DNA of 64,000 nt from NCBI RefSeq assembly GCF_028830055.1, contig NZ_CP101655.1, positions 2,374,051 through 2,438,050 on the forward strand, read 5' to 3'. The stretch is from Pseudomonas serboccidentalis (GTDB lineage: Bacteria > Pseudomonadota > Gammaproteobacteria > Pseudomonadales > Pseudomonadaceae). A program made the translations under genes and the position numbers. Shown here in pieces: positions 1 to 64,000 of the stretch (position 1 is the first letter of the stretch; the number at the start of each line of letters is the position of its first letter). Below the pieces are notes generated by a model. That model did not search any database and was not told where the DNA came from. It was given only the letters and a program-made list of their open reading frames with translations.

Positions 1-422
1 GCTTGCGCTCATCCTGTTGAGTGGTGAAGAGCAGAAGCGGTGTGCTGTTGATTTCTGTGGGAGCTGGCCTGCCAGCGATGGCGGCCTACGAGCCGACCAA
101 TCTCTAACTGACCCCACCCATTCCCACTGTAGGAGTGAGCCTGCTCGCGATGGCGGCCTGCCAGCCGCCCCATTTCTACTGGGTGTACCCAATCCAACTG
201 TGGGAGCTGGCCTGCCAGCGAAGGCGACCTGCCAGCCGACCAATCTCTGCCGGATGTACCCAATTCAACTGTAGGAGTGAGCCTGCTCGCGATGGCGGCC
301 TGCCAGCCGCCCCATTTCTACTGGGTGTACCCAATCCAACTGTGGGAGCGAGCTTGCTCGCGAAAGCGGCGGACCAGACACCATCGAAATTGAGGGCAAT
401 TCCCGGCACTTCATGCCCTGTT
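1..422. repeat. REP cluster with a tandem ~142-bp unit
   Basis: No credible gene lies here; the short open frames on both strands simply run through repeats. REP-like cores of the type GGAG(T/C)GAGC(C/T)TGCTCGCGA occur near 130-155, 272-297 and 343-368, with related CTGGCCTGCCAGCG cores near 61-80 and 205-222. Bases 126-207 and 268-349 are identical, an exact repeat at a 142-base offset, which suggests local duplication of a REP plus its spacer. The cluster ends in TGTGGGAGCGAGCTTGCTCG, the same family found again near 41.7 kb and 47.3 kb. Such elements are non-coding and common between Pseudomonas genes. Confidence 0.8.
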
Positions 423-554
423 TAAATTACACGAACCGTTACGCCATAAAGGCTACAACGCCTTGCGCCGTTACCTACGCCTACGCCAGAATCCGCCGGC
501 TTACGCGGCCATGCAGTGGGCGATATCGTTTCCCTGTCACTGAAAAACAGTGAT

Positions 555-570
555 CGGGTTTGGTAGCCCG
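555..570 (+). promoter_or_regulatory. Target hairpin A of the C4-like RNA leader
   Basis: Stem CGGG (555-558) pairs with CCCG (567-570) around the eight-base loop TTTGGTAG. The same loop recurs in a second hairpin at 704-727. Bases 682-692 (CTACCAACCCG) are complementary to this arm and loop with one bulge. A 23-codon reading frame starts just downstream at ATG 585 and stops at 654, the position where phage P1 c4 loci carry the icd-type frame. That the hairpin is an antisense target is inference. Confidence 0.55.
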
Positions 571-600
571 TCTGTAATAGCTGTATGGCGACACCGTATG

Positions 601-711
601 CAGTCCCTTTTTGGGGGCTCGGTTTTATGGTGGTCATGCGTGGGGCTCATTCGTGAGCGCCGGGTTCCTATTGCAGCCGGTCTACCAACCCGCGTATGGC
701 CGCCACCCTCG
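601..711 (+). ncRNA. C4 / P4-CI-like antisense RNA
   Basis: The sequence folds into a three-way junction. A long stem pairs 628-644 with 689-705: 17 consecutive pairs, four of them G-U. Inside it are a UUCG-loop hairpin (645-649/654-658) and a CCGG/CCGG hairpin (660-663/677-680). This leaves CTACCAA (682-688) exposed in the junction, and it is complementary to the TTTGGTAG loops of hairpins on both sides (559-566 and 712-719). That layout, an exposed antisense segment flanked by two matching targets, is the design of the phage P1/P7 c4 RNA and phage P4 CI immunity RNA (C4 antisense RNA family). In those phages the RNA pairs with its own leader and causes premature termination or blocks translation. 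The fold was worked out by hand; family membership needs a covariance-model search. Confidence 0.6.
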
Positions 712-727
712 TTTGGTAGCGAGGGTG
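704..727 (+). promoter_or_regulatory. Target hairpin C of the C4-like RNA leader
   Basis: Eight base pairs (CACCCTCG 704-711 with CGAGGGTG 720-727) close the loop TTTGGTAG (712-719), identical to the loop at 559-566 and complementary to 682-688. It lies 34 bases before the start codon of the DUF6124-type gene. It could therefore act as a terminator-like or translation-controlling element for that gene. Confidence 0.5.
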
Positions 728-761
728 ATGGCTCCTTGAAATCTGCGATAGGAGTTCATCC

Positions 762-1118
762 ATGTTCAAAATCACACCCAACCCACCGCACACTGACCCA
801 ATCCCCCACGACCCAGCGCTTGAGTCTCAGAAGACCAAAGAGGCAACGGATCGCGCCCTCGACTACTACCTCAGACCCGAAGCTCTGGTAGCGCCGCCCA
901 AGACTCGTCCCATCTACCTTGTCGATCCCACACTGGATGACGAAACCCTGCTCGTCGAAGCCTGTGAATCGCTGTCCTCGGCCAAAGCCATGGCCGGCAA
1001 CATCGCCAACTCCGTGAGCGGCCCGGAGCGTCAACCGCTGCTGGCGCTGCAACAGCTGATCATGCTGAACGAGCTGCTGGTCAATCGACTGCTGGATAAG
1101 CTGCGCGTGCCCCTGTAG
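762..1118 (+). CDS. DUF6124-type small protein
   Basis: This 118-residue soluble protein has no signal peptide or membrane segment. It begins MFKITPNPP and contains the ERALDYYL-like segment (DRALDYYLRP, about residues 31-40). The C-terminal half (about 60-115) looks helical and ends in a Leu-rich run, LIMLNELLVNRLLDKL. I recognise the pattern as the Pseudomonas family annotated DUF6124/DUF3077, whose members are multicopy and have no known function. ATG 762 is supported by GGAG at 751-754. The structured leader immediately upstream (555-727) resembles a phage immunity RNA, so expression may be controlled by RNA-RNA pairing. Family assignment is from memory of the motif. Confidence 0.75.
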   Translation: MFKITPNPPHTDPIPHDPALESQKTKEATDRALDYYLRPEALVAPPKTRPIYLVDPTLDDETLLVEACESLSSAKAMAGNIANSVSGPERQPLLALQQLIMLNELLVNRLLDKLRVPL

Positions 1119-1177
1119 GAGTGAGCCTGTTCGCGATGGTGGCCTGCCAGGTAGCATCAATTTCAGACAGGCAACAA

Positions 1178-1208
1178 AAAGCCCGGAAGCTCTCGCTGTC
1201 CGGGCTTT
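1178..1208 (+). terminator. Rho-independent terminator after the DUF6124-type gene
   Basis: AAAGCCCGG is followed about 10 bases later by its complement CCGGGCTTT, flanked by an A-run on the left. It can serve the DUF6124-type gene and, in the other direction, the convergent gene at 1313-1795. A decayed REP copy (about 1115-1152) lies between the stop codon and this hairpin. Confidence 0.75.
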
Positions 1209-1312
1209 CAAGATCAAAAGATCACCACCGCGGCAACTCCTGCACGGTGTCATCTTTTCGATGTACCTCGAAGGGTACTTGCCCGCAGTTGCAGCGCTCA
1301 ACCCAGCCAGTG

Positions 1313-1795
1313 TTAGTTGGCTTCAGGCGGTCTCAGCCTCGTCATGGTGAAAATCCCCTTGGGGTTCAGACGATAGCGATGACTTTTGAACACGGCCTCG
1401 AATGATCCCGTAGCAATGTCCGTTTTAGTGTCATATTTGATGCTGAGGGTCGCCGAGTCGGCGGTTACCCTAGCCATTCCGATAAAACCCGGCGGTGCAG
1501 GGATCCAATGGCTATGTCCAAATGTCAGCCCGTGGCTGAGGTTATAGGTGCCTGTGAGTGCCTCATCGGATTGGTAGGGCAGAGTCAGGGAGAAAGCAAA
1601 ATAGCTTTCATCGTCGAAATTTCCCGTTCCACCATCAATGGCCCAATACGGCTCACCCAAAAACTCGCCCTGATAGAAAGATCTGAATTTGGCTGTTTTC
1701 TGTTTACCGCCCAATCTCCATTGAAATGTGTCATCGCGCACTAGCACTAGTGGCTTTTCTTTCGGGAGAAAAATAACTTGAGTGGTCATTGTCAT
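1313..1795 (-). CDS. Hypothetical protein, 160 aa
   Basis: I do not recognise the family. The protein is soluble-looking with no signal peptide, and is rich in aromatic and beta-prone residues. Features include FRSFYQGEFLGEPYWAIDGG around 38-57, a GTYNLSHGLTFGHSHW segment near 80-95, and a C-terminal KSHRYRLNPKGIFTMTRL, which together suggest a small beta-sandwich or barrel. AAGG lies a few bases upstream of ATG 1795; a second Met at codon 3 is also possible. The region upstream carries the palindrome CTGTCAGATCTGACAG (1881-1896), also present before the LuxR-type regulator at 60893. Nothing in the neighbourhood gives a function. Confidence 0.6.
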   Translation of the reverse strand: MTMTTQVIFLPKEKPLVLVRDDTFQWRLGGKQKTAKFRSFYQGEFLGEPYWAIDGGTGNFDDESYFAFSLTLPYQSDEALTGTYNLSHGLTFGHSHWIPAPPGFIGMARVTADSATLSIKYDTKTDIATGSFEAVFKSHRYRLNPKGIFTMTRLRPPEAN

Positions 1796-1880
1796 ACCTG
1801 CCTTTTCGAGTAAGAGGAGGTGTTACAACCGACTGCAATTACGGTTTCTCTTGATACCCGCTCGAACAGATGTTCGTCTA

Positions 1881-1896
1881 CTGTCAGATCTGACAG
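1881..1896. promoter_or_regulatory. Perfect 16-bp palindrome (copy 1)
   Basis: CTGTCAGATCTGACAG is a perfect dyad. It is followed by GTAG, giving a 20-base match to the copy at 60772-60791. It lies about 85 bases upstream of the minus-strand hypothetical gene. Either an operator or a small dispersed element is possible. Confidence 0.45.
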
Positions 1897-1911
1897 GTAG
1901 CGCAAGCAATA

Positions 1912-1944
1912 AAAAAACCGGAAGCTTTCGCTGCCCGGTTTTTT
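1912..1944. terminator. Bidirectional terminator
   Basis: AAAAAACCGG (1912-1921) pairs with CCGGTTTTTT (1935-1944) around a 13-base loop. It lies downstream of the leftward aer gene, beyond the REP inverted repeat, and is U-tracted in both directions. The loop resembles that of the terminator at 1178-1208. Confidence 0.75.
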
Positions 1945-1963
1945 GGGGAGGGACCAGCAAGAT

Positions 1964-2041
1964 CAAAAGATCGCAGCCTTCGGCAGCTCCTACATTGGAA
2001 TGCAGGTTCCTGTAGGAGCTGCCGAAGGCTGCGATCTTTTG
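1964..2041. repeat. Perfect 31-bp REP inverted repeat
   Basis: Arms 1964-1994 and 2011-2041 are exact reverse complements of the family containing TGTAGGAGCTGCCGAAGG and GCGATCTTTTG, separated by 16 bases. It sits just 3' of the aer stop codon and can fold into a long hairpin. Other members lie at 4609-4692, 13134-13209, 45473-45538 and 57499-57577. Confidence 0.9.
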
Positions 2042-2044
2042 CTT

Positions 2045-3610
2045 TTAGCGGTTAAACCGCTCCACCAACGAATACTGCGTATTGGCAGTCTTGGTCAGCT
2101 CTTCACTCAGCAACGCCGAGTTATGCGCTTGCTCGGAAGTCTGATCCGCCAGTTCCGAAATGTTGCTGATGTTGCGGCTGATCTCCTCAGCCACCGCACT
2201 TTGCTCTTCGGTCGCCGCCGCAATCTGTGTGGTCATGTCGGTGATGTTGGCTACCGCTTCGCTGATACCGACGAGTGCCTGATCCGCTTCCAGCACCCGC
2301 GCCACACCTTCTTCCGCCTGGCGGTGTCCGGCTTCCATGGTTTGCACGGCGCTGCTTGCAGTCTGCTGCAGCTTGGCGATCAGGGCATGGATCTGCCCGG
2401 TGGATTCGCTGGTGCGCTGCGCCAGTTGACGCACTTCGTCAGCCACCACGGCAAAACCTCGGCCCATCTCGCCGGCACGTGCGGCTTCGATGGCGGCGTT
2501 GAGGGCGAGCAGGTTGGTCTGGTCGGCAATGCCCTTGATCACGTCGACCACACCGCCGATTTCGTCGCTGTCCTTGGCCAGTTGAGTGACGGTCAGGCCG
2601 GTTTCGCCGACCACCACCGACAGACGCTGGATGGCTTCACGGGTTTCGCCGGCGATGTCGCGGCCGCGACCGGTCAGGCGATTGGCTTCCTGGGTGGCGT
2701 CGGCGGTGCGCTGTACATGGCTCGCCACTTCTTGAGTGGTCGCGGCCATCTGGTTGACGGCGGTGGCGACCTGTTCGGTTTCCACGCGCTGACGTTCCAG
2801 GCCGCTGGAGCTGTTGTGCGCCAGGGTGTCGGACTGTTTGGCCTGATCGGTCAGGTGTTCGGCGGTGTCCTGCAGACGGGTCAGGCAGGTTTTCAGACGC
2901 GCTTCCTGGCTGAGGATCGACATTTCCAGACGCGCCTGGGCGCCACGGCTGTCGGTGTACATCTGCGCGATCAGCGGGTCGGACGTGGTCTGCTCAGCCA
3001 GGCGCAGCAGGCGTTTGAGCCCGCGCTGCTGCCATTGCAGGCCCATCAGGCCCAGCGGAACCGACAGACCGGCGGCGAGGGCGAAGCCCCATTGCGAGTT
3101 CAGGGTCGCGCCGATCACGAAGCTCAGCTGGCTGACCAGAATGAACGGCAGCCAGTCCTGCAGCACCGGCAGCCATTTGTCGCTGGAAGGGATCGCCGAC
3201 TTGCCCTGGTTGATGCGTTGGTAGAGCGCTTCGGCGCGGCGGATCTGTTCGGCGGTGGGTTTGATCCGCACCGACTCGTAACCGATCACCTGACTGCCGT
3301 CGAACACCGGTGTCACGTAGGCGTTAACCCAGTAGTGATCACCGCTCTTGCAGCGGTTCTTGACAATGCCCATCCATGGCAAGCCTTGTTTCAGTGTGCC
3401 CCACATGTGCGAAAACACCGCCGCCGGCACGTCTGGGTGACGGACCAGGTTGTGCGGCGCACGGATCAGCTCTTCACGCGAAAACCCGCTGATTTCGACG
3501 AAAGCGTCGTTGCAGTAGGTGATCACGCCCTTGGCGTCGGTTGTGGAAATCAACCGCTGCTGAGCCGGGAAAGTCCGTTCGCGTTGTGTAATGGGCTGGT
3601 TATTACGCAT
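2045..3610 (-). CDS. aer: PAS-containing aerotaxis receptor (Aer-type MCP)
   Basis: This 521-residue chemoreceptor senses redox or oxygen and signals to CheA/CheW. An N-terminal PAS domain (about 15-120) contains [12 protein letters not shown] and the NLVRHPDVP segment typical of Aer, and would bind FAD. A hydrophobic hairpin (about 148-192) anchors it in the inner membrane, with no large periplasmic domain. A HAMP-like linker follows, and then the cytoplasmic methyl-accepting domain with the conserved tip [19 protein letters not shown] and [15 protein letters not shown] near 370-400. Length matches Pseudomonas Aer. ATG 3610 precedes [10 protein letters not shown], the usual Aer beginning. 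It is a single-gene unit ending at a REP hairpin and terminator. Assignment is firm; the exact ligand is by family. Confidence 0.93.
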
Positions 3611-3712
3611 GGTTTTTCAATCCGCAAGGCTTTGAAAGGTTGTCGGCGCTGCCAGGAAATTATTGAAGTTTTTTTTCAGATATAAGTACGGCGTCGCAAA
3701 ACCGCTCTTGCT

Positions 3713-4504
3713 TCAACCGGCCAGCATCGGATAGGTGAACAGCGCAAAATGCAGCAGGTTCAGCCCAAAGTGCGTGGCGATCGCCGCAGCAAGGCCACCA
3801 AAACGGTAGGCCAGACCATAGCCGACACCCGCCAGACCCGCCAGCAGCACCCAGTGCCATCCCGCGCCCAGATGCGCCAGAGCAAAGATCAGCGACGCCA
3901 GTAGCAGGGCGAGGTTATCGCCGTGGGGCAGGTGCTTGAACAGGCGGCTCAAACCGCCCTGTATATAGCCGCGAAACAGTGCTTCCTCGACCAGTGTCAC
4001 CAGCAACAGATTGTTCAGCAGCCACAGCCACGCCTGATCGGGCCACTTCGGCGCCCAGGCAATCATGCCGAACAACAGCGCGCCGCCCAGTGCCAGGACT
4101 GCGCTCAACGCCAGGGCGAGGACGCTGGCGCAGGCCGTCAGACGCAGCGAGCGCGCCGCGACAATCCATGGGCAGGCCAGCAACAGCCAGAAGCCGAGCA
4201 AGGGTTTGTCCAGGTTCAGGTACATCGCGAACGGCACGGCGTCATCGGTGAACCGCAGCGGGGCGATGGCCCGGCCGTTGTCGAACCCCGGCAACCAGTG
4301 CAGCGCCAGCGACAGGGCGAGGAAGATAAACAGAGCGTGCCCCAGCACCCGCGCCACCGGCACCTGCTGTTGGCGCACGGCGAAACCGGCCACCAGCAAC
4401 AATCCGAAGGAGATCAGCGCGAGCCAGCCGAGTTGGCCGAAGCTCAACGCCAATCCATAACCGAGGCTGAGAAGTGCCAGATAGAGCCATGGCAACACCT
4501 TCAT
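3713..4504 (-). CDS. CPBP family intramembrane glutamic protease
   Basis: The protein has 263 residues and about seven to eight hydrophobic segments over its whole length. The CPBP/Abi signature EEALFRG lies near residues 175-181, where the two Glu are catalytic and Arg is conserved. Two later family motifs follow: FALAHLGAG (His near 210) and a last helix with THFGLNLLHF. Prokaryotic members cleave within membranes or process small peptides; the substrate here is unknown. It stands alone between aer and the isonitrile hydratase with its own upstream region (4505-4608) and no clear operon partner. Homologues may be labelled CAAX prenyl protease-like, but bacteria lack that substrate. Confidence 0.85.
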   Translation of the reverse strand: MKVLPWLYLALLSLGYGLALSFGQLGWLALISFGLLLVAGFAVRQQQVPVARVLGHALFIFLALSLALHWLPGFDNGRAIAPLRFTDDAVPFAMYLNLDKPLLGFWLLLACPWIVAARSLRLTACASVLALALSAVLALGGALLFGMIAWAPKWPDQAWLWLLNNLLLVTLVEEALFRGYIQGGLSRLFKHLPHGDNLALLLASLIFALAHLGAGWHWVLLAGLAGVGYGLAYRFGGLAAAIATHFGLNLLHFALFTYPMLAG

Positions 4505-4608
4505 CGAAAGTCCTTGTGCAGAATTCTGTGGAAGGGCTTTCTACACGGGTGGGGGCCTGGGGACAAGTAAAGGTGTGGCGGGAAACTGTGACACGCCGCA
4601 ATCCTCCC

Positions 4609-4692
4609 TGTAGGAGCTGCCGCAGGCTGCGATCTTTTGATGTTGATCTTCAAAACAAAGTCAAAAGATCGCAGCCTGCGGCAGCTCCTACA
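4609..4692. repeat. REP inverted repeat
   Basis: Arms at 4609-4639 and 4661-4692, TGTAGGAGCTGCCGCAGG... and its complement, are separated by about 20 bases. It belongs to the same family as 1964-2041, and lies between the start of the leftward CPBP gene and the end of the leftward inhA. Confidence 0.88.
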
Positions 4693-4707
4693 TTGAACGA
4701 AGGAGGT

Positions 4708-5394
4708 TTAGCTCAAATTGAGTTTCACTGCTGCTCGTTCAGTAATTGCCGTGCGTGTCTTCAACGATGCCGCTGCACGATCACGGGCCTCATCGACGAT
4801 CGCGCTCGGTGCCGTATCCGGGCTGCCCGATTCAAACGGCGGCGCCGGCGCATATTCCAGTTGCAGTTGAATCAACTGCGCCGCATCGGCCCCCACCAGT
4901 TCCTCGGCCAGCACCAATGCAAAATCGATCCCCGCCGTAATCCCGCCACCGGTAAACAGATTGCCGTCGCGTACCACCCGGTCCTGCACCGCGATCGCGC
5001 CGAGTTTTGGCAGCAGTTCGTGATAGGCCCAGTGCGTGGTTGCGCGCTTGCCACGCAGTAACCCGGCGGCGCCAAGCACCAGCGAACCGGTGCACACCGA
5101 CGTCACATACTTGGCCTGCGCCGCCTGACGCTTGATGAAACTCAGCGTGCGCTCGTCCTCCATCAACGGGCCGACACCCGCGCCGCCGGGCACGCAGATC
5201 ACATCCAGATCCGGGCAGTCGTCGAAGGTGGTGGTCGGTTTCAGCAGCAGGCCGGTGCTGGCGGTGACCGGCACCAGATCTTTCCAGATCAGGTGCACCT
5301 GCACGTCCGGCAGCGAGGCCAGCACGTCATAAGGACCGGTCAGGTCCAGTTGCTGCACCTGTGGAAACAACAGAAAACCGATCTGCAACGTCAT
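4708..5394 (-). CDS. inhA: Isonitrile hydratase (DJ-1/PfpI family)
   Basis: Predicted to hydrate isonitriles to N-substituted formamides in the cytoplasm. The 228-residue product begins MTLQIGFLLFPQVQQLDLTG, which I recognise as nearly that of the Pseudomonas isonitrile hydratase InhA. The DJ-1/PfpI nucleophile elbow VTSVCTGS places the catalytic Cys at residue 101, the position reported for InhA. The open frame extends 12 codons further up to 5430, but ATG 5394 fits the family start and has GGAG upstream (complement of 5404-5407). It is divergent from a GlxA-type regulator that carries the same fold as its sensor domain, a likely local regulator. Confidence in substrate is good by similarity but untested. 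Confidence 0.88.
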   Translation of the reverse strand: MTLQIGFLLFPQVQQLDLTGPYDVLASLPDVQVHLIWKDLVPVTASTGLLLKPTTTFDDCPDLDVICVPGGAGVGPLMEDERTLSFIKRQAAQAKYVTSVCTGSLVLGAAGLLRGKRATTHWAYHELLPKLGAIAVQDRVVRDGNLFTGGGITAGIDFALVLAEELVGADAAQLIQLQLEYAPAPPFESGSPDTAPSAIVDEARDRAAASLKTRTAITERAAVKLNLS

Positions 5395-5483
5395 GGTGTA
5401 TTTCTCCATTTGAGGGGTGGACGGCTTCACTGTAGGCGCGTAGGTTCTGGCGTATACGCCAATAACCCCACGAATTACGCCAA

Positions 5484-6467
5484 ATGCCCAAAGCCATTCA
5501 CGTACTCGCGTTTGCCAACATGCAGATCCTCGACGTCACCGGCCCGTTGCAAGTGTTCGCCTCGGCCAACGACATCGCCCGCCAGCGCGGCTTGCCCGTG
5601 CCGTATGCACCGTCGGTGATTGCCAGTGAGGCCGGGGCGGTGATGTCGTCAGCCGGGCTGGCGGTGCTCGCCGAGCCGTTGCCGCAGCAGGCCAGCGATA
5701 CCTTGATCATCGCCGGTGGCTGGGGCATTTACCCGGCGGCCGAGGACTTGGCGCTGGTGGACTGGGTGCGTGAGCACGCGGCGAAATGCCGACGCGTGGC
5801 CTCGGTGTGTACCGGCGCTTTTCTATTGGCCGCCAGCGGCTGGCTCGACGGGCGTCGCGTGGTCACCCACTGGACCCGTTGCGAGCAACTGGCGCGTCAG
5901 CATCCGAAACTGCAGGTCGAAGCCAATCCGATCTTCATCAACGACGGCCCGGTCTGGACCTCGGCGGGCGTCACCGCCGGCATCGATCTGGCATTGGCGA
6001 TGGTCGAGGAGGATCTGGGGCGCGACATCGCCCTCGACGTCGCCCGGCATCTGGTGGTGTTCCTCAAACGCCCGGGCGGTCAGTCGCAATTCAGCGTGAC
6101 CCTGGCGTTGCAAAATCAGGGCAATCGTTTCGATGACCTGCACGCGTGGATTGCCGAAAACCTCACCTGCGACCTTGGCGTGCCGACCCTCGCCGAACAG
6201 GCCGGCATGAGCGAACGCAGTTTCGTGCGGCACTACCGCGCCGACACCGGCCAGACCCCGGCCCGCGCCATCGAACTGATCCGCGTCGAAACCGCCCGGC
6301 GCTTGCTCAGCGACACCGGGCTGCCGTTGAAACGCATCGCCGCCAACTGTGGGTTTGGCAGTGAAGAGACATTGCGCCGCAGTTTTCTGCGGGCGATTGG
6401 CGTGACGCCGCAGGCGTATCGGGAGCGGTTTTCGGTCAGTGCTGGAGCAGATCCAGTAATGCCTTGA
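5484..6467 (+). CDS. GlxA-family transcriptional regulator (DJ-1 domain + AraC HTH)
   Basis: The 327-residue protein has an N-terminal DJ-1/PfpI-like domain (about 1-195) with the elbow SVCTGAF (Cys109). A C-terminal AraC/XylS DNA-binding domain (about 220-318) has two helix-turn-helix units: LAEQAGMSERSFVRHYRADTG, then IAANCGFGSEETLRRSF with the typical GVTPQAYRERF ending. It starts 89 bases from the divergent inhA start, so both probably share a control region. Its 3' end overlaps the convergent hydrolase by 32 bases. GlxA regulators usually control neighbouring catabolic genes; the effector is unknown, and a nitrile-like or isonitrile-related ligand is inference from the neighbour. Confidence 0.9.
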   Translation: MPKAIHVLAFANMQILDVTGPLQVFASANDIARQRGLPVPYAPSVIASEAGAVMSSAGLAVLAEPLPQQASDTLIIAGGWGIYPAAEDLALVDWVREHAAKCRRVASVCTGAFLLAASGWLDGRRVVTHWTRCEQLARQHPKLQVEANPIFINDGPVWTSAGVTAGIDLALAMVEEDLGRDIALDVARHLVVFLKRPGGQSQFSVTLALQNQGNRFDDLHAWIAENLTCDLGVPTLAEQAGMSERSFVRHYRADTGQTPARAIELIRVETARRLLSDTGLPLKRIAANCGFGSEETLRRSFLRAIGVTPQAYRERFSVSAGADPVMP

Positions 6468-7356
6468 GGGTTTGCTGCGGTGCTTCTTCGGGAATGTTGT
6501 GGCCGACACAGGCCAATACCCGTCGCTCGTAAAACCCGGTGAAGTGGTGCGCATCTTCATCTTCTTCTGGCGCCGGCCCGACCCCGTCGTCAGCACCGCA
6601 CAGGGAAATAGTCGGCACGCTGATCGGCGGTTGTCGGATCAACGCGTCTTCCATCCATTGCAGCGCCGGATCGCCTGCGGCGTACATGAAGCGATGACGG
6701 TAGGAATGAATCACCACGTCAACGAAGTCCGGGTTGTCGAAGGCCGGAGCGCTCAGCGGATAACGTTCGGCGTTGCGTGCCCAGGTCGGTGACCACAATC
6801 TCCAGAGCAGTTCACAGAACGCCTGCCGATTTTCCGTCAGCCCCGCTACGCCGCGTGGCGTGTGGAAATAGTATTGGTACCAATAGCGGTGCTCGGTCTC
6901 GGGATCCAGTGGCCGGGTCGAATTGGCGATGTCCTGCACGTTATAGCCATCCCCCGTCACCAACCCGCGCACCCGCTCGGGAAACAGCGCCGCGACAATG
7001 CAGGCCGCACGACCGCCCCAGTCGTAACCGCACAGCGTGGCTTGTTCGATACCCAGTGTATCCATCAACTCCCGCAAGTCTTGAGCGAGGGCTGCTTGCT
7101 GGCCGGAGCGCAATGTTTCGGGGTGGTTGAAGCGGGTCGGCCCGTAACCGCGCAGATACGGGACGATCACCCGATAACCCTTGGCGGCAAGGGCGGGGGC
7201 GACTTCATCGTACGCCCGAGGCGAGTAGGGGAAGCCATGCAGCAATATGACCGCGTCACCGTTGGACGGGCCGTGCTGTTCAAAGGCAACGGTCAAGTTC
7301 GGTGTCAGTACACGTTGAATGTCAGACACGGCAGACTCCACAGCAATGGGCGTCAA
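6436..7356 (-). CDS. Alpha/beta hydrolase, epoxide hydrolase-like
   Basis: The 306-residue product has the oxyanion-hole motif HGFPYSPRAYDEVAP near residue 41 and the nucleophile elbow CGYDWGGRA near 109-117. The nucleophile is Asp, as in epoxide hydrolases and haloalkane dehalogenases, rather than Ser. The GFPYSP start of the cap region favours the epoxide hydrolase side. A C-terminal His sits in ACVGHNIPEEAP near residue 285, in the right place for the catalytic triad. There is no signal peptide, so it should be cytoplasmic. It is convergent with, and overlaps, the GlxA-type regulator. Substrate unknown. Confidence 0.85.
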   Translation of the reverse strand: MTPIAVESAVSDIQRVLTPNLTVAFEQHGPSNGDAVILLHGFPYSPRAYDEVAPALAAKGYRVIVPYLRGYGPTRFNHPETLRSGQQAALAQDLRELMDTLGIEQATLCGYDWGGRAACIVAALFPERVRGLVTGDGYNVQDIANSTRPLDPETEHRYWYQYYFHTPRGVAGLTENRQAFCELLWRLWSPTWARNAERYPLSAPAFDNPDFVDVVIHSYRHRFMYAAGDPALQWMEDALIRQPPISVPTISLCGADDGVGPAPEEDEDAHHFTGFYERRVLACVGHNIPEEAPQQTLKALLDLLQH

Positions 7357-7376
7357 GCAACACTAGACCATTCTTT

Positions 7377-7472
7377 TGTGGCGAGGGAGCTTGCTCCCGC
7401 AGGACTGCGTAGCAGGTCCATTGAAGTATGGGGTCGCTTCGCAACCCGGCGGGAGCAAGCTCCCTCGCCACA
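7377..7472. repeat. REP inverted repeat pair
   Basis: TGTGGCGAGGGAGCTTGCTC at 7377-7396 and its complement ending at 7472 flank about 47 bases. Each arm is itself palindromic (GGGAGCTTGCTCCC). It lies between two leftward genes. Confidence 0.88.
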
Positions 7473-7513
7473 GGGGAAGCGTCACTTGCCGGCGTCAGTA
7501 CCGCTGCTTCTCC

Positions 7514-7903
7514 TTAAGCCTCAGCTTCCGCCACCTGATTGAAATACTTCGTCCGATCCGGAGTAAACGTCACTCGCATCTTCGTCCGCGAACAGGTCAG
7601 CGCACGTTCCTCGCCCAGATCAATATCCAGATCTTCGCCACGCAAGCCCTGCCACTGCGCCAGGTATTTGAGCGAACCGTATTTCTCGTTTTTCTTCAGG
7701 CTGCGGCTCACGCCGCCTTTCCAGCCGAGCACCGGCAGTTCGCCGGCGAGGCATTTTTGGGCGAGGTCGGGGAAGCGGGCGGCGCGCTGGCGACCGATTT
7801 CCCAGCATTTGATCAGGCCTTTGTCGGCGGCTTCCCAGAGTTGGGTGCGGGTCAGGCCGGTGCGCAGGGGCGTGGCGATGGTGCGATGGACGTGCTGGGT
7901 CAT
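7514..7903 (-). CDS. Conserved hypothetical protein, 129 aa
   Basis: I do not recognise a named family. The protein is small and basic and starts MTQHVHRTIATPLRTGLTRTQLWEAADKGLIKCWEIG, whose helix-rich opening could bind a partner or nucleic acid. A middle GGVSRSLKKNEKYGSLKYLAQWQ precedes the acidic LRGEDLDIDLGEERAL. There is no signal peptide or membrane segment. The open frame runs up to 8215 through a REP element; the real start is taken at ATG 7903, with GGA nine bases upstream and protein-like composition only from there. No operon partner. Confidence 0.65.
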   Translation of the reverse strand: MTQHVHRTIATPLRTGLTRTQLWEAADKGLIKCWEIGRQRAARFPDLAQKCLAGELPVLGWKGGVSRSLKKNEKYGSLKYLAQWQGLRGEDLDIDLGEERALTCSRTKMRVTFTPDRTKYFNQVAEAEA

Positions 7904-8096
7904 TCTGGTTCCTTGAATTCGGGTTTTATTGGACAGCTCCGCTGTGCCCGTTGCGGTGGATGGTAGGGGGGGATGTAACAGCTGGCAACAAGGTATTTCT
8001 GGGTGTAAGTGCAGGTTGCGGGGGAGGGATGAACTCGGGGCATTGAAGGTTTGTAGGCCGGATTGTTGAAACCTTGTAAGCCCTGATTCCATTTCT

Positions 8097-8229
8097 TGTG
8101 GCGAGGGGGCTTGCCCCCGTTCGGCTGCGCAGCAGTCGTCAAGCCAGACGCTGCGGTACATCTGGGGGGCATTGGTCGAAGGAATTTGGGCTGCTTCGCA
8201 GCCCAACGGGGGCAAGCCCCCTCACCACA
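8097..8229. repeat. REP inverted repeat pair in a 414-base gene-free stretch
   Basis: TGTGGCGAGGGGGCTTGCCC (8097-8116) and its near complement ending at 8229 enclose about 87 bases, which themselves hold a small dyad (CTGCGCAGCAG near 8125). The gene-free interval runs from 7904 to 8317. Apart from this element I see only weak promoter-like AT-poor sequence. Confidence 0.85.
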
Positions 8230-8317
8230 GGATTTTGCGCTGCGCTTCAATGTGTGTAGGAAATGATCCTGTAGCGTGGCTATTGGCTGAGAGATTTCCT
8301 ACAGCTTGCGTCGAATA

Positions 8318-10144
8318 TTACGGCTGCCACTCACTCTTTTCCCCGCTCAAACGCCGATCCAGAAAACTCGCCGCACTGATCAACGCCAGGTGCGTCAGCG
8401 CCTGCGGGGTGTTGCCCAGATGCCGGCCATGGTTGTCGAACTCTTCGGCGTACAACCCCAGCGGGTTGGCATAGCGCAGCAGTTGTTCGAACTCCAGATG
8501 GGCCTTTTCCACCTGGCCGGCGCGGGCCAGACACTCGACGTACCAGAACGAACAGGCGGCAAACGCGCCTTCAGTGCCGGTCAGGCCGTCAATGTTGCTG
8601 TCGTCGTTGCGGTAGCGATAGACCATGCCGTCGCGCACCAGATGCTTTTCGATGGCTTCAAGGGTCGACAACCAGCGCGGGTCCTTGGCACTGACGAAAC
8701 GCACCAGCGGCATCAGCAGCATCGAACCATCGAGCGCGGTGCCCCCCTTGTACTGGACGAAATGCCCGCGCTCCTCGTTCCAGAAGTTGTCCCAGATGTC
8801 GCTGTAGATCGCCTGGCGGGTCTGGTCCCACTGGGCGAACGGTGCCGGCAGTGAGCGTTTCGAGGCCAGGCGAATGGCCCGGTCCAGCGCTACCCAGCAC
8901 ATCAATCGCGAGTGCAGGAAGTGGTGCTGCTCACCGCGCATTTCCCAAATGCCTACATCGCTGGTCTGCCAGGTCTCACACACCTGATCGACGACTTCGC
9001 TCACGTGTTTCCAGCCTTCGTGGGAAATCGCGTCGCCGTATTTGTTGACCAGATACACCGCATCCATCAGCTCGCCGAAGATATCCAGCTGAATCTGTTC
9101 ATACGCGCCATTGCCGATGCGCACCGGTTGCGCGCCGCCGTGCCCGGACAAGTGCGTGAGCTCGGTTTCCGGCAATTCCTGACGACCGTCGACGGCGTAC
9201 AGAATGTTGAGTTTCATCGGACGGCCCCGACAATCGCTGACCCGCCCGCGCAGCCAGCTCATGTAGGCGTTGGCCTCGCCGACAAAGCCCAGGCGCATGA
9301 ACGCGTAGACCGTGAACGACGCATCGCGGATCCAGGTGTAGCGGTAATCCCAGTTGCGCTCGCCGCCGGGGGTTTCCGGCAGGCCGAAGGTGGCGGCGGC
9401 GAGGATCGCGCCGTGCTTGCGTGAGGTCAGCAGCTTCAGTGCCAGTGCCGAGCGATTGACCATTTCCCGCCAGCGCCCACGGTAGTTGGACTGGCGGCTC
9501 CAGTCGCGCCAGAACTTCAGCGTGCGTTCCAGGCACAATTTGGCAGCGTCATTGCGCAAGCGTGGATCATCGGCGCCGCCGAGGATGAATTCGGCGGTTT
9601 CGTTTTGCTGCAAACTGAACGTCGCGACGGCCGATGCGCCATCAATGTGCAGCGCCTGATCCGCTACCAGACGCAGTGACGGCTGGCCCTCGGCGCTGAA
9701 AATCACCGATTGCTGGTCCCTTTGCGCTCGGGTCTTGGCGCGGGCGTAGTCGTGACGCACCGCGCAGCGCAGGTGAAAGGTGGCCTGGCCGCTGACCACC
9801 CGCACCCGACGCATCAGCATCGGCAGGTCATCCTCGCTGTCGCCCACCGGCAGCAGGTCGGTGATTTCCACCACCGCATCGTCGCTGAGCCAGCGGGTCT
9901 GCAGCACGTTGGTGTCCGGCAGGTAGATCTGCTCGCGGCGCGCGTCGGGCAGGTCCGGCGCGAGCTGGAAAATCCCGGCGTCGGGGGTGTCCAGCAGCGA
10001 ACAGAAGATCGATGGACTGTCGAACTCCGGCCAGCAGAAAAAATCCACACTGCCCCTGTCGTTGACCAGTGCCGCACTGCGCATGTCGCCGATGATGCCG
10101 TGGGCGTCGATCGGACTTTGTCGTTCGAGGTGATGCTCAGCCAT
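8318..10144 (-). CDS. Glycoside hydrolase family 15 protein
   Basis: The 608-residue protein has GH15 architecture: an N-terminal beta-sandwich (about 1-220; IDAHGIIGDMRSAALVNDRGSVDFFCWPEFDSPSIF) and a C-terminal (alpha/alpha)6 barrel (about 240-600). Barrel motifs include NWDYRYTWIRDASFTVYA near 280-297, GIWEMRG near 405 (general acid Glu) and LYAEEFD near 575 (candidate base). Bacterial relatives are trehalases, glucoamylases or glucodextranases; the substrate cannot be fixed from sequence. There is no signal peptide, so it is probably cytoplasmic. Its start ATGGCTGA overlaps the stop of the SDR gene by 8 bases, so the two are translationally coupled. Such SDR-GH15 pairs are common in Pseudomonas and are often linked to osmotic or trehalose metabolism (inference). 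Confidence 0.87.
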   Translation of the reverse strand: MAEHHLERQSPIDAHGIIGDMRSAALVNDRGSVDFFCWPEFDSPSIFCSLLDTPDAGIFQLAPDLPDARREQIYLPDTNVLQTRWLSDDAVVEITDLLPVGDSEDDLPMLMRRVRVVSGQATFHLRCAVRHDYARAKTRAQRDQQSVIFSAEGQPSLRLVADQALHIDGASAVATFSLQQNETAEFILGGADDPRLRNDAAKLCLERTLKFWRDWSRQSNYRGRWREMVNRSALALKLLTSRKHGAILAAATFGLPETPGGERNWDYRYTWIRDASFTVYAFMRLGFVGEANAYMSWLRGRVSDCRGRPMKLNILYAVDGRQELPETELTHLSGHGGAQPVRIGNGAYEQIQLDIFGELMDAVYLVNKYGDAISHEGWKHVSEVVDQVCETWQTSDVGIWEMRGEQHHFLHSRLMCWVALDRAIRLASKRSLPAPFAQWDQTRQAIYSDIWDNFWNEERGHFVQYKGGTALDGSMLLMPLVRFVSAKDPRWLSTLEAIEKHLVRDGMVYRYRNDDSNIDGLTGTEGAFAACSFWYVECLARAGQVEKAHLEFEQLLRYANPLGLYAEEFDNHGRHLGNTPQALTHLALISAASFLDRRLSGEKSEWQP

Positions 10145-10937
10145 TGCCGCGAAACTCCGGATAAAGACTCATGCCGCCGTCGATGAACAGGGTGGTGCCG
10201 ACGATGTAGTCGGCGGCGTCGGAGGCGAGAAACACCACCGCGTTGGCCACGTCTTCGACATCACCGATGCGTCCGTAGGGGATCAGCTCCAGCAGTTTTT
10301 CAGCGGCGGCGCCTTCGGTGACTTCCTGATTGATCGCCGTGCGAATCGCCCCCGGCGCGATGCCGTTGATGCGGATGCGCTGATGGCTGACTTCCTGGGC
10401 CAAGGTCTGCATCAACTGATCGACGCCGCCCTTGGATGCCGCGTAGTTGACGTGCCCGGCCCACGGAATGCGCTGGTGCACCGAGCTCATGTGAATGATT
10501 TTGCCGGCCGCCCGGGACACGCCTTCGCGCACGCCCTGGCGGTTGAAAATCCGCAGCGCGGCGCGAGCGCAGAGGAACTGGCCGGTGAGGTTGACGCCGA
10601 TGACCGTGTTCCAGTCTTCGAGGCTCATGTCCACGACCGCCGCATCCTTTTGCAGGCCGGAATTGGCCACCAGAATGTCCAGCGAACCAAACGCCTCGAG
10701 GGTCTCGGCGAACAGCCGTTCGACCTCGTCTTCCTGCGACACGTCGGCAGCGATGGCCAGCGCCTGACCGCCGTCGGCGATGATCTGCCGGGCGAGGGCT
10801 TCGGCGGGTTCAGCTTGACGATTGTAGTTGATGACCACCGCGGCACCGGCAGCGGCCAGGGCTTTGGCGGCGGCGTGACCGATGCCGGCGCTGGCGCCGG
10901 TGACCAGGGCTACTTGTCGGGTGAGGGAGATCTGCAT
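10137..10937 (-). CDS. SDR family oxidoreductase (glucose 1-dehydrogenase-like)
   Basis: This 266-residue short-chain dehydrogenase carries the cofactor motif TGASAGIG near residues 14-21, NSG (near 93), a catalytic Ser in HMSSVHQ (near 153), and YAASKGG with Tyr-x3-Lys near 166-170. The ending IVGTTLFIDGGMSLYPEF matches glucose 1-dehydrogenase-type SDRs. It is a cytoplasmic NAD(P)-dependent enzyme with unproven substrate. The open frame extends to 11258, but ATG 10937 (MQISLTRQVALVTGAS) is the standard SDR start; the upstream part crosses an inverted repeat. It is first in an operon with the GH15 gene, overlapping it by 8 bases. Confidence 0.88.
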   Translation of the reverse strand: MQISLTRQVALVTGASAGIGHAAAKALAAAGAAVVINYNRQAEPAEALARQIIADGGQALAIAADVSQEDEVERLFAETLEAFGSLDILVANSGLQKDAAVVDMSLEDWNTVIGVNLTGQFLCARAALRIFNRQGVREGVSRAAGKIIHMSSVHQRIPWAGHVNYAASKGGVDQLMQTLAQEVSHQRIRINGIAPGAIRTAINQEVTEGAAAEKLLELIPYGRIGDVEDVANAVVFLASDAADYIVGTTLFIDGGMSLYPEFRGNG

Positions 10938-11004
10938 GCGAAGTCGTGCCTTGGGTGAGGGCCTATTTAGCTGACTGGTCGCAAGCCGGGAGAGTTCAGT
11001 AACA

Positions 11005-11047
11005 AAGATCAAAAGATCGCTGCCGAAGGCTGCGGTCTTTTGATCTT
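11005..11047. repeat. REP-type hairpin
   Basis: AAGATCAAAAGATCG at 11005 and its near-complement ending AAGATC(TT) near 11046 surround a short GCTGCCGAAGGC loop region. It is a half-size member of the 1964-2041 family, located between divergent transcription units. Confidence 0.75.
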
Positions 11048-11135
11048 CAGGGGCTTCACATTCCACCAACAATTGCGCGCTTCCACGCCACCCGACCCTA
11101 TGGCAACTTGGCGGCCCTTGATGAGGCTGCAACCC

Positions 11136-12308
11136 ATGGCAAACCCCTACCGCGAATTGTTCACCGCCCCCGGTGCGCGAAATTTTGTTCTCGCCGGAAT
11201 GATCGCGCGCATGCCGATTTCCATGACCGGCATCGGCGTGATCACCATGCTCTCCCAACTCAAGGGCGGGTATGCGCTGGCCGGTGCGGTGGCGGCGACG
11301 TTTGCCTTGGCCACGGCGTTTTGCGCGCCGCAGGTGTCACGTCTGGTCGACCGCTTCGGTCAGGGCAAGGTGCTGCCGCTGTCGGCGTTGATCGGCGGCG
11401 GAGCGTTGCTGATGTTGTTGCTGTGCACGCGCTTGCAGGCGCCGACCTGGACGCTGTTCATCTTTGCCGCGCTGGCCGGTTGCATGCCGAGCATGTCGGC
11501 GATGGTGCGGGCGCGCTGGACCGAGATCTATCGCGGCCAGCCGCAATTGCAGACGGCCTATGCGCTGGAATCGGTGCTCGATGAAGTCTGTTTCATCGTC
11601 GGCCCGCCGCTGTCGGTGGGGCTGTGCGTGGTGGCGTTTCCCGAGGCCGGGCCACTGGCGGCGCTGCTGGCGCTGGCGATCGGCGTGACGGCGTTTGTCG
11701 CCCAGCGCAGCACCGAGCCGGCGGTGCATCCGCAGGAATCGCAACAACAGGGTTCGATCATTCGTTCCATCGACATTCAATGGCTGCTGGCGTTGATGGT
11801 CGCCATGGGCGTGATCGTCGGCGTGGTCGATGTGGTCAGCGTCGCGTTCGCCCAACAACAGGGGCAGCCGGCAGCGGCGAGCATCGTGCTCTCGGTGTAC
11901 GCCATCGGTTCCTGTCTGGCCGGTATTGCCTTCGGCGCGATGCGCTCGAAACTGCCGTTGCCACGCCTGTTCCTGTATGGCGGCATCGCGACCGCCGTGA
12001 CCACGCTGCCGCTGTTGCTGGCGAGCAATATTTTCGGGCTGTCACTGGCGGTGTTTGTCGCCGGGCTGTTCTTCTCGCCGACGCTGATTGTCGCCATGGC
12101 GCTGGTCGAACGCATCGTGCCGCCGGCCAAGCTCACCGAAGGCCTGACCTGGCTGGTGACCGGTCTGAGCATCGGTGTGGCGCTGGGGGCGGCGGGGTCT
12201 GGTGCACTGGTGGATGCCTTCGGCGCGCGCAGCGGGTTCTGGCTGGCGATTGTCGCCGGGGCCGTGGTGCTTGGCTCGGCGGTGCAGAGTTTCCGTCATC
12301 TGAAATAA
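11136..12308 (+). CDS. MFS transporter
   Basis: The 390-residue membrane protein has about 12 hydrophobic segments and an MFS-like loop after helix 2 (SRLVDRFGQGKVLP, near 70). It belongs to the major facilitator superfamily; the substrate is unknown. The open frame reaches back into a REP hairpin at 11040 through a TTG codon. ATG 11136 is preferred because it has GAGG about nine bases upstream and the product begins MANPYRELFTAPGARNFVLAG, the expected N-terminus before helix 1. An iron-starvation box lies between its end and the next gene, so it is probably not in the siderophore operon itself, though a role in siderophore traffic cannot be excluded. Confidence 0.85.
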   Translation: MANPYRELFTAPGARNFVLAGMIARMPISMTGIGVITMLSQLKGGYALAGAVAATFALATAFCAPQVSRLVDRFGQGKVLPLSALIGGGALLMLLLCTRLQAPTWTLFIFAALAGCMPSMSAMVRARWTEIYRGQPQLQTAYALESVLDEVCFIVGPPLSVGLCVVAFPEAGPLAALLALAIGVTAFVAQRSTEPAVHPQESQQQGSIIRSIDIQWLLALMVAMGVIVGVVDVVSVAFAQQQGQPAAASIVLSVYAIGSCLAGIAFGAMRSKLPLPRLFLYGGIATAVTTLPLLLASNIFGLSLAVFVAGLFFSPTLIVAMALVERIVPPAKLTEGLTWLVTGLSIGVALGAAGSGALVDAFGARSGFWLAIVAGAVVLGSAVQSFRHLK

Positions 12309-12328
12309 CGTTTGCCGAGGTGCAGGGC

Positions 12329-12352
12329 TAATTTGCGCAAGGTTGTCTTCGT
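12329..12352 (+). promoter_or_regulatory. PvdS iron-starvation box (thioesterase gene)
   Basis: TAATT (12329-12333), 16 bases, then CGT (12350-12352), preceded by GC. It differs by one base from TAAAT-N16-CGT and has the same spacing as the exact boxes before pvdE and pvdA. Confidence 0.65.
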
Positions 12353-12386
12353 TCTTTTATACAGACAACTTTTCGAGGTAAGCCGG

Positions 12387-13121
12387 GTGACTCAGCTGAC
12401 ATTGCTGTGCCTTCCTTATTCGGGCGCCAGTGCGATGGTCTACAGTCGCTGGCGGCGCAAACTGCCCCAGTGGCTGACGCTGCAACCGGTGGAACTGCCG
12501 GGACGCGGCGCGCGGTTCAGCGAACCGCTGCAAACCGACATGCGCACCCTGGCCCGACAATTGGCCGCTGAGCTGCAACCGGCATTGCGCGCGCCGTACG
12601 CGATCTTCGGCCACAGCCTCGGCGCCTTGCTGGCCTGTGAGCTGGCGCATGCGTTGCGGGCGCTGGGCCTGCCGGAGCCGGTGGCGCTGTTCGCCTCGGG
12701 CACCGCAGCGCCGACGATGCGCAGCGACTATGACCGTGGTTTCGCCGAGCCGAAAACCGACGCCGAACTGATCGAGCAGTTGCGCACCCTCAATGGCACC
12801 AGCGAGGAGGTGCTGGCCAGTGCCGAGTTGATGAGCCTGACCTTGCCGATCCTGCGCGCCGACTTCCTGTTGTGCGGCACGTTCCGCCCGGTTCAGCGTG
12901 CGCTGCTCAAATGTCCGATCCACGTACTGGGCGGCACCACCGACCGCGCCACCACCGAACAACTGATCGGCTGGAGCAAGGAAACCCTTGGCAGCTTCTC
13001 CGTGGACATGCTCGCCGGCGGGCACTTTTTCATTCATGAGCATGAAGCCAGGGTGCTGAAGGTGATCAAGGATCAGTTGGATGTGCACCATCGCCGGCAT
13101 GCCATGGCCGCCACTGCCTGA
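12387..13121 (+). CDS. Type II thioesterase of the pyoverdine locus (PvdG-like)
   Basis: This 244-residue alpha/beta hydrolase of the type II thioesterase family removes wrong or stalled acyl groups from NRPS carrier domains. It shows LPYSGASAMVYSRWRRKLPQ at the start, the elbow GHSLGAL with nucleophile Ser77, and a late GGHFFIHEH with the catalytic His near residue 217. The start is taken at GTG 12387, which has GAGG at 12375-12378; the frame reaches further up without protein-like sequence. An iron-starvation box stands 35 bases upstream, so it should be made with the synthetases. PvdG is the known pyoverdine type II thioesterase, but it usually lies next to pvdL, so the symbol is withheld. 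Confidence 0.88.
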   Translation: MTQLTLLCLPYSGASAMVYSRWRRKLPQWLTLQPVELPGRGARFSEPLQTDMRTLARQLAAELQPALRAPYAIFGHSLGALLACELAHALRALGLPEPVALFASGTAAPTMRSDYDRGFAEPKTDAELIEQLRTLNGTSEEVLASAELMSLTLPILRADFLLCGTFRPVQRALLKCPIHVLGGTTDRATTEQLIGWSKETLGSFSVDMLAGGHFFIHEHEARVLKVIKDQLDVHHRRHAMAATA

Positions 13122-13133
13122 CACGCTCCCCGG

Positions 13134-13209
13134 TAGGAGCTGCGGCACGCTGCGATCTTTTGATCCTGATCTTTAAGATCAAAAGATCGCAGCGTGCCGC
13201 AGCTCCTAC
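13134..13209. repeat. REP inverted repeat
   Basis: TAGGAGCTGCGGCACGCTGC at 13134 and its exact complement ending at 13209 form a nearly continuous hairpin including GATCTTTAAGATC at the tip. It separates the thioesterase gene from the NRPS promoter and probably acts as a terminator between them. Confidence 0.88.
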
Positions 13210-13274
13210 AGGGTGTTTGCAATACGACAGAAAATCCCCGTTCTACCTCACGCCTGATAGTTGTTCTCATTCGC

Positions 13275-13297
13275 TAATTTTTCCGGTCTGCATTCGT
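13275..13297 (+). promoter_or_regulatory. Degenerate PvdS box before the first NRPS
   Basis: GC-TAATT (13275-13279), 15 bases, then CGT (13295-13297), 55 bases before the NRPS start. It has one mismatch and one-base-shorter spacing than the exact boxes in this window, so it is a candidate for the promoter of the synthetase operon. Confidence 0.5.
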
Positions 13298-13352
13298 TTT
13301 ATAGGGACGACGTGCCTTTGTGCTTCCTGCCTACTGATCCGGATGCTGAGAA

Positions 13353-16300
13353 ATGAATGCTGAAGACTCCTTGAAACTTGCTCGCCGGTTTATCGGGTTG
13401 CCCCTGGAAAAGCGCCAGATGTTCCTCGCGGCCTTGCACAAGGAGGGCGTGGATTTCGCCCGTTTTCCGATCCCGCAGGGAGTCGAGGCCGATGACCGGC
13501 AGGCGCTGTCCTACGCGCAGCAGCGGATGTGGTTTCTCTGGCAGCTCGATCCGCACAGCGGCGCCTACAATCTGCCGGGCGCGGTGCGCTTGACCGGGCC
13601 GTTGAACCTGGCGGCGCTGGAGCAGGCCTTCGCCCATCTGGTCGAGCGTCACGAAACCCTGCGCACGGTGTTCCAGCACCAGGCCGACGACAGCCTGCTG
13701 CAGGTGCCGGCGACGGCACCGTTGCTGATCGAACACGTGGACTTCACGGGCCTGACCCCGGCCGAACGTGAGCTCGCGGTCGCCGACGCCGCCCAGCACC
13801 AGTCGCTGCTGCCGTTCGATCTGGGCGTGGGGCCGCTGCTGCGGATCAAACTGCTCAAGCTCGACACTCAGGAGCATGTGCTGCTGCTGACCTTGCACCA
13901 CATCGTCTCCGACGGCTGGTCGATGAACGTGCTGATCGACGAATTCATTCGTTGCTACGACGCGTTCGATGCCGGCCAGCCGGTGCAACTGGCAGCGCTG
14001 CCGATCCAGTACAGCGACTACGCCCTGTGGCAGCGCCGCTGGCTGGAAGCCGGGGAGCAGGCGCGGCAACTCGACTACTGGCAGGCGCAACTGGGTGATG
14101 AACACCCGGTGCTGGAGTTGCCCACCGATCACCCGCGCCCGGCGATGCCGAGTTATCGCGGCACCCGTTACGAATTCGCGCTCGATGGCGCGTTGGCCGA
14201 ACAACTGCGCAGTACCGCCCAGCAGCACGGCATCACCTTGTTCATGCTGTTGCTCGGCGCGTTCAACGTGCTGCTGCATCGCTACACCGGACAAACCGAC
14301 ATCCGCGTCGGCGTGCCGATTGCCAACCGTAATCGCGGCGAAATCGAAGGCCTGATCGGCTTCTTCGTCAACACCCAGGTGTTGCGGACCGAGCTGGACG
14401 GCCAGACCCGCGTCGACGAGCTGCTGCGCGCGATCAAGGAAACCGCGCTCGGCGCCCAGGCCCATCAGGACCTGCCGTTCGAGCGCCTGGTCGAAGCGCT
14501 GAAACTGGAACGCAGCCTCAGCCACACACCGCTGTTCCAGGTGATGTACAACCATCAGCCGCAAGTCGCCGACATCAGCACCGTCAGCACCGCCTCCGGG
14601 CTGGAACTGGGCGTGATCGAGTGGCAGGGTCGCACCACCCAGTTCGACCTGACCCTGGATACCTATGAGAAGGCCGGCAAGTTGCACGCCGCGCTGACCT
14701 ACGCCAACGACCTGTTCGAGCCGCAGACCATCGAGCGCATGGCGCAGCACTGGCTCAACCTGTTGCGCGGCATGGTCGAGGACAGCCGCCAGCGCATCAG
14801 CGATCTGCCGCTGCTGGAAAGTGCCGAGTATCAACGGATCGTCCATGACTGGAATCGCATCGAGGCGAATGTCACTGAAGCCGCGTGCATTCATCAATTG
14901 ATCGGGCAACAGGTCGCGAGCCAGCCGCAGGCGCTGGCGGTGACCTTCGGTGACCGGGCGTTCAGCTACGCCGACATCGACGCACGGGCCAATCGTCTGG
15001 CGCACAAACTGATCGAGTGCGGGGTCGGCCCGGAGGTGCGGGTCGGCGTCGCCCTGCAGCGTTCCGACACGCTGCTGGTGGCCTTGCTCGCCGTGCTCAA
15101 GGCCGGTGGCGCCTATGTGCCGCTCGACCCGGACTACCCGGCCGACCGCGTGGCTTACATGCTTGAAGACAGCCGGGCGCGGGTGCTGCTGACCGAGCAG
15201 AGCATCGCGCAGACGCTCGCGGTGGGCGCCGACACCCAGGTGTTGTTGCTCGACCGGATCGATGCCGAACTGGCGGCTTACCCAAGCCATGCACCTGTCA
15301 CTTCGGTGACGCCGGACAACCTGGCCTACGTGATCTACACCTCCGGCTCGACCGGCAAGCCGAAGGGCGTCGCCATCGCGCACCGCAATGTGCAGGCGCT
15401 GATCGACTGGTCGCGCAGCGTCTATCGCCGCGATGACATTCAAGGCGTATTGGCTTCGACGTCGGTGTGTTTCGACCTGTCGGTGTGGGAGCTGTTTGTC
15501 ACGCTGGCCAACGGTGGCTCGCTGATCATCGCGCGCAATGCCCTGGAGCTGGCGCAACTGCCGGCGCGCGATCAAGTGCGCCTGATCAACACCGTGCCGT
15601 CGGCGATCAATGCCTTGCTGTGTGACGGCGCGATTGCTTCAAGCGTGCGCATCATCAATCTCGCGGGCGAGCCGTTGAAGCAGAGCCTGGTCGACGCGCT
15701 GTATCAGCAGACCTCGGTCGAGCAGGTGTTTGATCTGTACGGGCCTTCGGAAGACACCACGTACTCGACCTGGACGCGCCGCGAGGCGGGTGGTGCAGCG
15801 AACATCGGCCGGCCCTTGACCGGCACCGCCAGCTACCTGCTGGACGCCGATCTGCAAGCGGTGCCACAAGGCGTCGCCGCTGAACTGTATCTGGCCGGCG
15901 CCGGCATCACCCGGGGTTATCTGGGACGGGCGGCCATGACTGCTGAAAAGTACGTGCCGAATCCGTTTTCCAGCACCGGCGAGCGGCTGTACCGCACTGG
16001 CGACCTGACCCGTTATCAGCCGGACGGCGCGCTGCAATACGTCGGGCGTATCGACCATCAGGTGAAGGTGCGCGGTTTCCGTATCGAGCTGGGTGAAATC
16101 GAAGCGCGGCTGTTGCAGCAGGACGCCGTGCGCGAACTGGCGGTGCTGGCGCAGGACGGTGCCAGCGGTCAGCAACTGGTGGCCTACATTGTGCCGAGCG
16201 ACGCCGCTGTGCTGGCGGCAGACGCCGATGCGCAGGCGAGCCTGCGCGAAACGCTGAAAGCGGCATTGCGCCAACACCTGCCGGATTACATGGTGCCGGC

Positions 16301-19300
16301 GTATTTGCTGTTCCTCGAACAATTGCCGCAGACCCCCAACGGCAAGCTCGACCGCAAGGCCTTGCCGGCGGTCGACGGGCGCCAGCAGCAGCGCGAACAT
16401 GTAGCGCCGCGCAGCGTCATGGAAAAGGCCCTGGCCGCGATCTGGCAGGACGTGCTGTCGCTGGAAAACGTCGGCGTGGAGGACAACTTCTTCGAGCTGG
16501 GCGGCGATTCGATTGTGTCGATGCAAGTGGTCAGTCGGGCACGGCAGGCCGGGATCGTCCTCAGCCCCAAAGAACTGTTCCAGTACCAGACCCTCCGCAG
16601 CCTGGCGCAAGTCGCGCGGCAGGGTGAACGAAGTCTGATTGATCAGGGGCCTGCCGTCGGTGCGGTGGCGCTGGCGCCGGTCCAGCGTTGGTTCTTCGAA
16701 CAGGAGATTGCCGAGCGTCAGCACTGGAACCAGTCGCTGTTGCTGGTGCCGCAACAGACGATGAATGCCGAGGCGCTGGATCGTGCGCTCAAGCATTTGA
16801 TCAACCATCACGACGGCTTGCGCCTGCGCTACACCCTGAGTAGCGCAGGCTGGCAGCAGGCCTATGCCGCGCTGTCCGACGCATCGGTGCTGTGGCAGCG
16901 CAATGCCGCCTCGACGCAAGACCTCAAGGCGCTGTGCGACGAAGCCCAGCGCAGTCTGAATCTGAGTCACGGACCGTTGCTGCGCGCGCTGTTGCTGGAT
17001 CTCGCCGACGGCAGTCAGCGCCTGCTGCTGGTCGCCCACCATTTGGTGATCGACGGTGTTTCGTGGCGGGTACTGCTGGAGGATTTGCAGCAGGCTTATG
17101 CCCAGGCCTTGAGCGGCGCGGTGATTGCCTTGCCGGGCAAGACCAGCGCCTATCAGCACTGGGTCGCACGCCTGCAAAGTCACTTGCCGAACTTCGCGCA
17201 GAGCCTCGATTACTGGCAGACGCTACTGCGCGAAGCTGCGCAGAACGACCTGCCATGCGAGCGCCCGCAGGGTTCGCTGGAAAATCGCCACGAGCAGAAA
17301 ATCGAGCTGACATTCAGCGCCGAGCAGACCCGCAAGTTGCTGCAACAGGCGCCGGCGGCCTATCGCACCCAGGTCAACGACCTGCTGCTGACTGCGCTGG
17401 CGCGGGTGATCTGCCGCTGGAGCGGTCACACCGGCAGCCTGATTCAACTGGAGGGCCATGGCCGCGAAGACCTGTTTGACGACATCGACCTGACCCGCAC
17501 CCTCGGCTGGTTCACCAGCCTGTTCCCGGTCCATCTGGTGCCGGCGGACAGCCTCGGTGCCTCGATCAAAACCATCAAGGAGCAACTGCGTGCGGTGCCG
17601 GACAAAGGCCTGAGCTACGGTGCGCTGCGTTATCTGGGCGATGAGCAAACCGCCGCGACCTTGGCCGCGCAGGTCAAGCCGCGTATCACCTTCAACTACC
17701 TCGGGCAATTTGACCGTCAGTTCGACGCGGCGGCGTTGTTTGTGCCGTCCAGCGAAGGCGGCGGTGTCGCTCAGGATCCGTCGGCGCCGCTGGCCAACTG
17801 GCTGACCGTCGAAGGTCAGGTGTACGGCGGCGAGCTGTCGATGAACTGGGGCTTCAGCCGCCAGATGTTCGACCGCGCCACCGTGCAGCGACTGGCCGAT
17901 GAATACGCCAGCGAGCTGAATGCGTTGATCGAGCACTGCTGTGCCATCGACACGCCGCAGGCGACGCCGTCGGACTTCCCGCTGGCCCGGGTCACGCAGG
18001 CACAACTCGATGCGCTGCCGCTGCCGAGCGGGCAACTCGAAGACCTGTATCCGCTGTCGCCGATGCAGCAGGGCATGCTTTTTCACACCCTGTACGAACC
18101 GCAAGTCGGCGCCTACATCAGCCAGTTGCGCGTGGACATTCACGGCCTCGATCCACAGCGCTTTGCCCAGTCGTGGCAGGCGGCGTTGGCGCGTCATCAG
18201 ATTCTGCGCAGCAGCTTCCACTGGCACGACCTCGACGCCGCGCATCAGGCGATCGTGCGTGAGGTGGCGTTGCCGCTGGAGATCTTGCAGGCGACCGACA
18301 CCGACGCATTGGCCGATGCCGAACGGGCACAGGGTTTCGCGCTGGATAGCGCGCCGTTGTTGCGTTTGAAACTGGTGCGCAGCGGCAACGATGACTGGCA
18401 CCTGATCTACACCAGCCACCATATTTTGATGGATGGCTGGAGCAACGCGCAGTTGCTCGCCGAAGTGATTGAACACTACAGCGCCGGCCAGCCGCTGCCG
18501 GCTCCGACTGGGCAATACCGCGATTATCTGGCGTGGTTGCAGGCGCAATCGGCCAGTGCCGGCGAGCAGTTCTGGAAAGCGGCGCTGGCGCCACTGCAAG
18601 CGCCGACACTGCTGGCCGACGCCTTGCGTCCACCGGTAGCGGGCGAGGGCAGCGCGGACCTGCGCGTGGTTCTCGACAGCCACGCGACCCGGCGCCTTGG
18701 CGAGTTCGCCCGCCAGCAGAAGGTGACCCTCAACACTGTGCTGCAAGGCGCCTGGGGCCTGTTGCTGCAACGCTACACCGGCCAGGATTGCGTGGCGTTC
18801 GGCGCGACGGTGGCCGGGCGTTCGGCACCGTTGGCGGGGATCGAAGAGCAGCTCGGACTGTTCATCAACACCTTGCCACTGATCTGTGCGCCCAACCCGC
18901 AACAGACCGTCAGCCAGTGGCTCGGCGACTTGCAGGGGCAGAACCTGGCGCTGCGCGATTTCGAGCACGTGCCGCTGTATGACATTCAAAGCTGGGCCGG
19001 TCAGCAGGGCAGTGCGTTGTTCGACAGCCTGCTGGTGTTCGAAAACTTCCCGGTGGCCGAGGCGCTGAAACAGGGCGCACCGGCGGGGCTGTCGTTCAGC
19101 AACCTGCACAACCATGAGCGCACCCACTATCCGTTGACGCTGGGCGTCGAAATCGGCGCGACCCTGACCCTCGACTTCGGCTACGACCGCGCGCGTTTCA
19201 GTGCCGGGCAAGTGGCGACGTTGTCGGCCAACCTGCAGCACCTGCTGAGGCAACTGATTGCTGATGCCGATGCCGCGTTGGGGTCGCTGGAGCTGCTCGA

Positions 19301-22300
19301 TGCCGAGTCTCAGGCGTCGTTGCTGGCGGTCAGCCAAACGGCAGCGGTGGCGTTGCAGGACTCGCGTCTGGCCCATCAACAGATCGCCGCCCGCGCGGCG
19401 GCCGCGCCCGATGCACTGGCGCTGCGGGTCGACGGCCAGAGCCTGAGCTACGGCCAGCTCAACACTCAGGCCAACCGCCTGGCCCATCGCTTGATCGCCC
19501 ACGGTGCCGGCCCGGGCACTCGGGTGGGGCTGGCGCTCAACCGTGGCCCGCAACTGATCGTCAGCGTGCTGGCGGTGCTCAAGAGCGGCGCCGCGTATGT
19601 GCCGCTGGACCCTAAATACCCGGCCGAGCGTCTGCGCTACATGATCGCCGACAGCCGCCTCGATGTGCTGCTGTGCGAGGCCGGTCTGCTGCAGGATCTG
19701 CCGGTGCCGGTGCCGGCGGTGGTGCGCCTGGTGCTGGATGACAGCGAAGGTTTTGCCGAGAACGACCCGCTGATTCAGGCTGACGCGCAGGATCTGGCCT
19801 ATGTGATTTACACCTCCGGCTCCACCGGGCAACCGAAAGGCGTGGCGATTGCCCAGGGCGCGCTGCGCGAGTTCTGCCAGAGCGCTGCTGCGTATTCGCG
19901 GCTGTCGCCGGCGGACCGCGTGCTGCAGTTCGCCACGTTCAGTTTCGATGGTTTCGTTGAGCAGTGTTTCCCGGCGCTGTGCGTCGGCGCCGCGCTGATC
20001 ATGCGTGGCGACGAGCTGTGGGATGCCGGGCGTCTGGCCGCTGAAATCGTGCGTCATGGCGTCACCGTCGCCGACTTGCCGGCCGCCTACTGGTACCTGC
20101 TGGCCCGTGAATGCGCGAGCGGCGCGATCAATACACTGGGCGAGTTGCGTCAGGTGCATGTCGGTGGTGAGGCCATGTCCGTCGAGGGCTTGCGCCTCTG
20201 GCATCAGGCCGGCCAGGGCCATGTGCGCTTGCTCAACACCTACGGTCCGACCGAGGCCACCGTGGTCTCCAGCGTGCAGGATTGCCGTCTGGACGACGCC
20301 AGCGACAGCTTCGGTGTGCCGATCGGCCGCGCCATCCCCGGACGTGCCCTGTATGTGCTGGACAGCGCCGGGCAATTGCTGCCGGCCGGCGGCATCGGCG
20401 AGCTGTGCATCGGCGCGCCGGCCTGTCTGGCGCAAAGCTATTTCGACCGCCCGGCGCTGACCGCCGAACGCTTCCTGCCGGACCCGTTTGCCGTGGAGCC
20501 CGGCGCCCGTCTGTACCGCAGCGGCGACCTGGCGCGCTACAACGCCAACGCCGATCTGGAATATGTCGGGCGTATCGACCACCAAGTGAAGATTCGTGGC
20601 TTGCGCATCGAAATGGGTGAGATCGAGGCCTGCCTGCAAGCGCGTGCCGAGGTGCGCGATGCCGCGGTTATCGCTCAGGACGGTACGCAACTGGTGGCGT
20701 ATGTCGTGGCCAACGGCGTGCCGAGCGATGAGGCGCAGTACCGACAAGCCCTCGACGCCGCAATGCGCCAGTCGTTGCCGGATTACATGGTGCCGAGTCA
20801 CCTGGTGTTGATGGCCGCGTTGCCGCTCAACAACAACGGCAAACTCGATCGCAGCGCCTTGCCACGGGTTGCCGCTGGCGCTGGTCAGCGCGAGTTCGTG
20901 GCCCCGGCGCCAGGGCTGGAAATGCAGCTGGCGCAGATCTGGCAAGCGGTGCTGCAAGTCGAGCGCGTGGGGCGCGAGGACAACTTCTTCGAGCTGGGCG
21001 GCCATTCGCTGCTGGTGCTGCAAGTGATCTCGCGGGTGCGTCAGCAACTGCAACTGGAGTTGCCGGTCAGCAGCCTGTTTTCGGCGGCCACGCTGGCTGA
21101 ATTTGCCGAGCGCGCCGCGTCGGCCAGCGGCAGCGCGCAACCGCTGTTGCAGGCCAGCGAGCAGCCGGCGCTGTTGTCTTACGCCCAGCAGCGGCAGTGG
21201 ATTGTCTGGCAGTTGGATCCGCAGAGCCCGGCGTACAACATTCCTGCGGCGTTGCGCCTCAAGGGCCGTCTGGATCAGGCGGCCCTGCGGCTGGCGTTCG
21301 AGCAATTGCAGGCGCGTCACGCCACCTTGCGCACCACCTTCGAACAGGACGGGCAGCAGGCGCGGCCATGTGTACATGCGCAGTTGCCGCTGCAACTTGA
21401 TCAGCGTCAGATCGATGCAGCGTCTCTCGATGCCGCCATCTCCGCGCAAATCGCCCGTCCGTTCGATCTGCGCAACGGCCCGCTGTGGCGCATGTTGCTG
21501 CTGCAGCTTGGCACCGAGGAACATGTGCTGGTGCTGACGGTGCATCACATCGCCGCCGATGGCTGGTCGATGCAGATCATGGTCGATGAATTCAGTGCGC
21601 TGTATCAGGCCGCTGTCGAAGGGCGTGCCGCCGACCTCAAACAGTTGCCGGTGAGCTACAGCGATTACGCCCGCTGGCAGCGCGAGTGGCTGGAGGCGGG
21701 CGAGGGCGAACGCCAGCTCGGTCATTGGCGCGAGCGCCTGGCCGGCAGCCAGACACCGCTGGAATTGCCAAGTGAGCTGAGCCGTCCGGCGCGCCGCAGC
21801 GAGCGTGGCGCCAGCCTGCTGCTGAACGTCGATGCGCCGTTGCTGGCGGCGCTGCGCGAATGTGCGCAGGCGCAGCAAGTGACGTTGTTCATGCTGTTGC
21901 TGGCGAGCCTGCAGACCTTGTTGCACCGCCAGAGCGGGCAAGCGTCGATCAATGTCGGTGTGCCGAGCGCAGGGCGTTCGCGCCTGGAAACCGAAGGCCT
22001 GATCGGCTTCTTCATCAACACTCAGGTGCTGCGTGCCGAGATCGACGCTCAGCAATCCTTCAGCAGCCTGCTGCAACAGATCAAGCATGTGGCGTTGCAG
22101 GCGCAGGCCAATCAAGACCTGCCGTTCGAGCAACTGGTCGATGCCTTGCAACCGGATCGCAGCCTCAATCACAGCCCGTTGTTCCAGGTGCTGTTCAACC
22201 ATCAGCAGCAACTGGGCGCCAGCGTCGAGCGCACGGTCGGTGACTTGCAGGTCGAGCGTTTGCACTGGCAGCAGACCACCACACAGTTCGATCTGGTCCT

Positions 22301-24358
22301 CGACACGCAGGAGCAGGGCGACACGCTGGACGCGAGCCTGACCTATGCCACCGACGTGTATGACCCGGCCTCGATGCAGCGCTTCGCCGAGCAGTGGCTG
22401 AACCTGCTGCGCGCGGTGGCGGCGGATCCGCAGCAGCGGGTGGCCGAGCTGCCATTGCTGGCAAGCGCTCAGCGTCAGGCATTGATCGCTGACTGGAACC
22501 CGCTGTTCGAACAGCAACCGCCGTCGCCGACCTTGCACCAGTTGTTCGAAGCCCAGGTCGCGCTGCGTCCGCAGGCGATTGCGCTGGTCTATGAAGGCGA
22601 ACACCTGAGTTATGCCGCGCTGAATGCCCAGGCCAATCGTCTGGCGCGCAAGCTGCGCGAGCAGGGCGTCGGCCCGGAAGTACGGGTCGGCATCGCCACC
22701 GAGCGTGCGCTGGCGCTGGTGGTCGGTGTGCTGGCGATTCTCAAGGCCGGCGGTGCCTACGTACCGCTCGATCCGCAATACCCGGCGGAGCGTCTGAGCT
22801 ACATGATCGAAGACAGCGGCATCGCCCTGCTGCTGACTCAGCAACCTCTGCTCGAAGGCTTGCCGGCGCGTGATGAGGTGCAGGTTCTGTGCCTCGACAC
22901 GCTGGCACTGGACGGCTACAGCGCGGACGATCTGCCCGGACTGAGCCGCCCGGACAACCTCGCCTATGTGATCTACACCTCGGGCTCTACCGGCCGGCCG
23001 AAAGGCGCATTGCTCAGCCATGCCAACGTCGGGCGCCTGTTAAGCGCAACCGCCTGTGAATTCAACTTCGGCGCGGACGATGTCTGGACCCTGTTCCATT
23101 CCTGTGCGTTCGACTTCTCGGTGTGGGAGCTGTTCGGTGCGCTGTGCACCGGCGGGCGTCTGGTGATCGTGCCGTATTACATCAGCCGTGAGCCGCAGGC
23201 GTTCCATCGCCTGCTGTGCGACGAAGGCGTGACGGTGTTGAACCAGACGCCGACCGCGTTCCGGCAACTGCTGCCGATCGCCTGCGCCAGCCCGCGCAAC
23301 CTGGCCCTGCGCCAGGTGATTTTTGGTGGCGAAGCGCTGGAAGTGGCGAGCCTGCGACCGTGGTTCGAACGCTTCGGCGATCAACAGCCGACGCTGGTGA
23401 ACATGTACGGCATCACCGAAACCACGGTGCACGTGACCTATCGCGCGATCCGTCGGGCCGACCTCAACGGCAAGGCGCAGAGCCCGATCGGCCTGCCGAT
23501 TCGCGACCTGCGCTGGTACTTGCTCGACAGTCAGTTGCAACCGGTGCCAGAGGGTGTGGCCGGTGAGTTGTATATCGCCGGCGCCGGTCTGGCGCGCGGT
23601 TACCACGGGCGCTTCGACCTGAGCGCCGAGCGATTTGTGCCGAACCCGTTCGGCAGCGGCGAGCGCCTGTATCGCAGCGGCGACCTGGCGCGCCAGCGAC
23701 ACGACGGCAGCATCGATTACCTCGGGCGGATCGACCAGCAAGTGAAGATCCGTGGCTTCCGCATCGAGCTGGGGGAAATCGAGGCGGCGCTGCTCGCGCA
23801 ACCCGGCGTGCGCCACGCGGTATTGAGCGTACACGGCGACGAGGGTGGGCCGCAGTTGTGCGCCTACGTGGTGGCCGAGCACACCCCGGCCGACCCGATC
23901 GCCTGGCGCGACAACCTGCGCGCGGCACTCAAGGTCGATCTGCCGGACTACATGGTGCCGAGCCACTGGCTGCTGCTCGATGCCTTGCCGCTGACCAACA
24001 ACGGCAAGCTCGACCGCAAGGCCTTGCCGCGGCCCGATGCCCAGGCCTTGCAGCGCCCTTATGAAGCCCCCGAAGGCGAACTCGAACGGCAACTGGCGGC
24101 GATCTGGGCCGACGTGCTGGGCGTGGCGCAAGTCGGGCGGCGCGACAACTTCTTTGAATTGGGCGGGCACTCGCTGCTCGCCGCGCAGGCCAGCGCCCGT
24201 GTGGCGCTGGAACTGGGCATCGAGCTGGCGCTGCGTGCGCTGTTCGAATCCAGCGACCTTCAGGCTTATGCCGCCCTGGCCGGGCAACTCGCCCCGACTG
24301 ACAACGATGCACGTCTGGATGCGCTTGAGTCGCTTCTCGACGAGATGGAGATCAACTG

Positions 24359-24359
<1 letters not shown>
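13353..24359 (+). CDS. Pyoverdine peptide synthetase, three modules (predicted D-Ala-Lys-Thr)
   Basis: The 3668-residue NRPS is C-A-T-E / C-A-T / C-A-T. Landmarks: C1 HHIVSDGW (182); A1 core YTSGSTGKPKG (662); T1 with Ser1053 in LGGDS; epimerase HHLVIDG (1229); C2 HHILMDGW (1689) with the DCL-type opening LYPLSPMQQG; A2 core (2153); T2 Ser2552 (LGGHS); C3 HHIAADGW (2731); A3 core (3208); T3 Ser3607. Hand-read specificity codes: A1 DLWNNALTYK, close to Ala codes and followed by an epimerase; A2 DGEDHGTVVK, of the FDGxxE subfamily, best fitting Lys; A3 DFWNIGMVHK, the canonical Thr code. The first C domain is of L-accepting type, consistent with taking the chain from PvdL. Its stop codon overlaps the next NRPS start (TGATG). 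Confidence 0.93.
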
Positions 24360-36121
<11,762 letters not shown>

Positions 36122-36180
36122 TCACTGCCGGGCAGCCAACGCTGCCCGGTCATTCACCTGTTTTTGGAAGGATGTAAACG

Positions 36181-37137
36181 ATGGCGGTACTGCCAGAGCT
36201 GCAAGCATTTCTCGAACTCGCCGAGTTCGGCCGACTGACCGGCAAAAGCCGTGCGATGCACGAGCAGACCCCGCAACAGGCGCGCATCGATTTCGAAGCG
36301 GCTTCGGGGTTTCTCGATGTTCCGCTGGACCACGTTGCCTGCGAAGATTTCACCATCGCCGCCCGCGATGGTCACCGTCTGGCGGCACGCCTGTACCGCG
36401 CCGGGCAGGCCACTGACGGCCTGCAATCGGTGATGCTGTATTTTCACGGTGGCGGCTACGTGGTCGGCAGCCTCGATTCTCACGATGCACTGTGCCGGCG
36501 CCTGGCGGCGCAGGGTGGTTTCTCCCTGTTGACGGTGGACTATCGCCTGGCGCCGGAATGGCGTTTCCCGACCCCGGTAGAAGATGCCTGCGATGCCGGC
36601 AACTGGCTGGTGCGCGAAGGCGCAGGTCTGGGCCTGGACGCCGCGCGCACGGTGCTGGCCGGTGACAGCGTCGGTGCGACGCTGGCCACCGTGTTGGCGT
36701 TGATCGCGGTGCGCGAACCCGAGGAACTGAAGCTGCTGCCCAAGGCGCAGGTTCTGGTCTACCCGGTAACAGACGCCACCTGCCATCGCGCTTCGCATCG
36801 TGATTTTGCCGAAGGCTATCTGCTGGAGACCCCGACGCTGGACTGGTTCTACGCGCATTACGCACGCACCCCGGAAGATCTGGCCGACTGGCGCTGCTCG
36901 CCGTTGCTGGCGCAGGATCTGTCCGGTGTCGCCCCGGCGCTGGTGTACCTCGCCGGGTATGACCCGCTGCATGACGAAGGCCTGGCCTACGCCGAGCGCC
37001 TGCGCGCGGCCGGCAATGACCTGACCCTGCTCGAACAACCGGGCATGACCCACGACTTCCTGCGCATGGCCGGGCTGCTGGGTGAGGTCGAGGCGATCCA
37101 TAACGAGGTGGCGCAGTGGGTACGCTCACACATCTGA
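36181..37137 (+). CDS. Alpha/beta hydrolase of the hormone-sensitive lipase type
   Basis: The 318-residue esterase-like protein has the oxyanion motif HGGGYVVGS (89-97) and the nucleophile elbow GDSVGA (161-166, Ser163). The acid is probably in YLAGYDPLHDEG (near 258-269) and the catalytic His in MTHDFLRM near 287. There is no signal peptide, so it is cytoplasmic. It begins 59 bases after the terminal NRPS stop, is followed by a strong terminator, and is therefore the last gene of the synthetase operon. Its substrate is unknown; hydrolysis of an ester or acyl group on a pyoverdine precursor is inference from position only. AAGGA lies about eight bases upstream of ATG 36181. Confidence 0.85.
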   Translation: MAVLPELQAFLELAEFGRLTGKSRAMHEQTPQQARIDFEAASGFLDVPLDHVACEDFTIAARDGHRLAARLYRAGQATDGLQSVMLYFHGGGYVVGSLDSHDALCRRLAAQGGFSLLTVDYRLAPEWRFPTPVEDACDAGNWLVREGAGLGLDAARTVLAGDSVGATLATVLALIAVREPEELKLLPKAQVLVYPVTDATCHRASHRDFAEGYLLETPTLDWFYAHYARTPEDLADWRCSPLLAQDLSGVAPALVYLAGYDPLHDEGLAYAERLRAAGNDLTLLEQPGMTHDFLRMAGLLGEVEAIHNEVAQWVRSHI

Positions 37138-37153
37138 CCTGATCTGATCCGGG

Positions 37154-37192
37154 AACCGCCCTTGCCGAGCCGGCAATGGCGGTTTTTTTTGC
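37154..37192 (+). terminator. Rho-independent terminator of the NRPS operon
   Basis: AACCGCCCTTGCC (37154-37166) pairs with GGCAATGGCGGTT (37172-37184) with one mismatch, followed by a run of T. It lies 17 bases after the hydrolase stop. Confidence 0.9.
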
Positions 37193-37224
37193 CCGGCAGA
37201 AAGTCCACGAGACCCACGACGGGG

Positions 37225-37258
37225 CAAAAAAAATGCCCGCCTCTTTCGAGACGGGCAT
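37225..37258 (-). terminator. Rho-independent terminator of fpvA
   Basis: Read leftward, ATGCCCG and CGGGCAT enclose a short loop and are followed by eight T. It begins about 20 bases after the fpvA stop codon. Confidence 0.9.
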
Positions 37259-37276
37259 GGGTGTTTCCGGGGTGAA

Positions 37277-39742
37277 TCAGAAGTTGTACTTGGCGGTGAG
37301 TTGCAGGTTGCGTGGCTCGCCGTAGAACGTGGTGTCGAAGTTGCCCAGGCCCGTCAGGTACTTCTTGTCGAAGACGTTGTTGGCGTTGACGGTGAAGCTC
37401 AGGTGCTCGTCGTATTCGTACTTGGTCATCAGGTCCACCAGCGAGTAGCCTCCTTGCTTGATGCGCGTGTAGTCGCCGGCCGGTGCGCTGTAGATCTTGC
37501 CGTAGAACGCGCTCTGCCAGCTCACGCCGCCACCGACGGTGACCTTGTTCAGCACACCCGGCAGGCGGTAAGTGGTGAACGTGCGGAACACGTGCTCGGG
37601 TTTGGTGGTTGACAGCGGGTAGCCGTAGATCCGTTGTTCGTCCTGGTCACGGGTACGGGCGTAGGTGTAGCCGGCCGAGAGGTTCCAGCCTTCTTGCAGT
37701 TCACCGGCCAGTTCCAGTTCGACACCGTTGGTGGTGGCGCCGTCGATGGCTTTGTAGATGCCTTCGTTGGTCACCGGGTTGGTGCCGATCGATTCGGCGA
37801 CGTTGTCCTGCTCGATGCGGAAGAACGCCAGGCTGGCGTTGAGTCGGCCATCGAAGTAGGCGGCCTTCAGACCGGTTTCGTAGGCGTTGCCTTCGACCGG
37901 GGCGAGGGTCTTGCCGTCGGTATCCTTGTAGATCTGCGGCTGGTAGATGTTGGTGTAGCTGCCGTACAGCGAGTAGGTGTCGTTGAGGTCATAGACCACA
38001 CCGGCGTAAGGCGTGACGACGCCGTGTTCCTTGTAGCTGGCATGCGTGTCGGACATGCCGGTGCCGGCGTTATAGGAGTAGTCCTCGTTGTATTTGAAGG
38101 TGCTCAGACGGCTGCCGAGGATCACCGATAGGTCGTCGGTCGGGCGCAGGCGCGTGGCGAGGTAGATACCGTTCTGGCTCTGGGTGCGCTCGTATTTGCC
38201 GTTCTTCGGGAAATCCTGTTTCGGCAGATGGCTGTTCCAGTCATAGATGCTGCCCGGCACCTGGCTGAAGGCGCTGGTGTCGAACGTCGCACCGGTCTGG
38301 CGCGAGTGCGAGGCCATGAAACCGGCCACCAGTTCATGCTCGCGCCCGCCCAGGGTGAACGGGCCGGAGAGGTTGATGTCCGCCGAATCCTGCACGCGGT
38401 GACCTTCCCAGCGACCCCAGTAGAGGAACATGCCTTCGCCGGTGGCGCGATCCGGGTTGCCGCCGCTGGCCGAGGCCAGTTGGGTGTCGTGGTCGCTGAT
38501 TTTCTCGTTGAGGCTGACTTTGAGTTTCCAGTCGTTGGCCAGGGCCTGCTCCAGCGCGGTGAAGTAGGTCACGGAGTCGAAGTCGCGACGGCTCCAGTCG
38601 GCGCCCGGGTTGAAGCTGCGCGGGAAGTCGGTACGCCCGCCGTCGGCGAAGTACACCGGGTTGCCGGTCCAGGACGAACCACGCGGGGTCACGCTCTGTC
38701 TGTCGATGCCGAAGGTCAGCAGGGTGTCTTCGCTGAGGTCGGCTTCGAGGATGCCGTAGTACACATCCTTTTTCTGCGTGTAGTGATCGATGTAGGAGTT
38801 CTTGTCCTGATAGGCGCCGACGAAACGCCCGCGCACCGAACCGCTGTCATTGAGCGGGCCGGAGATATCGCCTTCGGTGCGGTAGTTGTCCCACGAGCCG
38901 GCCGTGCCGGTGATCGACGCCTTGAATTCCTTGGTCGGCTTTTTGCGCACCAGGTTGACGGTGGCCGACGGGTCGCCCGAGCCGGTCATCAGGCCCGTGG
39001 CGCCCTTGATGATTTCGACGCGGTCGTAGGTGGCCATGTCGACATGGGTCGCCCCCTCGTCGTACACGCCGTCGTAGACGTTGTTGACGCCGTCGTACTG
39101 GAAGTTGGTGATGGCAAACCCGCGAGTCGAGTACTCGGTGCGGTCGCTGTCATATTGCTGCACGGAAATGCCGGGAGTGTTGCGCAACACGTCGCCAATG
39201 TTCTTTTCGCCACGGTCGTCCATCTGTTGACGGGTGACTACGGTCACCGATTGCGGCGTTTCGCGAATGGTCAGCGGCAGCTTGGTGGCGGTGGTGGTGG
39301 CGCCGGTGGTGTAGGCGCCAGTGTCTTCAGTGGTCAGGCCCAGCGTCTGACCGGAAATGGTGGTCGCGCCCAGTTGCAGGGTCGAACCCGCGCCACCGGA
39401 TACCAGCGTCACGCTGCTGCCATTGATCTGGAAGGAAATTCCGCTGTCCTTGAGCATCGCGGCCAGAGCGTCGGACGGCTCCAGCGAACCGGACACTGCG
39501 CGGGATTTGATCCCGGCCACCTGGTCCGGGCTGTAGAGGATCTGCAGGTTGGTCTGCAGGCCCAGTTCGGTCAGCGCGCTGGACAGCGGCTGCACCGCAA
39601 TATTGACCTTGACCGGTGCCGCGTTGGCCATCGAGCTCCCCAGCAAGGTGGCGGTCAGCAGCACACGGGTCAGCAGGGTTGTATGCAAATTCGGGCGCTG
39701 TACGGCCAGCGCGAGAGGTGTGCGGCGTGGAAGAGGGTGCAT
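37277..39742 (-). CDS. fpvA: Ferripyoverdine TonB-dependent receptor
   Basis: The 821-residue outer-membrane receptor imports ferric pyoverdine. It has an N-terminal signal peptide ending ANAA near 43 and a secretin/TonB N-terminal (STN) signalling domain (about 45-120; VNIAVQPLSSALTELG, SGSLEPSDALAAML). A plug domain (about 150-270; IRETPQSVTVVTRQQMDD, DRVEIIKGATGLM) and a 22-strand barrel ending LQLTAKYNF complete it. The STN domain means it also signals to an anti-sigma factor (FpvR), which controls FpvI and PvdS. The fpvI gene lies about 12 kb away; fpvR is not seen here. ATG 39742 is chosen over an upstream in-frame start at 39841 because a signal peptide begins there. A Fur-like box lies 40 bases upstream. 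Confidence 0.93.
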   Translation of the reverse strand: MHPLPRRTPLALAVQRPNLHTTLLTRVLLTATLLGSSMANAAPVKVNIAVQPLSSALTELGLQTNLQILYSPDQVAGIKSRAVSGSLEPSDALAAMLKDSGISFQINGSSVTLVSGGAGSTLQLGATTISGQTLGLTTEDTGAYTTGATTTATKLPLTIRETPQSVTVVTRQQMDDRGEKNIGDVLRNTPGISVQQYDSDRTEYSTRGFAITNFQYDGVNNVYDGVYDEGATHVDMATYDRVEIIKGATGLMTGSGDPSATVNLVRKKPTKEFKASITGTAGSWDNYRTEGDISGPLNDSGSVRGRFVGAYQDKNSYIDHYTQKKDVYYGILEADLSEDTLLTFGIDRQSVTPRGSSWTGNPVYFADGGRTDFPRSFNPGADWSRRDFDSVTYFTALEQALANDWKLKVSLNEKISDHDTQLASASGGNPDRATGEGMFLYWGRWEGHRVQDSADINLSGPFTLGGREHELVAGFMASHSRQTGATFDTSAFSQVPGSIYDWNSHLPKQDFPKNGKYERTQSQNGIYLATRLRPTDDLSVILGSRLSTFKYNEDYSYNAGTGMSDTHASYKEHGVVTPYAGVVYDLNDTYSLYGSYTNIYQPQIYKDTDGKTLAPVEGNAYETGLKAAYFDGRLNASLAFFRIEQDNVAESIGTNPVTNEGIYKAIDGATTNGVELELAGELQEGWNLSAGYTYARTRDQDEQRIYGYPLSTTKPEHVFRTFTTYRLPGVLNKVTVGGGVSWQSAFYGKIYSAPAGDYTRIKQGGYSLVDLMTKYEYDEHLSFTVNANNVFDKKYLTGLGNFDTTFYGEPRNLQLTAKYNF

Positions 39743-39781
39743 GACTTGCCTGAGCTCCTGAACGTGTTGTGCAGAGTTTTT

Positions 39782-39800
39782 GTTAATAGGAATTATTATT
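39782..39800 (-). promoter_or_regulatory. Fur-like box before fpvA
   Basis: GTTAATAGGAATTATTATT matches the 19-base Fur consensus at about 13 positions. It lies 40-58 bases upstream of the fpvA start codon. I found no TAAAT-N16-CGT match on the fpvA strand here. Confidence 0.4.
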
Positions 39801-39925
39801 AAGACGGAGCGATGGCAAAAAACCGGAAACAAACCCGACAAATAAATCGCTTTCGGGTCGGTTCTGTGCGCTGAAACAGGGGGGGCGCCCTGCGGATCAA
39901 GCCGCGAAGGCGTACGGCGGGTGTA

Positions 39926-41575
39926 TCAGGCCGGGGTCAGTTCGCTGAGCACCCGGCCGCGCTCCATGCGCACCAGTTGATCGGCCACATCGAAATAGCG
40001 GTCGTCGTGGGAGATCACGATGATGGTTTTGCCCAGGCGCTTGAGGTCCGGCAACAGCTCGGTATAGAAGATGCGGCGGAAGGTCGGGTCCTGATCGGCC
40101 GCCCACTCGTCGAACACCAGCACCGGACGCTCCTCCAGCCAGGCATTGACCAGCGCCAGGCGCTTACGCTGGCCGGTGGACAGGTCGGTGGTGGTGAAAC
40201 TGCCGTCCTTGACGCTGACCTTGTGCGCGATCTCCAGCCGTTGCAGGTATTTGTTGGCGTCTGCCGGGATCTGCATGTCGCCCTGGACCACGTCATCGAA
40301 CAGGTAGTAGTCGGCAAAAATCGTCGTGAACAACTGGCGGTAGTCATCGCGATTGTGCGCATCGATACCCACGCCGTTGACGCGAATCTCGCCCTGTTGC
40401 GGGGTGTAGAGGCCCAGCAGCAATTTGATCAGGGTGGTTTTGCCGCAGCCGTTTTCGCCGACGATGAACGTGATGTCGCCCTGTTTGATCGTCAGGTTGA
40501 CCGGCCCCAGTTGAAACGGCGCAGCGCCGTCGACGGCCGGGAAGGCGTAACGCACGTCGGCCAGTTCCAGGCTGTGCACGGTCTTGTTGGTCTGGCTCTG
40601 ATCGCTGAGCAACAGGTGCGCTTCGGGCGTGGAGAATTGCTCGGACAGTTCAGCGATGCGGCGAAAGGCAATCTGCGCGCGGCTGACAATCGGCAGGGTG
40701 CTGATCAGATGTTCCAGCGGGCCTTTCATGTACAGCAGCACCAGGACGAAACCGCTCATGACGGTCTTGTCGGCGCTGGGCCAGAAGGTTTGCAGCGCCA
40801 GGGCCAGGCCGATGACCACGAAGAACAGCATCGAACCGAAGGTCTTGGCGATCACGAAGGTGTTGATCGAGCGCACCTGGGTGTTGCAGATGAATTCGGC
40901 GGTGGCCTTGATCCCCGACACGAACATGCGCTGACGGCGCGGGCGGTGAATGCGCAGTTCCTTGGCGCCCTCGGCAATCGCGTTGTAGTGCTTCTGCAAT
41001 TCGTCTTCGGCATCGCGCGCGGCCATGAAACCCTGCACGCCCTTGCTCTGGGCGTAGGCCTGGATCGCCGTGCCGATGAGGATCGCCGCGACCATGATCA
41101 GGAACATCGGCCACGACAGCAGCGCCAGGTAGCCCATGCACCCCAGGGTCACGGTGACGGAAATCGCCAGCGGTGCGAAAGCGAAGGCGAAGTCGCTGAT
41201 GGTGTCGACGTCGTGGGTCAGCACCGGGATCAGCCGATGGCTGCGGTAGCGCTCGATCTGTTCGATTGGCGCCGAGAGGACTTTCTCGCCCAGCTGTTTA
41301 CGCAGTTTGGCGATGATGTGCTGGCCGACGTAATTGGTGCCGATGTCCGAGCAGATCGAACTGGCCAGGGCCAGCAGGCACAGGCCGGCGAACAGTGCGA
41401 CCACGCCTTGGGTCAGGCCGCTTGGCGAATGCAGGGCGTTGTTGATGGTCGCCAGCAATACCGTGACGCTGAGGCCGCCGACCATGCCCAGAAAAATGGA
41501 CGCGGCAACGATGAGCCGAAACGGTTTCAACAGGGCGAACAGTTCGCCGATGGCGCCACGGGCAGGCTGGGTCAT
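39926..41575 (-). CDS. pvdE: Pyoverdine precursor ABC exporter
   Basis: The 549-residue fused ABC exporter half-transporter moves the acylated ferribactin precursor from cytoplasm to periplasm. Six membrane helices fill the N-terminal 300 residues. The nucleotide-binding domain follows, with Walker A GENGCGKTT near 375, signature LSTGQRKRLAL near 455, and Walker B VLVFDEWAADQDP near 478, then the switch His in VISHDDRY. Length and the DEWAADQDP signature match PvdE of the cyclic-peptide exporter family. An exact PvdS box lies 42 bases upstream. fpvA follows in the same direction after 183 bases, so partial read-through is possible. Confidence 0.95.
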   Translation of the reverse strand: MTQPARGAIGELFALLKPFRLIVAASIFLGMVGGLSVTVLLATINNALHSPSGLTQGVVALFAGLCLLALASSICSDIGTNYVGQHIIAKLRKQLGEKVLSAPIEQIERYRSHRLIPVLTHDVDTISDFAFAFAPLAISVTVTLGCMGYLALLSWPMFLIMVAAILIGTAIQAYAQSKGVQGFMAARDAEDELQKHYNAIAEGAKELRIHRPRRQRMFVSGIKATAEFICNTQVRSINTFVIAKTFGSMLFFVVIGLALALQTFWPSADKTVMSGFVLVLLYMKGPLEHLISTLPIVSRAQIAFRRIAELSEQFSTPEAHLLLSDQSQTNKTVHSLELADVRYAFPAVDGAAPFQLGPVNLTIKQGDITFIVGENGCGKTTLIKLLLGLYTPQQGEIRVNGVGIDAHNRDDYRQLFTTIFADYYLFDDVVQGDMQIPADANKYLQRLEIAHKVSVKDGSFTTTDLSTGQRKRLALVNAWLEERPVLVFDEWAADQDPTFRRIFYTELLPDLKRLGKTIIVISHDDRYFDVADQLVRMERGRVLSELTPA

Positions 41576-41616
41576 GGAAGACAGTTCCTTGGGTATAAAG
41601 GCAGATACCCAGTAGA

Positions 41617-41640
41617 ACGTCTGGCGGCCGGCTTAATTTA
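41617..41640 (-). promoter_or_regulatory. PvdS iron-starvation box (pvdE)
   Basis: On the minus strand: GC-TAAAT (41640-41636), 16 bases, CGT (41619-41617). Exact match to the TAAAT-N16-CGT consensus, 42 bases before the pvdE start. Confidence 0.85.
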
Positions 41641-41676
41641 GCCGGGTGCCGACTGGCGGCGACCCGGTAAAAACCT

Positions 41677-41763
41677 GTGTGCGAGCTTGCTCGCGAAAGC
41701 GTTGGGTCAGTCGACAGTGTTGGTGACTGACAGGCCGTATTCGCGAGCAAGCTCGCTCCCACA
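41677..41763. repeat. REP inverted repeat pair
   Basis: TGTGTGCGAGCTTGCTCGCG (from 41677) and TATTCGCGAGCAAGCTCGCT (from 41739) are near complements, separated by about 37 bases. The element lies between the start of pvdE and the end of pvdO and may terminate the pvdMNO transcript. Confidence 0.85.
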
Positions 41764-41792
41764 GGGGGATGTCGGTGTTTGAAAAAATTGCC

Positions 41793-42686
41793 TCAGAGCT
41801 CGCGCACTACGCGAAAGCCCATCCAGTCGCCACGCTCGTTCGGATACTGGCTGTTGCGGTTGCCGGAGCGCGAGAACACCGGCGCTTCGCCCCAGTCGTT
41901 GCCGCGAATGCGCACGGCTTCGCAATTGGCTTCCAGCCACGCGCTGCCATCGGCAGGTGCGCCGACGTAGTCCGGGTGTTCGCAGTCTTCGACCCATTCG
42001 TAGACGTTGCCGTGCATGTCGTACATGCCAAAGGCATTGGGCGGGTAGCTGCCCACAGGCGAGCTGTAGCTGAAACCGTCCGCCGGGCCGTAAGTGTTGG
42101 CGTGCTTGGCGATGCTGTAGGCCTTGCCCTCGTCGAACGGGAAGGGGAACGGACCCTGGGTGCCGCCACGCGCGGCATATTCGCGCTGGGCCTCGCTGAC
42201 CATGTGGTAGTTCTGCCCGGTTTTTTTCGACAGCCAGGTGACGTAGTTCTTCACGTCGTAGTAGTTCATGCACACCGCCGGTTGCCGAGGCCCCTGCGGG
42301 TAGCGCGGCTTGCTGGCGACGCATTCGCGACCGGGGCGGGTATCGCCATTGGCGATGGTCACGCCGCTTTCGCGCACGTAGTTGTCCCATTCACCGGCGG
42401 TGATCTGGAAGCGGCTCATGGCGAACGGTTTGGCGAAGGTCACGTCATGCATCGGGCCTTCATCGGGTTCGCGACCGACTTCATCGTCCGGGGTGCCCAT
42501 GCTGAAGGTGCCGGCCGGTAACACGACCATTTCCGGGCAGTCCTTGCAGTCCTTGAACACTTTGCCCGGCGTGGGCGGTGTGGCGGCCAGCGCGGCACTC
42601 GGCAGCAGGCTGCCGAGCAGGGCCGTGAGGGCCAGGGCCTTGAGTGCACCGGCGCCAGTGGTGGGGGACAACAGATCACGTTTCAT
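41793..42686 (-). CDS. pvdO: Pyoverdine maturation protein PvdO (FGE-like)
   Basis: This 297-residue periplasmic protein acts in pyoverdine chromophore maturation, oxidising dihydropyoverdine to pyoverdine. It has an N-terminal signal peptide with a hydrophobic stretch (about 15-35, ending ALAA) followed by a formylglycine-generating enzyme/SUMF-type domain (about 45-297). Motifs are MVVLPAGTFSMGTPDDE, RFQITAGEWDNYV, WLSKKTGQNYHMVSEAQREYAARGG and the ending WMGFRVVREL. Last gene of pvdM-pvdN-pvdO, starting 32 bases after the pvdN stop. Identification rests on signal peptide plus FGE domain plus context. Confidence 0.93.
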   Translation of the reverse strand: MKRDLLSPTTGAGALKALALTALLGSLLPSAALAATPPTPGKVFKDCKDCPEMVVLPAGTFSMGTPDDEVGREPDEGPMHDVTFAKPFAMSRFQITAGEWDNYVRESGVTIANGDTRPGRECVASKPRYPQGPRQPAVCMNYYDVKNYVTWLSKKTGQNYHMVSEAQREYAARGGTQGPFPFPFDEGKAYSIAKHANTYGPADGFSYSSPVGSYPPNAFGMYDMHGNVYEWVEDCEHPDYVGAPADGSAWLEANCEAVRIRGNDWGEAPVFSRSGNRNSQYPNERGDWMGFRVVREL

Positions 42687-42718
42687 GAGTCATCTCGATT
42701 AAAGGAAAGCGGGGCGCT

Positions 42719-43999
42719 TCACAGGTGCTTGTGCAGCACAGCCATGAAACGCTCGATGTCGTTTTCACTGTTGAGCAGGCCCGGGGCGATGCGGATTACC
42801 GGGCCGACATCGCGGTCTACCGCATCGCACACCACGCGGTCGGCCATCAGTTGCGCGGCGACCTGATCGCAGTCGCGGCCCTTGATCCGGAAGAAGGTGA
42901 AACCGGATGACAGTGCCGCGCTACGTGGTGTCACCAACTCGATGGCGGGCTGTTCCAGCAAGCGGTTTTTCGCGTAGGTGTTGAGGCTGTGGATGCGCGA
43001 TTGCACCTCGTTCTTGCCCAGCTCCAGGTGCAGCTTGAACGCTTCGTCCAGCGCCCAGCGGTGTTCGAAGCTGTGGTAACCGCCCGGGGTCATGGTGGTC
43101 GAGAACGTGGTGGCTTCAGAAAAGGTCGGGATGATCGGGGTGACGTCCTTGAGCTCGCTGGCGCGCGCGCAGATGATCCCGGTGCCACGCGGGCCGAACA
43201 TCCATTTGTGGGTACCGGCAATAAAGAAATCGCAATGCATGTCGGGGAAGTCGAGGTCTTCGACGCCAAAGCCGTGCACACCGTCGACCACGTAGAGGAT
43301 GCGGTCCTTGTCGTCACGCTGGCGGTTGTGGTGTTCGACCAGTTTGCCGATCTCGCCGATCGGCAGTTTCACGCCGCTGCCGGACTGTACCCAGGTCATG
43401 CCCAGCACGCGGGTTTCGGGGCGGATGCCGCGATCGATGCCGCTCAGCACTTCGTCGACCGAGATCGTTGCGCTGTTCTCGAACAGCTTGAGCTTGCGCA
43501 CCTTGACCCCGTCGCGCTGCTGGCGGTAGCCGAGGGTGTAGTGGGTCGAATAGTGCTCATGCTCAGTGGTGAGGATTTCCTGTCCCGGACGCACGTGAAT
43601 GCCGCCGTAGATCAGCGCCAGGCCTTCGGTGGTGCTGCCGGTCAGGGCGATCTGTTCGGGTCTGGCCTTGAGGTAGCGACCGGCCCACTCGCGCACGATC
43701 TGTTCACGCTTTTCGGTCTCGCCCAGGTCCCAGTCCATCGCCCGGCCGGGGTTGCGATCCAGCGTGGCGCGATGGCGCTCGATGGCTTCGCGCACCGGTC
43801 TTGGGTGCGAGGTCACGAGGAAGTTGGCGAAGTGCAGGTAGTCCGGATCCTGGTCGAACAACTGGCGCAGTTGCACCCATTTGTCTGCCGAGACCGGTTG
43901 CGGGCTGGCGGCCCGCGTCGGCAGGTTCACGGCGGCGCCCAATGGCAGGCCGGCGGCCAGAATCCCGGCCTGCTTGAGGAAAGAACGGCGGTTGGTCAT
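42719..43999 (-). CDS. pvdN: PLP-dependent periplasmic enzyme PvdN
   Basis: The 426-residue protein has a twin-arginine signal, NRRSFLKQAGILAAGLPLGAA, so it is exported folded with its cofactor. The rest is a fold-type I aminotransferase/cysteine desulfurase-like domain. The PLP lysine is in FIAGTHKWMFGPRG near residue 270, with GSTTEGLALIYGG upstream. In Pseudomonas, PvdN converts the glutamate side chain on the chromophore to succinamide, so this strain can probably make succinamide pyoverdine. ATG 43999 gives the family length of about 427; the frame reaches further up to 44128 but overlaps the pvdM end. Middle gene of pvdMNO. Confidence 0.94.
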   Translation of the reverse strand: MTNRRSFLKQAGILAAGLPLGAAVNLPTRAASPQPVSADKWVQLRQLFDQDPDYLHFANFLVTSHPRPVREAIERHRATLDRNPGRAMDWDLGETEKREQIVREWAGRYLKARPEQIALTGSTTEGLALIYGGIHVRPGQEILTTEHEHYSTHYTLGYRQQRDGVKVRKLKLFENSATISVDEVLSGIDRGIRPETRVLGMTWVQSGSGVKLPIGEIGKLVEHHNRQRDDKDRILYVVDGVHGFGVEDLDFPDMHCDFFIAGTHKWMFGPRGTGIICARASELKDVTPIIPTFSEATTFSTTMTPGGYHSFEHRWALDEAFKLHLELGKNEVQSRIHSLNTYAKNRLLEQPAIELVTPRSAALSSGFTFFRIKGRDCDQVAAQLMADRVVCDAVDRDVGPVIRIAPGLLNSENDIERFMAVLHKHL

Positions 44000-44027
44000 G
44001 AAGTCGGTTCGCTTGTTCAAAAGGGCG

Positions 44028-45383
44028 TCAGTGGCTGGCCACGGGTTTTGACGACTGCTGCACCTGTTCCCAGACCCGCAGGAAGTTGCCGCCCCACAAT
44101 TTCGCGATGTCGGCTTCGCTGTAGCCACGGGAGATCAGTTCGGCGGTCACGTTGCGGGTCTCGCTGACGTCCTTCCAGCCGTCGATGCCGCCGCCGTCGT
44201 TGAAGTCGGAGCTGATGCCGACGTGGTCGATGCCGATTTTCTTCACGGCGTAATCGATGGCGTCGCCCAGGTCCTTGAGGGTGGCTTTCGGTTCTTCGTC
44301 GACAATCCCGTAGAGCTGACTGGCGTACTCGCCAAAGCGCTGTTCGGGCCACACGGTGATGACCGGATCGCCGGGCATCAGCGCCATCTCCAGACCTTGC
44401 AGCGGTTGCAGGTCGAATTTGGCGCGCAGGGCGTTGAGCTTGTCCTGGGTGTGCTGGCTCAGCGGTCGCAGGTAGGTCGGGAAGCCGACAATCTGCACCA
44501 CGCCGCCGCTGTTCTTGATCAACTGCATTTCCTGATCGCTGATGTTGCGCGGAATGTCCACCAGGGCCCGAGGTGCCGAATGCGAGGCGATGATCGGCGC
44601 CCGGCTCAGTTGCGCAACTTGCTCCAGGGCCTTGGTCGACATCTGCGACACGTCGATGATCACCCCCAGGTCGTTAAGCCGGTGCACCGCCTGCTTGCCG
44701 ATCTCCGACAGCCCGCCGAGGGCGTCGCGGGTGTCATTGAAAAACGGCAGCGGTCGCGACGAGTCGGCCCAGGCGTTGTTGCCCACGTAGCTGAAGCCGA
44801 ACATGCGCATGCCGCGTGCGGCCCACTGATCGAGGGCGTTGAGGTCGTTGCCCAGCGGGTAGGCGTTGAGCATGCTCATGAAGATCGCGAACTTGCCTTC
44901 GCCGTGCAGACGCCGGAAGTCGTCCGGGGTATAGGCGATGGCCACCTGATTGGGGAAGTCGCGCACCAGCGTGGTGATGATCTTGTAGCGGGTTTCCTGT
45001 TCGAAGCGCGCTTCCTCGACGAAGCCGGCGGTGGGCCGGTGCGGGGCGTTGGCGCCGTTCCAGATTTCCGGCCAGCCGAAGATCGTCAGCGCTGCACCGG
45101 AAAGCCGGCCCCGGGCGGCCTTGACCAGGTCGAACTGGCCGCTGCCGTCCTTGTCGGCCTCGTTGCCGGCGGTGCCGAAATCCAGCGGCACGGTGATGTG
45201 GCTGTCGAAGGAAATAATCCGCTCCTGCAACTCGTCGGCCTGCTTCATGACGTTGGCCGGGTAGCCGGGGTTGTCCTTGAACCAGTGCTCCCAGACCGCA
45301 AAGCCTGCTGCGGCGCTGATCGCCAGGGCCAGCGGCAGGCCGATGTAAAGAGCCTTTTTCGAACGTGGTTTTGTCATTGCCAT
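44028..45383 (-). CDS. pvdM: Pyoverdine maturation protein PvdM (dipeptidase-like)
   Basis: This 451-residue protein has an N-terminal membrane anchor/signal (about 10-30) and a renal dipeptidase (peptidase M19) fold. PvdM is needed with PvdP for chromophore formation in the periplasm. The metal site looks eroded. The HxD motif reads DSHITV, so the Asp is lost; the bridging Glu region reads FMSMLNAYPL, with no Glu; the DxSH motif reads DVSQ, with His replaced; only SHSAPRAL keeps its His. Peptidase activity is therefore doubtful (inference from alignment by eye). First gene of pvdMNO, with an exact PvdS box about 57 bases upstream. A start two codons later is possible. Confidence 0.93.
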   Translation of the reverse strand: MAMTKPRSKKALYIGLPLALAISAAAGFAVWEHWFKDNPGYPANVMKQADELQERIISFDSHITVPLDFGTAGNEADKDGSGQFDLVKAARGRLSGAALTIFGWPEIWNGANAPHRPTAGFVEEARFEQETRYKIITTLVRDFPNQVAIAYTPDDFRRLHGEGKFAIFMSMLNAYPLGNDLNALDQWAARGMRMFGFSYVGNNAWADSSRPLPFFNDTRDALGGLSEIGKQAVHRLNDLGVIIDVSQMSTKALEQVAQLSRAPIIASHSAPRALVDIPRNISDQEMQLIKNSGGVVQIVGFPTYLRPLSQHTQDKLNALRAKFDLQPLQGLEMALMPGDPVITVWPEQRFGEYASQLYGIVDEEPKATLKDLGDAIDYAVKKIGIDHVGISSDFNDGGGIDGWKDVSETRNVTAELISRGYSEADIAKLWGGNFLRVWEQVQQSSKPVASH

Positions 45384-45439
45384 CTCAGTCAGGTTCGCCG
45401 TCGAGGTGCAGGCACGAGGGCCTTCGCTATCTGGGTGGA

Positions 45440-45463
45440 ACGACTGGGCAGCCGTGGAATTTA
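45440..45463 (-). promoter_or_regulatory. PvdS iron-starvation box (pvdMNO)
   Basis: Minus strand: GC-TAAAT (45463-45459), 16 bases, CGT (45442-45440). Exact consensus, 57 bases before pvdM. Confidence 0.85.
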
Positions 45464-45472
45464 GCTGCTCGG

Positions 45473-45538
45473 GAAAAGATCGCAGCCTGCCGTTACACGC
45501 CGACCCCTGTAGGCGCTAGAGAAGGCTGCGATCTTTTC
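45473..45538. repeat. Partial REP inverted repeat between divergent pvd promoters
   Basis: GAAAAGATCGCAGCC (45473-45487) and GGCTGCGATCTTTTC (45524-45538) are exact complements. The central TGTAGGCGCTAG is a diverged REP core. It lies precisely between the pvdMNO box and the pvdP box. Confidence 0.8.
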
Positions 45539-45547
45539 CGTCACGCA

Positions 45548-45571
45548 TAAATTTGCCGTCGTAATAAACGT
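45548..45571 (+). promoter_or_regulatory. PvdS iron-starvation box (pvdP)
   Basis: TAAAT (45548-45552), 16 bases, CGT (45569-45571). Exact consensus, 45 bases before ATG 45617. Confidence 0.85.
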
Positions 45572-45616
45572 TCTAGCTTGGATAAAGCCTGCTTCATGGC
45601 TGACACAGGTAGGGCA

Positions 45617-47245
45617 ATGACGATTTCTCGACGATGGTTCATGGCGGGGCTGGCACTGACCGGCGCCGCCGTGCCTGCAGCGTATTTTGGGCATCGTGAA
45701 TGGACGAAGCCGGACCCGACGATCACCCCCGGCGAAGCCTCGTTCGACGTCGCGGATGTGGCCGGTCAGCGTCTGGCCGATACTCTGCGGGGTGTCTGGC
45801 AGATCCGTTTCGAGGGGCGTGATGCGGGCATTGCCGGGTTGCCGAAAGACGGCCTGGAAGTGTTTCTCGACATCGCCCACAAAGGTCGCGGGGTGATCGG
45901 GTTTCTCGACACCGCCGAACGCCTGCGCTCGCCTGAGCCGCCGCGCTACCGGGTGCTCGCCGATCTGGCCGATGTCAGCGCCGCGCAACTGAGCTGGCGG
46001 CTGGTCAGCAGCACGGCGGCCGATGGCGCTCCCGACTATGAATTCAGCCTGCGCCTGGATGAGGTCTGGGCCGGTTTCGGCAATGCCGGCAGCGGCAGCC
46101 TCAGCGGGCGGGTGTTGAATCTGGATCGGCCATTGATGTTGCCGGCCCAGGACAATCGCTTTGTTGCGGTCAAGCGGGTGTTCCCCGAAGCCCGCGAGCG
46201 CATCGGCCTCAACCCGACGCTGCTGGCGTGGCTGATCTCCCCAGAGCACCGTTTGTTCCACCAGCTCTGGCACGCCTCGCGGGACAAGTGGCACACCTTG
46301 TCCGAGGACAAGCGCGGCGCCCTGCGCGGCATCGGCTGGCAGCCCGGCCCCCACGACAAGGAGCGTGACGCTCGCGGCCCAAAAAAGGACCGCAACGGAT
46401 CCGGGATCGATTTCTTTTTCATGCACCGGCACATGCTGGGCACGGCGCGGTCGATGCAGGACTTGCCGTCGTGGCAGCACTTCCCGTTGCCACAGCCGGA
46501 GCTGATCCGCGATCGTCAGGGCTTTGCCGCCTATTTCGACAACCACGACGGCACTTCGCTGCCGCCGACTTGGCTGGCCGAAGAGGATGACGAGTACTCG
46601 CAATGGGTCAGCGACATCAAGACCGCCGAGACCTATCACAGCAACTTCCTGGTCTGGGAATCGCGTTACCGCGACCCGCGCTATCTGGCGAAGCTGACAT
46701 TGGGGCAGTTCGGTTCCGAGGTCGAGCTGGGGCTGCACGACTGGCTGCACATGCGCTGGGCGTCGGTGCCACGCGATCCGTCCAACGGGGAGCCGGTGCC
46801 GTTTGCTCGCGACCCGGCGGACTTTGCCGCACGCTGGTACGCCGCTGAAAACGACTTTCTCGGCGACCCGTTTTCTTCGCACGTCAACCCGGTGTTCTGG
46901 GCGTTCCATGGCTGGATCGATGATCGTCTGGAAGACTGGTTCCGCGCCCACGAGCGGTTTCATCCGGGGGAGGTCACGCGCCTGCAGGTCAATGGCGTGC
47001 CGTGGTTTGCCTCAGGGCGCTGGGTCGAGGTCAATGACCCGTGGCTCGGTCCGATCACCCATGGCTGCAGCACCGTGCCGGGTTTGCAGGTGGGCAAGTC
47101 GGTGGAGATGGACCCGGAGACCATGAAACTGGCGCTGCGCATCACCTTCAGCGATGACGAGAACAAGCTCTCGGAGCTGTTGCGAAAAGTGCCGAAACGA
47201 CCATGGTATGCGCGGCACCTGAAGGCCAAACGGACACCGGCCTGA
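45617..47245 (+). CDS. pvdP: Periplasmic tyrosinase PvdP
   Basis: The 542-residue protein has a twin-arginine signal, SRRWFMAGLALTGAAVPAA. PvdP oxidises the D-Tyr of ferribactin to form the dihydroxyquinoline chromophore in the periplasm. The N-terminal half is the beta-barrel domain; the C-terminal half carries copper-ligand histidine pairs: LFHQLWH near 225-231, MHRHMLG near 278-284, and HVNPVFWAFHGWID near 425-438. The placeholder tyrosine region is near the C-terminus (RPWYARHL). ATG 45617 is chosen because it begins directly before the Tat motif; ATG 45596 and TTG 45578 are in frame but add no useful sequence. It is divergent from pvdMNO. Confidence 0.95.
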   Translation: MTISRRWFMAGLALTGAAVPAAYFGHREWTKPDPTITPGEASFDVADVAGQRLADTLRGVWQIRFEGRDAGIAGLPKDGLEVFLDIAHKGRGVIGFLDTAERLRSPEPPRYRVLADLADVSAAQLSWRLVSSTAADGAPDYEFSLRLDEVWAGFGNAGSGSLSGRVLNLDRPLMLPAQDNRFVAVKRVFPEARERIGLNPTLLAWLISPEHRLFHQLWHASRDKWHTLSEDKRGALRGIGWQPGPHDKERDARGPKKDRNGSGIDFFFMHRHMLGTARSMQDLPSWQHFPLPQPELIRDRQGFAAYFDNHDGTSLPPTWLAEEDDEYSQWVSDIKTAETYHSNFLVWESRYRDPRYLAKLTLGQFGSEVELGLHDWLHMRWASVPRDPSNGEPVPFARDPADFAARWYAAENDFLGDPFSSHVNPVFWAFHGWIDDRLEDWFRAHERFHPGEVTRLQVNGVPWFASGRWVEVNDPWLGPITHGCSTVPGLQVGKSVEMDPETMKLALRITFSDDENKLSELLRKVPKRPWYARHLKAKRTPA

Positions 47246-47262
47246 GACCGCGTCATCGTTCA

Positions 47263-47337
47263 TTCGCGAGCAAGCTCGCTCCCACAGTGGATGTGTGAAC
47301 AACACAGGTCAAATGTGGGAGCGAGCTTGCTCGCGAA
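47263..47337. repeat. Perfect 24-bp REP inverted repeat
   Basis: Arms 47263-47286 and 47314-47337 (TGTGGGAGCGAGCTTGCTCG family) are exact complements around 27 bases. It lies between the ends of convergent pvdP and opmQ and can terminate both. Confidence 0.92.
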
Positions 47338-47393
47338 AGCGGTGGCTCATTCAAAGATGCTTCGCCTGACACGGCCCAATCGTTGGCAAGTGA

Positions 47394-48794
47394 TTACCGG
47401 CTCGCTGTCTGCCAACCACCACCAAGGGCCTTGTACAGGGCAATACTCGCTTGCAGTCGCGACAGGCGCAGTTGCACGTTGAGGTCCTGCGCGGCATACA
47501 GGGTGCGCTGGGTTTCCAGTACGGTCAGCAGGTCTTCGGCGCCAGCCTGGTAACGGCTCTGGGCAATGTCGAATGCGGTCTGCGCCTGATTCAGCTCTTC
47601 GCTTTGCCATTGCCGTTGCGCGTCGAGGCCGCGAATACTGTTCAGGGCTTTTTCCACATCGGCGAAACCATTGATGATCGTCCCGCGATAGTTCTCCAGC
47701 AGTTCCTGCTGGCGCGCGGAGGCCTTGTCGCGCTCGGCACTCAGGCGACCATTGTTGAAGATCGGTGCGACCAGGCCGGCCGTGAGGTTGTAGAACGGGC
47801 TGCGGAGCAACTGGTCGAACTGGTCGGCGCCCGAGCCGAGTTGGGCGGTGAGGGTCAGGTTCGGCAGCATCGCCGCGCGGGCGACTTTGACGTCGGCCTC
47901 GGCCGCTGCCAGTTGCGCTTCGACGCGGGCGATGTCCGGGCGGCGGCTGAGCAGGTCGCTGGGCACGCCGCTGGAAATCTGTGGCCACTGCAACCGATCG
48001 AACGCTTCCTGGCTGACCGACAGTTGCTGCACCGGTCGACCGAGCAGGGCAGCAAGGCTGATCAGGGCTTCCTGGGCCTGTTGCTGCACCAGCGGCAATT
48101 GCCGTTGCTGCGCGGCCACCAGACTTTTCTGCTGGGCCAGTTCCAGAGCGGTGGTCGAGCCGGCGTCGTAACGCGTTTGCACCAGTTGCAGCACGCTTTG
48201 CGCGTTGCCCAGATTCAGCGCGGCAATGCGCGCCTGCTCACGCAGCGACAGGGTTTGTGCATAAGTGCTGGCGACCCCGCTGAGCAACGTCAGCTCGACG
48301 GTGGCGCGATCGAATTCGCTGGCCTGCAGGGCAAATTGTGCACTGTCGCGCGATGCGCGTTTGCCGCCCCAGAAGTCGACTTCGTAGCTGGCGCTCAGGC
48401 TGGTGTCGAAATAGTCCACCGCCTGATTGCTGCTGTCGGCGTCCAGTTGGCTATAGCCGCTGCCGCGCAGCAGTTTCTGCCGATTGGCGTTGAAGCCGGC
48501 CTTGACCTCCGGCAGTTGCGAGCCGCCGGCAATCACCGTACTGGCCTGTGCCTGACGCACGCGGGCGACGGCGGCGGCGAGGTCGAAACTGCTCAGGCGC
48601 GCCTGTTCGATCAGGCGATCGAGTTCGGGGCTGCCGAACTGCGTCCACCACTGCGGATCGATGCGTGCGACGCTCGCCGCCTGGGGTGATTGCCAGGTGG
48701 CCGGCGCTTGCACGCCACTGTCCGGACGCTGAACGGGATTGGCGCAGGCGCTGAGGAGCAGGCACACGGTCAACAGGCTGAGGCGCGGTTTCAT
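47394..48794 (-). CDS. opmQ: Outer-membrane efflux channel OpmQ
   Basis: This 466-residue TolC-like lipoprotein of the RND-type outer membrane factor family has a signal peptide with lipobox LSAC (Cys near residue 17). Two outer-membrane efflux (OEP) repeats follow, one ending with SGVASTYAQTLSLREQARIA, the other with DLLSRRPDIARVEAQLAAA and ALGGGW at the end. With PvdR and PvdT it forms the tripartite pump that secretes and recycles pyoverdine. ATG 48794 is 8 bases after the pvdT stop. The longer open frame to 48875 lies within pvdT and lacks a signal peptide start. Last gene of pvdR-pvdT-opmQ. Confidence 0.94.
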   Translation of the reverse strand: MKPRLSLLTVCLLLSACANPVQRPDSGVQAPATWQSPQAASVARIDPQWWTQFGSPELDRLIEQARLSSFDLAAAVARVRQAQASTVIAGGSQLPEVKAGFNANRQKLLRGSGYSQLDADSSNQAVDYFDTSLSASYEVDFWGGKRASRDSAQFALQASEFDRATVELTLLSGVASTYAQTLSLREQARIAALNLGNAQSVLQLVQTRYDAGSTTALELAQQKSLVAAQQRQLPLVQQQAQEALISLAALLGRPVQQLSVSQEAFDRLQWPQISSGVPSDLLSRRPDIARVEAQLAAAEADVKVARAAMLPNLTLTAQLGSGADQFDQLLRSPFYNLTAGLVAPIFNNGRLSAERDKASARQQELLENYRGTIINGFADVEKALNSIRGLDAQRQWQSEELNQAQTAFDIAQSRYQAGAEDLLTVLETQRTLYAAQDLNVQLRLSRLQASIALYKALGGGWQTASR

Positions 48795-48801
48795 AGATCG
48801 A

Positions 48802-50775
48802 TCATTCACTGGTAAGGGCCGTGACCGGGTCGAGCCGGGCAGCTTTGCGGGCAGGCATGAAGCCGAAGACAACACCGGTCACCAGGGCGCAACCGAACGC
48901 ACCGAGCACCGCCATCAGCGAGAACGCCACGGCGACTTCGCTGAGGATCAGCACGCCGCCGACGATCAGCGCCAGGGCGATGCCGGCAATCCCGCCGACC
49001 ACCGAAAGCATCACCGCTTCGGTGAGGAACTGACGCAGGATGTCACGCTGGCGGGCGCCGGTGGCCATGCGAATGCCGATTTCGCGGGTCCGTTCGCGCA
49101 CGGTCATGAGCATGATGTTCATCACGCCGATGCCGCCGACCAGCAGCGAAATCGCGGCGATCGAACCGAGCATCAGCGACAGGGTGTTCTGGGTGCGCGC
49201 CTCGGCCTGGATCATCGCGGCGTTGTTGGTCAGTTCGAAATCTTTCTTGCCATTGTGCAGGCGCAGCATCATGCGTTCGATGGCCTGCTCGGTCTCCTTG
49301 ACCTTGCGTGCGTCGGCGGCGGCGATGGCCACGTACTCGGGGTTGTAAGTGCCGAAGAGGCGCGTGCTGGCGGCGGAGTAGGGCACGGCGATGCGGTCGT
49401 CACTGTCGGAATCGCCGGAGCTGGCGCCTTTTTCGGCGAGCACGCCGACCACTTGAAACGGCACGTTCTCGATCAGGATGTACTGGCCGATGGGGTTGGC
49501 GACATCCTTGAGCAGCTTGGTCCGGACCTTGTGCCCGATCACTGCCACGGCGGCGCCGGCGGCTTCATCGGCGGCCGTGAAGTAGCTGCCTTCGGCCACC
49601 GGCCAGTTGAATATTTTCGGGAAATGGGTGTCGTTGCCGCCGACATAACTGTTGTGGTCGAGGTTGCCGAAACGCACCACCGCTTCGGCACCGTTGACCG
49701 GCATGATCTGCTTGATCAGCGGCAGGGTCGCGAGCACGGCCAGATCGTCCAGGGTAACGATGCCCTGGGGCGCACGTGGATGCGGGGAAGCGCCGCTGAG
49801 GTAAATGATGTTCGAACCGAACGCGCCCATTTGCGCCATCACCTGGCGTTTGCTGCCTTCGCCGACGGCCAGCATCACCACCACCGACGCCACGCCGATG
49901 ATGATTCCGAGCAGGGTCAGCGCGGTGCGAAAACGGTTGATCCACATCACGCGCCATGCCGCGTGCAAGGCGTCGACCAATTCGCCTTTCCATGCGCCGG
50001 TGGCTTCGGCGCCCTCGGCCAGACGCTTGCGCAGGTCGACCGCTTGCAGGGCGCCGGGGTTGGCGCTGGTTTGTGCTGCGGGATTGTCCCGGGCACTGTC
50101 GCTGATGATCAGGCCGTCGCGAATTTCGATGATGCGTTTGGCCCGGGCCGCGACTTCGCGGTCGTGGGTGATGAGGATCACCACGTGGCCCTGGCTTGCC
50201 AGTTCGTCGAGCAGCGCCATCACCTCTTTGCCGCTGTGGCTGTCGAGGGCGCCAGTGGGTTCGTCGGCGAGAATGATGTGGCCGCCGTTCATCAAGGCCC
50301 GAGCAATCGACACCCGTTGCTGCTGGCCGCCGGACAACTGATGCGGGCGGTTGCCGGTACGCGAGGCCAGACCGAGACGGTCGAGCAGGGCGACGGCGCG
50401 GGCGTGGCGTTCGGCGGCCGGGGTGCCGGCATAGATCGCCGGCATCTCGACGTTTTCCTGGGCTGAGCCGGACGGAATCAGGTGATAGCCCTGAAACACG
50501 AAACCGAAGGCTTCGCGGCGCAGCCAGGCCAGTTCGTCGCTGTCGAGGCCGGCGACGTTTTCCCCGGCAAAGCGGTACTCGCCGGACGTCGGCCGGTCAA
50601 GGCAGCCGAGGATGTTCATCAGGGTCGATTTGCCGGAGCCGGAAGCACCGACAATCGCCACGAATTCGCCGGCGTGGATCGACAGGTCGATGCCGCGCAG
50701 CACGTGAACCTCGGGGGCGTCGCCGCCACCGTAGGATTTGCGGATGTCTTGCAGGTCGATCAGAGGCGTTTGCAT
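48802..50775 (-). CDS. pvdT: MacB-like pyoverdine efflux ABC transporter PvdT
   Basis: The 657-residue protein has an N-terminal ATPase domain (about 1-240) with Walker [10 protein letters not shown] near 41, signature [15 protein letters not shown], and Walker [18 protein letters not shown]-terminal membrane part follows, with one helix near 285, a large periplasmic domain, and three C-terminal helices starting near 540 ([22 protein letters not shown]). This is the MacB layout. Together with PvdR and OpmQ it exports newly made and recycled pyoverdine from the periplasm. The start codon abuts the pvdR stop without a gap, so the two are translationally coupled. Confidence 0.95.
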
Positions 50776-51948
50776 TCAGCCCCCGTTGCCGTCGGCCGGG
50801 CCGATCAGCAGGTGATCGCCTTCGTTGAGACCGTCGACAATCTGCACCTTGAGCCGATCGCTGATCCCGGTGCGCACCTCGCGCTGCTGGATGGCGCCGT
50901 TGGCCGCGACCACCTGCGCGGTCTGCAGGTTGGCCGTGGTGCTGCCCTGCAAGGCGGCGACCGGCGCGGTGAGCACATCCTTGGCCTGGTCGGCGACGAA
51001 AAATACCTGGGTGGTCATCTCCGCCATCAAGGCGTTGTCGGCGTTATCGACGTCGAGCAGCACGGTGTACAACACCACCCGCGCGCTCCCGCTTTTGCTG
51101 GTGCTGGCAGGGCTGCCACCGCCCTGACTGGTCTGGTCCAGTGGCTTGGGCGGCACCGGCAGAATCTGCCGCACGGTGCTGCTCCAGCGTCGCTGACCGC
51201 CGCTGAGGGTGGTGAAGTAGGCGGTCATGCCCGGTTTGACGTGACCGATGTCGGCCTCGGAAACCTCAGCCCACACCGTCATCGGCGACAGTTTGGCGAT
51301 GCGCAGGATCAGCGGTGTCTGCTGTTGCGCGTTGAGGGTCTGGCCTTCGCGGGCGTCGAGGGCAACCACGGTGCCGGCCATCGGCGCGTAGATCCGCGTG
51401 TAACCGAGTTCGGCCTGATCGCTGCGCAGGCTGGCCTCGGCCTGGCGGATCTGCGCCTGGAACATGTCGATGCGCGCCTGGGTGGCTTTCACTTCGGCGC
51501 GGGCGGTCTGCACGTCTTCTTCGCGGGTGGCGCCGCCGGCGGCCAGATGCTGCTGGCGCTGATACTTCTGTTGCGCCAGTTCATGCTGGGCACGCTGCTC
51601 CTGCAGTTGCGCCTTGAGGTTTTCGATGGAGAAACGCCCGGCGTCGAGTTTGGCCTTTTGCGTGGACGGATCGATTTCCACCAGCAACTGGCCTTCCTTG
51701 ACCACATCGCCGACTTCCACGTGGATCTTCTGGATCTGCCCGGAGGCCTGCGCCCCGACATCCACGTAACGTCGCGGTTGCAGGGTGCCCAGCGCGGTGA
51801 CGCTGCTTTCGATGTCGCCACGGGTGACTTGCACGGTGGCGAAGCGGTCGCGGCCCGGCGGCATGATTTGCCACGCGGCGTAGGCAACAACGGGAATCAG
51901 ACAAAGAACTACGAGCAGCGCGCGTCGGGCGGGGCGGGGACGTTTCAT
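50776..51948 (-). CDS. pvdR: Periplasmic adaptor of the pyoverdine efflux pump PvdR
   Basis: This 390-residue membrane-fusion (HlyD/MacA) protein has an N-terminal anchor helix (about 10-28). Lipoyl/barrel-sandwich halves are near 45-85 (GTLQPRRYVDVGAQASGQIQ) and 165-205 (YTRIYAPMAGTVVALDAREG), with a long alpha-helical hairpin between them (about 90-155). Beta-barrel and membrane-proximal domains follow, ending with VVDGLNEGDHLLIGP. It links PvdT in the inner membrane to OpmQ. First gene of the operon, with an exact PvdS box 109 bases upstream and a long leader between box and gene. Confidence 0.94.
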   Translation of the reverse strand: MKRPRPARRALLVVLCLIPVVAYAAWQIMPPGRDRFATVQVTRGDIESSVTALGTLQPRRYVDVGAQASGQIQKIHVEVGDVVKEGQLLVEIDPSTQKAKLDAGRFSIENLKAQLQEQRAQHELAQQKYQRQQHLAAGGATREEDVQTARAEVKATQARIDMFQAQIRQAEASLRSDQAELGYTRIYAPMAGTVVALDAREGQTLNAQQQTPLILRIAKLSPMTVWAEVSEADIGHVKPGMTAYFTTLSGGQRRWSSTVRQILPVPPKPLDQTSQGGGSPASTSKSGSARVVLYTVLLDVDNADNALMAEMTTQVFFVADQAKDVLTAPVAALQGSTTANLQTAQVVAANGAIQQREVRTGISDRLKVQIVDGLNEGDHLLIGPADGNGG

Positions 51949-52056
51949 GCAGGGTTCCGGCCAGTGAAATTCGGCCCGTCGTTCGGCTGCGCGTACAAGC
52001 GGACAGCCGCTGAACGCTGTCGCAGGGCGCGACAGACACGGGGAGCTGTCCTGTAA

Positions 52057-52080
52057 ACGATGAGCGCGGAAGGGAATTTA
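52057..52080 (-). promoter_or_regulatory. PvdS iron-starvation box (pvdRT-opmQ)
   Basis: Minus strand: GC-TTAAAT, with TAAAT at 52080-52076, then 16 bases and CGT (52059-52057). Exact core consensus. The box lies in the 322-base interval between divergent pvdR and fpvI, which otherwise holds only the Fur-like box. Confidence 0.8.
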
Positions 52081-52156
52081 AGCGAAGACACAGGATGTTA
52101 CAGGTATAGAACGGCACTATTTGGCAGGCAACGACAAACGCCACTTTAAATCTATA

Positions 52157-52171
52157 TGAGAATTACTATAA
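52157..52171 (+). promoter_or_regulatory. Fur-like box before fpvI
   Basis: TGAGAAT-T-ACTATAA resembles the 7-1-7 Fur motif TGATAAT-N-ATTATCA with 11 of 14 positions matching, in an AT-rich stretch 100 bases before fpvI. This fits known direct Fur control of fpvI-type sigma genes. Confidence 0.5.
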
Positions 52172-52270
52172 ATTACGCACCTCAAGTTGCCACTATCTTG
52201 CTACCCGTGTTTGCGGGGCCGTCGATCAGTGTGCTCAAGGATCGAATCCGCATCGAAGCGGCCGGGAGTC

Positions 52271-52753
52271 ATGTTGGAAAACTACTATCGCGAGCTGGTG
52301 TGTTTCCTGAACGCCAAGCTGGGCAACCGTCAGGTCGCCGAAGATGTGGTGCATGACGCTTATGTGCGGGTGCTGGAACGCTCCAGCGACACACCCATCG
52401 AGCAACCCCGGGCCTTTCTCTATCGCACGGCGTTGAATCTGGTCATCGACGATCATCGGCGTAACGCCTTGCGTCAGGTCGAACCGCTGGAAGTGCTCGA
52501 CAGCGAAGAGCGCTATTTCACCCCGTCGCCCCACGGCACCCTCGATCACGGCCAGCGCCTGGAGATGCTCCAGCGCGCATTGGCAGAACTGGCGCCGCTG
52601 TGTCGCGACAGTTTTCTGCTGCGCAAGATCGAAGGCCTGTCGCACCCGCAGATCGCTGAACATCTGGGCATTTCCAAGGCGCTGGTGGAAAAACACATCG
52701 TCAATGCGATGAAACATTGCCGCCTGCGCATCAAACAATGGGATGCCCATTGA
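52271..52753 (+). CDS. fpvI: ECF sigma factor FpvI
   Basis: This 160-residue extracytoplasmic-function sigma factor directs fpvA transcription when ferripyoverdine binds FpvA. Region 2 (about 1-75) holds VAEDVVHDAYVRVLER and PRAFLYRTALNLVIDDHRR. Region 4 (about 100-155) has the helix-turn-helix LSHPQIAEHLGISKALVEKHIVNAMKHC. The N-terminus MLENYYRELVCFLNAKLG matches FpvI rather than PvdS, which is longer. ATG 52271 gives the family length, although its GGAG is only two bases away; a start further up, within the frame from 52187, cannot be excluded. A Fur-like box lies upstream. It is divergent from pvdR and 12 bases upstream of the pvdA promoter box. Confidence 0.88.
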   Translation: MLENYYRELVCFLNAKLGNRQVAEDVVHDAYVRVLERSSDTPIEQPRAFLYRTALNLVIDDHRRNALRQVEPLEVLDSEERYFTPSPHGTLDHGQRLEMLQRALAELAPLCRDSFLLRKIEGLSHPQIAEHLGISKALVEKHIVNAMKHCRLRIKQWDAH

Positions 52754-52764
52754 GCCGGCTGCGT

Positions 52765-52788
52765 TAAATTTTATTTCACTGTCCTCGT
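52765..52788 (+). promoter_or_regulatory. PvdS iron-starvation box (pvdA)
   Basis: TAAAT (52765-52769), 16 bases, CGT (52786-52788). Exact consensus, 99 bases before the pvdA start. Confidence 0.85.
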
Positions 52789-52887
52789 TCCTACTCAACA
52801 GACGACCTGCTGTCCTGCTCAAGGCCGGTCAGGTCACTTAGGCTCTCCTTGCCCCTTGTTGAGGGGTTCATCCAGAGGACACTGGAA

Positions 52888-54222
52888 ATGACTCAGGCAA
52901 TTGCATCGCCCATCGTTCACGACCTGATCGGCGTCGGTTTCGGCCCTTCGAACCTGGCGCTGGCCATCGCTCTGCAAGAGCGCGGCCCGACCCACGGCGA
53001 GCTGGATGTGCTGTTCCTCGACAAGCAGGCCGACTACAGCTGGCATGGCAACACCCTGTCGACCCAAAGCGAATTGCAGATTTCCTTCCTCAAGGACCTG
53101 GTGACCCTGCGCAACCCGACCAGCCCGTACTCGTTCGTCAACTACCTGAAGGCCCACGGCCGCCTGGTCGACTTCATCAACCTCGGCACCTTCTACCCGT
53201 GCCGCATGGAGTACAACGACTACCTGCGCTGGGTCGCCGGGCAGTTCACCGAGCAGAGCCGCTACGGCGAAGAAGTGCTGACCATCGAGCCGGTGCTGCA
53301 CAACCATCAGGTTGAAGCGCTGCGTGTGATCTCCCGTGATACCGACGGCCAGCAGTTCGTGCGCACCGCGCGTTCGGTGGTGGTCAGCGCCGGCGGCACG
53401 CCGCGTATTCCCGAAGCGTTCAAGGCGCTCAAGGGTGACAGCCGCGTGTTCCACCACTCGCAGTACCTGTCGCAGATGGCCAAACAGCCGTGTGTGAACA
53501 ATCAACCGATGAGCATCGCGATCATCGGCGGCGGGCAGAGCGCGGCGGAAGCGTTCATCGATCTGAACGATTCGTTCCCGTCGGTGCAGGTCGACATGAT
53601 CCTGCGCGGCTCGGCCCTCAAGCCTGCGGACGACAGCCCGTTCGTCAACGAAGTGTTCTCGCCGGAGTTCACCGATCTGGTGTTCCAGCAAAACAGCGCC
53701 GAGCGTGAGCGCCTGGTCAACGAGTACCACAATACCAACTACTCGGTGGTGGACATCGACCTGATCGAACGCATCTACGGCATCTTCTATCGCCAGAAAG
53801 TTTCGGGCATTGCCCGTCATGCGTTCCGCACCCTGACCACCGTCGAGAGCGCCACCGCCACCGAGCGCGGCATCGAACTGGCGGTGCGCAACAACGCCAC
53901 CGGCGAAGTCACTGTGCGTCTCTACGACGCCGTGGTGCTGGCCACCGGTTACGAGCGCCAGATGCACCGCAAACTGCTGGCACCGCTGGAAGAATACCTG
54001 GGCGACTTCGAGGTCGATCGCAACTACAAACTGATCACCGACGAACGCTGCAAGGCCGGTCTGTACATGCAGGGTTTTTGCCAGGCCAGCCACGGCCTGA
54101 GCGACACGCTGCTGTCGGTGTTGCCGGTGCGTGCCGACGAGATTGCCGGCTCGCTGTATGAGCATGGCAAGCATCGTGGGCATCGTTCGATGGCGGATTT
54201 GTTGTTGGCGACTGCCAGCTGA
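52888..54222 (+). CDS. pvdA: L-ornithine N5-monooxygenase
   Basis: The 444-residue flavin enzyme hydroxylates the side-chain nitrogen of L-ornithine with NADPH and O2, the first step toward hydroxyornithine in pyoverdine. The FAD motif GVGFGPSNLALAIAL is near residues 16-30, the substrate/FAD region WHGNTLSTQSELQISFLKDL near 65-85, the NADPH motif GGGQSAAEAF near 213-222, and the ATGYER motif near 355. Length matches PvdA. ATG 52888 has AGAGGA eight bases upstream; the 13 extra in-frame codons from 52849 are not protein-like. A PvdS box drives it. This fits the synthetases, which have two predicted hydroxyornithine modules. Confidence 0.96.
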   Translation: MTQAIASPIVHDLIGVGFGPSNLALAIALQERGPTHGELDVLFLDKQADYSWHGNTLSTQSELQISFLKDLVTLRNPTSPYSFVNYLKAHGRLVDFINLGTFYPCRMEYNDYLRWVAGQFTEQSRYGEEVLTIEPVLHNHQVEALRVISRDTDGQQFVRTARSVVVSAGGTPRIPEAFKALKGDSRVFHHSQYLSQMAKQPCVNNQPMSIAIIGGGQSAAEAFIDLNDSFPSVQVDMILRGSALKPADDSPFVNEVFSPEFTDLVFQQNSAERERLVNEYHNTNYSVVDIDLIERIYGIFYRQKVSGIARHAFRTLTTVESATATERGIELAVRNNATGEVTVRLYDAVVLATGYERQMHRKLLAPLEEYLGDFEVDRNYKLITDERCKAGLYMQGFCQASHGLSDTLLSVLPVRADEIAGSLYEHGKHRGHRSMADLLLATAS

Positions 54223-54246
54223 ATCTGGGTTGCCTGTAATACCGCT

Positions 54247-54318
54247 ATCGCGAGCAGGCTCACGCCTACAATGTTCTGTGCACGCAGGACAAATGTAGGT
54301 GTGAGCCTGCTCGCGATG
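54247..54318. repeat. REP inverted repeat pair
   Basis: ATCGCGAGCAGGCTCACGCC (from 54247) and its near complement ending at 54318 enclose about 24 bases. It lies 25 bases after the pvdA stop and probably ends that transcript. Confidence 0.87.
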
Positions 54319-54439
54319 GGGTCATCAAGAATGCTAAAAATCTGAATCCTGAACCCTTCCTGAACATCCCCGACATTCCCCGACACACCTCCTTTTCCGG
54401 GTTTACTCTCAAATCATCGAGGCGTAAGCTTCGCGCGTT

Positions 54440-54789
54440 TTCATCAATAGCGGAGACCCACAGTGGGTACTTGTTCGAGTGACAGTTGTCGGCCGGTCTC
54501 GGTAACCGGCAGATTCTCGGCAAGATAACGCGCAGCCTTTCTCTGCCGTTGTCTCGCCGAAAAGCGAGCAGCGGCATCCCGATCATGGTCAGTTGAGACC
54601 ATGTCCCGACGTCCTTCTCATCGACACTGAAATAGTGTGCTTTCGACCCTAGGGTCGTTATCGCAACTCTATCGACACGCCTGTCTTTTCTGACCGGCGC
54701 GCCAAGCCTTGCCGTGCCGGTTTTTCCGGCGCACGAGGCGCGGCCGTACCTGCTCGACGGTTTCCCGGCTGACCATAGGGGCAACAGCC
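54440..54789 (+). promoter_or_regulatory. Hairpin-rich leader of mgtA
   Basis: The 567-base interval between pvdA and mgtA has no gene beyond the REP. Its last 350 bases can form many local hairpins: 54457-54469 (ACCCA-CAG-TGGGT), 54492-54497/54505-54510, 54546-54550/54574-54578 enclosing 54555-54559/54566-54570, 54586-54592/54599-54605, 54626-54630/54636-54640, the perfect palindrome CGACCCTAGGGTCG at 54646-54659, and 54716-54720/54726-54730 (GCCGG-TTTTT-CCGGC). A 9-codon frame MSRRPSHRH starts at ATG 54603 inside one stem. Mg2+ transporter genes in other bacteria carry long sensing leaders. This one does not match the M-box or enteric mgtA leader as I know them. Confidence 0.5.
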
Positions 54790-57489
54790 ATGAAACTTAC
54801 GCTCAAGGAATTTTTCGCAGGCTTCCTGCGCACACGCCACATCGCCCGGCACTTCCGCCGTCTGGCGTTGCTGGAGTCGATCACCGACACCACGGTCAGC
54901 CGTGAAGTGCCGCCCACCCTGGCGAACACCCTGGTCGATGCGGCCCATCGCGACAACGGCGAACTGCTGTCGTCGCTGGGCACCCACACCGATGGTCTGA
55001 CCGATTTTGAAGTCGATGCACTGCGTGCGCAGTACGGCCTCAATGAAGTCGAACACGAGCAGCCGCTGCCATGGTGGACGCACCTGTGGCACTGCTACAA
55101 AAACCCGTTCAACTTGCTGCTGACCCTATTGGCGGTGATCTCCTGGCTGACCGAAGACCTCAAAGCCGCCATCGTGATCTTCTCGATGGTGGTGCTGTCG
55201 ACGCTGCTGCGCTTCTGGCAGGAAAGCAAATCCAACCAGGCCGCCGACGCACTCAAGGCGATGGTCAGCAACACCGCCACGGTGATGCGCCGCGATGAGC
55301 CGCGGATCGAACTGCCGATCAAGCAACTGGTGCCGGGCGACTTGATCGTGCTGTCGGCCGGCGACATGATTCCCGCCGACTGCCGGGTGCTCAGCGCCAA
55401 AGACCTGTTCGTCAGCCAGGCAGCGATGACCGGTGAATCGATGCCGGTGGAGAAATTCCCGCGTCAGGCCGACCGCGACACACGCAATCCGCTGGAGCTG
55501 GAAAACATCCTGTTCATGGGCACCAACGTCGTGTCCGGCACGGCCGTGGCGGTGATTCTTACCACCGGCAACAGCACCTATTTCGGCGCACTGGCGCAGC
55601 GTGTCGGTGCGACTGACCGGGCCGTGACGTCGTTCCAGATGGGCGTGAACAAAGTCAGCTGGCTGCTGATCCGCTTCATGTTCGTGATGGCGCCGCTGGT
55701 GCTGTTCATCAACGGGTTCACCAAGGGCGACTGGACCGAAGCGCTGCTGTTCGCGCTGTCGATCGCCGTCGGCCTGACCCCGGAAATGCTGCCGATGATC
55801 GTCACCTCGACGCTGGCCAAAGGTGCGGTGTTCCTGTCGCGCAAGAAAGTCATCGTCAAGCGTCTGGATGCGATCCAGAACTTCGGCGCGATGGACGTGC
55901 TGTGCACCGACAAGACCGGCACCCTGACCCAGGACAAGATCTTCCTCGCGCGCAATGTCGATGTCTGGGGTGAAGACTCCGACGACGTGCTGGAAAAGGC
56001 CTACCTCAACAGCTACTACCAGACCGGCCTGAAAAACCTGCTCGATGTGGCGGTGCTGGAACACGTGGAAATCCACCGTGAACTGAAAGTCGGCACGGCG
56101 TTTCGCAAGGTCGACGAGATCCCGTTCGACTTCAATCGTCGGCGCATGTCGGTGGTGGTCGAAGGGCGTGGCGAACCGCATCTGCTGATCTGCAAAGGCG
56201 CGGTGGAAGAAGTGCTGGCGGTGTGCAGCCGTGTGCAGCACGGTGACGTCGAGGAAGCCTTGAGCGATGAATTGCTGACCCGGATTCGTCAGGTCACCGC
56301 AGCATTCAACGCTGAAGGCTTGCGCGTGGTGGCGGTGGCGGCCCGTTCGATGCCCGAAGGTCGCGACACTTACAGCCTGGCGGATGAGCAGGAATTGACG
56401 CTGATCGGTTACGTGGCATTCCTCGATCCACCGAAGGAAAGCACCGCCCCGGCGCTCAAGGCCCTGGCCGAGCATGGCGTGGCGGTCAAAGTGCTGACCG
56501 GCGACAACGAGCTGGTGACCGCGAAGATCTGCCGCGAAGTCGGCCTCGCGCAACAGGGCTTGCTGCTGGGTAATGATGTCGAGCGCATGAGCGATGCCGA
56601 ACTGGCCGTGGCGGTAGAGAAAACCAACGTGTTCGCCAAGCTCACACCGTCGCACAAGGAACGCATCGTGCGCATCCTCAAGGGCAACGGGCACGTGGTC
56701 GGTTTCATGGGCGACGGCATCAACGACGCCCCGGCGCTGCGCACGGCCGACATCGGTATTTCGGTGGACAGCGCGGTGGACATCGCCAAGGAAGCCGCCG
56801 ACATCATCCTGCTGGAAAAGAGCCTGATGGTGCTGGAGGAGGGCGTACTCGAAGGGCGTCGGACCTTCGCCAACATGCTCAAGTACATCAAGATGACCGC
56901 CAGTTCCAACTTCGGCAACGTGTTCTCGGTGCTGGTGGCCAGTGCGTTTATCCCGTTCCTGCCGATGCTGCCGATGCACCTGTTGGTGCAGAACCTGCTC
57001 TACGACATTTCGCAGATCGCGATTCCGTTCGACAACGTCGATGAGGAAATGCTGAAAAAGCCACAGCGCTGGCAGCCGGGTGACGTCGGTCGCTTCATGC
57101 TGTTCTTCGGCCCGATCAGTTCGATCTTTGACATTCTGACGTTCGCCTTGATGTGGTATGTGTTCGATGCCAACACCCCGGATCACCAGACCCTGTTCCA
57201 GTCCGGCTGGTTCGTGGTGGGGCTGCTGACCCAGACGCTGATCGTGCACATGATCCGCACGCCGAAGATTCCGTTCCTGCAAAGCCGCGCAGCCATGCCG
57301 CTGCTGGTGATGACCGGGATCATCATGGCGGTCGGGATCTTCCTGCCGATGGGGCCGCTGGCGAACTACTTCAAACTGCAGGCGCTGCCGTCGATGTACT
57401 TCGTGTTCCTGCCGATGATCCTGCTGGCGTACATGGCGCTGACCCAGGCGGTGAAAGGCTTCTACATCCGTCGGTTCGGCTGGCAATAA
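54790..57489 (+). CDS. mgtA: Mg2+-transporting P-type ATPase
   Basis: The 899-residue P-type ATPase imports Mg2+ across the inner membrane. It has the actuator TGES in AAMTGESMPVEKFP near 217, phosphorylation site DKTGT with Asp374, and hinge GDGINDAP near 645. Membrane segments lie near 110-160, 290-350 and in the last 200 residues. The soluble N-terminus (about 1-95) resembles the MgtA N-tail. ATG 54790 has AGGGG eight bases upstream and the MKLTLKEFFAGFLR start; the frame back to 54709 crosses a leader hairpin. It is followed by mgtC after a REP, so the two probably answer Mg2+ limitation together. Confidence 0.94.
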   Translation: MKLTLKEFFAGFLRTRHIARHFRRLALLESITDTTVSREVPPTLANTLVDAAHRDNGELLSSLGTHTDGLTDFEVDALRAQYGLNEVEHEQPLPWWTHLWHCYKNPFNLLLTLLAVISWLTEDLKAAIVIFSMVVLSTLLRFWQESKSNQAADALKAMVSNTATVMRRDEPRIELPIKQLVPGDLIVLSAGDMIPADCRVLSAKDLFVSQAAMTGESMPVEKFPRQADRDTRNPLELENILFMGTNVVSGTAVAVILTTGNSTYFGALAQRVGATDRAVTSFQMGVNKVSWLLIRFMFVMAPLVLFINGFTKGDWTEALLFALSIAVGLTPEMLPMIVTSTLAKGAVFLSRKKVIVKRLDAIQNFGAMDVLCTDKTGTLTQDKIFLARNVDVWGEDSDDVLEKAYLNSYYQTGLKNLLDVAVLEHVEIHRELKVGTAFRKVDEIPFDFNRRRMSVVVEGRGEPHLLICKGAVEEVLAVCSRVQHGDVEEALSDELLTRIRQVTAAFNAEGLRVVAVAARSMPEGRDTYSLADEQELTLIGYVAFLDPPKESTAPALKALAEHGVAVKVLTGDNELVTAKICREVGLAQQGLLLGNDVERMSDAELAVAVEKTNVFAKLTPSHKERIVRILKGNGHVVGFMGDGINDAPALRTADIGISVDSAVDIAKEAADIILLEKSLMVLEEGVLEGRRTFANMLKYIKMTASSNFGNVFSVLVASAFIPFLPMLPMHLLVQNLLYDISQIAIPFDNVDEEMLKKPQRWQPGDVGRFMLFFGPISSIFDILTFALMWYVFDANTPDHQTLFQSGWFVVGLLTQTLIVHMIRTPKIPFLQSRAAMPLLVMTGIIMAVGIFLPMGPLANYFKLQALPSMYFVFLPMILLAYMALTQAVKGFYIRRFGWQ

Positions 57490-57498
57490 TGTTGCCCC

Positions 57499-57577
57499 TG
57501 TAGGAGCTGCCGCAGGCTGCGATCTTTTGATTTTGCTTTCAAAGATCAACAGATCGCAGCCTTCGGCAGCTCCTACA
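57499..57577. repeat. REP inverted repeat
   Basis: TGTAGGAGCTGCCGCAGGCT (from 57499) and its near complement ending at 57577, with a 17-base spacer. It lies between mgtA and mgtC and may uncouple their expression. Confidence 0.88.
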
Positions 57578-57605
57578 GGGATTGCGTGTCTACAAGGAGA
57601 TGACG

Positions 57606-58322
57606 ATGCAAGCCATCAACAACCTCAACCTCACCTCGCTGCTCGACACCCTGGTCAGCCTCAGCGCGGCGTTCATCCTCGGTGGCCTGATCGGTTTCGA
57701 GCGCCAGTACCGGCAACGCACGGCCGGCCTGCGCACCAACGTGCTGGTGGCGGTCGGCGCGGCAATTTTTGTCGACATGGCCAACCGTCTCGGCGGTGCT
57801 GAAGGCGCGGTGCGGGTGGTTGCCTACGTGGTCTCCGGCATCGGCTTTCTCGGCGCCGGGGTGATCATGCGCGAAGAGGGCAACGTGCGCGGCCTCAACA
57901 CCGCCGCCACCCTGTGGACTTCAGCCGCCGTCGGCGCCTGCGCCGGTGCCGACCTGCTGGCCGAAGCGGTGCTCGGCACGCTGTTCATTCTGGCCGCCAA
58001 CACCCTGCTGCGACCGATCGTCAACAACATCAACCGCCAGCCACTGGACGTGGTGTCGGCCGAAGTCACCAACATCGTTTACGTGATCGCCCGGCGTTCG
58101 CAGCAGAAAGCCGTGTTTGCCCTGCTCGAAGCCGAACTGGAGCGCAGCAACTACCCGGCCAGCGACGTCGACGTGCATGCCTTCGGCGCCGATGAGATCG
58201 AGATCGAAGCCACCCTGGCGACCACTTCCGTGGACGGTGACGAACTGGACGCGCTGGTGGCGCGGATCTCCACGTCGGCGCTGGTGGTGCAGGCGTTCTG
58301 GAGTCCGAGCACCACGGAGTAA
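57606..58322 (+). CDS. mgtC: MgtC-family protein
   Basis: The 238-residue inner-membrane protein has four to five N-terminal helices with the family motifs GGLIGFERQYRQRTAGLRTN near 25-45 and GFLGAGVIMREEGNVRGLNTAATLW near 80-105. A C-terminal ACT-like cytoplasmic domain (about 145-235) follows. MgtC proteins help bacteria grow at low Mg2+ and inside hosts, partly by inhibiting the F1Fo ATP synthase. AAGGAG at 57594-57599 supports ATG 57606 rather than the ATG two codons earlier. A terminator at 58398 ends the unit. Confidence 0.92.
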   Translation: MQAINNLNLTSLLDTLVSLSAAFILGGLIGFERQYRQRTAGLRTNVLVAVGAAIFVDMANRLGGAEGAVRVVAYVVSGIGFLGAGVIMREEGNVRGLNTAATLWTSAAVGACAGADLLAEAVLGTLFILAANTLLRPIVNNINRQPLDVVSAEVTNIVYVIARRSQQKAVFALLEAELERSNYPASDVDVHAFGADEIEIEATLATTSVDGDELDALVARISTSALVVQAFWSPSTTE

Positions 58323-58397
58323 GGCAAACGCATCGAGCCGTCAATTCAACCGTCCTTTGGCGTGCCCCCGGGTTTTCGCCATCTCTGATAAGAAAAT

Positions 58398-58430
58398 CGC
58401 CGCACGGGCCAAACCTGTGCGGCGTTCTTG
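58398..58430 (+). terminator. Terminator after mgtC
   Basis: CGCCGCAC (58398-58405) pairs with GTGCGGCG (58417-58424), followed by a broken T-tract (TTCTTGTCT). Confidence 0.7.
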
Positions 58431-58457
58431 TCTGTATTCCAGAGGTTTCTGCCTGAC

Positions 58458-58475
58458 TTTAGGACTTGTCCTACA
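58458..58475 (+). promoter_or_regulatory. TAGGA-N4-TCCTA operator, copy 1
   Basis: TTTAGGA-CTTG-TCCTACA is an inverted repeat, 58 bases before the first pseudo-receiver gene. Two further copies precede the next two genes. Confidence 0.6.
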
Positions 58476-58533
58476 TAGATTCTGATGGGTTCTGGTTAGC
58501 GTGTTCAGCACATTTCCCACACCGTTAATTTCC

Positions 58534-58923
58534 ATGTCCTACAAATGCAGGCGAATCGTGATCGTCGAAGAGCAGCCCGCTCTGCAGTCCCGAATCGCCA
58601 GAGTTTGCCACGAGCTGGGCTATCGCAATCTCACGCCGATTCGTTCGTTTCGTGAACTGCTGGCGTTGACGCATTACGCCCATGACCCGTTCGAGCAATA
58701 CGATCTGATGATCATCAATGGTGAACTGATTGCCGCAGCGGGGATTGACCCGGTGCGGTTCTTTCAAGGCAATCCGCAGATCCGCCACGGCGTGATCCAC
58801 GATGCCCGACGTGGTCAGCTCCGGGCCGAGGCGATATTCGCCACCGGTCGACGGCAGCTGTTGATGCTGCGTACGCCGGATCGCCAGAGCCTTGGCGCAG
58901 TGCTGAAGCACCTCGATGTTTAG
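58534..58923 (+). CDS. Degenerate receiver-domain protein (pseudo response regulator 1)
   Basis: The 129-residue protein looks like a stand-alone CheY-type receiver (IVIVEEQPALQSRIARVCHELGY near 8-30), but the phospho-acceptor strand reads LMIINGEL, with Asn62 where Asp is expected. The conserved Lys strand reads QLLMLRTPD, without Lys. It should not be phosphorylated in the usual way. Its paralogue at 60314 shares the same Asn change and the layout RIxI-helix-SxxELLxLxxYxxxPFxxxxxIN(G/A)EL. ATG 58534 is taken over GTG 58501 because the receiver fold starts there. An inverted-repeat operator lies upstream. It probably competes or dimerises with the true regulators next to it (inference). Confidence 0.7.
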   Translation: MSYKCRRIVIVEEQPALQSRIARVCHELGYRNLTPIRSFRELLALTHYAHDPFEQYDLMIINGELIAAAGIDPVRFFQGNPQIRHGVIHDARRGQLRAEAIFATGRRQLLMLRTPDRQSLGAVLKHLDV

Positions 58924-58936
58924 GAAATTTCCCACG
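58919..58936 (+). promoter_or_regulatory. TAGGA-N4-TCCYA operator, copy 2
   Basis: TTTAGGA-AATT-TCCCACG matches copy 1 except for one base in the right arm. It overlaps the last codons of the pseudo-receiver gene and lies about 52 bases before the EAL regulator start. Confidence 0.5.
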
Positions 58937-58987
58937 CAACTTCAGACCTTTCCTCGCGAGTTAAACGCTCAGGCAGCGGACACTCAG

Positions 58988-60226
58988 ATGCCTTTCACCC
59001 ACAACGAGCCCACCACCATGTCCAATCCGCCGCTTCGTATCCTGGTGCTTGAAGACCACCCGTTCCAGCGTTCGGTGGCAGTGAGCATGCTGCAGAACCT
59101 GGGTGGCCACCAGGTGTTCGAAGCCAGTGACGGCGCGCAAGCGCTGGCGCTGCTTGATGAGGTCGGCACGGTGGATATCGCCCTGTGCGACTTGCAGATG
59201 GACGGCATGGACGGCCTGGAATTCCTGCAACGGGTAGGGGCCTCGGGGCAAGTGAAGGCCGTGATCATTTGCAGTTCGTTGTCGGCGGATCTGCGTCGCG
59301 CGGTGCATCAGATGGTGACCTTGCTCGGCCTGGAGCTGTTGGGCGATGTCGGCAAACCGATGCACGCGCAAGTGTTGGCCGGGCTGTTGGACACGTTCAT
59401 CGACAGGCCGGCCGTCACCGGCAGCCCGGCCGGGGCGGTGGTGCTGGCCAGTGAGGCGTCGGTGCGTCAGGCGTTGGCCGCGGAGCAATTACAGGCCTGG
59501 TATCAACCCAAATTCAACCTGCGCACGGGAGAAGTCTGCGGGGTCGAGGTGCTCAGCCGCTGGCTGCACCCGACCCGGGGGATTATTGCCCCGGGGCAGT
59601 TCATGCCAGTGCTGGAGCGCTGCGGCTTGCTCGATGATTTGCTGTTTTCCCAGCTGGAGCAGGCGCTGAACTTGCACCAGAGTGCCCGGGCCCAGGGCTT
59701 TGCCCTGAACATGGCGTTCAATCTGCAAACCGTACAGTTGGCCAATCCAGGGCTGGCCAACACCCTTAAAACCACGCTGGCGCGGCATGCCGTGGCGGGT
59801 TCGAGCCTGACCTTCGAATTGACCGAAAGTGGCCTGCTCGAAGCGCCGGCCACCAGCCTGGAGACGCTGGTACGGCTGCGGATGATGGGCTGCCGCTTGT
59901 CCATCGATGACTTCGGTGCAGGGTTTTCCTCATTGCAACGTCTGTGTCAGTTGCCGTTCAACGAAATCAAACTCGACGCCGAGTTCATCCGCAGCCTTGA
60001 GCACGAGCCACGTTGCCGGGCGGCGATCAGCAGCACCCTGGCGCTGGGCGAGACGCTGGGCATGGCGGTGGTGATCGAAGGCATCGAAACCGATGCGCAG
60101 CGCCGTGAGTTGCTGGCACTGGGCTGCACCCAAGGGCAGGGCTACTGGTATGCACGGCCAATGGCCGGGGTCGATTTGTTGACGTGGCTGCAACGGCGCA
60201 ACCACGGCAAAGGAACAGATGAATGA
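58988..60226 (+). CDS. EAL-domain response regulator (RocR-like c-di-GMP phosphodiesterase)
   Basis: The 412-residue protein has a receiver domain (about 10-140) with acceptor Asp in DIALCDLQMDGMDG and EDHP at the acidic pocket. The EAL domain (about 165-405) keeps the catalytic set: EVLSR, the Asn of NMAFNLQ, ELTES, DDFGAGFSSL, EIKLD, IEGIET and QGQGYWYARP. An active c-di-GMP phosphodiesterase is therefore expected. Layout and neighbours match RocR (SadR) of the Roc1/Sad system of P. aeruginosa, which controls fimbriae and biofilm. The start is uncertain: ATG 58988 or ATG 59018, both with weak ribosome binding sites. Confidence 0.87.
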   Translation: MPFTHNEPTTMSNPPLRILVLEDHPFQRSVAVSMLQNLGGHQVFEASDGAQALALLDEVGTVDIALCDLQMDGMDGLEFLQRVGASGQVKAVIICSSLSADLRRAVHQMVTLLGLELLGDVGKPMHAQVLAGLLDTFIDRPAVTGSPAGAVVLASEASVRQALAAEQLQAWYQPKFNLRTGEVCGVEVLSRWLHPTRGIIAPGQFMPVLERCGLLDDLLFSQLEQALNLHQSARAQGFALNMAFNLQTVQLANPGLANTLKTTLARHAVAGSSLTFELTESGLLEAPATSLETLVRLRMMGCRLSIDDFGAGFSSLQRLCQLPFNEIKLDAEFIRSLEHEPRCRAAISSTLALGETLGMAVVIEGIETDAQRRELLALGCTQGQGYWYARPMAGVDLLTWLQRRNHGKGTDE

Positions 60227-60233
60227 GCGGATT

Positions 60234-60251
60234 TTTAGGAAAGGTCCTACA
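60234..60251 (+). promoter_or_regulatory. TAGGA-N4-TCCTA operator, copy 3
   Basis: TTTAGGA-AAGG-TCCTACA is an inverted repeat, 62 bases before the second pseudo-receiver gene. It matches copy 1 in all arm positions. Confidence 0.6.
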
Positions 60252-60313
60252 GAGTTGTTCCAGCGCCATGCGTAGTCTTGGCCCATCCACCCCTGACCTT
60301 CGGGAGATCGAGC

Positions 60314-60748
60314 ATGATCAATAAAACCCTGCGCATCCTGATTGCCGATCCGCAGCATTTTCACCGGATGAAGGTCGAGCGCCTGTTCAACCACCTCGAA
60401 TATTTCCGCATCGCCCCGGTGCTGAGCCTGCTGGAGTTGCTGACCCTGGTGGATTACGGCTGTGAGCCGTTCGATGCGGTGGTCATCAATGCCGAACTGG
60501 CGGCCGGCTCACTGGACCTGCCGGGCTTTTTCCTGAACAACCCGCATGTGCGTCATGTCCTGATCTACAACGAGCCTTCGGCCCCGGTGCAGACCCCGGC
60601 AGGCTTCGCTCAGGAAAACGTGCAGATCAGCCATGCCGTATTGCCCAACCTGGCAGCGATCAAGCACCTGATGGCCCGCGTCGATGTTCCACCGGTGCGC
60701 GCGGCGAACGTCTGGAACCCGGCCTCCGCCCTGCAGTGCCGGGCATAA
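60314..60748 (+). CDS. Degenerate receiver-domain protein (pseudo response regulator 2)
   Basis: The 144-residue receiver-like protein starts MINKTLRILIADPQHFHRMKVERLFNHL. The acceptor strand reads AVVINAEL, with Asn59 replacing Asp; only one acidic residue (Asp12) remains in the metal pocket, and no conserved Lys is seen. A C-terminal extension (about 115-144) is Pro/Ala-rich. It is a paralogue of the gene at 58534, and both flank the EAL regulator. GGGAG seven bases before ATG 60314 supports the start. A third copy of the TAGGA-N4-TCCTA operator lies upstream. Function unknown; probably a phosphorylation-independent partner in the Roc-like system. Confidence 0.7.
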   Translation: MINKTLRILIADPQHFHRMKVERLFNHLEYFRIAPVLSLLELLTLVDYGCEPFDAVVINAELAAGSLDLPGFFLNNPHVRHVLIYNEPSAPVQTPAGFAQENVQISHAVLPNLAAIKHLMARVDVPPVRAANVWNPASALQCRA

Positions 60749-60771
60749 GCACGGTTTGGCCTTTGCCGCAA

Positions 60772-60787
60772 CTGTCAGATCTGACAG
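60772..60787. promoter_or_regulatory. Perfect 16-bp palindrome (copy 2)
   Basis: CTGTCAGATCTGACAG, followed by GTAG, is identical over 20 bases to the copy at 1881-1900. It lies 105 bases upstream of the LuxR-type regulator. Confidence 0.45.
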
Positions 60788-60892
60788 GTAGATCCCGCCG
60801 GGTTCCCGTGTAACAGTCATTGCGCAGCCACGGTGTCATGAGCAGCCGACGCCGGTGGTGCCTTCGACATGTTTTTTGCCCTGGGAGCCGTC

Positions 60893-61519
60893 ATGAAGTC
60901 AGCGCTGGTCATCGACGATCATCCGGTGGTGCGCGCTGCCGTGAAGCTCGTACTCGAAAGCGAGCGATTCAAGGAGATTCACGAGGCCGCGAACGCCAGC
61001 GAAGCCATGGCGCTGAACCGTGAGCACAAACCAAAACTGGTGGTGCTCGACCTCAAGTTGCCGGGGATCAGCGGCCTGGAAGTGCTGGAACGGCTCAAGG
61101 CCAACGACCCCAGGTGCAAGGTGCTGATCTTCACCTCCCAGGAACCGCAGTATTATCAGGACCGCTGTCTGCGTGCCGGCGCCATGGGCTACGTGGCCAA
61201 AACCAACCAGCTGGTGCAATTGCACAAGGCAATCCAGGCGCTGATGTCGGGCTATTCCTATTTTGCGGCGCCGTCTGACAAGGACTATTCGTCGAACCCG
61301 TTGCACCGCAGCGAAAAACAAATGATCGACGCACTCTCCAATCGGGAGCTGAACATCTTTGAACAATTGGCGCAGGGCAAGGCCAACAAGTTGATCGCCG
61401 AAGACATGCACCTGAGCCATAAAACCGTCAGCACCTACAAAACCCGCTTGATGAAAAAGCTCAACGTGAAATCGTCCGTGCATTTGCGCGAATTCGCCAA
61501 ACGTAATCATCTGATCTGA
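60893..61519 (+). CDS. LuxR/FixJ-type response regulator (RocA-like)
   Basis: The 208-residue protein has a full receiver (about 1-120): [10 protein letters not shown] acidic pocket, acceptor Asp53 in [10 protein letters not shown], and Lys in [10 protein letters not shown]-terminal LuxR helix-turn-helix (about 145-205) has [43 protein letters not shown]. It resembles BvgA/EvgA/RocA1. GGGAG five bases before ATG 60893 supports the start. It lies 8 bases upstream of the sensor kinase gene, with which it forms an operon, and it could bind the three TAGGA-N4-TCCTA operators upstream (inference). Confidence 0.9.
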
Positions 61520-61527
61520 GCGAGCTG

Positions 61528-64000
61528 ATGAATCCGCGAGGCTGGTGGTGTGCGTTGTGGTTGATCGTCACGCTCACCTGCCGGGCCAGTGAGCCGCCAC
61601 AACGCCTGGAGCTGTTGACCCAGGCCGGACTGGACAATATCCACATCGCGCTCGACGAGCGCGACCGGCAATGGCTACGTCAGCATCCGCCATTGCGCAT
61701 GGGCATTTCCGGCGCGGATTACCCGCCGTTCGAAATCACCCGCAACCAGCACGAGCTGGAAGGGCTCACCGCCGATTACGCCGACCTGCTGGCGCAACTG
61801 CTCGGTGTGCGCATTGACGTGCAACGCTACGCCAACCGCGAAGAGGTGATGGCCGCGCTCAAACGCGGCGAACTCGACCTGCTGGGGACCTCCAACAGCT
61901 TTGAACTGGCCGATCCGGACTTCGTCCTGTCGCGTCCCTACGCCGAAGATCAGCCGATGCTGGTGACCCGGCTCGACGATACGTTGCCGGCGGATCTGAC
62001 GGGCAAACGCATCGCCATGGTCGAGGACTATCTGCCGCTGGCCGGCGTGCAGGCGTTCTATCCCCTGGCCAATGTGCAGCGTTATCCCTCGGCGATGGAT
62101 GCACTCGGGGCGGTAGCATTTGGGCTCGAGGATGGTTACCTGGGTGACTTGATCAGCGCCAATTACCTGATCAACACCAATTACCGCAATGACCTGCAAC
62201 TGGCCGGGCCATCGGGCCTGGACGCCAACCCCTTCGGTTTCGCCCTGCTGCGCAGCGAGGTGCGCCTCAAACGCATCATCGACAAGGCGCTGACGGCGAT
62301 TCCGATGGAGCGTCGTCAACTGATCGAACAACGCTGGAGCGCGGGGCGCGCACAAATGGCTACACAGTCGCGAGTGCGCCTCAGTGCCAGCGAGCAGGAC
62401 TGGCTGGAGCGGCATCCGCTGGTGCGGGTGGGGGTGATCGAGGATTTCGCGCCACTGAGTTTCTTTGATGCCGAGGGGCGCTTCAACGGGCTGTCGGCAC
62501 AACTGCTCAGCCTGATCAGTCAGCGCACCGGGCTGAATTTCGAAGTGGTCCGGGGGCATTCGCTGGACCGCCAGATCGAACAGCTCAAGGCCGGCGAACT
62601 CGACCTGTTGCCGGTGGTGGCGCCCAGCAGCGAGCGTGAAGCCGAGCTGCAATTCACCCGCGCGTACCTGAATAATCCGTTTGTGCTGATCAGTGCGACA
62701 GCGCCCCGCAGCCCGCGCCGCCTCGACGATCTGGCGGGCAGACGGCTGGCGATCTATCGCGGTCATCCGTTGCGCGACTACATGCTGCAGCGCGTGCCTG
62801 GGGTGCGTCTGGTGGAGGTCAGCAGCCCCGCCGAGGGCATGGAAATGATCGTCAAAGGCCAGGCTGATGCGACGGTCAGCTCGCTACTGGTGGCGCGCTT
62901 TCTGATTGCCCGCCAGTTCCGCGAGCGCTTGCGCATCACCAACACCGTCGGCGATCAACCGGCTCGCATCGCTCTGGCTACCGCACCGCAGGCCACGGCG
63001 CTGCACACAATCCTGAACAAGGCACTGCTGAGCGTCGCGCCACAGCAAATGGACGAACTGGTCGAGCGCTGGAGTCATGATGTGGTGGTGGAGCAGAGCT
63101 ATTGGTTGCGCCACCGCCGCGAGATTCTCCTGGGTTTTGCCGTGGCGGCGGGGTTGTTGGTGCTGGCATTGGCCTGGATCGGTTTTCAGCGCTGGCAGTT
63201 GCGTCAGCGTCAGCAATGGCTGCGCCAGTTGCAGCAAGCCAAGGACGCGGCTGACGATGCCAATCGGGCCAAGACCACCTTTCTGGCGACCATGAGCCAT
63301 GAAATCCGCACGCCGATGAACGCATTGATCGGCATGCTCGAACTGGCGCTCAAACGTGCCGAGGAGGGCGTGACCGATCGCCTGGCGATTCAGGTCGCGT
63401 CCAGCGCCGGCCAGCAATTGCTCGCGCTGATCGGCGACATTCTCGACATCGCGCGCATCGAGTCAGGCCATCTTTCCCTTGTGCCGCAGCGGGCCAACCT
63501 GCGGGAACTGGTGAATTCGGTGTGCCGGGTGTTCGAAGGGCTGGCGCGCCAGAAACACTTGGCGTGGCACATCGACCTGGATGCGCACAGTGACGTCGAC
63601 GTGCTGATCGACCCGACCCGCTTCAAGCAAGTGCTGTCGAATCTGTTGAGCAATGCGATCAAGTTTACCGAGCACGGCCAGGTGAGCCTGCAATTGTCGG
63701 TGGCTGCAACGCCGCTCGGGCCGTTGGCCGTGACGGTGGTGATTGCCGACAGCGGCATTGGCATCAGCGCCGAAGACCGGCAGCGCCTGTTCAACCCGTT
63801 TGTCCAGGCCGGTAACCCTGGCCCGTCAGCGCGCAGCGGCTCGGGACTGGGGCTGGTAATCAGCCGCAGCCTCTGCGAAATGATGGGCGGCACGCTGCAC
63901 CTGGACAGCACGCCCGGACACGGAACCCGGGTTGAACTCACGCTGCAGGTGCCACGACTGGCTGCGCTCGAGCCCGAGGCGGCAGGCCCCGAGATCGCGG
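61528..64000 (+). CDS. BvgS-like hybrid sensor kinase (cut by window end)
   Basis: At least 824 residues, open at the right edge. It has a signal peptide (about 1-22) and two tandem periplasmic SBP_bac_3 domains (about 55-275 and 290-525, each starting [14 protein letters not shown] or [14 protein letters not shown]). A membrane helix (about 535-555) and a short coiled linker follow, then the kinase core. The H-box is [10 protein letters not shown] with His591; the N-box is [15 protein letters not shown], with G-boxes DSGIGIS and SGLGLVIS. Receiver and HPt domains typical of BvgS/RocS1 would lie beyond the window. With the LuxR-type and EAL regulators it forms a Roc1/Sad-type system. The ligand of the periplasmic domains is unknown. 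Confidence 0.9.

Follow-up and report, generated by a model that had tools for sequence, protein, structure and literature searches.

The window analysed here, a 64,000-nucleotide stretch of the Pseudomonas serboccidentalis chromosome (NZ_CP101655.1, positions 2,374,051 to 2,438,050), carries close to its 5' end a gene for a 118-residue DUF6124 protein (762..1118, + strand; PF19619, 71 bits against a cut-off of 27). The gene is preceded by a leader (540-760) that folds 5.4 standard deviations better than 200 dinucleotide shuffles. The surrounding genes are of a chromosomal type. Downstream of the DUF6124 gene lie a 160-residue protein without a Pfam match, a PAS+MCP chemoreceptor (labelled "Aer" here) and an AraC/DJ-1 regulator, and 5' of the module stand what we take to be an alpha/beta-hydrolase gene and cbb3 oxidase genes. 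Five direct repeats of about 51 nt with a spacing of 71-72, REP-like by eye, are located just 5' of the module (window 55-390), and comparable repeats are found near some other copies of the RNA described below.

The earlier note, which was made from the letters alone, had proposed a C4-type phage immunity RNA within the leader and had suggested a covariance-model search. The search was positive: a full-length RF01695 match at 623-710 (+) reaches 80.0 bits, over the gathering score of 45, with E 4.8e-14 computed on the complete window, and no other Rfam family exceeds its cut-off across the 64 kb. The proposed structural parts are also present, i.e. two identical loops TTTGGTAG at 559-566 and 712-719 and the segment CTACCAA at 682-688, and both the 17-pair main stem (628-644/689-705) and the UUCG-capped arm agree with the RF01695 consensus structure. 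A total of 23 C4 copies above cut-off reside on the same chromosome (one 6.0-Mb contig). Stem covariation, another point raised in the note, is evident among them as compensatory changes: over the 27 C4 pairs, base pairing is kept in 96.4% of cells, both sides have changed in 17 of the 27 (shuffled mean 8.5), and none of five covariation measures was reached by any of 500 shuffles.

C4 at this locus carries two addresses. The junction segment a' (681..690, +; CTACCAA at 682-688), assigned from the sequence and RF01695, complements the loops of two flanking hairpins, a1 (555..570, +; loop 559-566; duplex with a' -10.0 kcal/mol) and a2 (704..727, +; loop 712-719; -9.3 kcal/mol). A second pairing was absent from the earlier note. 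The apical loop of the third C4 arm, b' (664..676, +), is an anti-Shine-Dalgarno address complementary to b2 (743..754, +), the Shine-Dalgarno region CTGCGATAGGAG of the DUF6124 gene (-18.0 kcal/mol), and also to the segment b1 next to a1 (571..580, +; -10.2 kcal/mol). Both a property listed for RF01695, addresses a' and b' complementary to targets on both flanks, and a second one, the placement of b' over the downstream gene's ribosome-binding site, are thus found at this locus, the former in all four pairings and the latter as 664-676 with 743-754. Of 80 loci, 75 have an ORF, and in 69 of these 75 the distance from the b2 end to the start codon is -6 to +14 nt, a value that is partly built in, as closeness to b2 was one term in ORF choice.

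Upstream of a1, a putative sigma-70-type promoter, TTACGC-N17-TATCGT, is located at 501..529 (+). Its pattern, TTxxxC-N17-TAxxxT, was picked post hoc, only after inspection of the leader sequences, and is present in 14 of the 23 own-genome leaders, each with a 17-nt spacer (0.3 expected from shuffles); a generic promoter scan of window 380-1250 returned no promoter. In leaders L002, L005, L006, L009, L010, L013, L015, L017 and L018 of the same genome a by-eye conserved stretch, CTTGCGCC...CCAGAATCCGCCGGCTTGTGC, is located roughly 50-90 nt 5' of a1 and extends into the putative -35; it is possibly a regulator site in one module class. The 5' hairpin of the leader (536..554, +) corresponds to the first stem of c4-a1b1 in the RF03163 alignment. 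RF03163 scores 45.4 bits at window 523-574, slightly below its cut-off of 46.7, and among the 20 own loci scanned (20 of the 23) exceeds the cut-off in 10 and reaches E<=0.001 in 19. Between b1 and C4, a weak terminator-like hairpin with a U-rich tail is found (602..627, +). A 23-codon frame (ATG 585, stop 656), which had been placed at the position of phage P1 icd, does exist and is not conserved: by eye, the ATG is present in only 3 of 11 orthologous rows, and P1 icd follows c4 according to the available text of PMC8198154, so the frame was rejected as an icd relic. The same source gives the P1 gene order as c4, icd, ant. As b' pairs with the Shine-Dalgarno region of the DUF6124 gene, this gene, and not the 23-codon frame, stands in the place of icd and is its counterpart. 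No icd or ant genes follow C4 in the window; DUF6124 comes next, and then other chromosomal genes.

The earlier note pointed to similar leaders before other DUF6124 and DUF3077 genes in Pseudomonas, which proved correct on a large scale. Within the own genome, 20 of the 23 C4 copies are followed by a same-strand DUF6124 (17) or DUF3077 (3) gene, and the remaining three stand ahead of small proteins of a third type. In a search by protein only, C4 ends 45-56 nt 5' of the start codon in 78/78 DUF6124 loci of named Pseudomonas genomes; these loci derive from the best 80 of 305 relatives of the window protein and are therefore mostly one subfamily. Counted from the genes, the own genome holds 23 DUF6124/DUF3077 places, 20 with C4 and three without, the lax threshold included. 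One module (L005, 1501-2259), with a gene that is partly N, lies closely 5' of a 5S rRNA gene.

Across 119 Pseudomonas genomes, one per species, C4 matches occur in 110 (109 above cut-off), with a median of 13 per genome including zeros, 20 or more in 46 genomes and at least 1803 in total, no more than 33 matches being counted for any one genome. DUF6124 is found in 95 of the 119 genomes (94 above cut-off), never in a genome without C4, and the two copy numbers correlate with a Spearman coefficient of 0.88 when phylogeny is ignored. Fifteen genomes have 10 or more C4 yet five or fewer DUF6124; in three of these (G009, G025, G086), many of the downstream proteins examined resemble DUF3077 by eye or are short and start K-x-x-P-x-P-P. 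In a survey of the phylum, 42 of 299 genomes had C4, Pseudomonas accounting for five of the 42, with up to 14 copies scored per genome; DUF6124 was above cut-off in only four of the 299, all Pseudomonas. Another family of the order has C4 in 11 of 41 genomes, with four copies at most.

Both addresses co-vary with their own targets. The 23 own copies comprise 16 distinct a' (as 10-nt strings) and 23 distinct b'. Complementarity was scored ungapped, anywhere in the leader or in the downstream stretch. The mean for cognate versus non-cognate combinations is 17.9 versus 13.5 for a'-a1, 17.5 versus 12.5 for a'-a2, 18.5 versus 14.3 for b'-b1 and 22.1 versus 13.6 for b'-b2, and the observed mean was reached in none of 20,000 permutations for any of the four pairings; co-variation of a1 with a' is thereby included, and restricting the a' pairings to the 16 distinct a' still left no permutation that reached the observed mean. 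The own C4 was the joint best partner for a1 in 15, a2 in 17, b1 in 10 and b2 in 20 of the 23 copies. The same rule holds outside this genome. Among 57 copies that were taken from further genomes and from two phage records (out of 90 hits including the own 23, with 10 duplicates removed), the own C4 was best for a1 in 27, a2 in 38, b1 in 15 and b2 in 43; among 32 distinct copies out of 87 hits in the protein-chosen loci, where a' varies little, these numbers are 25, 30, 3 and 21. In neither set did any permutation reach the observed mean for any of the pairings.

The b2 rule also applies inside single chromosomes. Four genomes were inventoried for every C4 above cut-off (23, 38, 28 and 22 copies, 111 in total), and within each of them no permutation reached the observed mean for b2; the own C4 was best for b2 in 20/23 copies of the own genome, 18/38 in G009, 21/28 in G025 and 11/22 in G086. 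Among the protein-chosen copies, where C4 backbones are near-identical and b' differs, the own b2 fits better in 53 of 64 ordered pairs, with three ties. The rule has exceptions, in that the own C4 is not always the best partner and some C4 copies of other genomes lack a matching downstream target: a self b2 score below 16 was obtained for 15 of the 111 copies (G009 11/38, G025 2/28, G086 2/22, own genome 0/23), and several of the C4 copies with such scores are tandem or gene-less.

The locus itself was compared among relatives by means of the Aer gene (best 30 of 59 genomes). All of the ten closest Aer genes (DNA 91-100%, own included) have a module within about 5.5 kb on the Aer 3' side, G055 even two in tandem, and the hydrolase was seen on the far side of the module in the own genome and L162, the loci covered that far. 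In six of the next seven Aer loci (DNA 89-90%) the hydrolase sits beside Aer with no C4 or DUF6124 in between, while the seventh is cut off. As it is absent from these next-closest loci, the module was either gained on the own branch or lost on the other. In the orthologous copies the b' loop has been altered several times, with b2 and often b1 altered along. The alignment contains eleven rows (a twelfth is one site twice). For b'-b2, the cognate mean is 24.3 versus 13.2, a value reached in 2 of 40,320 permutations of the eight rows used; the other three repeat addresses, and two of the eight share one b'. In L131 and in one of two L160 copies a' has been altered together with both the a1 and the a2 loops. 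The earlier note had asked whether loops and junction segment change together or independently: they change together in the own copies, in other genomes and between orthologues at the window locus. Some copies without gene or target would fit a reading of the modules as inert remnants of phage immunity regions. Such a scenario appears very improbable to us, because the compensatory changes, which affect stems as well as both addresses and occur also between close orthologues, point to continuing selection.

Our results suggest that the window module is one of 23 self-addressed C4 antisense switches on its chromosome, and we regard this as probable. From the promoter at about 501-529 a transcript would start whose leader is ordered a1-b1, C4 RNA, a2-b2, gene. 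For P1/P7, release of C4 by RNase P as a species of about 77 nt has been reported, with similar processing in Acinetobacter, as far as the available part of PMC5320573 describes it, and by analogy with P1 and Acinetobacter the C4 RNA is probably excised from the transcript here as well. The excised C4 would then pair twice with its own mRNA, with a' contacting the a2 loop and b' the Shine-Dalgarno region b2. This resembles the P1 scheme, in which b' partially occludes the ribosome-binding site and a' gives specificity (PMC5320573, available part). We infer that the double contact would block the ribosome and keep the DUF6124 protein off, and that, through a1-b1, the 5' part of the transcript may be a further target of C4 or may titrate it. 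As each copy has its own b', and many have their own a', paralogues on one chromosome could be silenced independently. Judged from the sequence patterns, it is most likely that translation of each gene is silenced by the C4 in front of it and that address drift keeps the copies independent. A domesticated-phage origin of the switch, as put forward in the earlier note, is plausible.

The predicted folding of the complete leader bears on how the switch would work. In the lowest-energy fold a1-b1 pairs with C4 in cis and the C4 fold is broken (-107.3 versus -101.2 kcal/mol), and in 13 of the 23 own leaders a' pairs with the upstream region in the lowest-energy folds. The cis-paired fold is favoured by 6 kcal/mol, so that a bistable leader or an IsrK-like activating step is possible; in these models the fold fits an IsrK-like switch as well as a plain antisense one. 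IsrK of Salmonella Gifsy-1, an activator of orf45-anrP, has its parts arranged in a similar order, and the cis-paired window leader resembles the closed structure described in the accessible text on IsrK (PMC4825925). An 81-nt isrK and a 90-nt C4 RNA of Burkholderia cenocepacia are reported to share one transcriptional unit (PMC4603805, available part). A short 5' RNA (a1-b1, up to the pre-C4 hairpin) might accordingly open the long mRNA in trans. The isrK model RF01394 gives a weak match at window 536-612 (33.1 bits, below the cut-off of 50), and its score also stays under the cut-off at L003, L004 and L007. A terminator-like hairpin ahead of C4, by a lax definition, is found in 16 of the 23 own copies versus 11.3 in shuffles and is not significant. 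Activation by an IsrK-type RNA also leaves unexplained why b', a part of C4, fits the Shine-Dalgarno region so well, and we hold it to be rather unlikely.

Returning to silencing by C4, we find that the addresses differ between copies that share a chromosome. Within the four inventories b' is distinct in its own genome for 110 of 111 copies. In a set of 133 modules whose ORF has 70 residues or more, same-genome paralogue pairs with at least 75% protein identity share b' in 0 of 44 cases and between-genome pairs in 227 of 1593; at 95% identity or more the counts are 0 of 7 versus 65 of 175. By our arithmetic about seven same-genome pairs would be expected to share b' at the between-genome rates, a contrast that is suggestive and not a formal test, since the pairs are not independent. 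Cross-complementarity relative to self shows a smaller contrast (0.66-0.70 within genomes versus 0.73-0.83 between), and amounts to 1.0 for one same-genome pair. The tandem neighbours at L102 have proteins that are 99% identical and unrelated b'. Pseudomonas chromosomes may hold mutually orthogonal RNA locks, often tens of them, by which one gene family is silenced through private two-part addresses, forming a genome-wide self/non-self or incompatibility system. Addresses would then outpace proteins in divergence because two copies with one address would cross-silence. We put this forward tentatively, as an idea with somewhat less than even chances. If it is true, the modules act like heteroimmune phages, and a small-gene incompatibility system has arisen from a phage immunity RNA.

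The target of a chromosomal C4 might also lie elsewhere. Heteroimmunity of P1 and P7 is conferred by C4 (PMC12197685, available part), and chromosomal C4 RNAs could silence incoming phages, satellites or modules with a matching address, the linked gene being secondary. The C4 of satellite phage phiAH14b (L125) has a' and b' identical to those of L050 from Pseudomonas genome G030, and C4 copies without a target of their own do occur, some of them in tandem. All this stands against the observation that the addresses match the adjacent gene and that DUF6124 is present in only 1 of 50,697 phage records, where it lies near a prophage repressor with C4 preceding, and in none of 72,556 plasmids. Moreover, among 17 C4 copies that are target-less or suspect, a single b' beat all 15 of its shuffles against other modules (L120:1501 to L071, 27 versus a shuffled maximum of 25, without an a' match). 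The other b' matches of these 17 copies, which bear on a possible use of tandem target-less C4 as immunity memory, were within the range of the 15 shuffles. Immunity in trans as the main function seems improbable to us, more so than activation by an IsrK-type RNA. Tandem C4 RNAs, some about 100 nt apart, were seen at L253, L257, L259 and L270 (G009) and L098 (G025); several tandem copies in G009 and G025 have no matching target or gene behind them and no convincing target elsewhere.

The protein under control gives few hints as to its role. The DUF6124 window protein has no PHROG, PADLOC or NCBIfam match and, by sequence, no credible relative among solved structures (best E 0.12). AlphaFold2 places helices at residues 18-37, 39-42, 60-84 and 90-111 (mean pLDDT 78.8, pTM 0.48), with residues 61-110 at pLDDT 90-95 by block, and thus predicts a mostly helical protein whose C-terminal helical hairpin is confidently modelled. 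The two families DUF6124 and DUF3077 are homologous (hhalign of the two profiles: E 9e-7, probability 91%), and the profile of the third downstream group (IDTxAPL type) matches neither. Among 69 downstream proteins scanned there are 25 DUF6124, 13 DUF3077 and two Bro-N antirepressor-like proteins, and two of the 69 also match phage antirepressor families; the Bro-N/antirepressor members were assigned by eye to L126 (phage PAJU2) and L058 (a Pseudomonas genome). The 69 were taken from the 75 ORFs after exclusion of L005 (reads N), L022 (disrupted) and L112, one L120 and two L098, the latter by eye wrong frames or chance ORFs. A family of 52-54 residues (ALNPSKIRAAAHRAM type) was observed immediately 3' of C4 at L049, L072, L051, L068, L064, L050, L067, L095 and L003, in L003 as a 52-residue protein with DUF3077 further downstream. 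This family is perhaps the icd/orf45 counterpart in Pseudomonas prophages or satellites.

A small protein under RNA silencing calls to mind an addiction module, in which DUF6124 would be harmful when made and C4 would serve as RNA antitoxin. The P1 gene at the corresponding position, icd, is an inhibitor of cell division (PMC8198154, available part), the module is patchily present at one locus, and in 3 of the 23 own copies (L007, L021, L022) the DUF6124 frame has an inner stop, is shortened or is disrupted while C4 is intact. On the other side, DUF6124 matches no known toxin or defence family, and the own genome tolerates three DUF6124 genes without C4 (G000:C1 5548466, 2584492 and 1988422). 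These genes indicate that the protein does not need the switch, and they provide natural controls for the action of the protein when unsilenced. We consider an addiction function doubtful, its chances being slightly below those of activation by an IsrK-type RNA and slightly above those of immunity in trans.

The C4 RNA, its fold and its two-part pairing are already known from P1/P7. No account of C4-DUF6124 modules in Pseudomonas was found in the titles and abstract openings of the open literature searched; DUF6124 is named nowhere in that literature, and DUF3077 only in passing. New within these bounds are the linked target family, the two-part self-address rule, the genus-wide expansion and the address divergence of paralogues. 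In Acinetobacter baumannii AB5075, 21 similar chromosomal "Group 1" C4-like sRNAs have been described by Weiss et al. 2016 (PMC5320573, available part). The Acinetobacter-era question of what chromosomal C4 RNAs target receives an answer in Pseudomonas: their own adjacent genes, by way of two sequence-readable addresses. DUF6124 and DUF3077, both uncharacterised, become one homologous group under predicted RNA control. The modules also represent a natural library of antisense regulators, in which the rules of pairing are open to testing by simple swaps, and, if the address divergence is selected, phage-style immunity logic operates inside a bacterial chromosome.

A comparison with known systems shows which parts are shared. 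With P1/P7 C4 (RF01695; c4-icd-ant) the Pseudomonas modules have in common the fold, the order a1-b1/C4/a2-b2, the a' and b' segments, the position of b' over the ribosome-binding site and an RNA ahead of a small gene. In contrast to P1/P7, the Pseudomonas sets are chromosomal and multi-copy, are predicted to control DUF6124/DUF3077 instead of icd-ant, and almost all copies on a given chromosome differ from one another in b'. The A-B-C layout, with an immunity RNA that pairs with targets on both sides, is also that of the P4 CI RNA (seqA-seqB-seqC). P4 CI acts by premature transcription termination according to the accessible text of PMC4825925, whereas the strongest pairing in the window is with the Shine-Dalgarno region. 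The IsrK/orf45-anrP locus of Salmonella Gifsy-1 (RF01394) likewise has an a1-b1-like leader, a terminator, a C4-like segment and a small ORF with a paired start; unlike the window, which stays under the isrK cut-off, it is a prophage locus with an antirepressor downstream. The A. baumannii Group 1 RNAs resemble the Pseudomonas ones in their mostly C4-type fold and variable a' and b', and in Acinetobacter the RNAs are expressed and apparently processed. The available part of that report (PMC5320573) identifies no linked target genes for them and suggests phage or host targets. In Pseudomonas, unlike in Group 1, the targets can be read off directly as the flanking a1-b1 and a2-b2 segments together with the start of the gene.
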